Assembly (NCBI RefSeq): GCF_000170795.1
Contig: NZ_ABCM01000007.1
Span: 62,001-126,000 of the forward strand
Reading direction: 5' to 3'
From: Pedobacter sp. BAL39
Lineage (GTDB): Bacteria; Bacteroidota; Bacteroidia; Sphingobacteriales; Sphingobacteriaceae
DNA: 64,000 bases
Part shown: positions 1-64,000 of the stretch, piece after piece
How positions within the stretch are numbered: the first letter of the stretch is position 1
Layout: each line of letters begins with the position of its first letter
Program-made: the position numbers and the translations under genes
The notes under the pieces: generated by a model
The model's database searches: none
Told to the model about the DNA's origin: nothing
Seen by the model: the letters and a program-made list of their open reading frames with translations, nothing else

Positions 1-1058
1 AAGAGGTTTTTCGATACGATTAATGAGGGGCTATAGAAACCGAAGGTCCTGGAGGCCATGACGTCAATTTTAGCGTTGGTAGGGGAGAAGAAACCCTTAT
101 TAATGGCATCATCTGTAGCCAGGTCTGTAATCCGGTCTTCCACGACAGATGATGGCGTACCTGCAAGGTCGTTAATGGTGACGGTGCCGCCGAAATTATT
201 GATGTAAGAAGATTTTGACCAGCGAATGAAACCGAGGTCTTTGATGTTGGCCATCAAAAACAGACCGCTTTTCGAGGTATAAGAGGTACCAAAGCCAAAG
301 GAAAGACCCGGGTTTTTGAAAGTGGGCATAAAGGTTTTTGTAGACAGCTCATCAGTATTTAAAAAAGAACCTTTATAGACGCCGGATAACCGCGCATTGA
401 GCTGGTTAAGCTGGCTGCTGACTTGCAGGTAGGAGTCTGTGATTTTTAGCCGGTTATAGGAAGTTCCGCTCAGCAGGCTGATCTTGGCGCCAAAGGACAG
501 TCTCTTGTTGTAGTTTTCCCTGTAGGTCATACTGAACTGATGATAGGACTGCGCATATCCCTTAGTGTTAAAAGCGTCGTCATATTCGCTGCCATCAGCA
601 AGAAAACGGGTATAGCTATCCAGAATTGCCAGGGTTTCATTGGTGTATTTTACATTTCCATCAGTACGCAGCTGCCAGGCGAAGCCGAGTTCCTGCTGAT
701 GTTTATAGGATTGGAAGATCTTTAAAGTGAGGAGGTAAACATTGCTGTTTTGGTATAAAGTGTTGATCTGGCCAGTTCCCAGGGGGAGGTTGGAGGTGTT
801 GTAAACGTCTTCGTTGATGACCCTTCTGATGAACTCGGGGTTCCCTTCATTGGCCCCATTGATCCCAAAGTAGGGCAGAAAGAAGTTCGAAGCAAACTTT
901 CTTGACGAGTCTAATGTAAACGATTTCTGCGCGGGATTTTCAAAACTATCGAAGAGTGTTTTCGTATTGAACATTCCGAATTGCTGGGCCTGAAGTTGCT
1001 GAACAGATAGCGCCAGGAAGCAGAGGAGCAACGCTTTCTTTACCATGTTTAAACTCAT
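1..1058 (-). CDS. Putative outer-membrane beta-barrel protein, 3' end missing (DUF5723-like)
   Basis: The reading frame is open from an ATG at 1058 (alternative ATG at 1046) to the left window edge, so only about the first 352 residues are present. It starts with a signal peptide: a KK pair, a leucine-rich core and a QAQ cleavage region near residues 20-25. The remainder has alternating polar and hydrophobic stretches and many Gly, Ser, Tyr and Asn residues, as in transmembrane beta strands. This resembles the Bacteroidota DUF5723 group of predicted barrels, but that assignment is from memory. It lies 27 bp downstream of the 520-residue gene on the same strand, so the two are probably co-transcribed. 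The specific function is unknown. Confidence 0.6.
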   Translation of the reverse strand, partial: MSLNMVKKALLLCFLALSVQQLQAQQFGMFNTKTLFDSFENPAQKSFTLDSSRKFASNFFLPYFGINGANEGNPEFIRRVINEDVYNTSNLPLGTGQINTLYQNSNVYLLTLKIFQSYKHQQELGFAWQLRTDGNVKYTNETLAILDSYTRFLADGSEYDDAFNTKGYAQSYHQFSMTYRENYNKRLSFGAKISLLSGTSYNRLKITDSYLQVSSQLNQLNARLSGVYKGSFLNTDELSTKTFMPTFKNPGLSFGFGTSYTSKSGLFLMANIKDLGFIRWSKSSYINNFGGTVTINDLAGTPSSVVEDRITDLATDDAINKGFFSPTNAKIDVMASRTFGFYSPSLIVSKNL

Positions 1059-1085
1059 TAATGTGGGATGAGGGTTTCTTATAAA

Positions 1086-2648
1086 TTACTGTAATAATAA
1101 CGAATCTTTTTCTAATGTAGATTGCTTATTAAATAACATATTGGTCTGAAATTTACCCTGGTCGCCGCTTAGCTGGTAACTGAAAGCATCGAATTTACCA
1201 GCGCTGAAAGGGGCTTGGTAATCCTGGCTGATGTTTCTTTTGAATAAGGGCAGGGACTGTTGCTGGTCGACGTAAAAGCTGATGTTAAACCGGTCCGGAA
1301 GCTGGTTCAGCGCACTGGAATAGCTCAGGCTACTGGTGAGCAGCAGGTTGTCATTGTACCGCCTAAGAAAAATTTCCATGGTAGCTGCACTATTTGCAAA
1401 GACCATCACATTGTCTTTTATGGTATAATATGGCGTTCTGAATTGTGCCAGGGGAAGACCGAAATACGCATAAAGCAAATCCGGTGTCTTTAAATGTTTA
1501 ATGTCTTCATTGTAATCGTCAGTCAGGTCGATCAGCAGCTGGTTGAGCTTGTCGCCATTGCTGAGGCTGATGGCACCGAGCTGCTCCGAAGTGCTGAGTT
1601 GGAAAACGGCAAACTGGTCTTTGAAATATCTTGGGAAAAGCAGCTCCGGGTCCAGATGATACTGGGAGGAGATGTTTTGCAGGATGCTGCTTACTTTTTT
1701 TTGATCCTTGCCCTGTTCAAACCACTTGGTGAGTTTCTGACGGAATGCCGGATAATTGTCTATGGCAAAGATGCTGTAGTTGGCCGTCAGGTCTGGGAAG
1801 ATGCTGTTGATGCTGACTTTTACTGATTTCATTTCAGCATATAACTGATAGTAGCTGTGCTGGTCGTTGATGGCCGTTGTGCCGGTAAACAGTAATTTGT
1901 CGTTGCTGTAATTGTAGGTAAATGCTGCGTAAGTTTTCTGATGATCCAATACGCTTAGGGGACCGCTGAGTTTCCCCTTTATCATCGGTTTGAGGATACC
2001 TGGAATACTGTTGAAGTCGACGTACAGCTGGGCTAAAGTATTTCTTGTCAGACTCGAGTTTGATTTGATGTAATCGACGAAGGTGTTTTCTTTCTTCTCT
2101 TTCAGGCTTACCAATACTCCATTTAAAGGCTGCGGTGCGTCGGAGATCAACAGTAGCCGCTCTTGTATGGCCAGATAGAAGGTGGTGCTGTCTTTTAATG
2201 TTAGACGGGTAACATGATCCGCACTGTCGACCTGCAGGACTTCGTGTTTTATGGCGTTAAGGATGTCTGCGTTTTCAAACTCAGGCGAGATCTGTGTACA
2301 AAAGATATAGTTGAGGTCGTTTCCCTTTCCGGGATGAATGCTGAAATAGGTAGTTTGTTTGTGCAGCAGCGCCGACATACCGGCTGTTTCCAGCAATTGC
2401 TCCCTCAGCGATTTTAACCGCAGGAAGGTCCGCTCTCCAACAATGTTCTTAAAAAGCTCCTGGCTTTTAAGGATATCGGTAACGCGTTTATCATTTTCAA
2501 AGGAGAAGATGAGGCTGGATCCTGCGGCTGCCGCATACAGGCTGTTGTCGTCCTGGGCCTGGTCAGCATTGAGCTTGGAAAAATAGAGATACGCCATCGT
2601 GACAATGGCTGTCAGTAGGATAAATATGCTGAAGAATATCTTTTTCAT
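1086..2648 (-). CDS. Membrane-anchored envelope protein of unknown function (520 aa)
   Basis: I do not recognise the family with certainty; the length and layout recall DUF3352-type proteins. A single hydrophobic helix (about residues 4-24) follows an MKK start, so the protein is probably anchored in the inner membrane with about 490 residues in the periplasm. No catalytic motif is visible. The C-terminal half is rich in Tyr, Asn, Phe and Gln. A TAnnTTTG promoter element at 2659-2666 on this strand lies only about 10 bp upstream of the ATG, implying a very short leader. The gene precedes the partial barrel gene and may form an envelope operon with it. Confidence 0.7.
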   Translation of the reverse strand: MKKIFFSIFILLTAIVTMAYLYFSKLNADQAQDDNSLYAAAAGSSLIFSFENDKRVTDILKSQELFKNIVGERTFLRLKSLREQLLETAGMSALLHKQTTYFSIHPGKGNDLNYIFCTQISPEFENADILNAIKHEVLQVDSADHVTRLTLKDSTTFYLAIQERLLLISDAPQPLNGVLVSLKEKKENTFVDYIKSNSSLTRNTLAQLYVDFNSIPGILKPMIKGKLSGPLSVLDHQKTYAAFTYNYSNDKLLFTGTTAINDQHSYYQLYAEMKSVKVSINSIFPDLTANYSIFAIDNYPAFRQKLTKWFEQGKDQKKVSSILQNISSQYHLDPELLFPRYFKDQFAVFQLSTSEQLGAISLSNGDKLNQLLIDLTDDYNEDIKHLKTPDLLYAYFGLPLAQFRTPYYTIKDNVMVFANSAATMEIFLRRYNDNLLLTSSLSYSSALNQLPDRFNISFYVDQQQSLPLFKRNISQDYQAPFSAGKFDAFSYQLSGDQGKFQTNMLFNKQSTLEKDSLLLQ

Positions 2649-2707
2649 TGTGTATTTACAAATTTAATTTAATAGTTGGATTACTAAGAAAATGCTGTCA
2701 AGTTTCT

Positions 2708-2715
2708 TAATTTTG
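2708..2715 (+). promoter_or_regulatory. Candidate -7 element for the DUF423 gene
   Basis: TAATTTTG matches the Bacteroidota -7 consensus TAnnTTTG and sits 24 bp upstream of the ATG at 2740. No good -33 TTTG is spaced correctly. It places transcription start downstream of the earlier in-frame ATG at 2692, which favours the 2740 start. Confidence 0.35.
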
Positions 2716-2739
2716 GGGATTGTAAAAGCCGATTTTATC

Positions 2740-3126
2740 ATGGAAAGACGTATTGTGTTGACTGCCTCGGTATTTGGTCTGCTGGCGGTTATTTTGGGAG
2801 CATTTGGGGCTCATGGACTAAAGAGTATGTTGAGCAGCAATGCGATTGAAGTATGGAGTAAAGGTGTTGAATATCAGTTTTATCATGCTCTGGCCCTACT
2901 TTTCCTGTCGAGGATGGCTACGGTAAGGCCCCGGCTGATCTGGCTTTCCTACCTGTTTTTTACGTTAGGAGTGATTTGTTTTTCAGGCTCCTTATACCTG
3001 TTGTCCACACGTGAAATCACCAACATTAGTTTTGCCAGTATTTTAGGTCCTGTTACCCCAATCGGGGGATTGTTCTTTATCCTCGGATGGGTCATGTTAT
3101 TCCTTTCGGTTTTAAAAAATAAATAG
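2740..3126 (+). CDS. DUF423 family small membrane protein
   Basis: A 128-residue integral membrane protein with four predicted helices. The N-terminal stretch containing GAFGAHGLK is the hallmark of the DUF423 (YgdD-like) family, whose function is unknown. An in-frame ATG at 2692 would add 16 residues that do not resemble the family and would begin upstream of the candidate promoter, so I use 2740. The gene ends 3 bp before the GTG of priA on the same strand, so the two are probably co-transcribed. Confidence 0.85.
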   Translation: MERRIVLTASVFGLLAVILGAFGAHGLKSMLSSNAIEVWSKGVEYQFYHALALLFLSRMATVRPRLIWLSYLFFTLGVICFSGSLYLLSTREITNISFASILGPVTPIGGLFFILGWVMLFLSVLKNK

Positions 3127-3129
3127 ACA

Positions 3130-5607
3130 GTGAGTAACGGATTGCTGGATTTTGAGGAAAGGGCAACGCTCTTTGTAGAGGTGATTTTGCCACTATCGTT
3201 AGCTATAAATTATACGTACCGGGTTCCCTTTGAATTGAACGCCCAGGTTGCCGTGGGCAAAAGGGTGGTCGTTCAGTTTGGGAAAAACAAGATTTATACG
3301 GCCCTGATCCGCAGTATCGGTGATCAGCCGCCGAAGGTTTATCAGGCCAAGTACATCATTGATGTGGTGGATGAACATCCCGTAATTACTCCTGTCCAGC
3401 TACAGTTCTGGGAATGGATGATGGACTATTACATCTGTAACGAGGGAGAGGTCATGGCTGCTGCACTACCGGCGAGCCTGAAGCTGGCCAGCGAAACCAT
3501 CATTGTGTTAAAGGATGAAATCCCTTCTGACGGGGAGGTGCTGAATGCAAAGCAGGAAACGATTTTAAACTCACTGAAGCTTCATGGCCGCCTGACCATC
3601 GACCAGGTGTCGGGCTTACTCGGGCAGAAAACGGTTTATCCGGTCATTAATACGCTCCTGGAAAAGGAAATGATCTACATCGCAGAAGAAGTAGTGGAGA
3701 AGTACAAGCCGTTGATGAAATCCTTTGTAGTGATCAATCCGTTTTATCAGGAAGAGGAGCACCTCAGATCTTTGTTCGAATTGCTGGAACCTAAACCGAA
3801 ACACCTGAACGTCCTGCTCACTTATCTTCGTCTGGCCAGGCTTCAGAAACAGGTGCCCAAACATCAGTTGCTGGAGGAGAGCGACTGCAGTGAAGGGACG
3901 TTCAAGACCCTCTTGAATAAAGAAATATTTGTCGTTAACAAGCTGCCGGTAAGCAGACTGAAACATCATGAAGATGATTTTGTACTGAACTTCACGTTGA
4001 GCGAAGCCCAGCAGAAGGCTTTTGAAGAAATAGGCACTTCCTTTGAAGAAAAGGATGTCGTACTGCTGCATGGGGTGACGGCTTCTGGAAAAACGCAGAT
4101 CTACATCAAGCTGATTGAGCAGGCTATTGAAAAGGGTGGGCAGGTATTATTTCTCCTGCCGGAGATTGCATTGACCACGCAGATTGTAGACCGGATCCAA
4201 CGGTATTTTGGGGATGCCATTGGTGTATATCACTCGAAATTCAATAATAATGAACGCGTAGAGATCTGGAATAAGGTGCTGAACGGAAAATACCGGGTCG
4301 TGCTCGGCGCACGGTCCGCGGTATTCCTGCCATTCCAGGATCTGAAGCTGATTGTGGTGGATGAGGAACATGAACCCTCTTACAAACAACAGGATCCCGC
4401 ACCGCGTTATCAGGCGAGAGATGCGGCGGTCTACCTGGCGCACCTGCACAAGGCGAAGATTGTCCTTGGGTCTGCGACACCATCCCTGGAGAGCTATTTT
4501 AATGCACTGATGAAGAAGTATGGCCTGGTCACTTTATCCGAACGTTTTGGCGGGGTGGAATTACCGGTGCAGGAAGTTATCAGCATCTCCGAAGAAACGA
4601 AACGTAAGAAAATGGTTTCTTATTTTTCCAGCAAACTGATTGAAGAAATTGATGCGGCCCTGCAGTTGAAAGAACAGGTCATCCTCTTTCAGAACCGTCG
4701 CGGTTATGCTACGATACTCATCTGTGCTACCTGTGGTTATGCGCCGAAATGTGTGAACTGCGACGTCAGCCTGACTTATCATAAAACCAGTGGCAAGCTG
4801 CATTGTCATTATTGCGGATACCATCAGAATAGCATCAATATATGTCCGGCCTGCGGTTCTGTACATGTGGAGCAGAAAGGCTTTGGTACGGAAAGGGTGG
4901 AAGAGGAGCTGAGTCTGATTTTTCCGGATGCGAAGATTGCACGTCTGGATGTGGACAGCACGCGTACCAAAAATGGGCTGCAGCAGATCATCAGCGGCTT
5001 TCAGGAGAAAAAAACGGATATCCTGATCGGCACGCAGATGGTGGCAAAGGGATTGGACTTTGACAATGTTACCTTAATTGGCGTAATCAATGCGGATACC
5101 TTACTAAATTACCCTGACTTCAGGGCTTTTGAGCGCAGCTACCAGCTCCTTGCACAGGTGGCGGGGCGCGCAGGAAGAAGGGACAAACAGGGGAAGGTCG
5201 TGATACAGGCGTACGATGACCATCACCGCATCATTGCACAGGTGATGGACAATAAGTATTTTGAGATGTTTGAAGATGAAATCCGCGAGCGCAGGGAGTT
5301 TAATTACCCACCCTTTACCAGGATGATCTTCGTAGACATCAAACATAAGGACATGAACCTCCTGAATGTAGCCGCACAGCAGTTCGCGAATGTACTGAAA
5401 GGACAGCTGGGTTCCCGCGTATTGGGACCTGAGCAACCACTTGTAGGACGAGTACGTAATTATTACATCAAACAGGTGATCATTAAGAGCGACAAAAATA
5501 CGGACATTAAAAAAGTTAAAACGATTCTTAAGGATACCATCCAGCAATTTCAGGCCCAGAAGGAATATCGTGGAGTGCTGGTCAGGATAGATGTTGATCC
5601 GTATTAA
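3130..5607 (+). CDS. priA: Replication restart helicase PriA
   Basis: PriA recognises stalled or collapsed replication forks and reloads the replicative helicase. The 825-residue protein has the expected layout: an N-terminal DNA-binding region with FVEVILPL and YTYRVP, a Walker A loop GVTASGKT at residues 315-322, a DEEH box at 411-414, and a zinc-binding insert with several Cys pairs from about residue 532 to 575. The helicase C-terminal motifs GTQMVAKGLDF and QVAGRAGR follow. The start is GTG at 3130, 3 bp after the DUF423 stop; no ATG lies nearby in a better position. It is slightly longer than the E. coli enzyme, as is common in Bacteroidota. Confidence 0.95.
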   Translation: MSNGLLDFEERATLFVEVILPLSLAINYTYRVPFELNAQVAVGKRVVVQFGKNKIYTALIRSIGDQPPKVYQAKYIIDVVDEHPVITPVQLQFWEWMMDYYICNEGEVMAAALPASLKLASETIIVLKDEIPSDGEVLNAKQETILNSLKLHGRLTIDQVSGLLGQKTVYPVINTLLEKEMIYIAEEVVEKYKPLMKSFVVINPFYQEEEHLRSLFELLEPKPKHLNVLLTYLRLARLQKQVPKHQLLEESDCSEGTFKTLLNKEIFVVNKLPVSRLKHHEDDFVLNFTLSEAQQKAFEEIGTSFEEKDVVLLHGVTASGKTQIYIKLIEQAIEKGGQVLFLLPEIALTTQIVDRIQRYFGDAIGVYHSKFNNNERVEIWNKVLNGKYRVVLGARSAVFLPFQDLKLIVVDEEHEPSYKQQDPAPRYQARDAAVYLAHLHKAKIVLGSATPSLESYFNALMKKYGLVTLSERFGGVELPVQEVISISEETKRKKMVSYFSSKLIEEIDAALQLKEQVILFQNRRGYATILICATCGYAPKCVNCDVSLTYHKTSGKLHCHYCGYHQNSINICPACGSVHVEQKGFGTERVEEELSLIFPDAKIARLDVDSTRTKNGLQQIISGFQEKKTDILIGTQMVAKGLDFDNVTLIGVINADTLLNYPDFRAFERSYQLLAQVAGRAGRRDKQGKVVIQAYDDHHRIIAQVMDNKYFEMFEDEIRERREFNYPPFTRMIFVDIKHKDMNLLNVAAQQFANVLKGQLGSRVLGPEQPLVGRVRNYYIKQVIIKSDKNTDIKKVKTILKDTIQQFQAQKEYRGVLVRIDVDPY

Positions 5608-5715
5608 TCTGCTTTGGGAATGTGGATATTGATAGCGATTGATACTGTGACGATTAGAGGGATGATGTCAATTATTTATCGTGATTACGTTTCAAAAACC
5701 TATTTTTGAGCTTAA

Positions 5716-6372
5716 ATGGCGTATAGGTTTGTAGATAATTATAGAGAAAGAGGGGCGCGTAAAAAGCTGGTGGCTCATCTTGAAAGCAGGGGGATTTCTG
5801 ATCAGGATGTACTTCGTGCCATCGGAAAGGTTCCCCGTCATTTTTTCTTCGACGAAACGTTCTGGAACCAGGCATATAAAGACATTGCTTTTCCTATAGG
5901 GGATGGACAGACCATCTCACAGCCTTATACCGTAGCTTACCAAAGTGAGCTGCTGCATATCAAAAAAGGTGATAAAGTCCTTGAAATCGGTACAGGATCC
6001 GGATATCAGACTTGCATCCTCATGGAGCTTGGCGCAAATGTGTTTACGATCGAACGTCAGGAAAGCATCTATAGGCATACCATCAGGGTGCTTCCGGGAA
6101 TGGGCTACAATGCCAATTTTTTCTTTGGTGATGGTTCTATGGGGATTGCTGAGCATGCGCCTTACCATAAGATTATCGTGACTGCCGGTGCGCCTTTCGT
6201 ACCGGAAATACTGCTGAAGCAGCTTAAAGTGGGTGGGATCCTGGTGATCCCTGTTGGTGATGAGCATTCGCAAAAGATGGTCACCGTCATCCGGGTGAGT
6301 GAAACAGATTTCGAGCGCATAGAACTGGATACTTTCAGGTTTGTGCCGTTGGTCGGCGACCAGGCCTGGTAA
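5716..6372 (+). CDS. pcm: Protein-L-isoaspartate O-methyltransferase
   Basis: It methylates isoaspartyl residues that form in ageing proteins, starting their repair with S-adenosylmethionine as donor. The 218-residue protein has the class I methyltransferase motif VLEIGTGSGYQT around residues 80-91 and the family segment GDGQTISQPYTVA upstream of it. The C-terminal part includes VPLVGDQAW, typical of the family. A TATTTTTG element at 5701-5708 ends only 7 bp before the ATG, suggesting a leaderless or nearly leaderless transcript. It is convergent with smpB, 9 bp away. Confidence 0.93.
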   Translation: MAYRFVDNYRERGARKKLVAHLESRGISDQDVLRAIGKVPRHFFFDETFWNQAYKDIAFPIGDGQTISQPYTVAYQSELLHIKKGDKVLEIGTGSGYQTCILMELGANVFTIERQESIYRHTIRVLPGMGYNANFFFGDGSMGIAEHAPYHKIIVTAGAPFVPEILLKQLKVGGILVIPVGDEHSQKMVTVIRVSETDFERIELDTFRFVPLVGDQAW

Positions 6373-6381
6373 GGCCAGGCC

Positions 6382-6831
6382 TTAGATTTTCATCGCCCGG
6401 TCCATTTCTCTTTTTGATTCCCTATCCTTGATGCTGTCACGTTTGTCAAACTCTTTTTTACCTTGGGCCAGCGCAATCTGTATTTTGGCAAAGCCACGCT
6501 CATTGGTGTATATGCGTAAAGGAACAATGGTATATCCCTTCTCTTCGCTTTTTGCTTTAAGTTTTCTAAGTTCCTTTTTATGCAGCAGCAGGATCCTGTC
6601 GCGCTTAATGTCGTGATGGTGAAAGGAGCTGTGGCTGTATTCTGAAATGTGCAGGTTGCGGACATACAATACGTTGCCGATGAACATACAAAAGGCATCT
6701 GACATGTTTGCTTTTCCCTGACGGATGGCTTTGATCTCCGTCCCCAAAAGGGCTAATCCGGCATTGAATTCTTCGACAATATGGTAATCAAAGTAAGCTC
6801 TTTTATTTTTAATCTGTATATCGTTCTTCAT
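6382..6831 (-). CDS. smpB: SsrA-binding protein SmpB
   Basis: SmpB binds the tRNA-like part of tmRNA and brings it to stalled ribosomes in trans-translation. The 149-residue length is normal. Recognisable parts are the N-terminal NKRAYFDYHI, the GTEIKAIRQGKAN segment, the HHHDIKRDR stretch, and the basic C-terminal tail with DRESKREMDRAMK, which in this family enters the mRNA channel. The tmRNA gene is not in the window. It converges with pcm on its 3' side. Confidence 0.95.
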   Translation of the reverse strand: MKNDIQIKNKRAYFDYHIVEEFNAGLALLGTEIKAIRQGKANMSDAFCMFIGNVLYVRNLHISEYSHSSFHHHDIKRDRILLLHKKELRKLKAKSEEKGYTIVPLRIYTNERGFAKIQIALAQGKKEFDKRDSIKDRESKREMDRAMKI

Positions 6832-6943
6832 CTGTGTCTTGTTGTTAAACTTTAACCACCGGCTACCTTACGGATAGGACTGTGTGGCTAAGAATCTGCT
6901 AATATCCGAAAGAAATAGCGATTAAGCACCTATTTTCTGATTT

Positions 6944-8803
6944 TTATCGAACAATGAGTACCGGGATTTTTACTTTATGACGTACCGAATTTACGGTTGT
7001 TCCAAGAATCAGGTCTTTCAGGCCCTGATGGCCGTGGGCACCCATCACCAGTAATTCAAGGTTGTTTTTATCACTGATCTCTACAATTGCTTTTACAGTG
7101 CCGCCATAGCCGATATGTCCTGAGGCTTCGTAGCCGAGTTCCTGCAGGTTTGCCCTGTATTTTTCAATGTTATCGGCGTCACTTTGTGTTTCATAGTCCA
7201 TGACCGACTCTCCGTGATACCTGGCGGCAGCAGTCTCCACCACATGGATCAGGTAATAATGGGCCTCTTTTCCTCCCTGGATCAGAGCATGACGAATGGT
7301 ATTCCTGTCATTTTTGGAGAAGTCGACAGTAATGCCGATCCGCTGATAGCTGATTTTCTCAATATGATCAATATCCAGTGCATTTCCATGGGGCGCTATA
7401 TGGCTGTTTTCCTTGAGTGTGCTCACAAGTGGATAAATGAAGACATATAAGAGTAGGAGCGCAATTAATACAGCCAGGGGGATGACAATTGTATATAAGT
7501 ACCAGCCGCCATCTTGGGCCCATCCACCAATTTCTTCTACGACAAGTTTGACATTGAGACTGACAATCATCAGGGAGCTTACCCAGGCCAGGATTTTTAC
7601 CCACCATTTGATGGCAAAACCTTTCATTGTCTTTTTATCCGAAGTGAAATGGATCAGGGGGATAACGGCAAAACCAAGCTGCAGACTCAGGACGACCTGA
7701 CTCAGGATCAGCAACCCGCCGAGTGCGTCATCACCAAACCAGAGTATAGTACAGAAAGCGGGTACGATTGCCAGCAGCCGGGTAATCAGGCGGCGCAGCC
7801 AGGGCTGAATCCTCAGTTTGATGTGCCCCTCCATCACAATCTGACCGGCTAGTGTACCGGTAACAGTGGAACTCTGTCCGGCGGCAATCAGCGCGATGGC
7901 GAAAAGGGCAGGTGCCACATTGCCGAAGATATTCTGAAGCAGCATGTGTGCGTCCTGGATCTCCGCGACTTCATGCAGGCCATTTTTAAAAAATGCGGCT
8001 GCGGCAAGGATGAGGATAGCAGCGTTGACAAAAAACGCGAGGTTCAGGGCCACGGCGGTATCAATGAAGTTGAACTTAATGGCTTCTTTAATTCCTTTTT
8101 CATCACGCTCAAATTTCCGGGTCTGTACCAGGGAAGAATGCAGGTACAGGTTGTGTGGCATGACCGTGGCGCCAATGATTCCTATGGCAATATACAGTGC
8201 ATCGCCGGACAGTATGGAAGGTTCGAAGCCCTTTACAATTTCTTTTAACGAGGGCTCGACAATAAACATCTCCACAAGGAATGACAAACCTACGATGAAC
8301 ACCATGGAGACGATAAAAGCTTCCATTTTGCGCATGCCCTTGTTCATCAGGAAAAGCAGGAGTACCGTGTCAAAAATGGTAAGACTGATTCCCCAGATGA
8401 GGGGAAGGCCGAACAATAGCTGCAGACCAATAGCCATACCAATGATCTCGGCAAGGTCGCAGGCGATGATTGCCGTTTGTGCCAGTCCGAACAAGGGAAC
8501 GTTTACCCATTTTGGATAAGCATTTCTCGAAGCCTGTGCCAGATCGAGCCCCCTGACGATGCCGAGTCTGGCGCTCAATGACTGAAGCAGCAAAGCGATC
8601 AGGTTGGACATGAGCAGGATCCAGATCAGTTGATAGCCAAACTTACTGCCCCCGGCGATGTCCGTAGCCCAGTTGCCCGGGTCCATATAACCCACACTGA
8701 CGAGGTATGCCGGTCCGAGGAATGATAGGATCCTGCGCCAGCCGGTACGTTTGGCGGTGTCCACACTTTGATTTACCTCGCTCAGTGATTCGGAATGTTT
8801 CAT
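6944..8803 (-). CDS. mntH: Nramp divalent metal transporter with C-terminal universal stress domain
   Basis: A proton-coupled Mn2+/Fe2+ importer of the Nramp family, 619 residues. TM1 holds the metal-binding DPGN at 41-44, and the TM6 motif MPHNLYLHS lies near residue 212. The Nramp part is about 450 residues with 11 or more helices. It is followed by a soluble UspA-type domain of about 140 residues that keeps the nucleotide-binding pattern G-x2-G-x9-G-T (GAHGHQGLKDLILGT). Plain MntH proteins are about 410-440 residues and lack this tail. The gene starts 1 bp after the mntR stop, so regulator and transporter form one transcript and Mn2+ is the likely main substrate. Confidence 0.92.
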   Translation of the reverse strand: MKHSESLSEVNQSVDTAKRTGWRRILSFLGPAYLVSVGYMDPGNWATDIAGGSKFGYQLIWILLMSNLIALLLQSLSARLGIVRGLDLAQASRNAYPKWVNVPLFGLAQTAIIACDLAEIIGMAIGLQLLFGLPLIWGISLTIFDTVLLLFLMNKGMRKMEAFIVSMVFIVGLSFLVEMFIVEPSLKEIVKGFEPSILSGDALYIAIGIIGATVMPHNLYLHSSLVQTRKFERDEKGIKEAIKFNFIDTAVALNLAFFVNAAILILAAAAFFKNGLHEVAEIQDAHMLLQNIFGNVAPALFAIALIAAGQSSTVTGTLAGQIVMEGHIKLRIQPWLRRLITRLLAIVPAFCTILWFGDDALGGLLILSQVVLSLQLGFAVIPLIHFTSDKKTMKGFAIKWWVKILAWVSSLMIVSLNVKLVVEEIGGWAQDGGWYLYTIVIPLAVLIALLLLYVFIYPLVSTLKENSHIAPHGNALDIDHIEKISYQRIGITVDFSKNDRNTIRHALIQGGKEAHYYLIHVVETAAARYHGESVMDYETQSDADNIEKYRANLQELGYEASGHIGYGGTVKAIVEISDKNNLELLVMGAHGHQGLKDLILGTTVNSVRHKVKIPVLIVR

Positions 8804-8804
8804 G

Positions 8805-9458
8805 TTATATCCTTATAAGTATGTGTTTTGCCACCTCTCGGGTAACGCTTATGTGTTTTTCTTCTACCAAAAGCTCTATGGAGCCATCGAATTCGGTAAT
8901 CGTAATGACTTTTACATCTTTGCCCAGCGTCATCCCCAGCTTCTCCAGATGTTTCAGGAAAGCAGAACTGTGCTCACTGACACCCATGATCAAACCATGG
9001 TCGCGTAATTTCAGTTTGCTTAGTTTTACAAAAGGCACCTGGTCAAAATGGCCCTGTTTATCCGGTATAGGGTCACCATGAGGGTCATTCTTTGGGAATG
9101 CGAGGAACTCGTCTAGTCGCTCGATCAGTTCGGCAGAACGAATGTGCTCCAGCTCTTCAGCGATGTCATGTACCTCATCCCACTTAAAGTTTAATTTTTC
9201 CACCAGAAATACTTCCCAGAGCCGGTGACGCCTGACAATGTTAATGGCGGCCAACTTTCCTTTCTCCGTCAGTTTTACCCCCTGATATTTTTTATAGTCG
9301 ATCAGCTCCTTATCTGCCAGCTTTTTGATCATATCTGTAACAGATGCCGCACGCGTCTGCATTTTTTCTGCAATCGCATTGGTTTGTACCGGTTGATGAT
9401 TGTTTTCAGACAGATGGTAGATGATTTTCAGGTAGTTTTCTTCAGTAAAGGATTGCAT
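8805..9458 (-). CDS. mntR: DtxR/MntR family metal-dependent repressor
   Basis: A 217-residue metal-sensing transcriptional repressor. The N-terminal winged helix covers about residues 1-65 (EENYLKIIYHL, then a helix-turn-helix in the AVTDMIKKL region). The metal-binding and dimerisation region follows, with HIRSAELIERLDEF and the typical DPHGDPIP, and an FeoA-like SH3 domain forms the C-terminus. The frame is open to 9506, but the family begins at MQSFTEENYLK, so 9458 is the start. That leaves the palindromes and -7 element at 9467-9495 just upstream, as expected for autoregulation. It is co-transcribed with mntH. Confidence 0.9.
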   Translation of the reverse strand: MQSFTEENYLKIIYHLSENNHQPVQTNAIAEKMQTRAASVTDMIKKLADKELIDYKKYQGVKLTEKGKLAAINIVRRHRLWEVFLVEKLNFKWDEVHDIAEELEHIRSAELIERLDEFLAFPKNDPHGDPIPDKQGHFDQVPFVKLSKLKLRDHGLIMGVSEHSSAFLKHLEKLGMTLGKDVKVITITEFDGSIELLVEEKHISVTREVAKHILIRI

Positions 9459-9466
9459 TTTTGTTG

Positions 9467-9495
9467 GTCTAACTAAATGTTTAGACAAATCTAAA
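9467..9495 (-). promoter_or_regulatory. Palindromic operator overlapping the mntR promoter
   Basis: Two inverted repeats interlock here: GTCTAA at 9467-9472 with TTAGAC at 9481-9486, and TTTAGA at 9480-9485 with TCTAAA at 9490-9495. On the minus strand the second contains TAGATTTG (9493 to 9486), a match to the -7 consensus. DtxR-family repressors bind sites of this TTAG-type symmetry, so metal-bound MntR probably blocks its own promoter here. The regulator assignment is inference. Confidence 0.5.
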
Positions 9496-9546
9496 AAAAA
9501 ATGCAAGAAATAAACTATAAATTATTACATGTTTATTAGAATAATA

Positions 9547-9579
9547 TTTGGTGAATTAGCAGGCGATAGTCTACCTTTG
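9547..9579 (+). promoter_or_regulatory. Promoter of the Lrp/AsnC gene
   Basis: TTTG at 9547-9550 and TACCTTTG at 9572-9579 are separated by 21 bp, close to the Bacteroidota sigma-A pattern. The ATG follows at 9600. The promoter lies back-to-back with the mntR promoter. Confidence 0.55.
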
Positions 9580-9599
9580 ATACATATTATCATATAAAA

Positions 9600-10070
9600 A
9601 TGGCGGCAGAATTAGATAAAACTGACTTTAAGATATTAAGATTACTACAAGAGAACGGCAGGATTACGAACTTACTGCTATCTCAGGAAATCGGACTTTC
9701 ACCGGCACCGACGCTGGAGCGTGTGCGTAAGCTGGAGATGTCCGGTTTTATCAAAAGTTATCACGCTTTGGTAGATGAAGAGAAGTTGGGACTTGGCATT
9801 AAAACGTTTATTCAGGTACAACTTGATTTTCATAAGAATAACACCATCCAGATTTTTCTTGATGAAGTAAACCTGATCAAAGAAATCACGGAATGTCACC
9901 ACGTTACTGGCCAGGCTGATTTTCTTTTGAAAGTATATGTCAATGACATTAAGGCCTATGAGCGCTTGATTATGGATAAAATCAGTAAAATCTCTGTAGT
10001 GAAGACTTTCCAGACCATGATGATCATGTCTACCACTAAAAAGGAGCCGATTGTTCCTTTGGAATACTAA
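9600..10070 (+). CDS. Lrp/AsnC family transcriptional regulator
   Basis: A 156-residue DNA-binding regulator of the feast/famine family. The N-terminal helix-turn-helix spans about residues 5-55 (DKTDFKILRLLQENGR, then LSQEIGLSP). The C-terminal RAM domain, which binds amino acids and forms the oligomer, runs from about residue 65 to 150 with the family segments ECHHVTGQADFLLKV and VKTFQTMMIMS. The effector and targets cannot be read from the sequence. It stands alone, with its own promoter and a strong shared terminator at 10093-10126. Confidence 0.9.
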   Translation: MAAELDKTDFKILRLLQENGRITNLLLSQEIGLSPAPTLERVRKLEMSGFIKSYHALVDEEKLGLGIKTFIQVQLDFHKNNTIQIFLDEVNLIKEITECHHVTGQADFLLKVYVNDIKAYERLIMDKISKISVVKTFQTMMIMSTTKKEPIVPLEY

Positions 10071-10092
10071 AACGGCAACTTTACTATGATAG

Positions 10093-10126
10093 AAAAAGGC
10101 TTTAACCATTCGGTTAAAGCCTTTTT
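10093..10126. terminator. Bidirectional terminator between lrp-like gene and ung
   Basis: A perfect 15-bp stem (10093-10107 with 10112-10126) closes a 4-base ATTC loop. A-runs at one side and T-runs at the other let it work on both strands. The ung stop codon begins at its edge. Confidence 0.85.
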
Positions 10127-10803
10127 TAGTCAATCTGCCAGTTTATCGGTTGGAGACCTTGTTCTGTTAGCTTCTGATTGGCTTTCGAGAAATGCCTGCA
10201 GCCGAGAAAACCTTTGTGTGCAGAAAATGGAGAGGGGTGTGGCGCCATCAGGATGGTGTGTTTTGAGGCATCGATCAATTCACTTTTGTTCTGTGCGTAT
10301 TTTCCCCATAACAAAAAGACAATTCCCGTTCTTCCTGCCGAAAGTTCAGAGATAATTTTATCCGTAAAAATTTCCCATCCTTTTCCCTGGTGTGAGCCTG
10401 CCTGCTGCGCTCTTACGGTCAACGTGGCATTCAGCAACAGTACGCCCTGGTCAGCCCAGGAGGTCAGGTTGCCATGAGGAGGTATATGGAATTCATCAAT
10501 GTCGGTTTCCAGCTCCTTGTAGATGTTCTTTAAAGAAGGAGGGACTGCAACACCTTTTTGTACGGAAAAGGACAGACCGTGTGCCTGACCTGCGCCATGG
10601 TAGGGATCCTGACCAAGGATGACCACCTTCACCTTGTCAAAAGGAGTATGGTTCAGCGCATTGAAAATATCAGTTCCCCTGGGGTAAATTTGCCGGCCAT
10701 CTTCTTTTTCTTCAACCAGAAAGGCCTTAAGGGATTTCATGTAGGCTTTATCGAATTCAGGTTTGAGCACCTGCAGCCAGCTTTGATCTAAATCAACAGA
10801 CAT
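10126..10803 (-). CDS. ung: Uracil-DNA glycosylase, family 1
   Basis: It removes uracil from DNA, starting base excision repair. The 225-residue protein carries the water-activating motif GQDPYHG at 64-70 (catalytic Asp66) and the DNA-intercalating loop HPSPFSAHKG starting at His189, both diagnostic of family 1. The N-terminal part (SWLQVLKPEF) also fits. It starts 3 bp after the stop of the upstream thioredoxin-fold gene, so the two are probably co-transcribed, although no functional link is obvious. Confidence 0.96.
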   Translation of the reverse strand: MSVDLDQSWLQVLKPEFDKAYMKSLKAFLVEEKEDGRQIYPRGTDIFNALNHTPFDKVKVVILGQDPYHGAGQAHGLSFSVQKGVAVPPSLKNIYKELETDIDEFHIPPHGNLTSWADQGVLLLNATLTVRAQQAGSHQGKGWEIFTDKIISELSAGRTGIVFLLWGKYAQNKSELIDASKHTILMAPHPSPFSAHKGFLGCRHFSKANQKLTEQGLQPINWQID

Positions 10804-10805
10804 AT

Positions 10806-11315
10806 TTATTTTTTAAGTATAGACAGCAGATCTTTCTCCAGCGTTTCTTCCGGAAACTCTACAATTCTGCCAAGTTCTTTCTTTTTTTCGGTGATGATAA
10901 AGGTAGGGACACGAAGGATGTTCAGTCCGTCCAGCAGACCGTTTTCGGCGTGTTTGCTGCGGTCTACTGCAATGATGCTGATGTCCTTTTCTGAAACCTT
11001 AAGGGCATCCGTGACCTTATAGAAATGGGGTACCTGCAACTTGCTGTCGCCGCACCAGGTTCCGAGCACAATCGTGATGTGGATGTTTTTCATCAGCGGC
11101 TTTAATGCCTCCATAGTGGTACTGTCCGGCAGATAACCGGGATATTCCAGGTCATATCGTTGTTTCATTTCCGGATAGGCGAGGAGTCCATCCCTGGTAC
11201 AACGGTTGATGAGGCTCTGGACGTTGCCGGATTCGTCTGTCAGTTTTTTATTGAATTCCTGTGAACTGGCTTGCATAGTGAATAGTAACAGTATAAAGGT
11301 GAGGATGTTTTTCAT
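10806..11315 (-). CDS. Secreted thioredoxin-fold protein with WCGDS in place of CxxC
   Basis: A 169-residue exported protein: residues 1-18 are a signal peptide ending in ASSQ. The thioredoxin fold is indicated by LGTWCGDSK at 85-92 and the cis-proline segment RVPTFIIT further on. The usual CxxC is replaced by Trp87-Cys88-Gly-Asp-Ser, so only one redox cysteine remains at the active site; the other Cys (39) is far away in sequence. A classical disulfide oxidase or reductase cycle is therefore unlikely; a one-cysteine or binding role is possible. It lies upstream of ung with a 3-bp gap. Confidence 0.8.
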   Translation of the reverse strand: MKNILTFILLLFTMQASSQEFNKKLTDESGNVQSLINRCTRDGLLAYPEMKQRYDLEYPGYLPDSTTMEALKPLMKNIHITIVLGTWCGDSKLQVPHFYKVTDALKVSEKDISIIAVDRSKHAENGLLDGLNILRVPTFIITEKKKELGRIVEFPEETLEKDLLSILKK

Positions 11316-11455
11316 CTGAAGTTTTTATTAAATGTGATGGAGCTTAACCTTATAATTCCTGTTTGATCAGGCTTCGTTTTTTTTGTTGAAATTATAATTT
11401 TAAATCTACTTTTCCGTATTTAAACACGATATTTGCAAAAAAATTAAATAGAAAT

Positions 11456-11992
11456 ATGCCAAATGTAGTTCGTCTTATTATAGGTTTCGCAATGTTGGGT
11501 GGTGCTATCGCACTGATGGTCTTCAGCTTTTGGGGATGGGGTATCCTGGCCTTGTTTATCGGTATTCTGATCATGGTGACGTATTTCTTTAATGAGAACA
11601 TGCTGTTGGCACAATGGTTCCTTAGAAAGGACGATATGGGTAAGGCTGAAGTTTTCCTAAGAAGGATCAGCAACTATGAATCTCAGTTGAATAAAGCGCA
11701 GCACGGATATTACAATTTGCTGATTGGTCTTATCGAATCCAGGAAAGCACCTATGCAGTCTGAAAAATACTTTAAGAAAGCACTTTCACTGGGAATGACA
11801 ATGGACCATAACATCGCTCTGGCGAAGTTAAGTCTTGCAGGTATTGCGATGGGGAAGAGAAATAAAAGGGAAGCGCAGATGTATCTGACGGAAGCGAAGA
11901 AAGCGGATAAAAATAAACTGCTTGCTGACCAAATCAAACAAATGAAAGATCAGATGGTAATGATGGACAGACAGCAGATCAGATACAGGTAG
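11456..11992 (+). CDS. Membrane protein with two N-terminal helices and a TPR-like tail
   Basis: A 178-residue protein I cannot name. Residues about 5-43 form two closely spaced hydrophobic helices (a hairpin in the inner membrane). Residues 55-160 are helical and amphipathic with TPR-like spacing (AQHGYYNLLIGLIE, SEKYFKKALSLG, ALAKLSLAGIAM), so this part probably folds as two or three helical repeats in the cytoplasm. The tail is Lys-, Met- and Gln-rich. A GATATTTG element at 11428-11435 may be part of its promoter. A terminator follows directly. Confidence 0.75.
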   Translation: MPNVVRLIIGFAMLGGAIALMVFSFWGWGILALFIGILIMVTYFFNENMLLAQWFLRKDDMGKAEVFLRRISNYESQLNKAQHGYYNLLIGLIESRKAPMQSEKYFKKALSLGMTMDHNIALAKLSLAGIAMGKRNKREAQMYLTEAKKADKNKLLADQIKQMKDQMVMMDRQQIRYR

Positions 11993-12012
11993 TTGTATTA
12001 AAAAAGGAGATT

Positions 12013-12038
12013 AAAAAGCCGCAACCATGCGGCTTTTT
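12013..12038. terminator. Bidirectional terminator
   Basis: A 10-bp stem, AAAAAGCCGC (12013-12022) with GCGGCTTTTT (12029-12038), and a 6-base loop. It serves the TPR-like gene on the plus strand and the 71-residue gene on the minus strand, whose stop codon overlaps it. Confidence 0.85.
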
Positions 12039-12252
12039 ATTTTTCACTCAAACGGTCAAAGTTTTCGCTCACTTCACGGTCGGAAGTTCTGCTAATGATG
12101 TCGTCTTCCATTTCCTGTTTTCTCTTACTAAAGAAAAGCTGCTCAGATTGTATTCTGGTAATCAGCTGACGGATCAGGGTTAAATCAAAGGCATCTTTAC
12201 TCAGTTTGATGCAGTATTCGTTTTCTGTTATTTCAAGGCTTGAACTATTCAT
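12037..12252 (-). CDS. Small protein of unknown function (71 aa)
   Basis: Not recognised. The 71 residues are charged and mostly helical in pattern (DLTLIRQLITRIQSEQL, then KRKQEMEDD), with no signal peptide or membrane segment. The open frame fits exactly between two intrinsic terminators (12013-12038 and 12287-12319), which supports a real short gene. No clear promoter is visible in the roughly 35 bp between the lysS terminator and its ATG, so it may depend on readthrough from lysS. Confidence 0.55.
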   Translation of the reverse strand: MNSSSLEITENEYCIKLSKDAFDLTLIRQLITRIQSEQLFFSKRKQEMEDDIISRTSDREVSENFDRLSEK

Positions 12253-12286
12253 AATTATAAAATTTTATTACAGCATAAAAATAAAA

Positions 12287-12319
12287 AAAGACCTGCGAAC
12301 ATTTGTGTTGCAGGTCTTT
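12287..12319 (-). terminator. lysS terminator
   Basis: AAAGACCTGC (12287-12296) pairs with GCAGGTCTTT (12310-12319) over 10 bp around a 13-base loop. Read on the minus strand it is followed by a T-run, as expected for the end of lysS. Confidence 0.8.
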
Positions 12320-12364
12320 AAGTTTTTGTTATGTGTTTGTTAACGATCTCTTTGCATCGTTTGC

Positions 12365-14086
12365 TTAAACAAACCAGTTCATGACTTCTTCTTTTGAAGG
12401 CATGGTGATCTCCAGTTTCATCTTTTTACGCATGCCACCAAGGTCGTTGAACACCTTATTCGGATTGGCACTTTTTAACTCTTCAATGGTATTGATGTTC
12501 ATTTTTCGGATCACCTGTACCCATTCTGCGGGAACGCCAGCCGCAATGAAATCTTCGTCTGTAGTTACCTTAGCCTTCCTCTCCGGCCTCATCTGAGGGA
12601 AGAAGAGTACTTCCTGGATGGTCGACTGGTTCGTCATCAGCATGACCAGTCTGTCAATACCGAACCCTAAACCGGAGGTAGGAGGCATCCCATATTCAAG
12701 GGCGCGTACAAAATCGTCATCCATGACCATCGCTTCCGCATCGCCACGTGCTGCCAGCTTCAGCTGGTCTTCAAAACGTTCCTTCTGATCAATAGGATCG
12801 TTCAGCTCAGAATAAGCATTTCCAACTTCCTTTCCGTTGATGAAAATCTCGAAGCGTTCCACCAGACCATCTTTGGTCCTGTGTTTTTTTGCAAGCGGTG
12901 TCATCTCCAAAGGATAGTCGGTAATGAAAGTAGGCTGAATCAGGTTCGCCTCTACTTTTTCACTGAACAGTTCATCAATCAGTTTTCCGCGGCCCATGGA
13001 GGCGTCAACCTCGATGTTCAAACTCGCGCATACTGCTTTGAGTTCTTCTTCCGTCATTGCTGAAACATCAATGCCCGTGTATTTCTCAATAGATTCATAC
13101 ATGGTCAGTTTCTCATATGGACCTTCAAAGTTAATTTCATGCTGACCTACGGTGACAACAGGTTTTCCATGGATGGCCAATGCGACTTTTTCAAGGCATT
13201 CTTCAACCATGCCCATCATCCAGATGTAGTCCTTGTAAGCCACATAGATTTCCATCCCTGTGTACTCCGGATTGTGCGTGCGGTCCATTCCTTCATTTCT
13301 GAACATCTTCCCGAACTCATAAACACCATCAAAGCCAGCTACGATGAGTCGCTTCAGGTAAAGTTCATTGGCGATGCGCAGGTAAAGGGGCATGTCCAGG
13401 GTATTGTGGTGCGTAGCGAAAGGACGCGCTGCTGCACCACCATGTATAGGCTGCAGGATCGGTGTTTCCACTTCCATCCAACCCTGTTCATCAAAGTAGT
13501 TTCTCATGGTGCTGATCACTCTGGACCGGTTGATGAAAATCTGTTTGAAGTCCGGGTTTACAGTAAGATCAACATAACGTTGTCTGTAGCGTAGTTCAGG
13601 ATCTGTAAACCCATCGTATATTTTACCCTCCTCGTCGCGTTTTACAATAGGGAGTGGTTTCAATGATTTTGACAATAATTTCAGTTCAGAAACATGCAGG
13701 GAGATCTCACCAGTCTGTGTGGTGAAAACATAACCCCTAACGCCGATAAAGTCGCCAAGATCCATTAACTTTTTAAATACAGTATTGTATAGGGTCTTGT
13801 CTTCATCAGGGCACAGGTCATCTCTTTTGAGGTATACCTGAATCCTGCCAGTGGAGTCCTGCAGCTCAACAAAAGAAGCACTTCCCATAATCCTGCGGCT
13901 CATGATCCTTCCAGCAATACTGATGTTCTTATAAGCCGTTTTATCTCTTTCGTAATTTGCTAAAATGTCTGCGGCATTGGCATTGATTTCAAATGCTTCT
14001 GCAGGGTAGGGATCAATTCCCAATTCACGGAGCTGGCTGAGCGAATTTCTGCGCAGTAACTCTTGTTCTGATAGTCCTGTACTCAT
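12365..14086 (-). CDS. lysS: Lysine-tRNA ligase, class II
   Basis: It charges tRNA-Lys. The 573-residue protein has an N-terminal OB-fold anticodon-binding domain (about 60-150, with AGRIMSRRIMGSASFVELQD) and a class II catalytic domain with motif 2 around FRNEGMDRTHNPEYT and motif 3 GFGIDRLVM. After the standard ending around FFPQMRPE there is an extra C-terminal segment of about 65 residues rich in Lys and Glu, seen in other Bacteroidota LysRS. The frame is open to 14158, but MSTGLSEQELLRRN is the natural N-terminus, and the skipped part overlaps hairpins in the leader. Confidence 0.95.
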   Translation of the reverse strand: MSTGLSEQELLRRNSLSQLRELGIDPYPAEAFEINANAADILANYERDKTAYKNISIAGRIMSRRIMGSASFVELQDSTGRIQVYLKRDDLCPDEDKTLYNTVFKKLMDLGDFIGVRGYVFTTQTGEISLHVSELKLLSKSLKPLPIVKRDEEGKIYDGFTDPELRYRQRYVDLTVNPDFKQIFINRSRVISTMRNYFDEQGWMEVETPILQPIHGGAAARPFATHHNTLDMPLYLRIANELYLKRLIVAGFDGVYEFGKMFRNEGMDRTHNPEYTGMEIYVAYKDYIWMMGMVEECLEKVALAIHGKPVVTVGQHEINFEGPYEKLTMYESIEKYTGIDVSAMTEEELKAVCASLNIEVDASMGRGKLIDELFSEKVEANLIQPTFITDYPLEMTPLAKKHRTKDGLVERFEIFINGKEVGNAYSELNDPIDQKERFEDQLKLAARGDAEAMVMDDDFVRALEYGMPPTSGLGFGIDRLVMLMTNQSTIQEVLFFPQMRPERKAKVTTDEDFIAAGVPAEWVQVIRKMNINTIEELKSANPNKVFNDLGGMRKKMKLEITMPSKEEVMNWFV

Positions 14087-14320
14087 ATATCTGATTGGTC
14101 CGGTATGCATCCGGAAACGTTTGTTATGCTGTTGGTTTTTCATGGAAATCCATGACACCGCAAAAATAGTTATTTGCGGTGTTTTTTTTGTATTAATATC
14201 ATAAATCCACTAAAGGGAAATTACAAACCTACGGAGTAGGAGCCTGAAGGCGTTAATCTGTAGGGCATATGTCATCTTTATGACTTACAAATTTACAGTA
14301 GAATCATGTGATGTTAAGCG
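14087..14320 (-). promoter_or_regulatory. Structured leader region upstream of lysS
   Basis: On the minus strand this gap holds a -7-like TAAATTTG at 14295-14288, then several hairpins before the ATG at 14086: GCC/GGC (14242-14251), CCTAC/GTAGG (14228-14240), a 10-bp stem ACACCGCAAA/TTTGCGGTGT (14155-14182) and CATGG/CCATG (14140-14153). None carries a T-run on the minus strand; the 10-bp stem has a T-run on the plus strand. No known riboswitch class is recognised. It may be a regulatory leader or the 3' end of the acyl-CoA ligase transcript. Confidence 0.35.
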
Positions 14321-16234
14321 TTAGTCTGCATTGGCTCCTTCAAGATACATCTCGTTGATGGTATCTGCGTATTTCTTTTCGATGACTTTTCTTTTTGCTT
14401 TCAATGTCGGGGTGATTTCGCCCTCATCGATACTGAATGGGTTCCTTTTTACTTTGAAGTGTTTGATGCGTTCAAACTTAGCCAGGTCATTTGAATATTT
14501 TCTGATGTCTGCCGCGATCCAGTCCATGATTTCTTTATCATCAATGAAAACTTCCGGCCTTTCGAAGAATTCATCTTTAAGGTTAAAATGTTCCTGCATG
14601 TTTTCTCTGTTGGGTATAACAAAGGCGGTGAGATACTCCCTTTTATCGCCGATGAGAAACAAACCGTCAATTTTAAGGCTTTTCAGGTAATTGTTTTCTA
14701 CCGGTGTAGGGTAGACATTTTTACCATAAGCATTCACAATCATGTTTTTTAAGCGGTCCGTGATCTGCAGGTTGCCTTTATAAAAACGCCCGATGTCGCC
14801 CGTGTGGAACCAATTGTCCTTATCGATCGCTTCAGCAGTCTCAGCCGGTTTATTGAAATAACCTTGCATCACACAATGGCCCCTGACAATGATTTCACCC
14901 TCCTCACATTCAAAGTTTTCTTTGAATGTTTCATGAGTCTGAATATTGATCATTTTTTTTGTCTCTACATGTTGGATGCCGATCTCAATGCCCGGAATCA
15001 CACGGCCTACCGTTCCATATACCTGGCGATGAAATTCGGTAACCGCCATGACAGGGGAAGTCTCTGTAAGGCCAAATCCCTCCAGTATTTTTATCCCGAG
15101 GTTCCCGAAAAATTCCCCAACGTTTTTAGGCAGGGCAGCACCTCCGGAAATCATAAACTTCAGGTTTCCGCCTGTTTTCTCTTTAATTTTGCTGAACACG
15201 AGCTTTTCGGCAAGGGCTTTTTTTCCGGCGCTAAGGAGTCCTGGTGTTTTACCGTTTTCTTTGATATTTCTGTATTGCTGACCGGCTTCGAGGGCCCAAA
15301 GGAAAATTTTCGATTTTAATCCTCCATCGGCAGTACCGCTTTTGATGGCCTTATCATGTATCCGCTCCAATAAGCGGGGTACGCAGTTCATCACCGTTGG
15401 CCTGATCTCACCCATATTTTTGGCAAGCAGCTCGAGGCTTTGCGCAAAGGCGATTTTACAGCCTTGTGCGCAACATACATGATAGGTAGCTGTACGCTCA
15501 AAAACGTGGGATAGGGGCAGGAAAGAAAGGAATGTTTCCGTCTCGTCGATCACTGGGATTTGTTCCAGGCAGACCTTTACGTTTTCAACAAGATTGCTGT
15601 GTGACAACATCACACCTTTTGGCGTTCCTGTGGTACCGGAAGTATAGATCAGTGAAGAGGTGTCTGAGGGGAGCACGGCATTGCGCAGCGTGCTGATTTC
15701 AAAGAGGCGCTCCTTTGTCAGCCTGCCTTTGAGTTCAAGGATTGCGGCATAACTGATGACCTCCGTGGAAAAATCTTCGGGAAGTGCAATCTTCTCATAA
15801 TCCGCAAAGGCCGGGATAATGTACTGTAGCTGCCTGCAGTTTGATGCGATTTTTGTGATCTTTTTGAATAAAAAGGGATTGCCAATCAAAATGGCTTTCA
15901 TCCCTGAATCATTGATAATGTAAGCAACCTCCTGCTCCGACAAGGTAGGGTAGATGGATACGTTAATTGCACCGATCTGCTGAATGCCCTGATCATAAAA
16001 TACATATTCCGGGGAGTTTTCAATGATGAGGCCCATGCGGTCTCCCTTCACAATTGCCTTGTCCAGAAAAAATGAAGATACCGCATCTGCATATTCAAGC
16101 GTGTCACCAAAGGAGATCTCTTCCCATGCGGTGTTTTTTTTATGAATGAGAAAGGTTTGTTCTGGTTTATGAATGTTTTCTACAACATTTCTCAAAAGAG
16201 TTGGAATGGTAGAAAACTCATTGAATAAGCCCAT
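14321..16234 (-). CDS. AMP-forming long-chain acyl-CoA synthetase
   Basis: It activates fatty acids to acyl-CoA through an acyl-adenylate. The 637-residue protein has the AMP-binding P-loop YTSGTTGTPKGVMLSH near residues 193-208, the SGGAALP and GFGLTETSPV motifs in the middle, and the FHTGDIGRF motif leading to the C-terminal lid. The lid contains a lysine-bearing stretch (DRLKNMIVNAYGKNVYP) in the expected position. Its length and motif order match the FadD/long-chain group. It is the only fatty-acid gene nearby, followed by the lysS leader. Confidence 0.92.
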   Translation of the reverse strand: MGLFNEFSTIPTLLRNVVENIHKPEQTFLIHKKNTAWEEISFGDTLEYADAVSSFFLDKAIVKGDRMGLIIENSPEYVFYDQGIQQIGAINVSIYPTLSEQEVAYIINDSGMKAILIGNPFLFKKITKIASNCRQLQYIIPAFADYEKIALPEDFSTEVISYAAILELKGRLTKERLFEISTLRNAVLPSDTSSLIYTSGTTGTPKGVMLSHSNLVENVKVCLEQIPVIDETETFLSFLPLSHVFERTATYHVCCAQGCKIAFAQSLELLAKNMGEIRPTVMNCVPRLLERIHDKAIKSGTADGGLKSKIFLWALEAGQQYRNIKENGKTPGLLSAGKKALAEKLVFSKIKEKTGGNLKFMISGGAALPKNVGEFFGNLGIKILEGFGLTETSPVMAVTEFHRQVYGTVGRVIPGIEIGIQHVETKKMINIQTHETFKENFECEEGEIIVRGHCVMQGYFNKPAETAEAIDKDNWFHTGDIGRFYKGNLQITDRLKNMIVNAYGKNVYPTPVENNYLKSLKIDGLFLIGDKREYLTAFVIPNRENMQEHFNLKDEFFERPEVFIDDKEIMDWIAADIRKYSNDLAKFERIKHFKVKRNPFSIDEGEITPTLKAKRKVIEKKYADTINEMYLEGANAD

Positions 16235-16414
16235 GGTTTAATGTTTTGGTTATTGAGGAGACAATTATAAAAATTTTATTTGAAAATACGGTGCTTTGAA
16301 TTTCCATGGAGGTACAACAATGTGCATCAGAAAAGGTTCGTTCAGGCTGATTTGCGATACCAAAATTGTAATTTCACTGGTAACAAATAGGTCAGTTAGG
16401 AGCGCTGTATAACA

Positions 16415-16442
16415 GAAAAAGGGCGCATTAGCGCCCTTTTTC
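16415..16442. terminator. Terminator downstream of iscA
   Basis: A perfect 12-bp stem (16415-16426 with 16431-16442) with an ATTA loop and A/T-runs at both ends. It ends the isc operon on the minus strand. No plus-strand gene needs it. Confidence 0.85.
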
Positions 16443-16458
16443 ATGTTCAATCTATTGA

Positions 16459-16785
16459 TTAAACAGAGAAACTTTCACCGCAACCGCAGGAGCGGCTGGC
16501 GTTGGGATTGTTGAAATTGAATCCTTTTCCATTGAGACCATCGGTAAAATCAAGCTCTGTACCTGCTAGGTAGAGAAATGATTTCATATCCAAAGCTATT
16601 TTGACGCCCCTGTCTTCAAAAAACTGATCGCCGGTTTTTTCTTCATTATCGAAATCAAGATTGTAAGATAAACCAGAGCAACCACCTCCTTTAACAGAAA
16701 CACGCAAAAAATAGCTTTCATCCAGATGCGCGTCCTGCATCAGGTGGTCTATTTTGCTTTTTGCTTTATCAGTTATAGTGATCAT
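16459..16785 (-). CDS. iscA: Iron-sulfur cluster assembly A-type protein
   Basis: A 108-residue A-type carrier that accepts Fe-S clusters or iron and passes them to apo-proteins. The three ligand cysteines are present: Cys36 in GGGCSGLSY and Cys100 and Cys102 in SCGCG near the C-terminus. Length and spacing are normal for IscA/ErpA/HesB. It is the last gene of the iscS-iscU-iscA operon, so the iscA name is by context; it could serve as ErpA as well. Confidence 0.93.
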   Translation of the reverse strand: MITITDKAKSKIDHLMQDAHLDESYFLRVSVKGGGCSGLSYNLDFDNEEKTGDQFFEDRGVKIALDMKSFLYLAGTELDFTDGLNGKGFNFNNPNASRSCGCGESFSV

Positions 16786-16845
16786 CTTTTTATGTTTTAT
16801 TACTAACCATCAGATTAGGGTTGCAGTATTCGGCAACCCATCACA

Positions 16846-17259
16846 CTAGTGGTGAGATTTAGGTAATTCAATTGGTTCCAGACCGTTTTTTACACGGTAG
16901 TCATTGATTGCAGACTTGATCGCATCTTCAGCCAATACTGAACAGTGAATTTTTACAGGAGGTAAAGCCAATTCTTCTACGATGTCCATATTGTCAATGG
17001 CCAGTGCTTCATCAACTGTTTTTCCTTTTAACCATTCCGTTGCCAGGGAAGAAGAAGCAATTGCTGATCCACATCCGAATGTTTTGAATTTCGCATCAGT
17101 AATGATATTGTCTTCATTCACTTCGATCTGCAGACGCATCACGTCACCACATTCAGGAGCACCTACTAGTCCGGTACCAACTGATTTGCTGTCTTTATTT
17201 AATGTACCAACATTCCTTGGGTTGGTATAATGTTCCATTACTTTTTCTGAGTATGCCAT
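16846..17259 (-). CDS. iscU: Fe-S cluster scaffold IscU
   Basis: The scaffold on which IscS-derived sulfur and iron are assembled into [2Fe-2S] clusters. All key residues are there: the PECGDVM loop with Cys and Asp, FGCGSAIASSS with the second Cys, and KIHCSVLAEDAI with the His-Cys pair near residue 106. The N-terminus (YSEKVMEHYTNPRNVG) is canonical. The LPPVK sequence recognised by HscA chaperones is present just before KIHC. It lies between iscS (23-bp gap) and iscA. At 137 residues it has a short extra C-terminal tail. Confidence 0.96.
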   Translation of the reverse strand: MAYSEKVMEHYTNPRNVGTLNKDSKSVGTGLVGAPECGDVMRLQIEVNEDNIITDAKFKTFGCGSAIASSSLATEWLKGKTVDEALAIDNMDIVEELALPPVKIHCSVLAEDAIKSAINDYRVKNGLEPIELPKSHH

Positions 17260-17282
17260 TTTATATCGTTTTTATGACCGGC

Positions 17283-18494
17283 TTAGTGCTCAGCCCATTC
17301 AATTTTACTTAAATCAATTCCTTCTTTAAACATTTCCCAAAGCGGAGAAAGGTTCCTGAGGTGATTTACTGCTTTTTTAGTGTTTTCAATTGCGTAATCA
17401 ATTTCTTCCTCAGTGGTGAAGCGACCAAGTCCGAAACGGATAGAAGAATGCGCCAGGTCGTCTGAAAGACCTAGGCTTTTCAATACGTAAGAAGGCTCCA
17501 GTGAAGCTGAAGTACAGGCAGAACCTGAAGATACGGCAAGATCTTTCATCGCCATCATCAAACCTTCACCTTCTACATATTTAAAGGAGATGTTTGCCAC
17601 ATGAGGTAAGCGGTGCTCAACGTTACCATTTACATAGCTCTCTTCCATCTCATTTAATGAAGATTCCAGTTTGTCCCTCAATGCAGAAAGGCGTTTTGCT
17701 TCTTCATCCATCTCCAGGCGGCACAGCTCACATGCTTTACCAAGACCTACAATTCCAGGCACATTAAGTGTTCCTGAACGCATACCACGCTCGTGACCAC
17801 CACCGTCAAGCTGTGCGGTAACTTTTACCCTTGGATTTTTACGGCGTACATACAATGCGCCGACACCTTTCGGGCCGTACATCTTATGTGCAGAGAAAGC
17901 CATAAGGTCAATACCATCAGCATTAACGTCCACAGGTATTTTTCCTACAGCCTGTGTTGCATCTGTCATGAACAAAGCGCCGTATTTATGTGCAATTGCA
18001 GAAATTTCTTTAATGGGTTGTACCACACCGATTTCATTATTGCCATACATGATGGTTACCAGAATCGTTTGCTCGGTCATTGCAGCCTCAAGCTCCTGAA
18101 GATCAACTAAACCATCTTCTTTCACTTTCAGGTACGTTACTTTTGCACCTAATTTCTCCAGGTGTTTACAGGTGTCCAGCACTGCTTTGTGTTCTGTTGT
18201 TGCGGTAATGATGTGGTTACCTTTATCCTGATACATCTCAAAGACCCCTTTGATACCCAGATTATCTGCTTCCGTAGCACCTGAAGTGAAAATGATCTCT
18301 TTCTCAGTACAGCCAATTAATTTAGCTACCTGCTCACGGGCATAGTCAACGCCCTCTTCTGCAACCCATCCAAAAGCGTGATTACGGCTTGCAGCGTTGC
18401 CAAATTTGCTGGTAAAATAGGGTAGCATAGCTTCCAGTACCCTTGGATCCAAAGGTGTGGTTGCATTGTTATCTAAGTAAATAGGAAGTTCCAT
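17283..18494 (-). CDS. iscS: Cysteine desulfurase IscS
   Basis: A PLP enzyme that takes sulfur from cysteine for Fe-S clusters and tRNA thiolation. The 403-residue protein has the pyridoxal-binding segment [11 protein letters not shown], and its flexible sulfur-carrying loop [13 protein letters not shown] has the catalytic cysteine at 327. It ends in [21 protein letters not shown]-like sequence, the IscU-docking tail of true IscS. The frame is open to 18524, but that codon lies inside a -7 element; [14 protein letters not shown] at 18494 is the usual start. First gene of the isc operon; no iscR is present here. Confidence 0.96.
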
Positions 18495-18521
18495 CGTATA
18501 TATTTTATTCTTATTAATGTA

Positions 18522-18529
18522 CAAAGGTA
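18522..18529 (-). promoter_or_regulatory. Candidate -7 element of the isc operon
   Basis: On the minus strand the sequence reads TACCTTTG, matching TAnnTTTG, 28 bp upstream of the iscS ATG at 18494. A -33 element is not clear. No obvious operator was seen. Confidence 0.4.
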
Positions 18530-18710
18530 CGCAAAAAGATCACGAATAGTTATAAATATTAGCTATGATGGTATAGGTAAAATCCGCATTTTTACATTTT
18601 TTTAACTGTTGCGGAAGACCTGCAAAACTGGATCTTATCAGTATTTCAGTAAATTACCTCTGATTATTTTGTGATGCTGATCAAAGCTTGATAATTTTTT
18701 CCACACATAC

Positions 18711-18741
18711 TTGTGAATCAAAAATAAAATTAGGATATTTG
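18711..18741 (+). promoter_or_regulatory. Candidate promoter of rpmE2
   Basis: TTG at 18711-18713 and GATATTTG at 18734-18741 lie 20 bp apart. The -7 deviates by one base from TAnnTTTG. The same GATATTTG form is seen before the TPR-like gene at 11428. The ATG follows at 18790. Confidence 0.35.
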
Positions 18742-18789
18742 CATCCCTAAAATAAGAGCAAAATAAGTATATAATTATATAATATTAAC

Positions 18790-19038
18790 ATGAAAAAAGA
18801 TCTGCATCCATCAAGCTATAGATTTGTAGTATTTAAAGATATGTCAAATGACTATTCTTTTTTAACAAAATCTTGTGTGGACACTAAAGAAACTGTTCAG
18901 TGGGAAGATGGCAATGAATATCCTCTTTACAAGCTGGAGATTTCACATACTTCACACCCTTTCTATACTGGTAAAATGAAATTGGTAGATACTGCTGGTC
19001 GTATTGATAAATTCAAAACCCGTTACGCTAAAAAGTAA
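18790..19038 (+). CDS. rpmE2: 50S ribosomal protein L31, type B
   Basis: An 82-residue ribosomal protein of the large subunit. It begins [17 protein letters not shown] and contains SHPFYTGK and [12 protein letters not shown], all typical of L31. It lacks the CxxC zinc ligands of type A, so it is the zinc-independent type B, which in many bacteria replaces type A when zinc is scarce. No Zur-like site was recognised upstream, and in Bacteroidota this form is often the only L31. It has its own terminator. Confidence 0.95.
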
Positions 19039-19062
19039 TTATAGCCAAAAAGAAATTATTTT

Positions 19063-19092
19063 AAAGTCCCGGTGCTGTTGCTTCGGGACTTT
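19063..19092 (+). terminator. rpmE2 terminator
   Basis: AAAGTCCCG (19063-19071) pairs with CGGGACTTT (19084-19092), followed by a run of T. The next gene starts 18 bp further on. Confidence 0.8.
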
Positions 19093-19109
19093 TTTTATTT
19101 TTGTTGCTT

Positions 19110-20288
19110 ATGATATTAAACTTGTTTGATGATAATGCATGGCAATCCTTACGCCCCTTATCATTCACCAGACCAGTAGCAGATCTCCGTATCGGAATTT
19201 TAACGATTGCCCAAAAATGGGAACAGCACCTTGATGCTACCGTGGGATTCGTGACGCAACAATATCTTTCCGCAAAATATCCTAAGCAGGTTGGCGGCAG
19301 CCTTTTTATCAATGGTTCGATTTGCCCGGACAAAGGCCTGATTGAAGCAATTTCTGTGCTTAGGAAAGGGCAGGTTTTAAAACAGGCCGACGTACTGATT
19401 GCCTACAAGATGGATAATGCCCCAAGCGGATATGAGGACGCCATGATCAATGACCTAGAGCCCATTTCTTATAGGGATTCATTTATCAGGATTTTTTACC
19501 CGGAGGATATTTTCAGAAATAACGATACTGAACTGAGAAAGGACTATGCGTTGCTGACTAAAGGCCGCAGCTCGGCAAAATTAAGCTCCACCAATGTGCT
19601 GCTCGGCGATGATATTTTCATAGAAGAAGGGGCAACAGCAGAATGCGCTACATTTAATAGCCTGCAGGGCCCGATTTATATTGGAAAAAATAGCCAGGTA
19701 TGGGAGGGCTCCAATGTTCGGGGTTCTTTCGCTTTGTGCCACGACTCCCAGTTGAAAATGGGCGCAAAGGTTTACGGGCAAACAACCATCGGTCCTTTTT
19801 GCAGGATCGGCGGTGAGGTGAACAATGCCGTGATCTGGGGGTATTCGTCCAAAGGTCATGAGGGCTATCTTGGCAATTCTGTAATGGGGCAGTGGTGTAA
19901 TATCGGCGCTGATTCCAATAACTCCAATCTGAAAAACAACTATGCAGAAGTGCGTTTGTGGGACTACCAGACGGAACATTTTCGTGCTACGGGAATGCAG
20001 TTCTGCGGACTGATCATGGCCGACCATTCTAAATGCAGCATCAATACGATGTTTAATACTGGTACTGTGGCTGGTGTTAGTGCCAATATTTTCGGCGCTG
20101 GTTTTCCAAGAAACTTTATTCCTGATTTTGCATGGGGTGGAGCTCATGGTTATGAGGTCTATCAGCTGCACAAAATGTTCGAAACAACAGAGAAGGTTTT
20201 TGAACGGAGGAATATCGCTTTTGATGAAGTGGAGCGGGAATTACTGAAGTCTGTGTTTGAGCTCACCAAAGCATACAGACATTTTTAA
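19110..20288 (+). CDS. GlmU-like sugar nucleotidyltransferase family protein
   Basis: A 392-residue protein of the Bacteroidota family often annotated as GlmU-like. The N-terminal half has the beginning of a nucleotidyltransferase fold (LFDDNAWQSLRPLSFTRPVADLR). The C-terminal half is a left-handed beta helix with hexapeptide repeats (GPIYIGKNSQVWEG, then GAKVYGQTTIGPFCRIGGE), as in acyltransferases that modify sugar nucleotides. It is shorter than bifunctional GlmU (about 450), so a direct role in UDP-GlcNAc synthesis is possible but not proven. A TTG at 19101 is also in frame; ATG 19110 is preferred. It precedes tpiA by about 60 bp. Confidence 0.75.
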   Translation: MILNLFDDNAWQSLRPLSFTRPVADLRIGILTIAQKWEQHLDATVGFVTQQYLSAKYPKQVGGSLFINGSICPDKGLIEAISVLRKGQVLKQADVLIAYKMDNAPSGYEDAMINDLEPISYRDSFIRIFYPEDIFRNNDTELRKDYALLTKGRSSAKLSSTNVLLGDDIFIEEGATAECATFNSLQGPIYIGKNSQVWEGSNVRGSFALCHDSQLKMGAKVYGQTTIGPFCRIGGEVNNAVIWGYSSKGHEGYLGNSVMGQWCNIGADSNNSNLKNNYAEVRLWDYQTEHFRATGMQFCGLIMADHSKCSINTMFNTGTVAGVSANIFGAGFPRNFIPDFAWGGAHGYEVYQLHKMFETTEKVFERRNIAFDEVERELLKSVFELTKAYRHF

Positions 20289-20349
20289 AATGAATTAACC
20301 AATATTTATGAGATGTACATGCATCTTATAGATGATAAACAATAAAAAC

Positions 20350-21114
20350 ATGACAAGAAAAAAAATTGTTGCCGGAAACTGGAAAATGAATCTGGATTAT
20401 GCGGAAGGCATTTCCTTATTTTCAGAAATTGTTAATATCGTAAGAGATGAAAAGAAAGGTGATCAGCTTGCGGTCATCTGTGCGCCTTTTATTCACTTAA
20501 ACAGCCTGGCAAAACTTGGTGGTGATACCGTGAAGATCGGTGCCCAGAACTGCCATCAGAATGAAAGCGGAGCTTACACAGGTGAGACTTCTGCAAAGAT
20601 GATCAAGTCGGTAGGTTGCGAATATGTCATTATCGGCCACTCTGAAAGACGCCAGTATTTTGCGGAAAGCGATGAGTTACTGGCACAAAAGACAGTAATC
20701 GCTCTTCAGAACGGATTGACACCTCTTTTCTGCATCGGTGAAACTTTAGACGAAAGAAACAACGGAACTTATTTTGAAGTATTGAAGTCTCAATTGACTA
20801 ACGGCGTTTTCGGCCTCAATGCTGAAGATTTCGCTAAGATTGTGATTGCTTATGAGCCTGTATGGGCAATTGGTACCGGACTTACGGCCACTGCAGAGCA
20901 AGCGCAGGAAGTGCATGCATTCATCCGTAAGGAAATTGCTGCTAAATATGATGCGTCTGTTGCTGATGCGACCAGCATCCTTTACGGTGGAAGCTGTAAC
21001 CCGAAAAATGCAGCAGAGCTGTTTGCTCAGGCTGACATCGACGGCGGACTGATTGGTGGTGCTTCATTGAAATCAAGGGATTTTGCAGATATTGTTAAAA
21101 CGTTTAACGCTTAA
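20350..21114 (+). CDS. tpiA: Triosephosphate isomerase
   Basis: It interconverts glyceraldehyde-3-phosphate and dihydroxyacetone phosphate. The 254-residue TIM barrel has the N-terminal catalytic Lys in GNWKMN, the electrophilic His in IIGHSERR, the catalytic Glu in AYEPVWAIGTG, and the phosphate-binding YGGS and GGASL segments. An upstream in-frame ATG at 20332 would add six residues; MTRKKIVAGNWKMN is the standard beginning. It overlaps prmA by one base (TAATG), so the two are translationally coupled. Confidence 0.97.
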   Translation: MTRKKIVAGNWKMNLDYAEGISLFSEIVNIVRDEKKGDQLAVICAPFIHLNSLAKLGGDTVKIGAQNCHQNESGAYTGETSAKMIKSVGCEYVIIGHSERRQYFAESDELLAQKTVIALQNGLTPLFCIGETLDERNNGTYFEVLKSQLTNGVFGLNAEDFAKIVIAYEPVWAIGTGLTATAEQAQEVHAFIRKEIAAKYDASVADATSILYGGSCNPKNAAELFAQADIDGGLIGGASLKSRDFADIVKTFNA

Positions 21115-21953
21115 TGCAGTACATTCAGGTAACCTTTAATTTTTCGGAGATTGCTGATTATCACCAAGATTTGTTGATCGCAGAATTAGCCGACATCGGT
21201 TTCAATACTTTTGAAGACACTGAGGACGGCTTTGCGGCTTTTGTTGACGCTGCGTCTTATGACGAATCTGAACTTTCAGCGGTACTGTCTCAATTTGAGG
21301 GTGATTTCGATTGTCATTATGAAGTTAAGGAAATCGCTGCTGAAAACTGGAATGAAGAGTGGGAAAAGAATTTTGAACCCCTCATCATTAGTGATTCCTG
21401 TTATGTCAGGGCTACTTTTCACGAACCTCAGCCTAATTATACGTATGAGATTGTGATTGACCCTAAGATGGCTTTTGGTACCGGTCATCATGAAACCACG
21501 ACCATGATGATGCAGTACCTGTTGTCGGCAAAGCTCTCAGGAAAGCAGGTGCTGGACATGGGTTGCGGGACAGGTATCCTGGCCATCCTTGCTGCAAAGC
21601 GAGGGGCGACTAGCCTTGTGGCGATCGATAACGATGATGTGTGTTATGACAGCACACTCGAAAATGCAGCCCTGAACCAGGTCACCTCATTGGTGGCCTA
21701 TTGCGGTGGTAAAGAGGTGATCCCTTCCCAACAGTTTGAGGTAATACTCGCCAATATCAACCGCAACATTCTGCTGGATCAGATTGCGGATTATAACCGG
21801 GTGCTGAACCCGGGAGGTGATATCTATTTCAGCGGTTTCTATGAAGATCCCGATCTGGGAATGATCAAAGAAGAATGTGAGAAATTCGGTATCATCTATA
21901 ATGATCATAAAAAAATCGGCAACTGGGTAGCAGCCCACTTTACTAAACAGTAA
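21114..21953 (+). CDS. prmA: Ribosomal protein L11 methyltransferase
   Basis: It trimethylates ribosomal protein L11. The 279-residue protein has an N-terminal substrate-binding domain with ENWNEEWEKNFEP, the family motif DPKMAFGTGHHETT, and the SAM-binding VLDMGCGTGILAILAAKRGA. The NINRNILLDQI segment is the post-I/motif IV region of the family. It starts on the last base of the tpiA stop codon. A very stable hairpin follows its stop, before mpl. Confidence 0.95.
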   Translation: MQYIQVTFNFSEIADYHQDLLIAELADIGFNTFEDTEDGFAAFVDAASYDESELSAVLSQFEGDFDCHYEVKEIAAENWNEEWEKNFEPLIISDSCYVRATFHEPQPNYTYEIVIDPKMAFGTGHHETTTMMMQYLLSAKLSGKQVLDMGCGTGILAILAAKRGATSLVAIDNDDVCYDSTLENAALNQVTSLVAYCGGKEVIPSQQFEVILANINRNILLDQIADYNRVLNPGGDIYFSGFYEDPDLGMIKEECEKFGIIYNDHKKIGNWVAAHFTKQ

Positions 21954-21962
21954 CATCATTTC

Positions 21963-21989
21963 CGGGGGACTAAACTGTTCCCCCGGACA
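21963..21989. other. GC-rich hairpin between prmA and mpl
   Basis: TCCGGGGGA (21963-21971) pairs with TCCCCCGGA (21981-21989) over 9 bp with a 9-base loop. Neither side has a T-run, so it is not a standard intrinsic terminator. It could protect or separate the upstream mRNA. Confidence 0.5.
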
Positions 21990-22007
21990 TTGATTTATAT
22001 TTATCTT

Positions 22008-23363
22008 ATGCGTATACATTTCATTGCAATTGGTGGCAGCGCCATGCATAATCTCGCAATTGCCCTGTACAAAAAAGGATATCAGGTAACTGGTTCTGAT
22101 GATGTTGTTTTTGAGCCTTCTGCCAGCAGACTGGCCCGGTATGGTCTGTTGCCTGAAAATATAGGTTGGCACCCGGAAAACATAAGTTCAGACCTGGATG
22201 CGGTTATTCTGGGAATGCATGCTCTGGTTGATAATCCGGAATTACTGAGGGCACAGGAACTCGGACTGAAAATCTATTCCTATCCTGAATATATCTTTGA
22301 GCAGACCAAAGAGAAACTGCGTGTAGTCATTGGCGGCAGTCACGGTAAAACAACGATTACCTCCATGATCCTGCACGTGCTCAATTATTACCAGCGTGAC
22401 TTTGATTACCTGGTAGGGGCACAGCTTGCGGGTTTTGAAACCATGGTAAAGGTGACCTCCGAGGCGCCCGTAATCATTATTGAAGGAGATGAATATTTGG
22501 CCTCGCCCATCGACAGAAGGCCTAAATTTCATTTGTATAAAGCAAATGTAGGGGTGATCAGCGGGATTGCATGGGACCACATTAATGTGTTCCCGACGTT
22601 TGACGACTATAAGAAACAGTTTGAGCTATTTATTGATACCATTCAGCCTGGAGGAAAGTTAATTTACTGTGAGGATGATGTTGATCTGGTAGAGGTCGTT
22701 CGTCAGTCTACTAAAGAAATTGAAAAGAAAGGGTACGGCGTCCCTGCGAATGAGGTGAAAAATGGCATTACTACTCTTTTGGCTGATGAAACACCACTGT
22801 CTGTTTTCGGCAACCACAACCTCATGAACCTCAACGCTGCAAAGCTGGTTTGTGCTGAACTTGAAATAGATGAGAAAATGTTTCATGCAGCGATCAGTTC
22901 CTTCACCGGTGCAGCGAAGCGCCTGGAGTTGCTTAGGGCGTCGTCGTCTACTAATGTGTACAAGGATTTTGCACATTCTCCTTCCAAATTGAAAGCTACC
23001 ATTGAGGCGGTGAAAACACAATTTACTGAAAGGAAATTGGTGGCGTGTATAGAGTTACATACATTTAGCAGTCTAAATAAAGATTTTTTAGCACAGTATG
23101 CAGATACCATGACTCACGCTGATCAGGCGATTGTATATATTGATGAAAAAACCTTCGTTCAGAAAAAAATTGCACCATTTAGTAAAGATGAGGTACAAAA
23201 AGCATTTAATAGTACTGAAATTCAGTTTTTTAATAGTTCTGATTTGCTGTCTGAATACCTTATGAGTATAAATTTTGATCATGTTAATCTCTTATTGATG
23301 AGTTCCGGAAATTTTGGTGGTTTAGATTTGACGAAATTGGCACAGGAGTTGAACACGAAATAA
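22008..23363 (+). CDS. mpl: UDP-N-acetylmuramate:tripeptide ligase (murein recycling)
   Basis: A Mur-ligase family enzyme that joins recycled murein tripeptide to UDP-MurNAc. The 451-residue protein has the N-terminal Rossmann segment MRIHFIAIGGSAMHNLA, the ATP-binding GGSHGKTT, the Mur central-domain signature EGDEYLAS, and the C-terminal VYKDFAHSPSKLKATI. MurC would be close in sequence, but the GSAMHNLA N-terminus and DEYLASPIDRRPKF context match Mpl. The frame is also open from a TTG at 21990; ATG 22008 gives the normal start. Cell-wall division genes are not adjacent. Confidence 0.9.
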   Translation: MRIHFIAIGGSAMHNLAIALYKKGYQVTGSDDVVFEPSASRLARYGLLPENIGWHPENISSDLDAVILGMHALVDNPELLRAQELGLKIYSYPEYIFEQTKEKLRVVIGGSHGKTTITSMILHVLNYYQRDFDYLVGAQLAGFETMVKVTSEAPVIIIEGDEYLASPIDRRPKFHLYKANVGVISGIAWDHINVFPTFDDYKKQFELFIDTIQPGGKLIYCEDDVDLVEVVRQSTKEIEKKGYGVPANEVKNGITTLLADETPLSVFGNHNLMNLNAAKLVCAELEIDEKMFHAAISSFTGAAKRLELLRASSSTNVYKDFAHSPSKLKATIEAVKTQFTERKLVACIELHTFSSLNKDFLAQYADTMTHADQAIVYIDEKTFVQKKIAPFSKDEVQKAFNSTEIQFFNSSDLLSEYLMSINFDHVNLLLMSSGNFGGLDLTKLAQELNTK

Positions 23364-23405
23364 TAAAGTATTAATTAAGTACACCTTTATACCTAAATTT
23401 ATTAT

Positions 23406-23732
23406 ATGAACGTTATTGGAAAAAACATTAGACAACTGCGCCAAAAGAATGGCTGGAGCCAAGGTGAAGTGGCAAAACGTCTTAATATTTCTATTCCTGC
23501 ATTTTCGAAGATTGAAACCGGCATCACAGACATTAACATCTCCAGACTTGAACAAATTGCGCATTTGTTTCAGGTGTCGACTATGGACATTATCTCCAAA
23601 GAAGGAGAAAATCCCCAATCCCTTAATTTTGAAGAAATCAATGCACTGAAGCAGAAACTTTCTGTAAGAGAAGAAGAGATCATCAAACTTCAAAAGAAGG
23701 TGATCGACCTTTACGAAGAAATCAGGGGCTAA
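23406..23732 (+). CDS. XRE-type helix-turn-helix regulator with coiled-coil tail
   Basis: A 108-residue regulator. Residues 5-60 form a Cro/CI-type helix-turn-helix (IGKNIRQLRQKNGWSQGEVA, with ISIPAFSKIETG as recognition region). Residues 70-106 are a Lys/Glu heptad pattern that probably forms a coiled-coil dimer. No toxin or phage gene is next to it, so its targets are unknown. Its stop codon overlaps the stop of the convergent acetyltransferase-like gene by two bases. Confidence 0.85.
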   Translation: MNVIGKNIRQLRQKNGWSQGEVAKRLNISIPAFSKIETGITDINISRLEQIAHLFQVSTMDIISKEGENPQSLNFEEINALKQKLSVREEEIIKLQKKVIDLYEEIRG

Positions 23733-24847
23733 AATATTTTGCGCAGCGTCAGGTGGCGTTTACCAAAAACGGCACCTGTAGCTTCGTGGATCGATAACAT
23801 CTTATCATTGAAGTCGCCCACCCAGGATAGCTCAAGCTCATCATACTGATTGAGCGGTAGAACATATTCTTTCAATTTGATAAATAATGCGGATTCCAGT
23901 CCGTGTTTCTGATAGGCCTGTTTTGTGCCCATTACAATCGCACGCATCCTGTTGACCCCAACCCAGCGTTTGTACACAAATTTCAGCTTCTCTATCCATC
24001 CCAGTTTTCCGTTAAATGTTTTGATGAGCTGGTTTGCATCAGGAATGATGACAACAAAGGAGGCTGGTTCTCCATTGATGTAAGCAAACCAGATCAGTTT
24101 CTCATCCATAATTGCTTCCATCTGCTTGAAACTCTCCTCCAGCGTTTCTTTTTTTATCGGCACAAACTTTTCAAAATCCTTCCATGCATCGTTGTAAATC
24201 TCCATGAGGTCAGCCACAAACTTATCAGAATTCTTCTTTGAGAAGTGCTCAAAAGTATAGCCTGGTTTATTGGCCACCCAGTTGGCAATTTTGGTGAAAC
24301 GCTCGGGAAATGGTTTCCGGACTGCCAGGTGATTTGTGATTTGCTGATAAGACGTCTCAAAGCCGTAATCTTTGAAAAACGAATAATAGTATTCCGGGTG
24401 GTAATTCATGCCGTAAGAAGGCGGCGTAAAGCCTTCTACGAGCAAACCCCAGAAGGAGTCGTTCTCTCCAAAATTGATGGGGCCGTCCATAGCTTTCATA
24501 CCCTGTTCATTCAGCCATTGCTCGGCCGTTTGGAAGAGCACTATCGCTGCAGCGGGATCATTAATACATTCAAAAAATCCCATCCCCCCGGTGGGCACTT
24601 CATACTGATGTGCTTTTTTATCATTGATAAAGGCAGCAACCCTGCCAATGACCTCTCCGGTATCTGTTTTTAAGATCCACCTTTGGCAGTGTCCATGTTT
24701 AAAAAAATCATTTTGCTTGGGGTCGAAAATTTTCTCGATATCCTGATCAAGGGGACGGATCCAGTTTGGGTCTTCTTTATAAATTAAGTTGGCGACATCC
24801 AGGAATTGTCTCTTTTGCTGATGATCGGATACTCGTAGAATCTGCAT
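23729..24847 (-). CDS. GNAT-like N-acetyltransferase family protein (372 aa)
   Basis: This cytosolic protein belongs to a large-size group found in Bacteroidota and related to GNAT acetyltransferases. The N-terminal segment PNWIRPLDQDIEKIFDPKQN and the following RWILKTDTGEVIGRVAAFIN suggest the acyl-CoA binding sheet, and a second alpha/beta half follows. The substrate is unknown. The frame is open to 24880, but MQILRVSDHQQKRQFLDVAN at 24847 is the family-like start, and the skipped part runs into the terminator at 24875-24895. It is convergent with the HTH gene. Confidence 0.7.
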   Translation of the reverse strand: MQILRVSDHQQKRQFLDVANLIYKEDPNWIRPLDQDIEKIFDPKQNDFFKHGHCQRWILKTDTGEVIGRVAAFINDKKAHQYEVPTGGMGFFECINDPAAAIVLFQTAEQWLNEQGMKAMDGPINFGENDSFWGLLVEGFTPPSYGMNYHPEYYYSFFKDYGFETSYQQITNHLAVRKPFPERFTKIANWVANKPGYTFEHFSKKNSDKFVADLMEIYNDAWKDFEKFVPIKKETLEESFKQMEAIMDEKLIWFAYINGEPASFVVIIPDANQLIKTFNGKLGWIEKLKFVYKRWVGVNRMRAIVMGTKQAYQKHGLESALFIKLKEYVLPLNQYDELELSWVGDFNDKMLSIHEATGAVFGKRHLTLRKIF

Positions 24848-24874
24848 ATTTTCTGTTAAGGGGATTAAAATAAA

Positions 24875-24895
24875 AAGCATCCTTAAAGGATGCTT
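24875..24895 (-). terminator. Terminator of the acidic-protein gene
   Basis: AAGCATCCT (24875-24883) pairs with AGGATGCTT (24887-24895). Read on the minus strand it is followed by TTTTATTTTA. It lies 25 bp past the stop of the 62-residue gene. Confidence 0.75.
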
Positions 24896-24919
24896 AAAAA
24901 ATGCTATGTTTTGTTGTTT

Positions 24920-25108
24920 TTAATAATCGTCGTCGTCGTCGTCACCGAAGTTATCGAACCCATCAAGATCATCTAATGGCATGTCAAAGTCATCATCATC
25001 ATCATCTTGAAATGTTTTCTGTCTACCAGTTTCTTCACTCGAATCATCCATGTCAATTTCAGGATCAAATTGACGACTTTTGTTCACGCTGTTTTTTGAT
25101 GTTTTCAT
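24920..25108 (-). CDS. Very acidic Asp-rich small protein (62 aa)
   Basis: Not recognised as a named family. The N-terminal 15 residues are basic (KTSKNSVNKSR). The rest is strongly acidic, with two runs of six aspartates, one in the middle and one at the C-terminus ending in a Tyr. There is no signal peptide or membrane helix. It has a separate transcription unit: a -7 match CAAAATTA (minus-strand TAATTTTG) at 25212-25219 and a terminator at 24875-24895, which supports a real gene. It could be a disordered, cation-binding or nucleic-acid-mimicking protein. Confidence 0.65.
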   Translation of the reverse strand: MKTSKNSVNKSRQFDPEIDMDDSSEETGRQKTFQDDDDDDFDMPLDDLDGFDNFGDDDDDDY

Positions 25109-25626
25109 TACAAAAAAAAATAAGTTCAGTAAGGGTTTGTATTGCTCTGTTAAAATTACAAAAAATCTTTTTAAATATATACAACAGTGTTTATTTGATC
25201 TTTTGGTGCGTCAAAATTAGTATAAAAATAGATTTAGAAAAGAGGAAATTGAAAAAAATAATTAACTATTCTTCTTGTTTTATCGCCACATTTTGCTAGT
25301 GTTTTTTTTGCTGTTTATCTTCAGCAAAGAGTCGTATTTCCAATAAAATTTTATATGAAATTATTGGGGTTTTTGTTGCCAGAGCGCCATCCGAAAAACA
25401 GACTCAAAAAAAATGGTAAAGCTATGAACTTTACCATTTTTTAACACACAAATGAAACCTGAATTGAGATATAGTTTTAGGTTAGGTAAAAATATCTTTG
25501 ATCAATTCTATAAGAACGTTCTTGCGAAATCTTGTTCGCTTTAATATCTATAACAAGTTTAATGCAAAAATCAGATTGATTATTTTAAAGTTAGTAAGTG
25601 GTAGTTGTAAATGAGTAAACGGTAAT
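25109..25626. other. Intergenic region of 518 bp with promoter, terminator and inverted repeats
   Basis: No coding region is supported here. From left to right it holds AT-rich leader sequence, a minus-strand -7 match at 25212-25219 for the acidic-protein gene, an isolated strong hairpin at 25411-25439, and a cluster of short inverted repeats at 25512-25557 (AAGAACGTTCTT, GCGAA/TTCGC, CTTGTT/AACAAG). The right end is the 3' side of the LytS-type kinase gene. Confidence 0.6.
25411..25439. terminator. Terminator of the LytS/LytTR operon
   Basis: AAATGGTAAAG (25411-25421) pairs with CTTTACCATTT (25429-25439), with long A and T runs outside the stem. On the minus strand it would end the kinase transcript about 190 nt after its stop codon. 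Confidence 0.7.
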
Positions 25627-28581
25627 TTACTGGTAAAATGGGATTAAAATCGATACTTCCGTGCCTGAAGCTCCCAATTGCTGTACCGTAATTTTTATAG
25701 GATTTGCTTCAACCTGGTTCAGCAAATTGATCCTTTCTTTGGTTAATGCCATGCCTTTGCTGATGTGTTCTCCTTTTTTATTTCTCAATGAGTTCTCTAT
25801 ACCAACACCATTGTCGATGATTTTAATCAATAAGGCGCCATCTTCAGGGTCAATAAGGATATCGATCTTTCCACCTTCGTCTTTTGGCATTATCCCATGC
25901 CAGATGGCGTTTTCTATATATGGCTGCAGGATCATCGAGGGAATCAGCGTTTCTTCTTTGTCAATGTCCTTATTTACGGCGATACGGTACACCAGTTTAT
26001 CCCCGAATCTTTTTTTCTCCAGGCTAAGGTACAGCTCCAGGTAATCAAGCTCCTCTTCCAAACCGATAAAACTCTTGGTACAGATCTCCAGGTTCTTCCT
26101 GATCAGTTTGGCGAAACCGGTTAAGATCTTATTGGCCGATGCGGTATCCTTTGTATTGATGTAATGCTGGATGGAGTTCATCACATTAAATACAAAATGC
26201 GGATTCATCATGGCCTGCAGCGCCCGCTGCTCCAGCATCAAAATCTTGTTCTTCAATAGCAGTTGTTCCTGTTCTTTGTTTTTTTGTGACTTTGTGATCA
26301 CCACAGCCAGCTTGTAGAGTGTAAAACCCGCAATGATGATCAACAGGAACAGAAAACCATTGGTTTGCCAGAAATGGGCTTTCATGACAAAATCTACCCT
26401 GGCAGGGGGGCTCCATTTGCTGCTGCCCGACTTGGCACTGATTTCAAAACGGTACTTCCCTGGTTCCAATGACGAAAATTCAAGGCGGCGGCTTTTGGTT
26501 TCTGTCCAGGCAATATCCTCATTCAGTCTGTATCGATAGGTGATGTTGCGGTTCTGAAAGTCGATGGCACTATAGTAAAAAACAATGTTGTTGCTGTCCG
26601 CATCCAGTACATGTGTCTTTGGATTGGCACCGAGGATCCGTTTGTTACTGATAACCGATGTGACCAGCACCTGCGGGGCCATGGCACTGTTGTCGGGTTT
26701 ATCATAAGAGAAGTAGACAAGACCATTGTTGGTTGCAAAATAGGCTTCCCTGTCATCTATAAAAAGGCTGTTGACATCGTCATTTAAAAGTGCGTTGGTG
26801 TATTCAAAGGTTTTTACAATCGCCTGCTGACCATCAAAAGAAATTCTGTTGATGCCATGGTTGGTCACCACCCAAGTATAGTTGCCCTTGATGAACAACT
26901 TTTTACAGATGTTGTCCGTGAGCCCGTCTTTCTGTGTAATGACTTTAGTGATTTTACCATTTTTAATAAAGATCAGGCCGTTGCCATCAGTAGCCAGGAC
27001 AAGCGTCTGGTCGGGCAACTGCTGGATGTCGTTAATTCTCTTGGTGAGCAGCTGCTGGGTCTCGAAGTAATTGTAGAGTTTTCCATTTGAAAACATCGTG
27101 AGCCCATTCACATTCGAAAACCAAAGATTTTTGTTTTGGTCATAGAAAACCCGGTAAGCACGATTGTCAAAATAATCCTCACCGCGTTTCAGGGATTTGG
27201 AGGTGTACCTGAAATGCTTCAGCCGGTCCGGGATAATGACCACACCCGAGGAAAGTGCCAGTGCCAGATTTTCCTTTGGCCCCAGACTAAAACTCTTGAT
27301 CACAAACAGGAAATTGTTCGCTTCTGTCAGAAATTCAATTTTTGATTTTTTCGGCTGATGATCACTTAATCGTCCGAGTCCATAATCCGAAGCAAAGTAA
27401 ATGAGGTGGTTTGCGGTGTCGAATGCAATTTGTTTAATGATGTTGTAAGTTTTCTCCTGGCCCACTTTTATTTCTGCCACCTTCATGTCGTCCATGTTGA
27501 TCACATTTAAGCGCCCTTCATCAAGACCCATCCATAGATGTCCATTCGCATCCTTGGCCACACTTTTCACCTGGTCGCTGCTGAGGCCATTCGACTTATT
27601 AATCACATACAGGCGCTCATTTTTCTGCGGTAGCATATAAATGCCATTGCTGGTCGTAAACCACATGTTGCCTTTTACATCTTTGATGACCTGGCTAGAG
27701 GAAATGTTCTCCAGATAACGTGTGGTTCGGTTTTGCTGGTCAATATGATAAATCCCGGAAGCATTGCTCAGCCACAAACCGTCTTTGTTGCCTGCATAAA
27801 AATAACCGGGTTCGTTATTCAACAGACTGTTCTCCACTTTCATGAGCCTGGACTCCTGTCCGGCCCTTCTGATGTTCAGGCCTTTCTGGTCGAGGTAGGC
27901 CATTGTCCTGTCGGGCAGGTTCAATGAAGTTTTGTAGGATAGGGGCAGGGTATGATGGGGAACTACTTTGAAGGTGTTTCCTTCTAGGACACGAACAGAG
28001 GTGTTGCTGACCGCCCAGATTTTCCCCTCTTCATCTTCGTGTGTAAAGGTGTTGATAAATTGCTTGTTGTGGTTTGCTGAGATGTATTTTGTGACCTTCT
28101 TGCCATCCCACATCACAAGCAGGTTTTTGTTCGTGCCCAGCCAGATACGTTGCTTACTGTCCTGAAAGAAAGAAACAACGACAGCATTCAGTTTCAGTAC
28201 CTTCAGCAGCTGGTTATTGGTCTCGTTATAAATCCGGCCATTATAAAAGTAACTCAGTTGGCCATTTAATGCCAAAAACCAAATCTTGCCGCTTTTATCT
28301 TCCTTAAGCTGGAGGATCTGGTTGTCCGGCAAGCCGTCATTGATGGAGAAATTTTCAAATACTTTGCCGTCAAAGCGACTGACTCCGGCATCAGTAGCAA
28401 TCCAGATGAACCCTTTGCTGTCCTGTAGAGTGTAAAAACAGTTGTTGCTGGGTAAGCCGCTTTTGGCATTAAAATGTTGTAAAAATGTGCTTTGCGAAAA
28501 AGCAGGAAGCTGCATCAGTATCAAAAGAAATGAAACCGCTATTTTTCGGAGGCGTACCGGTATGAATTTACTGGTCGCCAT
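25627..28581 (-). CDS. Propeller-type sensor histidine kinase, LytS-like output
   Basis: A 984-residue membrane sensor. After a signal sequence (residues 1-29, ending PAFSQ), about 600 residues carry repeated two-component propeller blades (DSKGFIWIATDAGVSRFDG and similar), followed by a Y_Y_Y domain around LEFSSLEPGKYRFEISA. One transmembrane helix is at FLFLLIIIAGFTLYKL. The kinase part is of the LytS/His_kinase type with MMNPHFVFNVMNSIQ holding the phospho-accepting His, and the ATPase region has PYIENAIWHGI and DNGVGIEN. It overlaps the response-regulator gene by 14 bp. The ligand is unknown; in this group it is often a polysaccharide or an envelope cue. Confidence 0.92.
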   Translation of the reverse strand: MATSKFIPVRLRKIAVSFLLILMQLPAFSQSTFLQHFNAKSGLPSNNCFYTLQDSKGFIWIATDAGVSRFDGKVFENFSINDGLPDNQILQLKEDKSGKIWFLALNGQLSYFYNGRIYNETNNQLLKVLKLNAVVVSFFQDSKQRIWLGTNKNLLVMWDGKKVTKYISANHNKQFINTFTHEDEEGKIWAVSNTSVRVLEGNTFKVVPHHTLPLSYKTSLNLPDRTMAYLDQKGLNIRRAGQESRLMKVENSLLNNEPGYFYAGNKDGLWLSNASGIYHIDQQNRTTRYLENISSSQVIKDVKGNMWFTTSNGIYMLPQKNERLYVINKSNGLSSDQVKSVAKDANGHLWMGLDEGRLNVINMDDMKVAEIKVGQEKTYNIIKQIAFDTANHLIYFASDYGLGRLSDHQPKKSKIEFLTEANNFLFVIKSFSLGPKENLALALSSGVVIIPDRLKHFRYTSKSLKRGEDYFDNRAYRVFYDQNKNLWFSNVNGLTMFSNGKLYNYFETQQLLTKRINDIQQLPDQTLVLATDGNGLIFIKNGKITKVITQKDGLTDNICKKLFIKGNYTWVVTNHGINRISFDGQQAIVKTFEYTNALLNDDVNSLFIDDREAYFATNNGLVYFSYDKPDNSAMAPQVLVTSVISNKRILGANPKTHVLDADSNNIVFYYSAIDFQNRNITYRYRLNEDIAWTETKSRRLEFSSLEPGKYRFEISAKSGSSKWSPPARVDFVMKAHFWQTNGFLFLLIIIAGFTLYKLAVVITKSQKNKEQEQLLLKNKILMLEQRALQAMMNPHFVFNVMNSIQHYINTKDTASANKILTGFAKLIRKNLEICTKSFIGLEEELDYLELYLSLEKKRFGDKLVYRIAVNKDIDKEETLIPSMILQPYIENAIWHGIMPKDEGGKIDILIDPEDGALLIKIIDNGVGIENSLRNKKGEHISKGMALTKERINLLNQVEANPIKITVQQLGASGTEVSILIPFYQ

Positions 28582-29347
28582 GAATGCGGGTATATGATTT
28601 TATCTTTTCTGCAAACTCACTGGCACGGCGTCTGGATACTGCAATTTTTTCCCCGTTTTTCAAGATTACCTCCATACCATTTTTTGAATTGTATTCCTTA
28701 AGGTAATTCAGATTGAGTATGCTCGATTTATGGATCCGCACAAACTGATGGTCTGGCAGTAGCTCCTCATATTCTTTTAGCACCTTGGAAACCGTGATGG
28801 TGTCGCCATTTGACAGGTGAAAAACAGAGTAATTGCTGTCTGCAGCAATATGTATGATGTCGTCAATGCTCACTAATGAATAACCCTGCCCGTTTGGAAG
28901 GCTGATTTTTCTGATTTCTGTTTTTTCGGCCAGGTTCTGTGCGAGATTTTGCAGGCGGTCGGCCCTGCTGTTCTCCATTTTATTTAAGGAGATGTATTTT
29001 TCAGCCTTTTCTACCGCAACTTTCAGCTCGTCGATGTCTATCGGTTTAAGCAGGTAATCCAGGGCATTTGCCTTGATTGCACGAAGCGCATACTGGTCGT
29101 AGGCCGTTGTGAAAATGACATGGGAATGGTACTCCCGAACATCTGGAATGAGCTCAAACCCATTCTCTCCAGGCATGGCAATATCCAGGAAAATGAGGTC
29201 AATGGCATTGTTTTTAAGTAAGGTCCTGGCCTCTGCTACCGACTTGGCAATTCCTGATATATGGATTCCTTCACAATGTTCCTGCAGAAGGAAATACAGG
29301 GAGGAACGGGCAAATTCTTCATCGTCAACAATAATGGTATTCAGCAC
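28568..29347 (-). CDS. LytTR-family response regulator
   Basis: A 259-residue regulator. The receiver domain (about 1-120) has the acidic pocket DDEE at 8-11 and the phospho-accepting Asp55 in FLDIAMPGENGF. A C-terminal LytTR DNA-binding domain (about 150-255) contains IAADSNYSVFHLSNGD and HQFVRIHKSSILNLNYL. It is the first gene of the operon with the LytS-like kinase and is divergent from the ferritin-like genes, with 244 bp between them. LytTR proteins bind paired direct repeats upstream of their targets. Confidence 0.94.
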   Translation of the reverse strand: MLNTIIVDDEEFARSSLYFLLQEHCEGIHISGIAKSVAEARTLLKNNAIDLIFLDIAMPGENGFELIPDVREYHSHVIFTTAYDQYALRAIKANALDYLLKPIDIDELKVAVEKAEKYISLNKMENSRADRLQNLAQNLAEKTEIRKISLPNGQGYSLVSIDDIIHIAADSNYSVFHLSNGDTITVSKVLKEYEELLPDHQFVRIHKSSILNLNYLKEYNSKNGMEVILKNGEKIAVSRRRASEFAEKIKSYTRIHGDQ

Positions 29348-29591
29348 GGCATAAATGATTTAATGGTGAATTTATCAAAAAAATAGGCGACTTAATAATA
29401 AATCTTAAGCAAAACTGAAAACCAAGTCTCATAAGCTTTCGTAAGTGATTTATAAATAGGCAATATTTTTACTTTTATATGTCTTTTTGTTAAAACGTAT
29501 TAGAATATCCGTAAAACTTTCAGTTGTATGATGTCGGAAAAATAAAATATCTGTCTTAAAATATCTACCCAAAAAACAAATCTATTTACCT

Positions 29592-30293
29592 ATGAAAAAC
29601 TCAAATCAAGAAAACGAAGTGCTGCAGGAAAACAGCATTTTAGATGCGAAATTACAGCGTCGCTCTTTTCTGCAATACGCTGGTGCTGGTGCCGCAGGGA
29701 TTGCATTGGTTGCCGCCGGATGTAAGAAAGACCGTGGTTACGGCAATGGAATGGGCGGTGTTACGCTCGATTTTAAGGACGACTTTGGTGTGCTCAACTA
29801 TGCATACGCATTGGAGCAATTGGAAGCTGCCTTTTATATTCAGGTAGCCTCAAATCCGCCTGCAGCATTTACTGCGGCAGAAAGAGCTTATTTTCAGGAT
29901 ATTCAGTTTCATGAAATTGCACACCGTGAATACTTCAAAAAAGCACTGGGGAATGCAGCGATTGGCAGTTTAGAAGTGAACTTCGCCGCCATCAACTTTA
30001 CTGATAAAGCAAGTGTATTAGCTACGGCTAAGGCTTTTGAAGATTTAGGTGTGGCTGCCTATAATGGTGCAGGTAAAAGATTAAAAACAGATGCCTACCT
30101 ACTCGCTGCTGGTAAAATTGTTTCCGTTGAAGCACGTCATGCTGCAGTAATCAGGGATCTCATTTCAAACGGAAGCTTTGCGAATAGTGAAGTGGTCAAT
30201 GCGCAGGGCTTAGACCAGGCATTGCAACCAGACAAAGTGCTTGCCATAGCTGGTGCTTATGTGAAAACGCAAATTAATCTAATCAATCTTTAA
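29592..30293 (+). CDS. Tat-exported ferritin-like lipoprotein candidate
   Basis: A 233-residue protein of the Ferritin_2 type. Residues 23-47 are a Tat signal: twin Arg with SFLQ, an alanine-rich helix, then a possible lipobox ending AAGCKK. The mature part is a helical bundle with candidate diiron residues in NYAYALEQLEAAFY, IQFHEIAHREYF, and SVEARHAA. Function is not established for this family; iron binding or oxidation at the cell envelope is an inference. It is followed 19 bp later by a second ferritin-like gene, so they form an operon. Confidence 0.82.
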   Translation: MKNSNQENEVLQENSILDAKLQRRSFLQYAGAGAAGIALVAAGCKKDRGYGNGMGGVTLDFKDDFGVLNYAYALEQLEAAFYIQVASNPPAAFTAAERAYFQDIQFHEIAHREYFKKALGNAAIGSLEVNFAAINFTDKASVLATAKAFEDLGVAAYNGAGKRLKTDAYLLAAGKIVSVEARHAAVIRDLISNGSFANSEVVNAQGLDQALQPDKVLAIAGAYVKTQINLINL

Positions 30294-30311
30294 TCCCCAA
30301 AATCAGAAACC

Positions 30312-31154
30312 ATGAATATTGTAAATATAATTGAAGAAATAGAAAAAGTTGACGGTGAGATCTATGAGCGTTTAAGCCCTAGAAGAGCAGCGATGAAAGA
30401 CTTTTTCAATGTTGGTAAAAAAGTAGCTTTATCAGCAGTGCCGTTGGCTTTAGGCTCTATGTTTAACAAAGCTTACGGACAAACTGTACCAACTGCTGTC
30501 GTGGATGTGCTGAATTATGCATTGACACTGGAGTACCTGGAGTATCATTTTTATAATCATTCCATTCTTGCTGCACCAGGTTTACTTCCTTCAGGTGCGC
30601 CACTAGGTGCAATCACGACCATCAGGGACCATGAGAAAGCACACGTTGACCTGCTTAAAGGTGCGGTGACTGCTGCCGGTGCTACCCCGGTTGAGTTTGC
30701 CTATACCGATTTTGACTTCACTGCCGGGAATACCTTTGCTGATGTGTATACCAACTATGATACCTTCCTTGCTGTAGCGCAGGCTTTTGAGGATACCGGT
30801 GTCCGTGCCTATAAAGGTCAGGCGGCAGTGCTTAAAGGTCTTGATTACCTTACAATTGCCCTGCAGATCCACTCTGTGGAAGCCCGTCACGCGGCTCATA
30901 TCCGTTCAATGCGTGCTGCACGTGGTGCAAGCATTAAGCCATGGATCAGCTTAGGTGCAGGTGGTGTTGCAAATGATACTGGAATTGCTGCGGTTGATAA
31001 AGTATATGCTGGGGAGAACCTCGACATCCAGGCACCCGACATTACCATCACCGGAATTGCAACCGGAGTCACTAAGGCTGCAGCTGTCGAAAGCTTCGAT
31101 GAGCCATTAACCAAGCCTGCGGTATTGGAAATCGCAAGCCTATTTATCAGATAA
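30312..31154 (+). CDS. Second exported ferritin-like protein
   Basis: A 280-residue Ferritin_2-type protein. A hydrophobic export signal lies at about residues 24-55: RRAAMKDFF resembles a Tat motif and the region ends in NKAYGQ. The bundle repeats the candidate metal-site pattern: LTLEYLEYHFY, RDHEKAHVDLL, EDTGVRAY and HSVEARHAAHIR. A proline- and valine-rich tail of about 50 residues follows. It shares fold and motifs with the preceding gene, and the two probably act together or as a hetero-oligomer (inference). A terminator follows. Confidence 0.82.
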   Translation: MNIVNIIEEIEKVDGEIYERLSPRRAAMKDFFNVGKKVALSAVPLALGSMFNKAYGQTVPTAVVDVLNYALTLEYLEYHFYNHSILAAPGLLPSGAPLGAITTIRDHEKAHVDLLKGAVTAAGATPVEFAYTDFDFTAGNTFADVYTNYDTFLAVAQAFEDTGVRAYKGQAAVLKGLDYLTIALQIHSVEARHAAHIRSMRAARGASIKPWISLGAGGVANDTGIAAVDKVYAGENLDIQAPDITITGIATGVTKAAAVESFDEPLTKPAVLEIASLFIR

Positions 31155-31177
31155 TTTTTGTTTTAAGTTTAGGATAG

Positions 31178-31202
31178 GGGGTTGGGAAGGTTTTCCAACC
31201 CC
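31178..31202 (+). terminator. Terminator of the ferritin-like operon
   Basis: GGGGTTGG (31178-31185) pairs with CCAACCCC (31195-31202), and inner bases extend the stem with a G-T pair. TTTTTT follows on the plus strand. Confidence 0.85.
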
Positions 31203-31249
31203 TTTTTTATGGATGAGTATTAATCTTCAGGTGTAAGTATCGACCCTTA

Positions 31250-32374
31250 TTAATAAGTGATGACCTGTTGTTCCAGGTGCTCCGGCAATTCGCGGTAGTT
31301 GTATTGTTGTCCGCGCAGTTGAGGCTCGAAGCCTGCTTCCCTGATGGCATCCTGAATGCCTTTCGCTGTAAAGCGGTGTGGTGCCCCTGCCGCCGATACT
31401 ACGTTCTCCTCGATCATGATTGATCCAAAGTCGTTGGCACCCGCATGCAGACACAGTTCTGCAACACTTTTTCCAACAGTCAGCCAGGAGGCCTGTATAT
31501 TTTTAATGTTCGGCAGCATGATCCTGCTCAGCGCGAGCATCCTGATGTATTCATCGCCGGACACATTATTGCTGATGCCCCTTAATCTTTTTAGCAGCGT
31601 GCCATCGTCCTGGAAAGGCCATGGAATGAAGGCCAGAAATCCTTTTGCATCAACAGGTTTCTCACTTTGTACCTCTCTGATCCATACCAGGTGTTCAAAA
31701 CGCTCTTCAATGGTTTCCACATGACCAAACATCATCGTTGCTGACGTGGTAATGTCCAGCTGGTGTGCAGCACGCATGACGTCAAGCCACTCTTTACCAC
31801 CGCATTTACCCTTGGAGATCAACCTGCGTACACGGTCGTTCAGAATTTCTGCACCGGCGCCAGGCAAGGAGTCCATACCCGACTCTTTCAGTGTGCGGAG
31901 CACCTCCGTATGTGAGATGCCTTCAAGTTTAGCCACGTGAGCAATCTCCGGCGGGCCTAAGGCATGTAGCTTAAGGTCCGGATAAAGTTCCTTCAGCTGT
32001 TTGAAGAGGTCTGCATAGAATTTAAGGCCGAGATCGGGGTGATGCCCACCCTGCAGCAGCAGCTGGTCGCCCCCTAAACGGAAAGTCTCTTCGATTTTGA
32101 CCTTATATGTTTCGATGTCGGTAATGTAACTTTCATCATGGCCCGGTCTTCTGAAGAAATTACAGAATTTACAATTGGCAATACATACGTTCGTCGTATT
32201 GACGTTGCGGTCGATCTGCCAGGTTACTTTTCCACTTGGTACTTGTTTCTTTCTTAGTTCGTTGGCCACAAAGGCAAGTTCGGCGGTAGCTGCATTGTGA
32301 TACAAAAAAACACCTTCTTCTTGAGTTAGAAAGTCAAATTGCAGTGCCCTATGCAATAGTTCGGCAGTATTCAT
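31250..32374 (-). CDS. mqnC: Dehypoxanthine futalosine cyclase (radical SAM)
   Basis: A radical SAM enzyme that cyclises dehypoxanthine futalosine in the futalosine route to menaquinone. The 374-residue protein has the cluster motif CIANCKFC (CX3CX2C) after the MqnC-like IDRNVNTTNVC. It then has LLLQGGHHPDLGL, HALGPPEIAH and SLPGAGAEIL, followed by TATMMFGHVET-like and FIPWPFQ segments. MqnE has a different N-terminal motif. A minus-strand TATATTTG at 32379-32386 lies directly before the ATG. No other mqn gene is in the window, so the pathway assignment rests on this gene alone. Confidence 0.85.
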   Translation of the reverse strand: MNTAELLHRALQFDFLTQEEGVFLYHNAATAELAFVANELRKKQVPSGKVTWQIDRNVNTTNVCIANCKFCNFFRRPGHDESYITDIETYKVKIEETFRLGGDQLLLQGGHHPDLGLKFYADLFKQLKELYPDLKLHALGPPEIAHVAKLEGISHTEVLRTLKESGMDSLPGAGAEILNDRVRRLISKGKCGGKEWLDVMRAAHQLDITTSATMMFGHVETIEERFEHLVWIREVQSEKPVDAKGFLAFIPWPFQDDGTLLKRLRGISNNVSGDEYIRMLALSRIMLPNIKNIQASWLTVGKSVAELCLHAGANDFGSIMIEENVVSAAGAPHRFTAKGIQDAIREAGFEPQLRGQQYNYRELPEHLEQQVITY

Positions 32375-32378
32375 ACTG

Positions 32379-32386
32379 CAAATATA
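32379..32386 (-). promoter_or_regulatory. Candidate -7 element of mqnC, adjacent to the start codon
   Basis: Minus-strand TATATTTG matches TAnnTTTG and ends 4 bp before the ATG at 32374, so the transcript would be leaderless or almost so. A -33 element is not clear. Confidence 0.35.
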
Positions 32387-32446
32387 CCATAAGTTCCTTT
32401 CTTTTTATTTCACATTATTATCACATTTCCCTTTTCTATAAATTCC

Positions 32447-32454
32447 TATATTTG
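32447..32454 (+). promoter_or_regulatory. Candidate -7 element of the M16 peptidase operon
   Basis: TATATTTG lies 19 bp upstream of the ATG at 32474. The -33 region is weak. It is divergent from the mqnC element about 60 bp away. Confidence 0.35.
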
Positions 32455-32473
32455 GCTGAATTATTAAATAAAT

Positions 32474-33718
32474 ATGGTAGAATTTCAACGTTTTACACTG
32501 GCCAATGGCTTACGTGTCCTTGTTCATGAAGATGACACAACCCCGATGGCAGTGTTAAATATTTTATATGATGTGGGTGCGCGTGATGAAGAAGAGGGAA
32601 AGACTGGTTTCGCCCATCTTTTTGAACACCTGATGTTTGGCGGGTCAGTAAACATTCCTAGTTACGATGAACCCCTACAGCGGGTCGGTGGAGAGAACAA
32701 TGCTTTTACCAGCAATGACATCACCAACTACTACATCACCTTGCCTTCCGTTAACCTGGAGACGGCATTCTGGCTGGAAAGCGACCGCATGCTGAGCCTC
32801 GCATTTTCAGAAAAGAGTCTCGAAACCCAGCGCAGCGTCGTTTGTGAAGAGTTCAAACAGCGATACCTCAACCAGCCCTATGGCGACGTATGGCTGAAAC
32901 TCAGGCCTCTGGCTTATAAAGCGCATCCTTACCGCTGGGCAACAATTGGCCAGGACTTAAAGCAGATTGAAGATGCCCGTATGGAAGATGTAAAGGCCTT
33001 CTTCAAAAAACATTATAATCCTCAGAATGCCATCATGGTAGTTGGCGGCAATGTAAAAGCCGAAGACGTGCAGCTGCTGGCGGAAAAATGGTTCGGTACA
33101 ATTCCTTCCGGAGAAAAATACCTGCGCAACTTACCTGCAGAACCCCTGCAGATCGAAGCCAGAACTGAAACCGTAGTCGCGGATGTTCCTTTGAATGCCC
33201 TTTACATCAGCTTCCCGATGCCTGCAAGAAGCAATCCGGATTACCAGGCTTACGACCTGCTTTCTGATGTGCTCTCCCAGGGACAGTCTTCCCGTTTGTA
33301 CAACAGCCTGCTGAAAGAGCAACAGTTGTTCAGCGACATCCATGCTTACCTGACCAGCAGTCTTGATGAAGGCCTGTTTATCGTCGAAGGTAAACTGGTG
33401 GAAGGTGTGGCTATGGAGACCGCCGAAGCTGCGGTATGGGCTGAACTGCGTAAGATCTCTGAAGAACCTGTTACTGAAGATGAACTGACGAAAGTTAAAA
33501 ATAAATCGGAATCCATCATCGTCTTTGGTGAAATGAGCCTGCTGGATAAGGCCATGAACCTCGCTTATTATGAGCTCCTCGGCGATGCCCATGCTTTAAA
33601 TTCAGAAATTGATAAATACCTGGCTGTGACAGCAACTTCCATACTGAACGTTGCACAGCAGACTTTCCTTAAGGAAAAGTCCTCAACTTTATATTACTTA
33701 ACCGCCAAAGATGCTTAA
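32474..33718 (+). CDS. M16 zinc peptidase, catalytic partner
   Basis: A 414-residue M16-family metallopeptidase subunit. The inverted zinc motif HxxEH is present as His48-Leu-Phe-Glu51-His52, with the distal glutamate in the VVCEEFKQRY segment about 75 residues on. No signal peptide is seen, so it probably acts in the cytoplasm or is released by another route. The next gene overlaps by 8 bp and encodes an M16 protein without the zinc motif, so the two probably form the heterodimer typical of this family. Substrates are likely short peptides. Confidence 0.9.
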   Translation: MVEFQRFTLANGLRVLVHEDDTTPMAVLNILYDVGARDEEEGKTGFAHLFEHLMFGGSVNIPSYDEPLQRVGGENNAFTSNDITNYYITLPSVNLETAFWLESDRMLSLAFSEKSLETQRSVVCEEFKQRYLNQPYGDVWLKLRPLAYKAHPYRWATIGQDLKQIEDARMEDVKAFFKKHYNPQNAIMVVGGNVKAEDVQLLAEKWFGTIPSGEKYLRNLPAEPLQIEARTETVVADVPLNALYISFPMPARSNPDYQAYDLLSDVLSQGQSSRLYNSLLKEQQLFSDIHAYLTSSLDEGLFIVEGKLVEGVAMETAEAAVWAELRKISEEPVTEDELTKVKNKSESIIVFGEMSLLDKAMNLAYYELLGDAHALNSEIDKYLAVTATSILNVAQQTFLKEKSSTLYYLTAKDA

Positions 33719-34985
33719 CCGTACACTAGCACCTGAGTCAAAACAGGTGGAGCAAATCAACTTTATATCCCCGCTGAAACAACAACTGGATAACGGAATT
33801 CCCGTATTTACCATCAACGCGGGGCAACAGGAACTGGTACGTATTGAGTTTATCTTTGAAAACGTCAACTGGGACCAGTCTAAGCCGCTACAGGCCGTAG
33901 TCGTCAGCCACCTGATCAACAATGGTACCGCTGAACTCTCTGCGATGGAGATCGCCGCGCGCGTAGATTATTTTGGTGCTTTTCTGCAAACGGAATATGG
34001 TGCGGATCAGTCGAGTGTTAAGGTCTACACCTTAAACAAACACCTTGCCGCAGTACTTCCGATCATCAGGTCCATCCTAAATGACAGTATCTTTCCAAAA
34101 CAGGAGCTGGATATTTTCATTCAGAACCAAAAGCAAAGCCTGCAGGTGAGCCTGCAGAAGAACGATTTTCTCGCAAGAAAACACTTCGCTCATGCGCTGT
34201 TCGGAGATTCCAGTTACGGTTCTAATATAGACGCCAGCGACTATGATCTGTTGAATCAGGCCGATCTGCTGGATTATTTTAAGGCAGCTTATCAACCGGA
34301 GAACTGCACCATCATTGTTGCGGGTAAGTTTGAGCAAAAGGAATTTGATGTGCTGAATGATATCCTTGGAAAACCCTGGTCCAATCATGAGCTTTCTCTG
34401 ACCAACAAATTTGAATTTACTGCGACTGAAGGTACTGAGATTTTGATTGAACGCCCGGATGCCATACAGTCCGCAATCCGCATGGGCACACTCGCCATCA
34501 ACAGAAGTCATGAGGATTTTCCTGGTTTCCAGGTGATGAACTGTTTGCTGGGTGGATATTTCGGATCCCGTTTGATGGCCAACATCAGGGAGGATAAAGG
34601 GTATACCTATGGAATTGGCTCTGCAGCAGTCTCCCTAAAAGACGCCGGCTATTTCTTCATCGCCACGGAAGTAGGTGCAGACGTCTGCCAGTCGGCATTA
34701 CAGGAGATCGAAAAAGAAATCCAGCTGCTGAAAACAGAAACCGTAGAAGAACCTGAACTGGACCTTGTGCGCAACTATATGCTTGGCGCCATGCTTGGAA
34801 GCCTGGAGAATGCTTTTTCGCACGCTGACAAGTTTAAGAACACGTATTTCTCGGGCCTCGACCATAAGTATTATGAGCGCTATATCCATACCGTGAAAAC
34901 CATTACTGCTGATGACATCAAACGTCTGGCCAACACATACCTCAATACTGATGGCTTTACAAAGGTCATTGCCGGAAAAAAATAA
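33711..34985 (+). CDS. M16 family protein without the zinc motif
   Basis: A 424-residue M16-like subunit. At the position of HxxEH it has VSHLINNGTAE, so the zinc site is absent and it should not cleave by itself. The C-terminal half keeps the Arg-Tyr type segment FGSRLMANIREDKGYTYGIG, which in M16 pairs binds the substrate's C-terminus. The ATG overlaps the upstream stop, so the two subunits are translationally coupled and made in equal amounts. The terminator at 34992-35021 ends the operon. Confidence 0.88.
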   Translation: MLNRTLAPESKQVEQINFISPLKQQLDNGIPVFTINAGQQELVRIEFIFENVNWDQSKPLQAVVVSHLINNGTAELSAMEIAARVDYFGAFLQTEYGADQSSVKVYTLNKHLAAVLPIIRSILNDSIFPKQELDIFIQNQKQSLQVSLQKNDFLARKHFAHALFGDSSYGSNIDASDYDLLNQADLLDYFKAAYQPENCTIIVAGKFEQKEFDVLNDILGKPWSNHELSLTNKFEFTATEGTEILIERPDAIQSAIRMGTLAINRSHEDFPGFQVMNCLLGGYFGSRLMANIREDKGYTYGIGSAAVSLKDAGYFFIATEVGADVCQSALQEIEKEIQLLKTETVEEPELDLVRNYMLGAMLGSLENAFSHADKFKNTYFSGLDHKYYERYIHTVKTITADDIKRLANTYLNTDGFTKVIAGKK

Positions 34986-34991
34986 AAAACT

Positions 34992-35021
34992 GATCCTGGC
35001 TATTCAACTTTAGCCAGGATC
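34992..35021. terminator. Bidirectional terminator containing the 3' end of the DUF3857 gene
   Basis: GATCCTGGCTA (34992-35002) pairs with TAGCCAGGATC (35011-35021) over 11 bp around TTCAACTT. It serves the M16 operon on plus and the 638-residue gene on minus. The stop and last several codons of the latter lie within the stem-loop. Confidence 0.85.
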
Positions 35022-36916
35022 GTTTTTAACTTGTCTGCCTGATATAATTTCTTGTTGAAGGCTACATATTCATTGTACTTCTCTGCAGGATATTTTTTGT
35101 TGGTCATGCTCTTCGTCCTTCGATAGACGATGGTATTGTCTTTCACCCTGATCTGACAACTGTATTTTCCAAATTCCGATTCAATGTTGAGGTCTTTGGG
35201 CACAAACTCTACCTTATAACCCTTCGGGATATGGTAGGTGATCTCATCCTCATCCACATAACCATAATTTACGGCAAAGGCTGTCTTTCTGTTTTCAATT
35301 GTCGAGAGGGTATTCTCCTGCCTGTTCAGCAGGTTCAGGGTGATGAACAACTTTCCACCGCCATTGCTCATCAGCTGACTGCTCTTCAGGCTGATCTTCT
35401 CTTCCAGAACAGGAAGGTTTTTATCCGGCTGCGTATACGTGTAAGAAGAAATGTTCACATTTGGAATGTCTAAGGAGTGCATCAGACGCTTGTGCTGCTC
35501 TACAGGTTCCATCAGCATGATGCCCATGTTGTCCTCATATTGCGCGTTGCCATAGTTCGTTTGCAATTGAATTGATGCATTGCCGCTATCATCGAGGTCT
35601 ACCGTCGCATGTCGCTTCTGATAATTACTCAAAGGGCTGTATACAGGCGTTTTTACCAGCTTGCCACCTTCTTCAGTGATCAGGAGGACCAGCCGGTCTG
35701 CATTGCTGTTCCCAATAAAGCCGGCAGGTTTATAATTGCTGGTGCACTCCAGCCAGGTGGTATCGCGAACACCAGGCACACATAAAATCATGTGGTTCGC
35801 CTGGTCCAGACTGGCATAAGCCGCATTCAGGGAAGGCATGTCATTGCCGATCACGACAAGGTTGGATTTGATGCCCGCTTCCTGAAGCATGGCTTTCATG
35901 TAGTTGGACAGCCCTTTACAGTCGCCATAGTTGACTGCCGACACCTTATCTGCGGCGATAGGCCTGAGTCCGCCGATACCAAGCTGAACGCTTACATAAC
36001 GGGTGTTCTGCTGCAGGTACTGGTATAAAATCCTGATTTTCTCCTGGTCAGTTTTTACATCTTTGATCAGCTGCTGCACCTTTGCCCTTGCAGGCTCAGA
36101 AAGGACCTGCCTGTCGCTGCTCAGGCCATACATCCAGGCACCCAGATTCTTCCAATCGGTGATGTTTCCTTTGGTATGGTCGTACTCAAACTCATTGGGA
36201 GCAAGAGATACCCAGGGTGTCAGGTTACGTAAGCCGGTACTCAATGGCTCATATTCCATAGCAGGAATGGCACTACAGCTCCATTTGTACTGGATTTTGT
36301 CTTTTACGAATGTCGAGTCTGTTTTTAGTCCCTGACTTTTCAAGTACTTGAAATTCATCGATTGTGGAATTCTAAAAGTATAGCTGCTTTGCTCTACCGC
36401 ATATCCCCATCTGCTTACAGGTCTCCAGGAAGGGTAGCTGGTCATCCCATTATAGGTCACCGTGTAACTGTACTCGATGGTATAGGGGTAGTTGGATTGC
36501 AGAAATTCCAGGTACTTTACCCTGCTGCTTTCATATAACGAATATCCGGATATGGCACTCCGGTCCTTGAAGTCTGAGCTTTTATAATCCTTGATCTTTG
36601 TCCCCTTTGCATCAAACATCGTTGCCTTCAGGTTGGATATTGAAGAGAAATTATCATAGTACTCGCTCATATTAGAGGCGCTTTCCCCATTTTTGTTGAT
36701 GATGGTTACAGCTGTTTTGTACTCGTAGGTGGCAGCACCCGCATTTTTAAGGTCATAAACCTGATCTTCGAGCCGCACCACGACTGAAGCATTGGCCAGC
36801 AATGCTGCCGGGATTTTAGCGACGTCATATGTGCCCTGTGCTTTCACAACGTTAAAAAAACCAAGGAAGGACAGGCCAAGGAATATGCTTTTTCTGCAGG
36901 ATAACATCAGTTTCAT
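35000..36916 (-). CDS. DUF3857/transglutaminase-like protein, catalytic Cys present
   Basis: A 638-residue exported protein with a signal peptide (about 1-26). The N-terminal DUF3857 beta domain spans about 30-260. A transglutaminase-like domain follows, with the active-site Cys in VNYGDCKGLSNYMKAML and a His in QANHMILCVPG. A C-terminal beta-rich region completes it. It begins immediately after the stop of the upstream paralogue (TAA then ATG). The function of DUF3857 proteins is unknown; a peptide- or wall-modifying role in the periplasm is an inference. Confidence 0.85.
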   Translation of the reverse strand: MKLMLSCRKSIFLGLSFLGFFNVVKAQGTYDVAKIPAALLANASVVVRLEDQVYDLKNAGAATYEYKTAVTIINKNGESASNMSEYYDNFSSISNLKATMFDAKGTKIKDYKSSDFKDRSAISGYSLYESSRVKYLEFLQSNYPYTIEYSYTVTYNGMTSYPSWRPVSRWGYAVEQSSYTFRIPQSMNFKYLKSQGLKTDSTFVKDKIQYKWSCSAIPAMEYEPLSTGLRNLTPWVSLAPNEFEYDHTKGNITDWKNLGAWMYGLSSDRQVLSEPARAKVQQLIKDVKTDQEKIRILYQYLQQNTRYVSVQLGIGGLRPIAADKVSAVNYGDCKGLSNYMKAMLQEAGIKSNLVVIGNDMPSLNAAYASLDQANHMILCVPGVRDTTWLECTSNYKPAGFIGNSNADRLVLLITEEGGKLVKTPVYSPLSNYQKRHATVDLDDSGNASIQLQTNYGNAQYEDNMGIMLMEPVEQHKRLMHSLDIPNVNISSYTYTQPDKNLPVLEEKISLKSSQLMSNGGGKLFITLNLLNRQENTLSTIENRKTAFAVNYGYVDEDEITYHIPKGYKVEFVPKDLNIESEFGKYSCQIRVKDNTIVYRRTKSMTNKKYPAEKYNEYVAFNKKLYQADKLKTILAKVE

Positions 36917-38920
36917 TTATATTTTTTTTAGTACAATTTGCTCAGACTGTTTTCTCACGATGTTCATGAACAGTTCCTTTAATCCATGATACTCTTCAGC
37001 CGAATACACCGCTTTTGGTACCGTTATCTTGCTGGAAAGCACCATCCTGCCATCTTCAGCTGCGAAGATAAAGGTGAAGGAAGCGATGTTGTCCGGTAAA
37101 ATCATACGTTCGCTTTTGGGCATTTTATCAATCTGGTAACCTTTTGGATATTCAACTGAAATCCGGTAGGTTTCCTCAAATGGATAGGCGAAATCTACAG
37201 GGAATTGCCTTTCATCGAGTTTGAAGGGGTTTTCTTTGGTACGTTCAAACAACAGGGGCGTGAAATAGGTGAGGTCTCCCGCTTCTTCAATGTTTTCCTC
37301 AATGTCAACATCCATGCTTTCCACCAGTGGTTCGCCGGGATTGTCCATGTTCAGCACGGAGTAATTTTTGATGGACAGTCCTGGTTTGTCTGATTTGTAA
37401 GTTTTCAGGAATTCAGCTTCCGTTGCTTCAGCCTGGTAGCTGTTTCTTCTTCTGAGGCCTTCATAATTGCTGGAAGAAATGAATAACTTTCCGCTCAGCT
37501 TGTGTTCCTCATCAAGGAGGAGGTTGTAGGTGATGGCCTTACGGCTCAGCACCTCATCATCCAGTGAAATCCATCCACCATTCTTTGCATCCAGGTCTAT
37601 TTTGAAACCAGCATGATTGAGGTTGGAGTAGGAGATGAGGCCAGGTGTATGGTTCTTGTCTGTTGCATCCAATAAAACGGTCTTTTCGCCCATTTTTGCC
37701 TGAAGGATGACGTTGTCAAACTTGGTAATCATTGGAAAACCAGGGTGTTGCCCGTTGCTTCGTGTGCTGATCAGTACCGGGTTTACCGTAATGCCAGCTT
37801 CCCTCAACAGCGCATACACGGTAAGGTTAATGTCTGCAGAATTTCCCGATTTTTTATCAAATATGTTTTTGGGGGTGGTGGTGCTGGTATATTTTGACTC
37901 CTGGCCGTTCCATTTGATGTTGTTCTTCACATATTTGAACACCAGGTTCAGGATACTGTCCGGATTCTTTTCATTTTTAACGATGGTCTGCAACAGCGTT
38001 TTGTTGAAGCCATGTTTGTTGGTGAAGGTGCCGAAATTCTCGTCCTCCTGCAATAATCCCACGATCTCAGGCCAGGTACTCGTGAACGTTTTGTAGGCCT
38101 GCCCCGGATATTTTGTCGCATTGAGCTCAAATTCAATCTTACTCACATAATCATCCATCGTCGTGACGAACATTTCATCTTTAAGACCAGGCACATTTTC
38201 GGCAATGTATTGGATCTTTTTGGCGCTGAAGTCAAACCGCTGTCCATTATAATAAAAATTGTCGTTTACCATCTCCTGCGTTGGGTTTAAGTAAATAAAT
38301 CCTCCGGGGGTACTTTTGTAGGTCAGGTACTCCGGTATTTTTACAGAATACTGGGAGTACAACACCGGGATTTCCTTTTGGAAATACCATGGGCGTAGGG
38401 TAAAGGTGAAATCGGATTTCATTTTATACTTAAATTCCACGATTGTACCCTCCTTAACATTCGGCAACGTGAACTTCTTCAGGGTGTAATTTTTATCTTG
38501 TTTTTCCGAAAACTTGGCGTCTTTATTGATCTTGCTGACGACCATCTTGCCATTTTCCATGTTGTATGCCGCACCATCCATATACTCCAGGGTTGACTCA
38601 CCTCCACTTTGTCTATACAGCTGGATTTCCAGGTTTGCGACATCATAACCTGTTTTATTGATGACCTTATATCTCGTATGACGCTCAAAAACATATACGA
38701 AGTCCTGCGTTTTCGGACTGATCTCAAACCATCCGGTACCGACATCAAACAGGGCTACAGCGGCGGCGGCGGAATCTGTACCGCTTACCTTCGTTTCAAA
38801 TTCTGAAGGCTCAATTTTTCCATACTTGAACATTTTGACAATGGATTCTTTTTTTTGAGCGTAACTGGACAGTGTAGCTATAAACAGCAGACACAGGACG
38901 AGAACTTTTGGCTTATTCAT
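36917..38920 (-). CDS. DUF3857/transglutaminase-like protein, catalytic Cys absent
   Basis: A 667-residue paralogue of the downstream gene. It has a signal peptide (about 1-21, ending SSYAQ), the DUF3857 region (about 50-270) and a transglutaminase-like domain. Where the catalytic Cys is expected it has KKSGNSADINLTVYALL, so the nucleophile is missing, while the His/Asp side (KFDNVILQA, VLLDATDK) is kept. It is likely a non-catalytic, binding partner of the 638-residue protein encoded directly downstream. Both are on one transcript. Confidence 0.85.
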   Translation of the reverse strand: MNKPKVLVLCLLFIATLSSYAQKKESIVKMFKYGKIEPSEFETKVSGTDSAAAAVALFDVGTGWFEISPKTQDFVYVFERHTRYKVINKTGYDVANLEIQLYRQSGGESTLEYMDGAAYNMENGKMVVSKINKDAKFSEKQDKNYTLKKFTLPNVKEGTIVEFKYKMKSDFTFTLRPWYFQKEIPVLYSQYSVKIPEYLTYKSTPGGFIYLNPTQEMVNDNFYYNGQRFDFSAKKIQYIAENVPGLKDEMFVTTMDDYVSKIEFELNATKYPGQAYKTFTSTWPEIVGLLQEDENFGTFTNKHGFNKTLLQTIVKNEKNPDSILNLVFKYVKNNIKWNGQESKYTSTTTPKNIFDKKSGNSADINLTVYALLREAGITVNPVLISTRSNGQHPGFPMITKFDNVILQAKMGEKTVLLDATDKNHTPGLISYSNLNHAGFKIDLDAKNGGWISLDDEVLSRKAITYNLLLDEEHKLSGKLFISSSNYEGLRRRNSYQAEATEAEFLKTYKSDKPGLSIKNYSVLNMDNPGEPLVESMDVDIEENIEEAGDLTYFTPLLFERTKENPFKLDERQFPVDFAYPFEETYRISVEYPKGYQIDKMPKSERMILPDNIASFTFIFAAEDGRMVLSSKITVPKAVYSAEEYHGLKELFMNIVRKQSEQIVLKKI

Positions 38921-39101
38921 GAAAAGCGTTTATTAAAATTTATGCAAGTATAAGACATATCTTTATAGTAAAAAAAATATTTTCAATTATTTTTTTTACA
39001 TCACACCCGAGCCGATGTTTATCAGTCATTATGGCGGATTTTATTGATCTATGTGCTACAGATCACTATATTGGTTTGCAGCCCCAAAGAATCAGCTGAG
39101 T

Positions 39102-39917
39102 TTAATTCTGTGTTAAACTGGATAGTTTCAATTCTTTAAACGCGGATGGACGCTGACCTGTCATTTTATAAAAGGTGTTGCTGAAAGCAGCGATGCTGTC
39201 GTATCCAACCTCGTAGGCGATCTCAGTCACGGTGCGGTCTGTCTCCAGCAGTTTCTCCATGGCCCTCGTCATCCGCACCAGCTTCAGGTACTGAAAGAAT
39301 GATGTTTTTAAGGAGGCCTGAAACAATCTGGACAATGTACGCTCGCTAAAGCCGGTTTCTAACGCAATTTTTTCAAGGGTCAGCTCTTCGGATAGGTGTT
39401 GCCTAATGTACCACAATACCGGCCGCAGACGCTCGTTATCGGTTGTCGGAACAACAATGGGAAGCGGGTGTTTACTGATGGCCGGCAGAATACTTTTCAG
39501 TGTTTCCAGAAAGCCGTATTCAAACGAACCCGGATAAATGTTGCCGTTCCAGTTCTCAGAGAATTTCAACATTTCCAGCAGCAGATCGTTTACGGGATAA
39601 ATGCCGATGTGATCAAAAAAAGAATGATCAATCTCATTTTTTGCGTTGAAATAGACATTACGGACGATGGTGGACCTGTAGCGATGTTCCAGGTGATGTG
39701 TGACCCCGGCAGGAACCCATACATAGTGGCGTGCCGGAATGAAATAGGATTGCTCCCTGGTGTATAAAAAGATCACTCCGCCTTCCACGTAAGTCAGCTG
39801 TCCCTTTTTGTGATGGTGGTCTTTAAAACGGTCTTCAAACTTACTGTGCCACACGTAGGTGGTTTCTGTATGTTCATCTAAATTGAATAACAAAGCATCG
39901 TTTTGCTGCGAGGTCAT
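39102..39917 (-). CDS. AraC family regulator with cupin-type sensor domain
   Basis: A 271-residue regulator. The N-terminal half (about 10-130) is a cupin-type ligand domain (HHHKKGQLTYVEGG, FIPARHYVWVPAGVTHH). The C-terminal half has two helix-turn-helix motifs (LEKIALETGFSERTLSRLF and VTEIAYEVGYDSIAAFSNTFYKMTGQ-type). The frame is open to 39950, but a -7 element lies at 39948-39955, so the ATG at 39917 is used. It is divergent from the TolC-HlyD-MFS operon and probably controls it. Confidence 0.88.
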   Translation of the reverse strand: MTSQQNDALLFNLDEHTETTYVWHSKFEDRFKDHHHKKGQLTYVEGGVIFLYTREQSYFIPARHYVWVPAGVTHHLEHRYRSTIVRNVYFNAKNEIDHSFFDHIGIYPVNDLLLEMLKFSENWNGNIYPGSFEYGFLETLKSILPAISKHPLPIVVPTTDNERLRPVLWYIRQHLSEELTLEKIALETGFSERTLSRLFQASLKTSFFQYLKLVRMTRAMEKLLETDRTVTEIAYEVGYDSIAAFSNTFYKMTGQRPSAFKELKLSSLTQN

Positions 39918-39947
39918 GCGGACTAGGATTGATATGGCTGGATCTAA

Positions 39948-39955
39948 CAAATATA
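39948..39955 (-). promoter_or_regulatory. Candidate -7 element of the AraC gene
   Basis: Minus-strand TATATTTG matches TAnnTTTG, 30 bp upstream of the ATG at 39917. The exporter operon starts on the other strand about 60 bp away; its own -7 may be GAACTTTG near 39995. Confidence 0.35.
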
Positions 39956-40018
39956 TGTCACTTTACGTAAAATATCTTGGTAATTGTTACACGAACTTTG
40001 TGCCGTTAAAACGTACTT

Positions 40019-41356
40019 ATGAAATTCAACACTTATAAAGGAAAAATGTGGATGTGCATGTCCTTTCTTTTATTTACCATCAACACTCATGCACAGGATC
40101 CCCGGAGGCCACAGAAATTAACGTTGGATGAGGTCTGGTCGCTCGCCGATAGCAATAGTAAAAGAATCCAGATCCAGCAGGTTGCGGTGTCAACGACCGA
40201 AGCCGGAATCAAAGCCGCTAGGGCGGAGCGCCTTCCCGAGCTGGAGGCAGGTGGCGTACTCGCTCATATTTTTCCGCTTCCGATCTTTGAAAATGGCCTC
40301 TTTCATACGCCAACGCAGTTTCCAGTAGAACCCAAATATTATAAGGTAGCTGCAGATGCTTACCTGAACTTATCCAATGGCGGAAAAACGGAAAGGGAAA
40401 TCAAGGCTTCAAAGAAAGAAAATGAAATCGCCCTGGCGAAGATGAGCCTCAGCAAGCAGGAAATTCATTATGCAGCCGCCCTGTACTTTTATGATGTCTA
40501 CAGAAACCTATCCTACAAGTCGCTGTTACTCCAGGACGTCAAAGATCTGGAGCAGCAGTTGAAAGAAATCAACCACCTGTATAAAAATGGGACTGTGCTG
40601 AAGAGTGACGTCTTAAGGGCCGAATTAAGGCTGTCCAGGCAGAAGATGATGTTGACAGAAATTCAGAACAACCAGCTCATTGCCAGTCAGAAGTTAAACC
40701 TGCTGATCGGCGCCGGCGATGATGACAGCCTGATTCCGGAAGTTAAAGATTCGCTGAACGATGCACTGGTGTTGAAACAGATGGACCAGTACCTCAGCGA
40801 GGCGGATGTACATTCTTATCAGCTGGACATCTCAAAAAAAGAATCTGAATTGCAGGAGCTGAAGCTGAAACAGCTGCGGTCGAACGTCATGCCTTCATTG
40901 GGTTTGTTCGCCGAATATGCCTATGCCTACCCACAGATTCAGTTCTACCCGTATTCGCTTGCTCCTTACGGCAATGGTATGGCAGGGCTCAAGTTGAAAA
41001 TTCCAATTGCTGCTTTTTATAAAAACAAACACCAGGTAGCCATGCAGCAACTTCGTGTGCATCAGTCGGAGCTTGCAGATGAAGAGGAGCGAGACAACAT
41101 CAGACAGGAAGTAAAAACTACCTATATTAAATACAGGGAATCTTTACAACGCATTGATGTCGCCACAGAAAACATCCGTCAGGCATCAGAAAGTTACCGC
41201 ATCGTACAAAACACCTATTTCAATCAGTTGTCGCTGTTAACAGATCTGCTGGATGCAGAGACGCAGCTGCTGCAGTCGCGCTTTGAGCTGACCACGGCGA
41301 AGGTCAACGCGAGAATTCAATATTATCAATTACAAAAAGCTGTAGGCACCCTATAA
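40019..41356 (+). CDS. TolC-family outer-membrane channel
   Basis: The outer-membrane component of a tripartite exporter. The 445-residue protein has a signal peptide (about 1-26, ending THAQ) and the repeated long helices of the TolC fold (LTLDEVWSLADSNSKRIQIQQ, later LYKNGTVLKSDVLRAELRLS and LTDLLDAETQLLQSRFELTTAK). The two homologous halves of the family can be traced. It is the first gene of the operon, ahead of the HlyD and MFS parts, with a 1-bp gap to the next. Confidence 0.92.
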   Translation: MKFNTYKGKMWMCMSFLLFTINTHAQDPRRPQKLTLDEVWSLADSNSKRIQIQQVAVSTTEAGIKAARAERLPELEAGGVLAHIFPLPIFENGLFHTPTQFPVEPKYYKVAADAYLNLSNGGKTEREIKASKKENEIALAKMSLSKQEIHYAAALYFYDVYRNLSYKSLLLQDVKDLEQQLKEINHLYKNGTVLKSDVLRAELRLSRQKMMLTEIQNNQLIASQKLNLLIGAGDDDSLIPEVKDSLNDALVLKQMDQYLSEADVHSYQLDISKKESELQELKLKQLRSNVMPSLGLFAEYAYAYPQIQFYPYSLAPYGNGMAGLKLKIPIAAFYKNKHQVAMQQLRVHQSELADEEERDNIRQEVKTTYIKYRESLQRIDVATENIRQASESYRIVQNTYFNQLSLLTDLLDAETQLLQSRFELTTAKVNARIQYYQLQKAVGTL

Positions 41357-41357
41357 C

Positions 41358-42422
41358 ATGAGCACCAAAATACAAAACAAGACAGATATCATCATCACCC
41401 GGGTCACGAGCACAATTTCCGTTCTGGTGACGGTTGTATTATTAATCTGGGGTGGAAAGACCCTGGTCAACTATCTGGAATATGAAGACACCAATGATGC
41501 ACAGATTGATGAATACATTAACCCCATCACCGTACGTGCAAATGGGTATATTAAAACAGTTAATTTCATCGAGAACCAGGAAGTTAAAAAAGGAGACACG
41601 CTGGTGGTCATCGACAACAGCGACTATACCGTGCAGCAGGACGAGGCTAATGCCTCAGTGCTGAATGCAGAGGCGCAGATTGCTGTGCTGAACAGCAATG
41701 TTCATACGGCAGAGACCGCGGCCAGCGGCAGTCGCGCAAGGATTGCCGCTGCAAAAGCCAAGCTTTGGAAACAGGAGGCGGAATATGCCCGTTACAAAAA
41801 ACTTTTTGACCTGGAGTCTGCCACGAGGCAGCAGCTGGAAACCGTACAAAGTCTGCTGGAGGTTGCCCAGGCAGATTACAATGCGGCGAAAGAGGATTAT
41901 TCTGCTGCCATGTCCAGGGCGCAGGACATTGCCGTGCAGTCGCAGGTCCTGCGTTCGGAAGTTACCAGAAGGAGGGCGGTACTGAAACGCAACGACCTGA
42001 ATACCTCTTACACCGTAGTGACGGCTCCTTACGATGGTAAGATGGGGCGTAGGACCATTCAGCCGGGGCAGGTACTGCAGACCGGACAGACCATTGCCTA
42101 TATTGTAGACCGCTCGGCAGGAAAGTGGGTTGTTGCCAACTTCAAGGAAACACAGATCGGAAAGATGTCCGTTGGTGAGGATGTCGAAGTGGAGGTGGAT
42201 GCCTTTCCCGATGAACACTTCAAAGGAAAAATAGAATCGTTGTCGGCAGCCACAGGATCGCGTTTCTCCTTGCTTCCACCTGACAATGCAACGGGTAATT
42301 TCGTGAAGATTGCACAGCGTATCCCGGTAAGGATTAGGATCACTGGTGATCCCGATCAGGTCAAACTTTTAAATGCCGGTATGAGCGCCTCGGTACAGGT
42401 AAGAAAAAGATCACATTCATGA
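41358..42422 (+). CDS. HlyD/EmrA-type membrane fusion protein
   Basis: The periplasmic adaptor that links the inner-membrane pump to TolC. The 354-residue protein has one N-terminal membrane helix (about 15-34), a lipoyl/beta-barrel half (VRANGYIKTVNFIENQEVKKG), a long alpha hairpin of about residues 95-200 rich in Ala and Gln, and the second half-motif VVTAPYDGKMGRRTIQPGQ. This order is that of EmrA/HlyD adaptors for MFS pumps. Its stop overlaps the MFS start by 4 bp. Confidence 0.92.
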   Translation: MSTKIQNKTDIIITRVTSTISVLVTVVLLIWGGKTLVNYLEYEDTNDAQIDEYINPITVRANGYIKTVNFIENQEVKKGDTLVVIDNSDYTVQQDEANASVLNAEAQIAVLNSNVHTAETAASGSRARIAAAKAKLWKQEAEYARYKKLFDLESATRQQLETVQSLLEVAQADYNAAKEDYSAAMSRAQDIAVQSQVLRSEVTRRRAVLKRNDLNTSYTVVTAPYDGKMGRRTIQPGQVLQTGQTIAYIVDRSAGKWVVANFKETQIGKMSVGEDVEVEVDAFPDEHFKGKIESLSAATGSRFSLLPPDNATGNFVKIAQRIPVRIRITGDPDQVKLLNAGMSASVQVRKRSHS

Positions 42423-44014
42423 GCAATCCCACATCGATATTTAAAAAGGGCTTGCCGGAATGGTTGATTCGCTTTAGCATCCTTTTTCTGCTGCTGGCGG
42501 CGGTACTGCTATTTGCGATATCCACAGCGGATGGCGCGGCTGCTGCGGGATTCTACGGTATGGAACCTGCAGATGTGCAGTTTTCGCTGCTTTTGTTCTA
42601 TGCAGCGATTGCCAGCTTTGCAGGAGTGGAGCGCCGTTTTTTTGAACGTGTGGTCACTAAAGATTACCTGCTGATCAGTGTGGTTTTGGAACTGCTGATT
42701 ACCTACGCCTGTTATCATACGCGGGAAGTATGGCTGGTCTTTGTTTTTCGCTTCCTGCAGGGGATCGTAAATTGCGGGATCAACAGCATCTGTCTGAACC
42801 TGCTTTTTGGCCGGCTGAAGTCGGAACATGCCAGAGAGATTGGGTATACCATATTCTACGCACTGATCTTATGTGTATCACCGGTTACGGCATTGTTCTC
42901 AGTTCCCATCGTGGAAAACTTTGAATATAACGTACTCTATAAAGCCATCATATTTTGTTTCCTGCCTGGCGCCGCCCTGATGTACTCTCTACTCAACAGG
43001 GTGCATGTTATCCGCAGAAAACCTTTGTATCAACTGGATTGGAGCAGTTTTGTCCTTTTTGCAGTGATGCTCGTCCTGATTGCATTTGTCTTGGTGTATG
43101 GTCAGGAAAAGGACTGGCTGGAATCGGAGCAGATTGTCTACAGCATCATGGCCATCGCATTACTTGGCGTACTGAATGTGATGCGGCAGTACAGTCTGCG
43201 GAGACCTACGGTAGACCTTGCCGTCTTCCGTTATCGTAATTTTAGCGTCGGTATTGTTTTCCTGGTGATCCTTTACCTGATTCGTGGTGCCTTCAGCTTA
43301 ACCAGCAGCTACTTCATTACCATTTTAGGAATGGATTCCCTGCACGCCAATGTACTGATGATTTACAATATCCTGGGGATTGCCCTTGGGTCATTTATTG
43401 CCATCAGGTTTTTGATCAGGCAACAGTTTCTGCGTGTTTTATGGATCTCCGGCTTTAGCTTGCTCATGGTGTTTTTTATGGTGATGTGTTTTCTTTTCAG
43501 TAGTGAGGCGGGAACAGGGGCCTTTATCATCCCGCTTTTTCTGCAGGGACTGGGGGCGGGAATGGTAATGTGTCCTATCGTGATGTTCATTGTGTCTTCT
43601 GTGCCGGTGCAACTTGGGCAGTCAGCTGCTTCTGTAGGCGTGCTGGTCAGGTTTTCAAGCTTCAGCATCAGCCTTGCACTGATCAATTTAAGTCAGCTTT
43701 ATTTTAAAGGACTCCATGGGCAACTTCTTGGACGTGGTTTGTCAGTAATAGATTTAGGGGTTTCGGCGAGGTTGAGCGCCTATCAGCAGGCATTGGCCAA
43801 CAGAGGTATGCTGAAAGATGAGGCGGCAAAGGCCGCAGTTGGTCTATTGAATAAATCCCTTCAGAAACAGGAGTTTCTGCAGTTCTGTATCAACTATTAC
43901 GAGTGGATTGCGATACTCTGTGCGCTGACAATTCTCCTGATCGGATTCCAGCCCGTCATCAGCCGTACCATCATCAACCTGAAGGGAAAACATCCTGCTC
44001 CGGCAGGGTTTTAA
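42419..44014 (+). CDS. MFS drug-efflux transporter, EmrB-like
   Basis: The inner-membrane pump of the tripartite system, 531 residues with about 14 hydrophobic helices, the number expected for the DHA2 (EmrB) family. It begins close to an Arg/Phe-rich hydrophobic stretch and has a family-type region around FRFLQGIVNCGINSICLNLL. Classical MFS motif A is degenerate. With the HlyD and TolC genes it should export toxic, hydrophobic compounds or a metabolite across both membranes. The substrate is unknown. No terminator is obvious just after it. Confidence 0.88.
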   Translation: MSNPTSIFKKGLPEWLIRFSILFLLLAAVLLFAISTADGAAAAGFYGMEPADVQFSLLLFYAAIASFAGVERRFFERVVTKDYLLISVVLELLITYACYHTREVWLVFVFRFLQGIVNCGINSICLNLLFGRLKSEHAREIGYTIFYALILCVSPVTALFSVPIVENFEYNVLYKAIIFCFLPGAALMYSLLNRVHVIRRKPLYQLDWSSFVLFAVMLVLIAFVLVYGQEKDWLESEQIVYSIMAIALLGVLNVMRQYSLRRPTVDLAVFRYRNFSVGIVFLVILYLIRGAFSLTSSYFITILGMDSLHANVLMIYNILGIALGSFIAIRFLIRQQFLRVLWISGFSLLMVFFMVMCFLFSSEAGTGAFIIPLFLQGLGAGMVMCPIVMFIVSSVPVQLGQSAASVGVLVRFSSFSISLALINLSQLYFKGLHGQLLGRGLSVIDLGVSARLSAYQQALANRGMLKDEAAKAAVGLLNKSLQKQEFLQFCINYYEWIAILCALTILLIGFQPVISRTIINLKGKHPAPAGF

Positions 44015-46044
<2,030 letters not shown>

Positions 46045-46088
46045 GTTTTACAATTTTTCAGTGTAAATGCTATATTAGCTAAAAATAA

Positions 46089-46114
46089 AAGGGTTTCTCG
46101 TTTGAGAAGCCCTT
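46089..46114 (+). terminator. guaB terminator
   Basis: An 11-bp stem (46089-46099 with 46104-46114) with one G-T pair and a GTTT loop, then TATTTAT. The next gene starts 10-20 bp on. Confidence 0.7.
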
Positions 46115-46123
46115 ATTTATGCA

Positions 46124-46723
46124 ATGACATCTATGAAATCTATTTGCGTGTACTGCGGTGCAAGTTATCCTGAAGATCCTTCGTTACAGTCGGCCATAAC
46201 ACTACTGGCCGAGACTTTTTCCGATCACCAGATTCACCTCGTTTATGGCGGTGGCAGCATCGGCGTGATGGGAGCAATTGCCAATGAAGTGCTTGCCAGG
46301 GGTGGAACGGTAACGGGAGTGATCCCACAGTTCCTGCTGGACAGGGAGGTGGGCCATTTTGAGCTGACGGAGTTGATCATCACCAACAACATGCACGAAC
46401 GGAAACAGAAAATGGCCGACCTGTCTGACGGGTTTATCGTATTGCCTGGTGGATACGGTACGATGGAAGAATTTTTTGAAGTGCTGACCTGGCTGCAGCT
46501 GGAGTTGCACCAGAAACCGATCGGTGTTCTCAATGTGGATGGGTTCTACGATTATCTATTCGCCCAGCTGGACGTCATGGTCGATCGGAAGTTCCTTTCC
46601 GTACACAATAGAAGCCTGGTCATCAACGAGTCAGAACCCCGCGAGCTGATTCAGAAGATGATGAGGAGGACAGCGCAGCCCGACGATGAAGAAACCTGGC
46701 CGGAAGACCGCGACCTGAGCTAA
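46124..46723 (+). CDS. LOG family protein (TIGR00730-type)
   Basis: A 199-residue Rossmann-fold protein of the lysine-decarboxylase-like/LOG family, which in characterised members cleaves nucleoside 5'-monophosphates (cytokinin riboside phosphates in plants and some bacteria). The signature PGGYGTMEE is present near residues 107-115, and the N-terminus ICVYCGAS is typical. A second ATG at 46133 would also give a normal start. It follows the guaB terminator and converges with the next gene, 3 bp away. Confidence 0.88.
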   Translation: MTSMKSICVYCGASYPEDPSLQSAITLLAETFSDHQIHLVYGGGSIGVMGAIANEVLARGGTVTGVIPQFLLDREVGHFELTELIITNNMHERKQKMADLSDGFIVLPGGYGTMEEFFEVLTWLQLELHQKPIGVLNVDGFYDYLFAQLDVMVDRKFLSVHNRSLVINESEPRELIQKMMRRTAQPDDEETWPEDRDLS

Positions 46724-46726
46724 CTC

Positions 46727-47437
46727 TTAAAGCAGTTCATCAGGTCCAATTTGCCAGGTCCATGGTTTCTTAAAGGTATGGAAGGTTCGTAAGGTACTGA
46801 TCGGTAGTGTTTTTGTGCTGGTTACATTTGCCGACTCCCTGTTGAACTTGCTGCCGCTGGTGATTTCCTTTGTTTTACGCAGAAAATCGTACTGGTGGAC
46901 ATTGATCTCCCCGGATGCTTCATGGTAAAAGCTGTTTCCGGCACGTTCCAGCACCCAGTTGCCGCCCCGGTATTTAAAGGCATAGTCCAGCTTCCATTGC
47001 CATTCACCACCACCCTCGAACGAAAGGGTAAGTTGGTTATTTTCTATTGCTGACGGACGCAAAGGGTCGCCCATTGCTCCGCCTTCCTGTGAGCGCAGGA
47101 TAAAATGATTGTTCTGTGTGGACAAACGGTATCCGCCGGAACTGGTTTTAAAGTAGATGGCGAGCATCCTGGGCCGCTGGATCTCAGTGATGATCTCTGT
47201 ATTGCTGTCGCCGTAAGCCCTGCTCTCCCGCACTTCCTGATCATATTCCAGGATGAGGGCAATGTCTCGTCTGTGGTCGTTATTCAGGTCGCCGCTTACA
47301 CTGTCAATGAGTTTCCATCTTTTGGGAACCAGAGCGCTGGTGGACTTGCCTTGTTCTGCAAGTTTCGGGTAGCGGAAAGACTGGCCATACACCATCCCCT
47401 GAATCATGATCAATAGTAAAGTCGTTCGCATCCTCAT
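46727..47437 (-). CDS. Exported protein of unknown function with a Ca-loop-like motif
   Basis: Not recognised as a family. The 236-residue protein starts with a signal peptide (about 1-19, ending VYGQ). Residues about 48-58 contain DLNNDHRRDIAL, an Asp-rich loop like those in FG-GAP or VCBS repeats that bind Ca2+. The rest is beta-rich with many Gly, Arg and Trp residues. It may be periplasmic or surface-exposed. It has no close partner: the neighbours are convergent on one side and divergent on the other. Confidence 0.65.
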   Translation of the reverse strand: MRMRTTLLLIMIQGMVYGQSFRYPKLAEQGKSTSALVPKRWKLIDSVSGDLNNDHRRDIALILEYDQEVRESRAYGDSNTEIITEIQRPRMLAIYFKTSSGGYRLSTQNNHFILRSQEGGAMGDPLRPSAIENNQLTLSFEGGGEWQWKLDYAFKYRGGNWVLERAGNSFYHEASGEINVHQYDFLRKTKEITSGSKFNRESANVTSTKTLPISTLRTFHTFKKPWTWQIGPDELL

Positions 47438-47541
47438 ATCGCAAAATAACGAAAGTTCGGCTGAAATAGTGTGATTCTGTTTTTGTACCGAAGCCCAAAA
47501 CGGACTTTTGTTCCTTGGAAAAATAAAATTACCTTGCCTGC

Positions 47542-49170
47542 ATGGACATAGAATTCAATAAAAACGAAGATCTTAACAAACAGTCGGTTTACGAGTTGAA
47601 AACCAGATTGAAAAAAATATATCAGGGTGGTGGGGAGAAAAGCGCAGCGAAACAAAAGGAAAAAGGAAAGATGCTGGCACGGGAGCGCATTGCTTACCTG
47701 ATTGACGAAGGAACGCATACACTGGAAGTCGGCGCCTTGGCTGCGGATGGCATGTACGCCGAGCAAGGGGGCTGCCCCGGGGCGGGAGTGGTATGTGTCA
47801 TCGGATATGTTTCCGGCAGACAATGTATGATCGTTGCCAATGATGCTACCGTGAAGGCTGGGGCATGGTTTCCCATGACCGCAAAGAAAAACCTTCGGGC
47901 ACAGGAAATTGCTATGGAGAACCGCCTGCCGGTGATTTACCTGGTAGACAGCGCGGGAGTATACCTGCCCATGCAGGACGAAATTTTCCCGGATAAGGAA
48001 CATTTCGGACGGATGTTCAGGAACAATGCGATGATGTCGGCCCAGGGGATTGTGCAGATTTCGGCAATCATGGGCTCCTGTGTAGCTGGGGGGGCCTATC
48101 TCCCAATTATGAGTGATGAGGCGATGATTGTGGAGGGCACAGGCTCGGTGTTCCTTGCGGGTTCCTACCTTGTGAAATCTGCCATTGGTGAGGAGGTGGA
48201 TAACGAAACACTTGGCGGTGCGACGACACATTGTGAGATCTCGGGTGTGACAGACTATAAACATCCTAATGACCAGGCTTGCCTGGACAGTATCCGCCAG
48301 ATCATGAGCATGCTCGGTGCGCCGCAGTCTGCAGGGTTTGACCGCATCAAACCGGCCATGCCTGCAGAAAAACCGGAAGATATCTATGGCATTCTGCCCG
48401 AAAACAGGGAGAAACCCTACGACATGCTGGAGATCATCAAACGACTGGTCGACAATTCCGAGATCGAAGAATACAAAAAGTTGTATGGGCAGACCCTGAT
48501 CTGCGGACTGGCCCGTATTGATGGATGGGCGGTAGGTATTGTGGCTAACCAGCGTAGGGTGGTGAAATCCAAAAAAGGGGAGATGCAGTTTGGCGGAGCA
48601 ATCTATTCGGATAGTGCCGACAAAGCCGCACGTTTTGTGATGAACTGTAACCAGAAAAAGATTCCGCTGGTATTCCTGCAGGACGTTACCGGTTTCATGG
48701 TAGGGAGCAGATCGGAGCATGGGGGCATCATTAAAGATGGCGCCAAGATGGTGAATGCTGTAGCGAATTCTGTAGTGCCCAAGTTTACCATTGTGGTTGG
48801 TAACTCTTACGGTGCAGGAAACTATGCCATGTGCGGCAAAGCTTACGACCCGCGCCTGATCTATGCATGGCCAAGCGCAAAAATAGCGGTGATGGGGGGA
48901 GCCCAGGCAGGGAAAGTGCTCCTGCAAATCCAGGAGTCATCGCTACGTGCTAAGGGTGAACAGGTTACCCCGGAAAAGGAGGCTGAGCTGTTAAAGGAAA
49001 TTACCGACCGTTACAACCATCAGACCAATCCTTATTACGCCTCGGCGAGGTTATGGGTGGATGGCATCATTGATCCCCTGGAAACGAGGAAAGTCATCTC
49101 CATGGGCATTGAAGCTGCTAACCAGTCGCCGATCACCAAATCTTTTAACGTTGGGATGATCCAAACCTGA
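47542..49170 (+). CDS. Acyl-CoA carboxylase, carboxyltransferase (beta) subunit
   Basis: The carboxyltransferase part of a biotin-dependent acyl-CoA carboxylase, 542 residues, with two crotonase-fold halves. The middle segment QDEIFPDKEHFGRMF and GSCVAGGAYLPIMSDEA closely follow the methylcrotonyl-CoA carboxylase pattern. The LGGATTHCEISGV segment is also typical. The second half has AYDPRLIYAWPSAKIAVMGG. The partner biotin carboxylase/carrier subunit is not next to it. The acceptor (methylcrotonyl-, propionyl- or geranyl-CoA) cannot be fixed from here; methylcrotonyl-CoA is the best guess. Confidence 0.85.
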   Translation: MDIEFNKNEDLNKQSVYELKTRLKKIYQGGGEKSAAKQKEKGKMLARERIAYLIDEGTHTLEVGALAADGMYAEQGGCPGAGVVCVIGYVSGRQCMIVANDATVKAGAWFPMTAKKNLRAQEIAMENRLPVIYLVDSAGVYLPMQDEIFPDKEHFGRMFRNNAMMSAQGIVQISAIMGSCVAGGAYLPIMSDEAMIVEGTGSVFLAGSYLVKSAIGEEVDNETLGGATTHCEISGVTDYKHPNDQACLDSIRQIMSMLGAPQSAGFDRIKPAMPAEKPEDIYGILPENREKPYDMLEIIKRLVDNSEIEEYKKLYGQTLICGLARIDGWAVGIVANQRRVVKSKKGEMQFGGAIYSDSADKAARFVMNCNQKKIPLVFLQDVTGFMVGSRSEHGGIIKDGAKMVNAVANSVVPKFTIVVGNSYGAGNYAMCGKAYDPRLIYAWPSAKIAVMGGAQAGKVLLQIQESSLRAKGEQVTPEKEAELLKEITDRYNHQTNPYYASARLWVDGIIDPLETRKVISMGIEAANQSPITKSFNVGMIQT

Positions 49171-49179
49171 TGCTTGCAC

Positions 49180-49210
49180 TTGTTCTTCCTCCGGAGAAAT
49201 TGTAAATTTG
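49180..49210 (+). promoter_or_regulatory. trxB promoter
   Basis: TTG at 49180-49182 and TAAATTTG at 49203-49210 are separated by 20 bp. The ATG at 49232 follows 21 bp later. An in-frame ATG at 49208 overlaps the -7 and cannot be the start. Confidence 0.65.
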
Positions 49211-49231
49211 TATTATAATATAAATAAATAT

Positions 49232-50194
49232 ATGTCACAAGAGATAGAACACGTTCAATGTTTGATTATAGGTTCCGGTCCGGCTGGGTATACTGCAGCA
49301 ATTTATGCTGCACGTGCAGACCTTAAACCGGTAATGTATACAGGTATGGAGCCTGGGGGACAGCTGACCCAGACTACCGAGGTCGATAACTTCCCTGGAT
49401 ATCCTTCAGGAATTACAGGTCCCGAGATGATGGAAGACCTACGTAAGCAAGCTGAACGTTTCGGAACGGACATCCGTTTCGGTTATGTGAGTGAGGTGGA
49501 TTTCCTGTCTGTGCCACGTAAGGTTATTGTTGATGATATTAAAACAATTACTGCCGATACAGTGATCATTTCTACGGGGGCTACAGCCAAATGGCTGGGC
49601 CTTCCAAGTGAGCAGAAATACAATGGTTTCGGTGTTTCTGCCTGTGCGGTATGTGATGGTTTCTTCTTTAAAGGACAGGATGTTGCTATCGTTGGTGCAG
49701 GTGATACCGCTGCTGAAGAGGCAACTTACCTGGCTAAACTTTGCAGAAAAGTATATATGCTGGTTAGAAGAGATGAATTCAGGGCCTCAAAAGCAATGGT
49801 TCACCGTGTGATGAACACGCCTAATATTGAGGTCATCTACAATACAGAGACCCAGGAGATCATCGGAAATGGTAAAAATGTAACCGCTGTGCGCGTGCTG
49901 AATAACCAAACCAATGAAGAGTCTGATATTCCTGTTGAAGGTTTCTTCGTGGCTATTGGTCACAAACCAAACACAGATATTTTTAAAGGATGGCTGGATA
50001 TGGATGAAACGGGATACCTGAAAACGATCCCCGGATCTACAAAAACCAACGTAGAAGGCGTTTTTGCAGCTGGTGATGTGCAGGACCATTATTACCGTCA
50101 GGCGGTGACTGCCGCCGGTTCTGGTTGTATGGCTGCGCTTGATGCAGAACGTTATTTGGCAGCAAAAGAAGACGAAGTGAAGATGGTTTCCTAG
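49232..50194 (+). CDS. trxB: Thioredoxin reductase
   Basis: An FAD enzyme that reduces thioredoxin with NADPH. The 320-residue protein has the FAD-binding GSGPAGYTAAIYAAR at the N-terminus, the redox pair CAVC (Cys138 and Cys141), the NADPH-binding GAGDTAAEEA and the C-terminal FAD motif GVFAAGDVQD. All match the low-molecular-weight type. It has its own promoter, and a strong terminator at 50219-50239 ends the gene. Confidence 0.97.
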   Translation: MSQEIEHVQCLIIGSGPAGYTAAIYAARADLKPVMYTGMEPGGQLTQTTEVDNFPGYPSGITGPEMMEDLRKQAERFGTDIRFGYVSEVDFLSVPRKVIVDDIKTITADTVIISTGATAKWLGLPSEQKYNGFGVSACAVCDGFFFKGQDVAIVGAGDTAAEEATYLAKLCRKVYMLVRRDEFRASKAMVHRVMNTPNIEVIYNTETQEIIGNGKNVTAVRVLNNQTNEESDIPVEGFFVAIGHKPNTDIFKGWLDMDETGYLKTIPGSTKTNVEGVFAAGDVQDHYYRQAVTAAGSGCMAALDAERYLAAKEDEVKMVS

Positions 50195-50218
50195 TAAGGA
50201 TATCATGCAAAAAAATAG

Positions 50219-50239
50219 GCAGGGTCATGTTGACCCTGC
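50219..50239 (+). terminator. trxB terminator
   Basis: GCAGGGTCA (50219-50227) pairs with TGACCCTGC (50231-50239) around TGT, followed by ten T residues. Confidence 0.85.
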
Positions 50240-50316
50240 TTTTTTTTTGCAGTTTTTTTCTTAAGATTTTATATCTTGTCCAGTAATTCAACCAACAAAA
50301 TAACCAATACATACGA

Positions 50317-52218
50317 ATGAAGAAACTATTATCTATTGTCTTGCTGGCATTTATTGTCCAGCGGGCCGACGCACAGGACGATCCGAATATGGGGATTATC
50401 CCTGCACCCGTATCTGTAAAAAAGAATAGCGGTAGCTTTAAGCTGGACAAAACGGTGGTGCTGGTCTCTGCCGATGCTAAAAATTCAAGGATGTCCGATC
50501 TGCTGAATTCTTTTATCGCTACAAAGGGTGGGTTTGCACTCCGTGAACTGAAGTCGGCCGGCGAAAATGATAAGTCGATTGTGCTGAGCTCTGCCGGTGC
50601 TGATCAACTGCCTGCGGAAGGATATCAGATCAATATCTCCGATAAAAACATTACCATCACTGGTACTGAGGCGGGCTTGTTCTACGCGGTGCAGTCGATG
50701 ATGCAGCTGATGCCGGAGAAAAAGGATGAACAGATCATCATTCCTGCTGCCGAGATCAACGACTATCCGAGGTTCCGCTACAGGGGATTACACCTCGATG
50801 TTTGTCGCCATATGTTCCCGGTTTCATTCGTCAAAAAATATATTGACCTCATGTCCCAGTACAAGCTGAACACTTTCCACTGGCACCTCACGGATGACCA
50901 GGGCTGGAGGATAGAGATCAAAAAATATCCTAAGCTGACCACCGTTGGTGCAACACGCAGTGGCACGATCATCGGCCATCACCCGGGTGTAGGTACCGAC
51001 AATAAGGAATATAAAGGTTTCTACACACAGGAGGAAGTAAAAGACGTGCTTGCTTATGCTGCAGCACGATACATCAATGTCATCCCTGAGATTGAACTTC
51101 CAGGACATGCGTCAGCGGCCATCGCTGCCTATCCTGAGCTGAGCTGCTTTCCGGACAGAGATACTTTCGTAGATGCAAAAACACCATGGTCAGGAAGCAG
51201 AAAAGGCAAACAGGTCCAGCAGCAGTGGGGGGTGTTCGATGATGTATTCGTTCCTTCAGAAGCTACCTTTAAGTTCCTTGGAAATGTGCTGGATGAGGTG
51301 ATTGCCTTGTTCCCTTCGAAGTACATCCATATCGGTGGTGATGAAAGTCCGAAAGAATACTGGAAAGAAAGTAAATTCTGCCAGGACCTGATCAAAAAGC
51401 TGAAGCTTAAAAATGAGCATGAGCTGCAGAGTTATTTCATTCAGCGCATTGAGAAACATGTGAATTCAAGGGGCCGCTCCATCATCGGATGGGATGAGAT
51501 TCTGGAAGGCGGACTTGCACCAAATGCAACGGTAATGTCCTGGAGAGGCACTGAAGGTGGAATTGCCGCGGCAAAAGAAAATCATGATGTGATCATGACC
51601 CCGAATGGTGATGGTTTGTATTATGACCACAGACAGTCGCTTTCTGCGGATGAGCCAACCAATATTGGCGGTCTTTCTCATTACTCTAAACCTTATGCTT
51701 ACGATCCGATTCCAAAAGAACTGACTCCTGAACAGCAAAAACACATCATCGGTGTGCAGGCAAACCTTTGGACGGAATACATTGAAACTCCTGCAAAAAT
51801 TGAGTATATGATCCTGCCACGTCTGTTCTCCTTGTCGGAAATCGCATGGACACCAACGGCACGGAAGGACCTTAAAAACTTCTCGGAAGAACGTATCCCT
51901 GTACATTTGGCGCGCTTTGACAAAACCTCAACGAACTACTGGGTGCCTACACCGATAGGGCAGGCGGATACCTTGCAGGGGGAAACGTTCAAGATCGACC
52001 TGAAAACTCCTGTTCATGGCGCGGAGATTTACTATACCCTCGACCTTACCCGTCCTGCAGAAACAGCCAACCTGTATACTAACGACCTTAAGGTGATCGT
52101 TCCTAAAGGAGAGAAGCGCATTCTGAAAACCATTGTGATCACGCCTTCAGGCAAACGCAGTGTGGTGACGGAGACCGTATTGAATAACGGTGCGCCTGAT
52201 GTGAAATCTAAATCGTAA
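50317..52218 (+). CDS. GH20 beta-N-acetylhexosaminidase
   Basis: A secreted glycosidase that releases terminal N-acetylhexosamines from chitin oligomers, glycans or murein fragments. The 633-residue protein has a signal peptide (about 1-20), an N-terminal GH20b domain, and the catalytic barrel with FHWHLTDDQGWRIEIKKYP and the catalytic pair Asp342-Glu343 in IGGDES. A C-terminal region of about 100 residues (from about 530) looks like an immunoglobulin-like accessory domain. It may act in periplasmic murein or host-glycan use. Confidence 0.93.
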   Translation: MKKLLSIVLLAFIVQRADAQDDPNMGIIPAPVSVKKNSGSFKLDKTVVLVSADAKNSRMSDLLNSFIATKGGFALRELKSAGENDKSIVLSSAGADQLPAEGYQINISDKNITITGTEAGLFYAVQSMMQLMPEKKDEQIIIPAAEINDYPRFRYRGLHLDVCRHMFPVSFVKKYIDLMSQYKLNTFHWHLTDDQGWRIEIKKYPKLTTVGATRSGTIIGHHPGVGTDNKEYKGFYTQEEVKDVLAYAAARYINVIPEIELPGHASAAIAAYPELSCFPDRDTFVDAKTPWSGSRKGKQVQQQWGVFDDVFVPSEATFKFLGNVLDEVIALFPSKYIHIGGDESPKEYWKESKFCQDLIKKLKLKNEHELQSYFIQRIEKHVNSRGRSIIGWDEILEGGLAPNATVMSWRGTEGGIAAAKENHDVIMTPNGDGLYYDHRQSLSADEPTNIGGLSHYSKPYAYDPIPKELTPEQQKHIIGVQANLWTEYIETPAKIEYMILPRLFSLSEIAWTPTARKDLKNFSEERIPVHLARFDKTSTNYWVPTPIGQADTLQGETFKIDLKTPVHGAEIYYTLDLTRPAETANLYTNDLKVIVPKGEKRILKTIVITPSGKRSVVTETVLNNGAPDVKSKS

Positions 52219-52250
52219 ATTGCAGTAGAAAAACATTAAAAGAAACATTA

Positions 52251-52868
52251 ATGATCACAAAATATTTGTTCAGGATCCCTTTTTTATGTGCCGGTCTTTT
52301 TATGATGGCTTCCTGCGGTGGTGACACTGCAGAAAAGAATGCCGCTTCAAAGACCGTAGAGCCTGCGGCAAAAAAGCCGTCGGGTCAGTTTCCATTTTAT
52401 AAAGACATTGCCATCCGTCCGGGGATCAATTTTGAGGTAGTGAGCTGGGGCAAAGGTGTGGACTCCGTTGGGGGGTACCTGATCCTCATGACCGATACTT
52501 TGAAAGATGATTACCGTTCGTTGTCCAACGAGCGTAAAGGGGTGATGGTGGATGCCTGGAATATGGACCTGGATAACGATGGTAACCCTGAGATTTATAT
52601 TGAGCTCTTGAGTAAAACCAATGTCCATGACCTGAATGTTTATGAGTATTCCGGAGGGAGCTTCAACAAGATCAGCTTTCCGCCACTTAGCAGCAGCTTG
52701 AAAAAGAATTATTGGGGAGATGACAAGTTTATCATCAAAAACGGAGATTTGTTCCGTTCTTTTCCTGTCGTAAATGAAAAAGATTCGACTGCTAAACCAG
52801 GTGCTTTTAAGATGCTGCAGTACAAGCTGAACGGCAACAGCTTCTCGGTAAAGGAACTTACCGAATAA
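52251..52868 (+). CDS. Lipoprotein of unknown function with a Ca-loop-like motif
   Basis: Not recognised as a family. Residues 1-23 form a lipoprotein signal ending in the lipobox MASC-GG. The mature 180-odd residues contain MDLDNDGNPEIYIELL, an Asp/Asn loop like FG-GAP or EF-hand Ca-binding repeats. The part after the Cys is Ala/Lys-rich and probably a flexible tether. It starts 33 bp after the hexosaminidase stop on the same strand, and a shared terminator ends it, so it may belong to that operon. Confidence 0.7.
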   Translation: MITKYLFRIPFLCAGLFMMASCGGDTAEKNAASKTVEPAAKKPSGQFPFYKDIAIRPGINFEVVSWGKGVDSVGGYLILMTDTLKDDYRSLSNERKGVMVDAWNMDLDNDGNPEIYIELLSKTNVHDLNVYEYSGGSFNKISFPPLSSSLKKNYWGDDKFIIKNGDLFRSFPVVNEKDSTAKPGAFKMLQYKLNGNSFSVKELTE

Positions 52869-52888
52869 AATACATGATTGATATATCA

Positions 52889-52929
52889 AAAAGACAAAAG
52901 GCTGGTTTTATACCAGCCTTTTGTCTTTT
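52889..52929. terminator. 18-bp bidirectional terminator that includes coding sequence
   Basis: AAAAGACAAAAGGCTGGT (52889-52906) pairs perfectly with 52912-52929 around a 5-base loop. On the minus strand the arm 52911-52929 encodes the last residues of the response regulator (KDKRLV). On the plus strand it ends the lipoprotein gene. Confidence 0.85.
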
Positions 52930-53540
52930 GCAACCTGTATGGCTTCTGCCTTCGTATTGACATTCAGCTTAGCGTAAATGTTCTTGGTATGTGTTTTTAC
53001 GGTCTCCACCTCGATGAAGAGCTCTTTGGCAATCTGGCCGCGGTCTTTACCTGTGGTGATGAGTTCCAGGATCTGTGTTTCCCTTTTGGTGAGTGGCGAG
53101 TCCTGATTCCTTTGCAGGGACATGATCACGGTCCTTGCCACATCCGGGCTCATCGGGCCACCGCCCTCCATCACATCCTTAATGGCCTCTATCAATTTTG
53201 CCGTGGGTGTATTTTTGGTGAAATAACCCGAAGCACCATTGGCGAGTGCATCCAGGATTGCCTTTTCGGTCTCGTAAACCGTAAGCATAATGATGTACAC
53301 CTGAGGGATCATTTTCTTCAACACCGGAAGGGCATCAATGCCATTTGTTCCAGGCATCTGTATGTCCAGCAGGATGACATCAGGCTGGTCTTTTACAATG
53401 CGTGATCGTGCCGCATCAAAAGAAGGATAGGTGTTTACAACGGTATAAGCTGAAGTGTGGTCAATCAGATAAGCATATCCTTCCCTGATCGTCTGATCGT
53501 CTTCAATGATCACAATTCTTGCTCCTGACTGATTATACAT
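52908..53540 (-). CDS. NarL/LuxR-family response regulator
   Basis: A 210-residue regulator. The receiver domain (about 8-125) has the acidic residues IIEDD and the phospho-accepting Asp59 in VILLDIQMPGTNG. The C-terminal LuxR-type helix-turn-helix (about 145-205) has LTKRETQILELITTG and VKTHTKNIYAKLNV. It overlaps the kinase stop by 8 bp, so the pair is a kinase-regulator operon. Its last codons form half of the terminator stem. Confidence 0.93.
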   Translation of the reverse strand: MYNQSGARIVIIEDDQTIREGYAYLIDHTSAYTVVNTYPSFDAARSRIVKDQPDVILLDIQMPGTNGIDALPVLKKMIPQVYIIMLTVYETEKAILDALANGASGYFTKNTPTAKLIEAIKDVMEGGGPMSPDVARTVIMSLQRNQDSPLTKRETQILELITTGKDRGQIAKELFIEVETVKTHTKNIYAKLNVNTKAEAIQVAKDKRLV

Positions 53541-56481
53541 TTTTTAGTCGCATTAAAGTCTTTAAACTAATCTGAAGGCTCAATGCTGTGCCCTGATCGG
53601 CTGTCCTGATATTTAACCGCGCACTAATTCTCCTAGCTCTCACTTTCATATTATTTATCCCATGTCCCTCAATGGTTGCCGCACCGGAAATGCCCATGCC
53701 ATTGTCTTTAATTCTTATTTCCAGCAATTCATTATGAATGATTGCCGTAAAGGTTACTTTTGTGGCCTTTGAATGTTTGAGCACATTATGAATGGCCTCT
53801 TTGAAGATCATCAGCAGGTTTCGGCTGATGTCCAAAGATAATTTCCCATCGAACTGCCCGAGGTCAATATCCTCCTCAAATTCAATAGCCGTATTGTTGA
53901 ACATTTCCCATCCGAAGCTGATGATGTGTGCAATCAGCTGGCTGAGCAGGTCATTCTTTGGATTCAATGACCACAGGATATCCCTTGTCCCATTGTAAAG
54001 ATCGTTTACATTTTCATTGATTTTTCCAATGATTGCTCTTTTTTCAAGATCTTCTTCGGAGATCATGCTGCACAATACTTCTGATAAGACGGAGATACGG
54101 GTGAGTTTGTTACCAAGATCGTCATGAAAATCTTCAGCGGTTTGTTTTCTGACCTTTACCTGTTCTTCCAGTTTGATCTTCAAGCGCAGCTTGCGCTTAC
54201 GTTCTTTCAAGGTAAGGATGGTATACACGGCAGCAAGGATGACCAGTATGATGACGAAAAATGCGAATAACCTGAAAAAGCTCGTTTGATAGTAGGGTGG
54301 TGTGATTTCGAATGTAACTGTAGCACTATTTGAAGATTTGATGCCGGATTTCGTCACTGCCCTGACCTGAAAGGTATACTTTCCAGGAGGTAACGCGGTG
54401 AAGTTCATGGAAGGATTGGAGATGGTTTCGGTAAAACCTCCTTCGCCACCGGTTAATTTATATTCATACATCAGCGCCTCCGGGTTGCTTAGAAAAATAC
54501 CTGTAAAATCGATCGACAGGTTATTCTGATCATGCGGAAGGCGGATGACTTTCTTCAGTTCCTTTTCATGAAATACGGTCCGGAGTGAATCTTTCTGGTT
54601 CCGGTACTGGGAAAAGGCTTTCAGTGTGTTGAGGTAGATGAATGGTTTTGTGGTTTTAGAAGTCTTCTGATCGCTGTGGTAGACAATTGCACCCTTGGTG
54701 GTTCCGATCCAGATGTGCTCCCTGTCGCGAAGAATGGCATTCTGATTGCATTCCACCAGAAGGCTGTGTTCCCCTGCTTCCCGGAGCACCTTCATGCGGT
54801 GTACATCCACCATGTTGATGCCTTTGCCGCTGCCCGCCCAGAGTATGCCCTTGGGGTCGATCAGCATGCTATAGACATGGTCTGATGCCAGTCCTTCCCT
54901 GGTGCCGATCCTTGTAATACGTGCCGTTTTTTCATTCCAGCAAAAAATGCCATTGTCGGACGTTCCAAAAAACAGGTTGCTGCCCATCTTTGTCATGCAC
55001 AGGATGCTCATGTTCTCCATGCCCTTGATTTTCAAGGGTACCGACTTTTTGTTTTCATCGATGATATAAAGACCATCCTGAGTGCCGACCAGGATGTTGC
55101 CCTCATCGCTTTCCATCAGGGTGCTGCCGAACTCCCTGCTGATCCATTTCATTTTGCCGTTTCGCTGGTCCAGCAGGAAACAGCCCATATTGGTCGACAG
55201 CCAGATGCGTTTGCGACTGTCCTCTAATACTGCGTTGTACGCCACGCCGGTCTGGTTGCCGGTCATGTTCCTGAACTTTTTGCCGTCGTACAACCATAAT
55301 CCGCCGCTGACGGTACCAATCCAGATCTGCTGTTTGCTGTCGTTGTAAAGGAAATTGATGTTATTGTTGTTCTCTTTATTCTTAGAAAACAGCACCTGTG
55401 TGATTTTATTGTTCTTAAATTTAAACAGGCCCCGATAGGTGCCGATCCATACCTCATTGAGCGATGGGCCTTTTGCCAGGCTCATGACCACACGGTTGCT
55501 CAATCCCTGGGATTCATCGAAGACAAAATAATTCGTATCGTTAAACCTGAACAGACCTTCACCATCCGTACCGAGCCAGATGTTGTTTTCGGCATCTCTG
55601 AATATCGCATTTACCGTATTGTCCGTAAAGCCATTGTTGGCTGTGAAATGCAAGATGCCCTTTGCACTCAAACAGTAAGCGCCCTTGCCGGAACCCAGCC
55701 AGATGTTTCCCCGTGCATCTTGCTCAATAGCTGTAAGCTTGATGGAAGTCTGCACGGCAAGGATCACTTTTTTTTCCTGGATCATGAGCAGCCCTGCATC
55801 GGTCAATACCCATAGTTTGTCAGGAATAAACGAGTCGGCAATGAGGTCCGTAATCAGGGCTTCTTTTATTTGGTGGTTAACGGGAGAGGGGATCCAACTG
55901 CCGTTTTCAAGACTGAAGAGGCCATGGTGGTATACCGCTGCCCATAGTTTTCCATTGGCGTCTTTTTTTACTGCAGTCACCATTTCCGACTGGTCGCGCG
56001 TCACCTTGATGAAGTCGGCACGCATGCCATCCGTCCTGAAGAGCTGCGATGAGGAAATACCATACACCAGTCCGGAGCTGGCAGTAGTCATGTTTCCCAC
56101 CCAGGAGGTGGTTTGCTTATGGTTCAGTATTTTCTTGCCGTTGAAGGCAGATATGCCCCTGGAGGTACCTACCCAGATGTTGTCTTTTTTGTCTGCGGTA
56201 ATGGCCAGGGCAAAATTGCTGTTTAGCCCACTGGTTTTCGTGAAACTGCAGAACTGCTTTCCACTGAAACAGCCCAGTCCGCCAAGTGTGCTCACCCATA
56301 ACCTTCTTTTTGAATCTTGTGTGATGCCCGTAACCTGCGATTGAGTGAGGCCATCCTCCACATCAAACTGTTTGAAACTGTAGCGCTGCGCAAAGCTGCT
56401 TAAGCTAATCAGGGACAGGAGAAAAACGATGAAATAATTCTTATTGTGGTGCACCAGGAAGGTCGTAGTTGATTTATCCAA
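53533..56481 (-). CDS. Propeller-type sensor histidine kinase, NarX-like output
   Basis: A 982-residue sensor kinase. A signal peptide or anchor (about 14-31) precedes two-component propeller blades over about 600 residues (GDGLTQSQ-like VEDGLTQSQVTG, IWLGTDGEGLFRF). A Y_Y_Y domain lies around LPPGKYTFQVRAVTKSG, and one transmembrane helix is at FRLFAFFVIILVILAAVYTI. The kinase is of the HisKA_3 type with the phospho-accepting His in DFHDDLGNKLTR, and an ATPase domain with DNGMGIS. This is distinct from the LytS-like kinase at 25.6 kb. It precedes the NarL-type gene. Two terminator-like hairpins lie upstream of its start. Confidence 0.92.
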   Translation of the reverse strand: MDKSTTTFLVHHNKNYFIVFLLSLISLSSFAQRYSFKQFDVEDGLTQSQVTGITQDSKRRLWVSTLGGLGCFSGKQFCSFTKTSGLNSNFALAITADKKDNIWVGTSRGISAFNGKKILNHKQTTSWVGNMTTASSGLVYGISSSQLFRTDGMRADFIKVTRDQSEMVTAVKKDANGKLWAAVYHHGLFSLENGSWIPSPVNHQIKEALITDLIADSFIPDKLWVLTDAGLLMIQEKKVILAVQTSIKLTAIEQDARGNIWLGSGKGAYCLSAKGILHFTANNGFTDNTVNAIFRDAENNIWLGTDGEGLFRFNDTNYFVFDESQGLSNRVVMSLAKGPSLNEVWIGTYRGLFKFKNNKITQVLFSKNKENNNNINFLYNDSKQQIWIGTVSGGLWLYDGKKFRNMTGNQTGVAYNAVLEDSRKRIWLSTNMGCFLLDQRNGKMKWISREFGSTLMESDEGNILVGTQDGLYIIDENKKSVPLKIKGMENMSILCMTKMGSNLFFGTSDNGIFCWNEKTARITRIGTREGLASDHVYSMLIDPKGILWAGSGKGINMVDVHRMKVLREAGEHSLLVECNQNAILRDREHIWIGTTKGAIVYHSDQKTSKTTKPFIYLNTLKAFSQYRNQKDSLRTVFHEKELKKVIRLPHDQNNLSIDFTGIFLSNPEALMYEYKLTGGEGGFTETISNPSMNFTALPPGKYTFQVRAVTKSGIKSSNSATVTFEITPPYYQTSFFRLFAFFVIILVILAAVYTILTLKERKRKLRLKIKLEEQVKVRKQTAEDFHDDLGNKLTRISVLSEVLCSMISEEDLEKRAIIGKINENVNDLYNGTRDILWSLNPKNDLLSQLIAHIISFGWEMFNNTAIEFEEDIDLGQFDGKLSLDISRNLLMIFKEAIHNVLKHSKATKVTFTAIIHNELLEIRIKDNGMGISGAATIEGHGINNMKVRARRISARLNIRTADQGTALSLQISLKTLMRLKNV

Positions 56482-56513
56482 TGTAAATATATTTATATCA
56501 TCAGAATAAAAAA

Positions 56514-56569
56514 ATCCCCCTTATGGGGGGATATTGGAAGCCCCGGTAAAAATACCCCCTTAAGGGGTA
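56514..56569 (-). terminator. Tandem terminator-like hairpins upstream of the kinase gene
   Basis: Two hairpins face the minus strand. The nearer to the kinase pairs ATCCCCC (56514-56520) with GGGGGAT (56526-56532), followed on minus by TTTTTTT. The farther pairs TACCCC (56553-56558) with GGGGTA (56564-56569), followed by TTTTT. They sit about 30-90 nt upstream of the kinase ATG at 56481, so they lie in its leader if the promoter is further upstream. Confidence 0.55.
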
Positions 56570-56591
56570 ACAGAAGGTGATTTAGGGAAGT

Positions 56592-56599
56592 TATTTTTG
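56592..56599 (+). promoter_or_regulatory. Candidate -7 element for the VOC/AraC genes
   Basis: TATTTTTG matches TAnnTTTG and lies 39 bp upstream of the ATG at 56638. No clear -33 TTTG is present. Confidence 0.35.
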
Positions 56600-56637
56600 T
56601 TAGAATCTTTTTTAGAATAATTGGATCTTGAGATAGA

Positions 56638-56868
56638 ATGATGCAGAATGTTGATTTGCTGATACAAGCCCGGAAAGATGATGCTGTGCAAGATGACATC
56701 ATTTTGAGTACTGATGATTGCATCAGGGACTACTACCGGTTAAAACAACAGGGGATGCTTGACCTTAAAGAACCAGCATATTTTGATAGTGGGGTATTCC
56801 TGGAGTTTAAAGATCCCTCGGGTAACCGCTTTGTGTTGATTGAAAAACGAGACTACAAGGAACTATAA
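56638..56868 (+). pseudogene. C-terminal half of a VOC (glyoxalase-like) protein
   Basis: The 76-residue frame reads as the second half of a VOC-superfamily protein: the segment IILSTDDCIRDYYRLKQQG is the central strand and helix, and LEFKDPSGNRFVLIEK is the C-terminal strand with the family DPxGN motif. Full-length members are about 120-130 residues; the N-terminal half with the first metal ligand is missing, and a TGA lies just upstream in the same frame. It is probably a remnant, but it has a possible promoter and its stop is 1 bp before the AraC ATG, so a half-VOC protein could still be made. Confidence 0.6.
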
Positions 56869-56869
56869 C

Positions 56870-57727
56870 ATGAAATCTAGCTGTATACTGGTAGATAAAA
56901 ATGAAATTTTAGTGGAGTATGCATCCGCTGCGCGGCGTCAGGAGCCCGGGGATAAATACGAGATCAATGTTACCTACAGCGGTTCGGTAGACTATCTGCT
57001 GAGTAAAAGACAGCTTACACTGTATCCTGAAACATTTATTTTCCTTAATCCAGGAACACCCTACACCAGGACCATTGATGCTACGCTTCCTGTCGACAGT
57101 CTCTCCCTTCGTTTTGACCCCGAATTTTGTCAGGATTTTGAGCGTGTGCTGCGGATGAAACAACACCAGCTGCTGGACAATCCTGAGGGGGGGGCAGGCT
57201 TGCCTAAGACCTTTGCTGATGGGATCTATCCCTTGCAGGGTGACCTGCGGTATACGCTGAGGCATCTTAAAAAACACATCTCGGCCGGTAATCTCCATCC
57301 CTTACTGTTGGGGGAATACCTCAATCATTGTTTACTCAATTGCTACGGGATGTATGATACTGAAATCAGGGACCGTGCCGATGCGCTGGGTTTCCTTGCA
57401 GGCAGCACCAGGGATGAAATCCTCCGCCGCCTATCCATTGCCAAAGATTACATCATCAGTAACTACAATAAAGACATTTGCCTGGAAGACATTGCTCATG
57501 CAGCCTGTCTCTCGGTAAACCATTTTATGAGGACCTTTAAACAGGCCTACAGACAGTCGCCGCATCAATTCCTGACCTCCGTCAGGTTAAAGCAGGCGAA
57601 GTTCCTACTGAAGAATACAGATTATCCGGTGAATGAGATCGTCGATATCGTGGGTTTTGAATGCGCGAGCTCGTTTATCCGGCTGTTTCGCAACAGTTTT
57701 AAGGTGACCCCGGGTCAGTACCGTTAA
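56870..57727 (+). CDS. AraC family transcriptional regulator
   Basis: A 285-residue regulator. The N-terminal half is a cupin-like sensor domain (NVTYSGSVDYLLSKRQLTL, FIFLNPGTPYTRT). The C-terminal 100 residues hold two helix-turn-helix motifs (LEDIAHAACLSVNHFMRTFK and VNEIVDIVGFECASSFIRLF), ending with the typical FKVTPGQYR. The frame is open to 56840, but ATG 56870 directly follows the VOC stop and gives the better start. It may once have controlled the VOC gene. A shared terminator lies 120 bp downstream. Confidence 0.88.
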   Translation: MKSSCILVDKNEILVEYASAARRQEPGDKYEINVTYSGSVDYLLSKRQLTLYPETFIFLNPGTPYTRTIDATLPVDSLSLRFDPEFCQDFERVLRMKQHQLLDNPEGGAGLPKTFADGIYPLQGDLRYTLRHLKKHISAGNLHPLLLGEYLNHCLLNCYGMYDTEIRDRADALGFLAGSTRDEILRRLSIAKDYIISNYNKDICLEDIAHAACLSVNHFMRTFKQAYRQSPHQFLTSVRLKQAKFLLKNTDYPVNEIVDIVGFECASSFIRLFRNSFKVTPGQYR

Positions 57728-57848
57728 CTGATGAGCATCATTAACTTTGGTGATTTTCGCTCATTGCCCCAGCAGCAATAACCCTATTTTTGTATCAGGT
57801 AGACCCATATATTAGTTTGGATGAATTAAATTTGGGTTAGTTAATAAT

Positions 57849-57878
57849 AAAAAAGTCATCTGCAAAGATGACTTTTTT
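57849..57878. terminator. Bidirectional terminator between the AraC gene and the broken membrane gene
   Basis: AAAAAAGTCATC (57849-57860) pairs with GATGACTTTTTT (57867-57878) over 12 bp around a 6-base loop, with A and T runs on both sides. Confidence 0.85.
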
Positions 57879-57882
57879 CGTT

Positions 57883-58480
57883 TTACCTGTTTTCCTTAAA
57901 CTGACTGCCCAGTCGCTCAAACTTTTCAATCAGCAATGAAATGCGCTCCTTATCTCTTTTAATTACAGCCTTCCTGACTAACGTTGAGCAGAAGAGCATC
58001 CATCCGAAGGTAAATAGGATGATGAATACCTGTGTCCATATCGTGAAATAGGAGAGTACCTCAAAAAAGTAAAGGGTGATGCCCAGGCTCAGTGTGATGG
58101 TATACAACCAGTAGGCCTTATTGTGGAGACTAAGTCTGCTGAGCTGGTAACGCTTCAGGTTGGCCAGAAAGGCATTGGGGTCGCTGGTGAAATCATTTCT
58201 GCTGATGAGCAGGTGGTTTCTGTACAATACAAAAGTGGAGGCCGAAACCGCAACTATAAATAAAGTCAGTCCCGCATGTGTGGTCCATGATTTAAACTCA
58301 AAGAAGAACCATAACACGGCGAGTGCGACCAGTGACAACAGCATGCCGGCAATATTTAAGATCGACTTGCTGCGGATGCATTCACTTCTTTCTTCGCTTG
58401 TTGCAGCATCTCATCAGAAGAGATTTTACCTCTACAGAGTGGGTTTGCCAAAGCGATTGTATGTGATCAAATTCTTGCAT
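57883..58480 (-). pseudogene. Membrane protein paired with the sigma gene, broken by two frameshifts
   Basis: From ATG 58480 the first frame reads MQEFDHIQSLWQTHSVEV, then goes wrong at a TTTT run (58424-58427). A second frame continues ISSDEMLQQAKKEVNA until a stop at 58356-58358. A third frame (SILNIAGMLLSLVALAV) continues to the stop at 57883. The pieces join into one protein of about 198 residues with a soluble N-terminal part and about four membrane helices, as is usual for the gene after an ECF sigma gene in Bacteroidota. Each join needs one extra base. Only the 153-residue C-terminal frame (57883-58344) is intact. Confidence 0.75.
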
Positions 58481-58963
58481 GCTGGTTGTATAGTTCTGTA
58501 AGTTTTAATTTAATGCGGTGAATTTTACCCTTAGATTTCCCTCGCTGATTCCGGAGATTTCCGCAATCTCATGGTAGGGAAGCTCGTCGAGCACCATGGT
58601 GATGATGAGCCTGTCATTTTCCTCCAGCTGGGAAATCGATTTGTAAAGCAGGGCAATCTGTTCGTTCTTCTCGGAGAACTCTTCAGGCCTGGTTTCGATG
58701 ATGTTTTCCGTCAGCTCGTCCTTGGCCTGTCTCTTTTCAGAGCGTAGGTAGGTGAGGCAGGTGTTTACGGCGATGCGGTAGATCCAGGTCGATATGAGCG
58801 ACTTATTTCTGAATTTGTCCAGATTCTGCCATACTTTTAGGAAAGTCTCCTGAAGAAGGTCGTTGGCAGCATCTTCATCCCCCGTATAACCATAACATAA
58901 ATGGAAAATCTTTTTGGAATTGGTGTCGAAGATTTGTTTAAATAACTGGTCTTTTTTTTCCAT
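58467..58963 (-). pseudogene. ECF sigma factor, frameshifted in the region 4 recognition helix
   Basis: An ECF-type RNA polymerase sigma factor with region 2 (HLCYGYTGDEDAANDLLQET, WIYRIAVNTCLTYLRSEKR) and region 4 up to YHEIAEISGISEGNLRVK. The frame then ends early (FTALN and a stop at 58505-58507, giving 152 residues). One extra A in the GTAAAATTC stretch (the plus-strand TTTT run at 58523-58526) restores the family ending VKIHRIKLKL and moves the stop to 58467-58469. The truncated form lacks the end of the helix that reads the -35 region. The restored end overlaps the start of the membrane gene by 14 bp. Confidence 0.8.
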
Positions 58964-59026
58964 TAATTAACGGCTGATGGTGATTTGATCGCATTAATTC
59001 TAAATTGTTACAACAGTGTGCAGTCC

Positions 59027-59034
59027 CAAAATTA
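59027..59034 (-). promoter_or_regulatory. Candidate promoter of the sigma factor gene
   Basis: Minus-strand TAATTTTG at 59034 to 59027 matches TAnnTTTG, with TTTG at 59060-59057 after a slightly long 22-bp spacer. It lies 64 bp upstream of the ATG at 58963 and overlaps the divergent symporter promoter. Confidence 0.35.
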
Positions 59035-59041
59035 ATAAATG

Positions 59042-59072
59042 TTTGCGGGCTTAACGCAAATAATTACTTTTG
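59042..59072 (+). promoter_or_regulatory. Strong promoter of the dicarboxylate symporter gene
   Basis: TTTG at 59042-59045 and TACTTTTG at 59065-59072 with a 19-bp spacer: a perfect match to the Bacteroidota housekeeping promoter and the best one in this window. The ATG is at 59143. Confidence 0.75.
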
Positions 59073-59142
59073 TTGCGCTAAAAAAGATCCCTGACAGGCC
59101 GTCATCTGCTGATCAACTAAATGAGACTATAATCCGAACCAT

Positions 59143-60576
59143 ATGAAAAATAACCGAATAGGGTTGATTACTTTGATATTCATCACCATTGCATCGGCAC
59201 TAGGCGTTTTAAAGGATTTTGAGCTGCTTGCCATCCCGGACCAGGTGATGATGACGGTAAGGTGGCTGCTTGCCCTCGAGCTGGTAGCCTACGCCCTGCT
59301 GAGGAAAAATCTGACCACCTGGATATTGGTGTGTATGCTGCTCGGTGTATTTGTTGGGATCGACTTTCCTCATGTGGCCATTGCCCTGCAGCCGCTCAGT
59401 AAAGGTTTCATCAAGTTGGTGAAAACGATTGTCGGCCCGATACTTTTCGCCACACTGGTGTATGGTATTGCTGGTCATTCGGACCTGAAACAGGTGGGCC
59501 GCATGGCCTGGAAATCCATGTTGTATTTTTATTGCGCCACAACCGCTGCCCTGTTCATCGGGCTGGCAGCAATCAACCTTACCCAGGCTGGGTCGGGAGT
59601 GAATGTTGCAAACATGCCACACAATGAATTGCCGGCACCACCAAAGGACCTGGTGGATGAAAGCATCCTGCAGGGACTTCCTCATAGTGTACATTGGTTA
59701 TACAAAACACTCGCCTTCTTCAGGAATATTTTTCCTGAGAACATCGTCAAGTCAGTATATGACGCACAGATCCTTCAGATTGTGATTTTCTCTGTGATCT
59801 TCGGGATCGGACTGGCCATGGTGGATGAGAAGAAGCGCAAACCGCTGGTCGACTTTTGCGAAAGTTTATCAGAGACGATGTTTAAGTTTACGAACATCAT
59901 CATGTACTTTGCACCGATTGGGGTAGGGGCAGCAATGGCCTACACTGTAGGGCACATGGGGGTAGACATATTGAAACACCTGTTCATGCTGGTGGCCACC
60001 TTATACATGGCACTGATTGCCTTTATTCTGCTGGTGCTGGTACCAGTAGCCTTATACCTGAAAATTCCCTTGCTGAAGTTTGCAAGGGCCATCAAGGAGC
60101 CGGTATCTATCGCTTTTGCGACCACCAGCTCTGATGCTGCACTTCCCAAAGCAATGAGTGCCATGGAGCGGTTTGGCGTTCCCCGAAAAATTGTTTCCTT
60201 CGTGATCCCTACCGGTTATAGTTTTAACCTGGATGGAACCACGTTATACCTGTCGCTCGCCTCCATCTTTGTGGCCCAGGCTGCCGGAATGCACCTGACC
60301 TTCGGAGAGCAGCTGCTGATCGTCTTCACCCTGATGATTACCAGCAAGGGGGTGGCTGCCATTCCAAGGGCTTCGTTAATCATTTTGATTGCTACTGCCG
60401 ACCAGTTTGGTCTGCCTACCTTTATCATTGCCGCGATATTGGGCATTGATGAGCTGATGGACATGGGAAGAACCTCCCTGAATGTCATCGGAAACTGTCT
60501 CGCAACAGTTGTTATTGCCAAGTGGGAGGGGGAATTTAACCCCGACCTCATCATTGAAGAAAAACCAGAAATGTAA
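59143..60576 (+). CDS. Dicarboxylate/amino acid:cation symporter (DAACS family)
   Basis: An inner-membrane secondary transporter that imports C4-dicarboxylates, glutamate or aspartate with Na+ or H+. The 477-residue protein has eight or so helices plus two re-entrant loops; the substrate-loop motif TTSSDAALPKAM and the following FVIPTGYSFNLDGTT and ITSKGVAAIPRAS are diagnostic of the GltP/DctA family. The N-terminal 90 residues carry two additional hydrophobic stretches. It has its own strong promoter, and the next gene starts 1 bp after its stop. Confidence 0.93.
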   Translation: MKNNRIGLITLIFITIASALGVLKDFELLAIPDQVMMTVRWLLALELVAYALLRKNLTTWILVCMLLGVFVGIDFPHVAIALQPLSKGFIKLVKTIVGPILFATLVYGIAGHSDLKQVGRMAWKSMLYFYCATTAALFIGLAAINLTQAGSGVNVANMPHNELPAPPKDLVDESILQGLPHSVHWLYKTLAFFRNIFPENIVKSVYDAQILQIVIFSVIFGIGLAMVDEKKRKPLVDFCESLSETMFKFTNIIMYFAPIGVGAAMAYTVGHMGVDILKHLFMLVATLYMALIAFILLVLVPVALYLKIPLLKFARAIKEPVSIAFATTSSDAALPKAMSAMERFGVPRKIVSFVIPTGYSFNLDGTTLYLSLASIFVAQAAGMHLTFGEQLLIVFTLMITSKGVAAIPRASLIILIATADQFGLPTFIIAAILGIDELMDMGRTSLNVIGNCLATVVIAKWEGEFNPDLIIEEKPEM

Positions 60577-60577
60577 T

Positions 60578-61090
60578 ATGAGTACGCGCACCAAGAAGAT
60601 CTTTTTATTCTTAACCATTGTTGTTCCCTTTTTAGCCTATTGTGTGATTTATTACCGGCCAATGCTTCGTAATGCACCATTCAGGTCTACTGATTTTGAA
60701 TCCATTGTTTTTAAATGGGGAATGGGAAACCAGCTGGAAAATTCCTATAACTCTGCAACAGGCGAATATGTATATGTAGATGCCAAGGATTCTGTGGTTC
60801 ACACCAATGTGAAGCTTCGTAAGAATGACATGCTTTACCTGCATGGAAAAGCCAATGAAATCGGCTTCTGGAACTTTCCTGAAGTGATTGCTAACAAGGG
60901 CACGGACCTGAATACGTCCAAGGTTCTACGTTATGTGATCCGTTTCAACTACAAAACGAAATCTAAGGAAGTGACCTACCTTACCGATTACACGGAAATT
61001 CCAAAGCTGCAGGGCCTGGCAGAACAGATGAAATCACTGGTAGCCCAGAGCATTAACGATGCAGAAGAACGTTACGGAAATAAAAAGTAA
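60578..61090 (+). CDS. Membrane-anchored protein of unknown function (170 aa)
   Basis: Not recognised as a family. The N-terminal RTKKIFLFLTIVVPFLAYCVIYY is a signal anchor, and the remaining 145 residues are soluble, with alternating beta-strand character and no cysteines. The frame is open to 60482 inside the symporter gene, but ATG 60578 directly after the symporter stop is the sensible start. It is co-transcribed with the symporter, and a link with it is possible but unproven. Confidence 0.75.
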   Translation: MSTRTKKIFLFLTIVVPFLAYCVIYYRPMLRNAPFRSTDFESIVFKWGMGNQLENSYNSATGEYVYVDAKDSVVHTNVKLRKNDMLYLHGKANEIGFWNFPEVIANKGTDLNTSKVLRYVIRFNYKTKSKEVTYLTDYTEIPKLQGLAEQMKSLVAQSINDAEERYGNKK

Positions 61091-61095
61091 ATCTG

Positions 61096-61127
61096 TTGTG
61101 GATTTAGAATAAATAATTCTATATTTG
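61096..61127 (+). promoter_or_regulatory. Promoter of rplU-rpmA
   Basis: TTG at 61096-61098 and TATATTTG at 61120-61127 with a 21-bp spacer. The rplU ATG is at 61175. Both elements fit the Bacteroidota pattern. Confidence 0.6.
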
Positions 61128-61174
61128 CACCTCGATAAAAAAAATAAACAGTTTAAAATAATAATTATTTAACA

Positions 61175-61486
61175 ATGTACGCAATAGTAAATATAGCAGG
61201 ACAGCAATTCAAAGTTGCAAAAGACCAGCACCTTTTTGTACACCGTTTGCAAGGAGATGAAGGCGCTAGTATTGAATTTGACAATGTATTGTTGGTTGAA
61301 GATGGTGGTAAAATCTCTGTAGGAGCTCCTGCATTGAAGGGTGCTACAGTATCAGCTAAGATCGTGTCTCATTTAAAAGGTGATAAAGTAATCGTTTTCA
61401 AAAAGAAACGTAGAAAGGGTTACAAAAAGAAAAATGGTCACCGCCAGTACTTCACTAAAATCCAGATCTCTGGTATCAGTTTATAA
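61175..61486 (+). CDS. rplU: 50S ribosomal protein L21
   Basis: A 103-residue large-subunit ribosomal protein that contacts 23S rRNA. It starts [18 protein letters not shown] and holds [21 protein letters not shown], the signature of L21 near its C-terminus. The length is normal with no extra tail. It lies upstream of rpmA, as in most bacteria, with a 57-bp gap. Confidence 0.98.
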
Positions 61487-61543
61487 TTAGTTGTTAAACA
61501 AAGGATTGCCAATATTACGGTAGTTTATAAAATATAAAACAAG

Positions 61544-61963
61544 ATGGCACACAAAAAAGGAGCCGGTAGTTCGAGAAACGGACGTGAATCGCATAGTAAA
61601 CGTTTAGGTATTAAAATCTTCGGTGGTCAGGCAGCTATCGCTGGAAACATTTTAGTACGTCAGCGTGGTACTAAACACCATCCAGATAAAGGCGTAGGTA
61701 TTGGAAAAGACCATACTTTATTTGCTCTGGTTGATGGTACCGTAATCTTCAAAAAGAAACAAGACAACAAATCTTATGTTTCTGTTTTACCTGCAGCAGT
61801 AGTTAAAGAAGTAGTAGAAACAAAAGCACCAGCTGTTAAAGCTGCGAAAAGTGAAGCTCCTGTAGAGGCAGCAGCACCTGCTAAAAAAGCACCTGCAAAG
61901 AAAGCAGCTAAAGCTACAGAAGCTGAAGCGGCTACAGAAACTGAAGCAGCTCCTGCAGAATAA
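61544..61963 (+). CDS. rpmA: 50S ribosomal protein L27 with a long Ala/Lys/Glu tail
   Basis: A large-subunit protein near the peptidyl-transferase centre. The first 85-90 residues are normal L27: [41 protein letters not shown] and VYVSVLPA-type ending. Residues about 90-139 form an extra tail with repeats of Ala, Lys, Pro and Glu ([18 protein letters not shown]), ending in acidic residues. Ordinary L27 ends near residue 90. The tail is probably disordered and on the ribosome surface. It is co-transcribed with rplU and ends at the terminator at 61989-62018. Confidence 0.96.
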
Positions 61964-61988
61964 TTTCTAAAGGAATTAATAAACATAG

Positions 61989-62018
61989 AAAAGGCCATAA
62001 CATTTGTTATGGCCTTTT
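61989..62018. terminator. Bidirectional terminator between rpmA and the HTH gene
   Basis: AAAAGGCCATAAC (61989-62001) pairs with GTTATGGCCTTTT (62006-62018) over 13 bp around a 4-base loop, followed by T residues. Confidence 0.85.
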
Positions 62019-62040
62019 TCTTTATCAATATTTTTACGTT

Positions 62041-62406
62041 TTATGCTGGTTGTAACGTATTGCTACTTTTCAACTGGCTCACCTCCTTCTCCAATTTCTC
62101 CATTGAGCGCGCCAGGGCTTTCAACGTAGATTCCAGATCCCTGATGATGACATCTACCTTTGTTGCGGGCTGTTCCAGCGCAGGATCGGAGCTTCCATGT
62201 AACAACCATTCATAAGTCTTACCATAGTAGTTGCCGATGTGATGTAGGGTGTTGAATGATGGAAACTGATTCCCGAGTTCGATCTGCGAGTAATTGCTCC
62301 TCGACAGATACAGGATGTTCGAAATGTGGGCCTGTGAAAGTCCATGTGCCAGACGAAGGTTTTTGATCCTTTCACCAATCTCCTTCTTTGAGAGAATATC
62401 TTTCAT
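62041..62406 (-). CDS. XRE-type helix-turn-helix regulator with coiled-coil tail
   Basis: A 121-residue regulator. Residues about 8-65 form a Cro/CI-like helix-turn-helix (IGERIKNLRLAHGLSQAHIS, with LSRSNYSQIELG). The part from 78 to 118 is heptad-like (LESTLKALARSMEKLEKEVSQL) and is probably a dimerising coiled coil. Domain order is the same as in the HTH gene at 23.4 kb, but the sequences differ. It stands alone, and its promoter is likely the -7 element at 62472-62479. Confidence 0.85.
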   Translation of the reverse strand: MKDILSKKEIGERIKNLRLAHGLSQAHISNILYLSRSNYSQIELGNQFPSFNTLHHIGNYYGKTYEWLLHGSSDPALEQPATKVDVIIRDLESTLKALARSMEKLEKEVSQLKSSNTLQPA

Positions 62407-62471
62407 AATGATATTAAATAAATGCCTTTGATGGATGAGGATCTTTATAACTCATCTCATCAATCAATAGG

Positions 62472-62479
62472 CAAATTTA
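62472..62479 (-). promoter_or_regulatory. Candidate -7 element of the HTH gene at 62.0 kb
   Basis: Minus-strand TAAATTTG matches TAnnTTTG, 65 bp upstream of the ATG at 62406. The -33 region is weak. Confidence 0.35.
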
Positions 62480-62484
62480 ACACC

Positions 62485-62544
62485 ATGAATATGTTTTCGC
62501 CAGAAATGTTTCCTGATATGCATCACATTTTAGGAATGTATTGA
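62485..62544 (+). CDS. Possible 19-residue Met-rich peptide
   Basis: An ORF of 19 codons, MNMFSPEMFPDMHHILGMY, with five methionines, ends 14 bp before a strong terminator hairpin on the same strand. No promoter or ribosome-binding site is evident on the plus strand, so this is speculative. It could instead be chance. Confidence 0.2.
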   Translation: MNMFSPEMFPDMHHILGMY

Positions 62545-62557
62545 CTGAATAACTGTC

Positions 62558-62611
62558 AAAAACCCCGTTTTTGAGTCAGAAATACACTCCAGCCACAGAA
62601 ACGGGGTTTTT
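62558..62611. terminator. Terminator-like hairpin with a 28-base loop
   Basis: AAAAACCCCGTTT (62558-62570) pairs with AAACGGGGTTTTT (62599-62611). The loop contains a smaller GAGT/ACTC pairing. A/T runs make it bidirectional; it probably ends the polyprenyl synthase/rnr transcript on the minus strand. Confidence 0.7.
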
Positions 62612-62728
62612 TATTCATTGAGAAAAAGATGAAGGACATCGTAAACCTTCTTTTAAAAACAGCCTTTAACTGGGGATAAACCGCAAAACAACCTCAATTG
62701 GGGTGTGGAATGTGGAAAGGATTACTCA

Positions 62729-63697
62729 TTAATATTCCCTGTTCATCAATGCTTTTGCAAGTAAATCGAGCTCTGACTTCCGGTCTTCCGAAACTTCCAA
62801 CTCTGAGAGGGCCTGAAAGGCCTGGTCTGCATAGGCGCTCATTTCGGCCATCGCAAGCTCCCTGATGTTGTACTTGTCATATAGCATCCTCATCTTTTCT
62901 ATCTTTTGAGCAAGATTGGTATAAGTCATCAGGTCTTCCAGCAAGTCCTCATCCGCGGGATTTGTTAGCTCCTTAAGTTTTAGTAACAGCAGGGTCTTTT
63001 TATTGGCAATGATGTCGCCCCCTACCTGTTTCCCAAATTTCTCCGGATCTCCGTAGACATCCAGGATGTCGTCCTGAAGCTGAAAAGCGATTCCGAGGTT
63101 CTCTCCGAAGGCATAGAGCTGTTCTGCCTGACTTTTTGTTGCCCTGGCTACCTGAGCACCCAGTTTCATCGCGCCGCCCAGCAGAACGGCTGTTTTGAGG
63201 CGGATCATGTTGATGTATTCGGGGATGCTCACCTGGTCGCGGGATTCAAACTCCATGTCCAGCTGCTGCCCTTCGCACACGCCCTGTGCAGTGCTGTTAA
63301 AGGTTTCCAGTGCATCTTTAAGTACTGCTGCATCCAGCATTGCCAGATGTTTGTTGGCCTCCACCATCATGACATCCCCACTGAGGATGGCATTATTGAC
63401 ACCCCATTTCTCATGTACCGTTGCTTTGCCTCTTCTGAGGGGCGCATTGTCCATGATGTCGTCGTGGATCAGGGTAAAGTTATGGAAGGTCTCAATGGCC
63501 AATGCTGCGGGCATCACCTGGTGTACATCAGCAGCGAAAAGGTCTGCCGACATGAGTACGAGTGCCGGCCTGATCCGCTTGCCACCCAGACTCATAATGT
63601 AACTGATTGGAAGGTAAAGGCGTTCCGGTTGTGCCGGATATATAATGTTTTGAATTGCCTGGTCTATGAATTCTTGTAATTGGGTAGGAGTATGCAT
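62729..63697 (-). CDS. Polyprenyl diphosphate synthase
   Basis: A trans-isoprenyl diphosphate synthase, 322 residues, that extends IPP onto allylic diphosphates. The first aspartate-rich motif is DDIMD within LIHDDIMDNAPLRRGK, and the second is DDILD in QLQDDILDVYGD. The region between FHNFTLIHDD and the first motif gives the chain-length zone, but product length (farnesyl, geranylgeranyl or longer for quinones) cannot be read reliably. The gene starts 1 bp after the rnr stop, so it is co-transcribed with it. Confidence 0.92.
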   Translation of the reverse strand: MHTPTQLQEFIDQAIQNIIYPAQPERLYLPISYIMSLGGKRIRPALVLMSADLFAADVHQVMPAALAIETFHNFTLIHDDIMDNAPLRRGKATVHEKWGVNNAILSGDVMMVEANKHLAMLDAAVLKDALETFNSTAQGVCEGQQLDMEFESRDQVSIPEYINMIRLKTAVLLGGAMKLGAQVARATKSQAEQLYAFGENLGIAFQLQDDILDVYGDPEKFGKQVGGDIIANKKTLLLLKLKELTNPADEDLLEDLMTYTNLAQKIEKMRMLYDKYNIRELAMAEMSAYADQAFQALSELEVSEDRKSELDLLAKALMNREY

Positions 63698-63698
63698 T

Positions 63699-64000
63699 TT
63701 ATTGAATTAAAGAAAAATCTATCTGACGTTTTGAAAGGTCTACCTTTTTTACTTTCACCTGTACCTCATCACCCAACTGATAGGTTTTTTTCTTGCGTTG
63801 TCCGATGATGCAATAGTTTTTTTCATCAAGCACGTAGAAGTCGTCGGACAGGTCGCGGAGCCTGATCATACCTTCACATTTGTTGTCGGCAAGCTCCACA
63901 TACATTCCCCATTCCGTAACTCCGGAGATGATGCCTTTGTACAGGTTGCCGATGTTTTCTTCCAGGTATTCCGCCTGTTTGTACTTGATTGACGCACGTT
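63699..64000 (-). CDS. rnr: Ribonuclease R, C-terminal end only
   Basis: The frame is open from the right window edge to the stop at 63699-63701. The 100 visible residues include ASIKYKQAEYLEENIGN, the end of the RNB catalytic region in RNase R, then an S1 RNA-binding domain (YKGIISGVTEWGMYVELAD, GDEVQVKVKKVDLSKRQIDF). RNase R degrades structured RNA and takes part in tmRNA-linked decay. The basic tail seen in E. coli RNase R is absent here; the protein ends shortly after the S1 domain. Confidence 0.9.
   Translation of the reverse strand, partial: RASIKYKQAEYLEENIGNLYKGIISGVTEWGMYVELADNKCEGMIRLRDLSDDFYVLDEKNYCIIGQRKKKTYQLGDEVQVKVKKVDLSKRQIDFSLIQ

Follow-up and report, generated by a model that had tools for sequence, protein, structure and literature searches.

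Three clustered one-base losses in an ECF sigma factor gene and its putative anti-sigma partner in Pedobacter sp. BAL39

The sigma factor gene and its overlapping membrane partner

The window, i.e., the whole 64,000-nucleotide stretch of Pedobacter sp. BAL39 DNA that was analyzed, carries on its minus strand an ECF sigma factor gene that overlaps a downstream membrane partner gene, with three one-base losses distributed over the two (Table 1). The sigma ORF (58963-58505) contains both of the domains that define an ECF factor, namely Sigma-70 regions 2 and 4, with scores above the respective cut-offs (Sigma70_r2, 68.9 bits; Sigma70_r4_2, 32.1 bits; TIGR02937, 102.3 bits), and the TIGR02937 match marks it as an ordinary member of this class. 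Its C-terminal end reads ..GNLRVKFTALN and leaves the recognition helix of region 4 incomplete: the Sigma70_r4_2 match stops at profile position 45 (positions 3-45 of 54), as against positions 4-54, at 43.2 bits, in the intact sigma factor of P. frigoris. This bears out the original prediction that the ORF ends at FTALN inside that helix. The nearest PDB relative of the P. frigoris copy is SigW. In a protein search of the genome there is no second copy of the gene, the next-best sigma factor being 37% identical.

The partner starts with an ATG at 58480-58478 and reads in succession through MQEFDHIQSLWQTHSVEVK, SSDEMLQQAKKEVN, and IRSKSILNIAGML.., each in a different frame. Scans of four intact partners from relatives gave no family name above cut-off in Pfam or NCBIfam, and a PDB search with a profile of 36 partner sequences gave no match. 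A structural model of the intact partner from the relative G087 (mean pLDDT 76; about 50 for residues 1-20) has a short helix at 2-13, predicted with low confidence, followed by long helices at 22-60, 66-95, 102-143, and 148-197. Judging by their residues, these four long helices probably cross the membrane. The operon layout suggests that the overlapping membrane protein is probably an anti-sigma factor. Partners of this kind (195-204 aa; Pedobacter, Mucilaginibacter, and related genera) may constitute a candidate for an undescribed anti-sigma family.

Table 1. Features of the sigma factor/partner locus, in coordinates of the window
Feature	Position	Strand	Basis
Present ECF sigma factor ORF, 152 aa, cut off in region 4	58505..58963	-	ORF and Pfam profiles
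Full extent of the sigma gene, 165 aa and stop, one base short	58467..58963	-	Comparison with relatives
Partner membrane gene, ~199 aa in Pedobacter relatives, three reading frames	57883..58480	-	Frame reading and relatives
Overlap of sigma stop with partner start, 14 bp	58467..58480	-	ORFs and relatives
Site 1: A4 run lacking one base of relatives' V-K-I codons	58523..58526	-	DNA alignment
Site 2: A4 run, GGTAAAAT context as at site 1	58424..58427	-	DNA alignment
Site 3: base lost at AAT-GC, outside any A run	58378..58380 (about 58379)	-	DNA alignment

Three one-base losses in two adjacent genes

DNA alignments to P. frigoris (L069; 572/727 identities) and G087 (825/1,102 identities) place one absent base at each of the three joins. 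Site 1, at residue 148 of 165 and thus close to the 3′ end of the gene, interrupts the recognition helix in region 4 of the sigma factor. Sites 2 and 3 break the partner, in whose model site 2 falls after the short helix but before the first long one, and site 3 within the latter. Relative to P. frigoris, the base lost at sites 1 and 2 is an A in GTAAAAAT, and site 3 lies at AAT-GC. For site 2 the P. frigoris sequence reads AAAA but that of G087 AAAG, and the lost base may accordingly be A or G. The 8-mer GGTAAAAT is common to sites 1 and 2.

The main elements of the original prediction are upheld by these alignments. One frame over from the end of the sigma ORF the sequence reads HRIKLKLTELYNQHARI up to a stop at 58469-58467, such that one added A, the base missing with respect to P. 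frigoris, restores both the sigma ending and the 14-bp overlap. The partner is likewise legible in three successive frames with one base missing per join, and the three same-direction shifts, proposed to lie within 170 bp, span about 147 bp. A basis in A runs holds only in part: five A occur at site 1 in 52 of 109 relatives' loci, not in all of them, and the loss at site 3 falls outside an A run. Separately, we observed that of the 60 bases at 58451-58510, a segment that includes the sigma/partner overlap, one departs from G087 even with silent sites counted, whereas the flanks are far more diverged.

Conservation of the pair among relatives

We compared the locus with 109 loci of relatives, comprising 80 named ones (L069-L148, the best 80 of 568) and the 29 best others (L150-L178), with some genomes in both sets and the present genome left out; being chosen as best matches, they form a sample that leans to good matches. 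The sigma factor is intact, with 165 residues, in all 109 of these best-matching loci; orthologues sharing the short end seen here, which would have refuted the original prediction, are absent among them. In 108 the partner ORF is complete, at 195-204 aa (in L136 the partner runs off the contig end). The overlap measures 14 bp at 107 loci and, via an upstream ATG, 20 bp at two, and no locus has a shifted site. Protein matches to both genes were recovered in 36 of the 36 genus genomes searched, this one included, and the partner in none of the 23 genomes from other genera in the same protein-search sample; the named loci nevertheless place it in Mucilaginibacter and further relatives. At the DNA level, 144 of 145 genus genomes, again including this one, match the region (all but G135), which indicates presence of a match rather than intactness, the best full-length DNA match being 75%. 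A search of this genome with the pattern GGTAAAAATTNNNCG, too strict to be informative, gave one match. Together, the sequence comparisons indicate that the frames are meant to be joined, that the pair is near-universal in the genus, and that the intact sequence beneath the shifts would correspond to an ordinary ECF sigma factor/membrane partner operon of genus-wide occurrence.

Coding constraint and the case for recoding

Codons were compared over 77 of the 109 loci, representing 70 distinct relatives (L117-L148 were omitted as more distant, and the shift codons were set as unknown). Departures at residues invariant in the 70 distinct relatives number 0/109 in the sigma factor and 0/23 in the partner. 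Against the nearest relative, the sigma factor has pN 0.020 and pS 0.82, and the partner pN 0.15 and pS 0.87 (printed range for other relative pairs, 0.06-0.21). Hence, the relaxed constraint of a pseudogene is not seen at any of the 132 invariant residues, in a test to which a very recent event is invisible: in its leave-one-out version the relatives average only about 0.24 departures each, because of which a very recent real loss would also pass. Old decay is thereby excluded, but very recent loss is not. On these comparisons both genes appear to have been fully constrained until the shifts arose, if ever they arose.

Preservation of coding on both sides of every shift is also compatible with recoding, whereby ribosome or RNA polymerase slippage at the GGTAAAAT sites would yield full proteins. 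The 8-mer shared by sites 1 and 2 fits such a process, since backward slippage of a tRNA-Lys by one base is conceivable there. However, a programmed frameshift is expected at a site conserved in relatives and 0/109 loci are shifted; in place of a slippery heptamer or long A run with a stimulator there are A runs only four long at sites 1 and 2 and none at site 3, which offers no slippage; and RNA folds 3′ of the sites do not improve on those of shuffled sequences (z 0.92, 0.18, 0.54), with no downstream stimulator standing out among them. Moreover, full-length partner would be made only if two efficient events followed one another. The part of the GeneTack survey considered here ties transcriptional slippage to runs of >7 A and reports 10% frameshifting for a tested A7 cassette (PMC3711429), i.e., longer runs than the A4 found here. 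We accordingly regard recoding as very improbable. The specific version in which the organism carries all three losses and efficient minus-one slippage at both GGTAAAAT sites, along with another event at site 3, nevertheless yields the two proteins is more improbable still. Thus, of the three meanings initially offered, namely error, recent decay, and slippage-based decoding, the last is disfavored by the unshifted relatives, the A4 runs, site 3, and the folds, leaving error, which we favor, and very recent decay.

Frameshift background of the genome

To place the cluster against the rest of the 5.79 Mb assembly (47 contigs), ORFs from 1.6 Mb of G087 were compared with 466 kb sampled from this genome (including the window and 2 kb of blanks), retaining queries whose top match had at least 55% identity and 100 bits (174 queries, 57,378 aligned aa). 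Detection needs two aligned pieces per shift, and the shift count is therefore a lower limit. Shifts were detected in three genes, namely the sigma factor, the partner, and a 1,028-aa protein near C41:195935; outside the pair there is thus one other interior shift in 174 comparisons with G087. This background of one event per 172 kb coding gives 0.0009 events expected per 150 bp, and the observed clustering is far above it. The claim that the rest of the window is intact stands on the 47 G087 queries best-matched there under a like filter, among which only the sigma factor and the partner are shifted. The 1,028-aa G087 protein, AsmA-like by eye, matches G000:C41:195930-195951 (L185, outside the window) in two frames, with one base missing mid-gene. 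When 169 ORFs of this genome were in turn compared with G087, a single candidate emerged, one side of which is 46% identical; looser limits over 400 kb of G087 yielded two reverse candidates.

A coding-frame HMM run on the 466-kb sample recovered 96, 84, 69, and 56 of 100 planted losses at costs 6, 8, 10, and 12, and made 107, 39, 20, and 9 calls, respectively (40 of the 107 cost-6 calls were listed); an earlier version had found 23/60 planted losses and made five calls, two of them at stretch ends. We inspected by eye 17 of the calls made at cost 8 (39 in all), including the full set of nine from cost 12. One of the 17, C41:195939, clearly shifts frame mid-gene, and the other 16, to judge by eye, resemble gene junctions or weak calls. 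The single cost-8 call in the window is by eye a gene junction. The sigma cluster was not called at any cost shown, indicating that the HMM is blind to short segments. Overall, the sampled genome is clean and the shift cluster is local.

General undercalling of homopolymers was considered as a source of the losses and found no support: open frames of at least 150 aa hold 2,200 homopolymer runs of 5-9, a count that is partly circular since broken frames are shorter, and the A8 run within the sigma gene is retained. A systematic, motif-linked base-calling error (e.g., due to methylation) at GGTAAAAAT, the context common to sites 1 and 2, is likewise scarcely credible. The density of the motif is 40.8 per Mb in this genome as against 55.6 in G087, the same ratio as for A5 runs in general (3,513 vs 4,826 per Mb), which largely refutes such an error, and the motif is absent at site 3. 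For each A-run length from 4 to 10, the 466-kb sample has fewer runs per Mb than the G087 sample.

Local consensus error or very recent loss

The occurrence of three same-direction losses in about 147 bp, in genes with unrelaxed coding and against a clean background, suggests one local cause. We propose that the three losses, confined to a patch of about 150 bp, would represent a consensus or assembly error, possibly stemming from a thinly covered or gap-filled stretch, with the bases probably present in the living cell. This technical cause is, on balance, the reading that we hold to be probable. It agrees with the expectation that homology-confirmed singleton frameshifts are sequencing errors over genuine indels, as given in the portion of the GeneTack survey drawn upon here (PMC3711429). 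Counted against error is the lack of a general error problem in the sample, in which the 2,200 runs of 5-9 stand in frames, the A8 is kept, and GGTAAAAAT is found 19 times. Site 1, with its five A in about half of the relatives' loci (52/109), is the sort of place for real indels too. The same source holds that a shift near the 3′ end of a gene is likelier a real indel than an error (PMC3711429), and the position of the sigma shift therefore counts against the error reading.

We rate a true and very recent inactivation, perhaps in lab culture, as a tentative but serious alternative. Here, the partner would have been lost first, freeing the sigma factor, which would then have been lost as a suppressor, followed by a neutral deletion in the dead partner. 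Such a course is consistent with the clean sampled genome, with the short A runs at two of the three losses, with the single interior loss in one further gene outside the window, and with both members of the pair being hit, as selection would favor; the 3′ position of the sigma shift again fits a real indel, going by the part of the survey cited here (PMC3711429). However, it requires three separate deletions within about 150 bp, or 14% of the length of the pair. For events placed at random over 1,083 bp (the pair being 1,081), the chance that three span so short a distance is 0.05, even before the demand that each be a one-base loss. If indels arise at roughly one tenth of the rate of substitutions, three neutral indels would be accompanied by about 30 substitutions, of which about eight would fall at invariant residues, and none is seen, though indels under selection would weaken this objection. 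If real, the losses would amount to one lineage's loss of an otherwise near genus-wide ECF switch, a modest point. On the favored reading of a local consensus error, the lesson is one of caution, in that about 150 bp would get a conserved regulator pair annotated as broken in this species. The intact pair with its nameless membrane partner is a more durable object than the shifts.

Relationship to known systems

Our literature search found no paper joining Pedobacter, an ECF sigma factor, and an anti-sigma factor. The shifts are not novel as a mechanism. Most likely they are an artefact superimposed on an ordinary operon, and possibly a very recent loss. They resemble the singleton frameshifted genes of the GeneTack survey, as far as these are described in the part considered, in being confirmed by homology and in lacking a conserved site in relatives, and differ from them in the clustering of three shifts in two adjacent genes (PMC3711429).

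Anti-sigma factors are divided into class I, with a four-helix domain, and class II, of a two-helix type, according to the section of the source used here (PMC7406223). The roughly 100-aa four-helix cytoplasmic domain of class I is found neither in the G087 partner model nor, by Pfam, in the four intact partners. In the modeled structure, the short N-terminal part of the partner, with its short helix and the start of a long one, might be likened to class II factors such as CnrY, as the latter are presented in the same section (PMC7406223). In contrast to the CnrY type, the putative anti-sigma partner has four long helices, probably membrane ones, with no Pfam or NCBIfam match above cut-off and no PDB sequence match. 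The closest counterparts of the locus are the orthologous pairs of ECF sigma factor and overlapping partner in Pedobacter, Mucilaginibacter, and related genera, with a 165-aa sigma factor, a 195-204 aa partner, and a 14-bp overlap in 107/109, from which the copy in the window differs by its three one-base losses.
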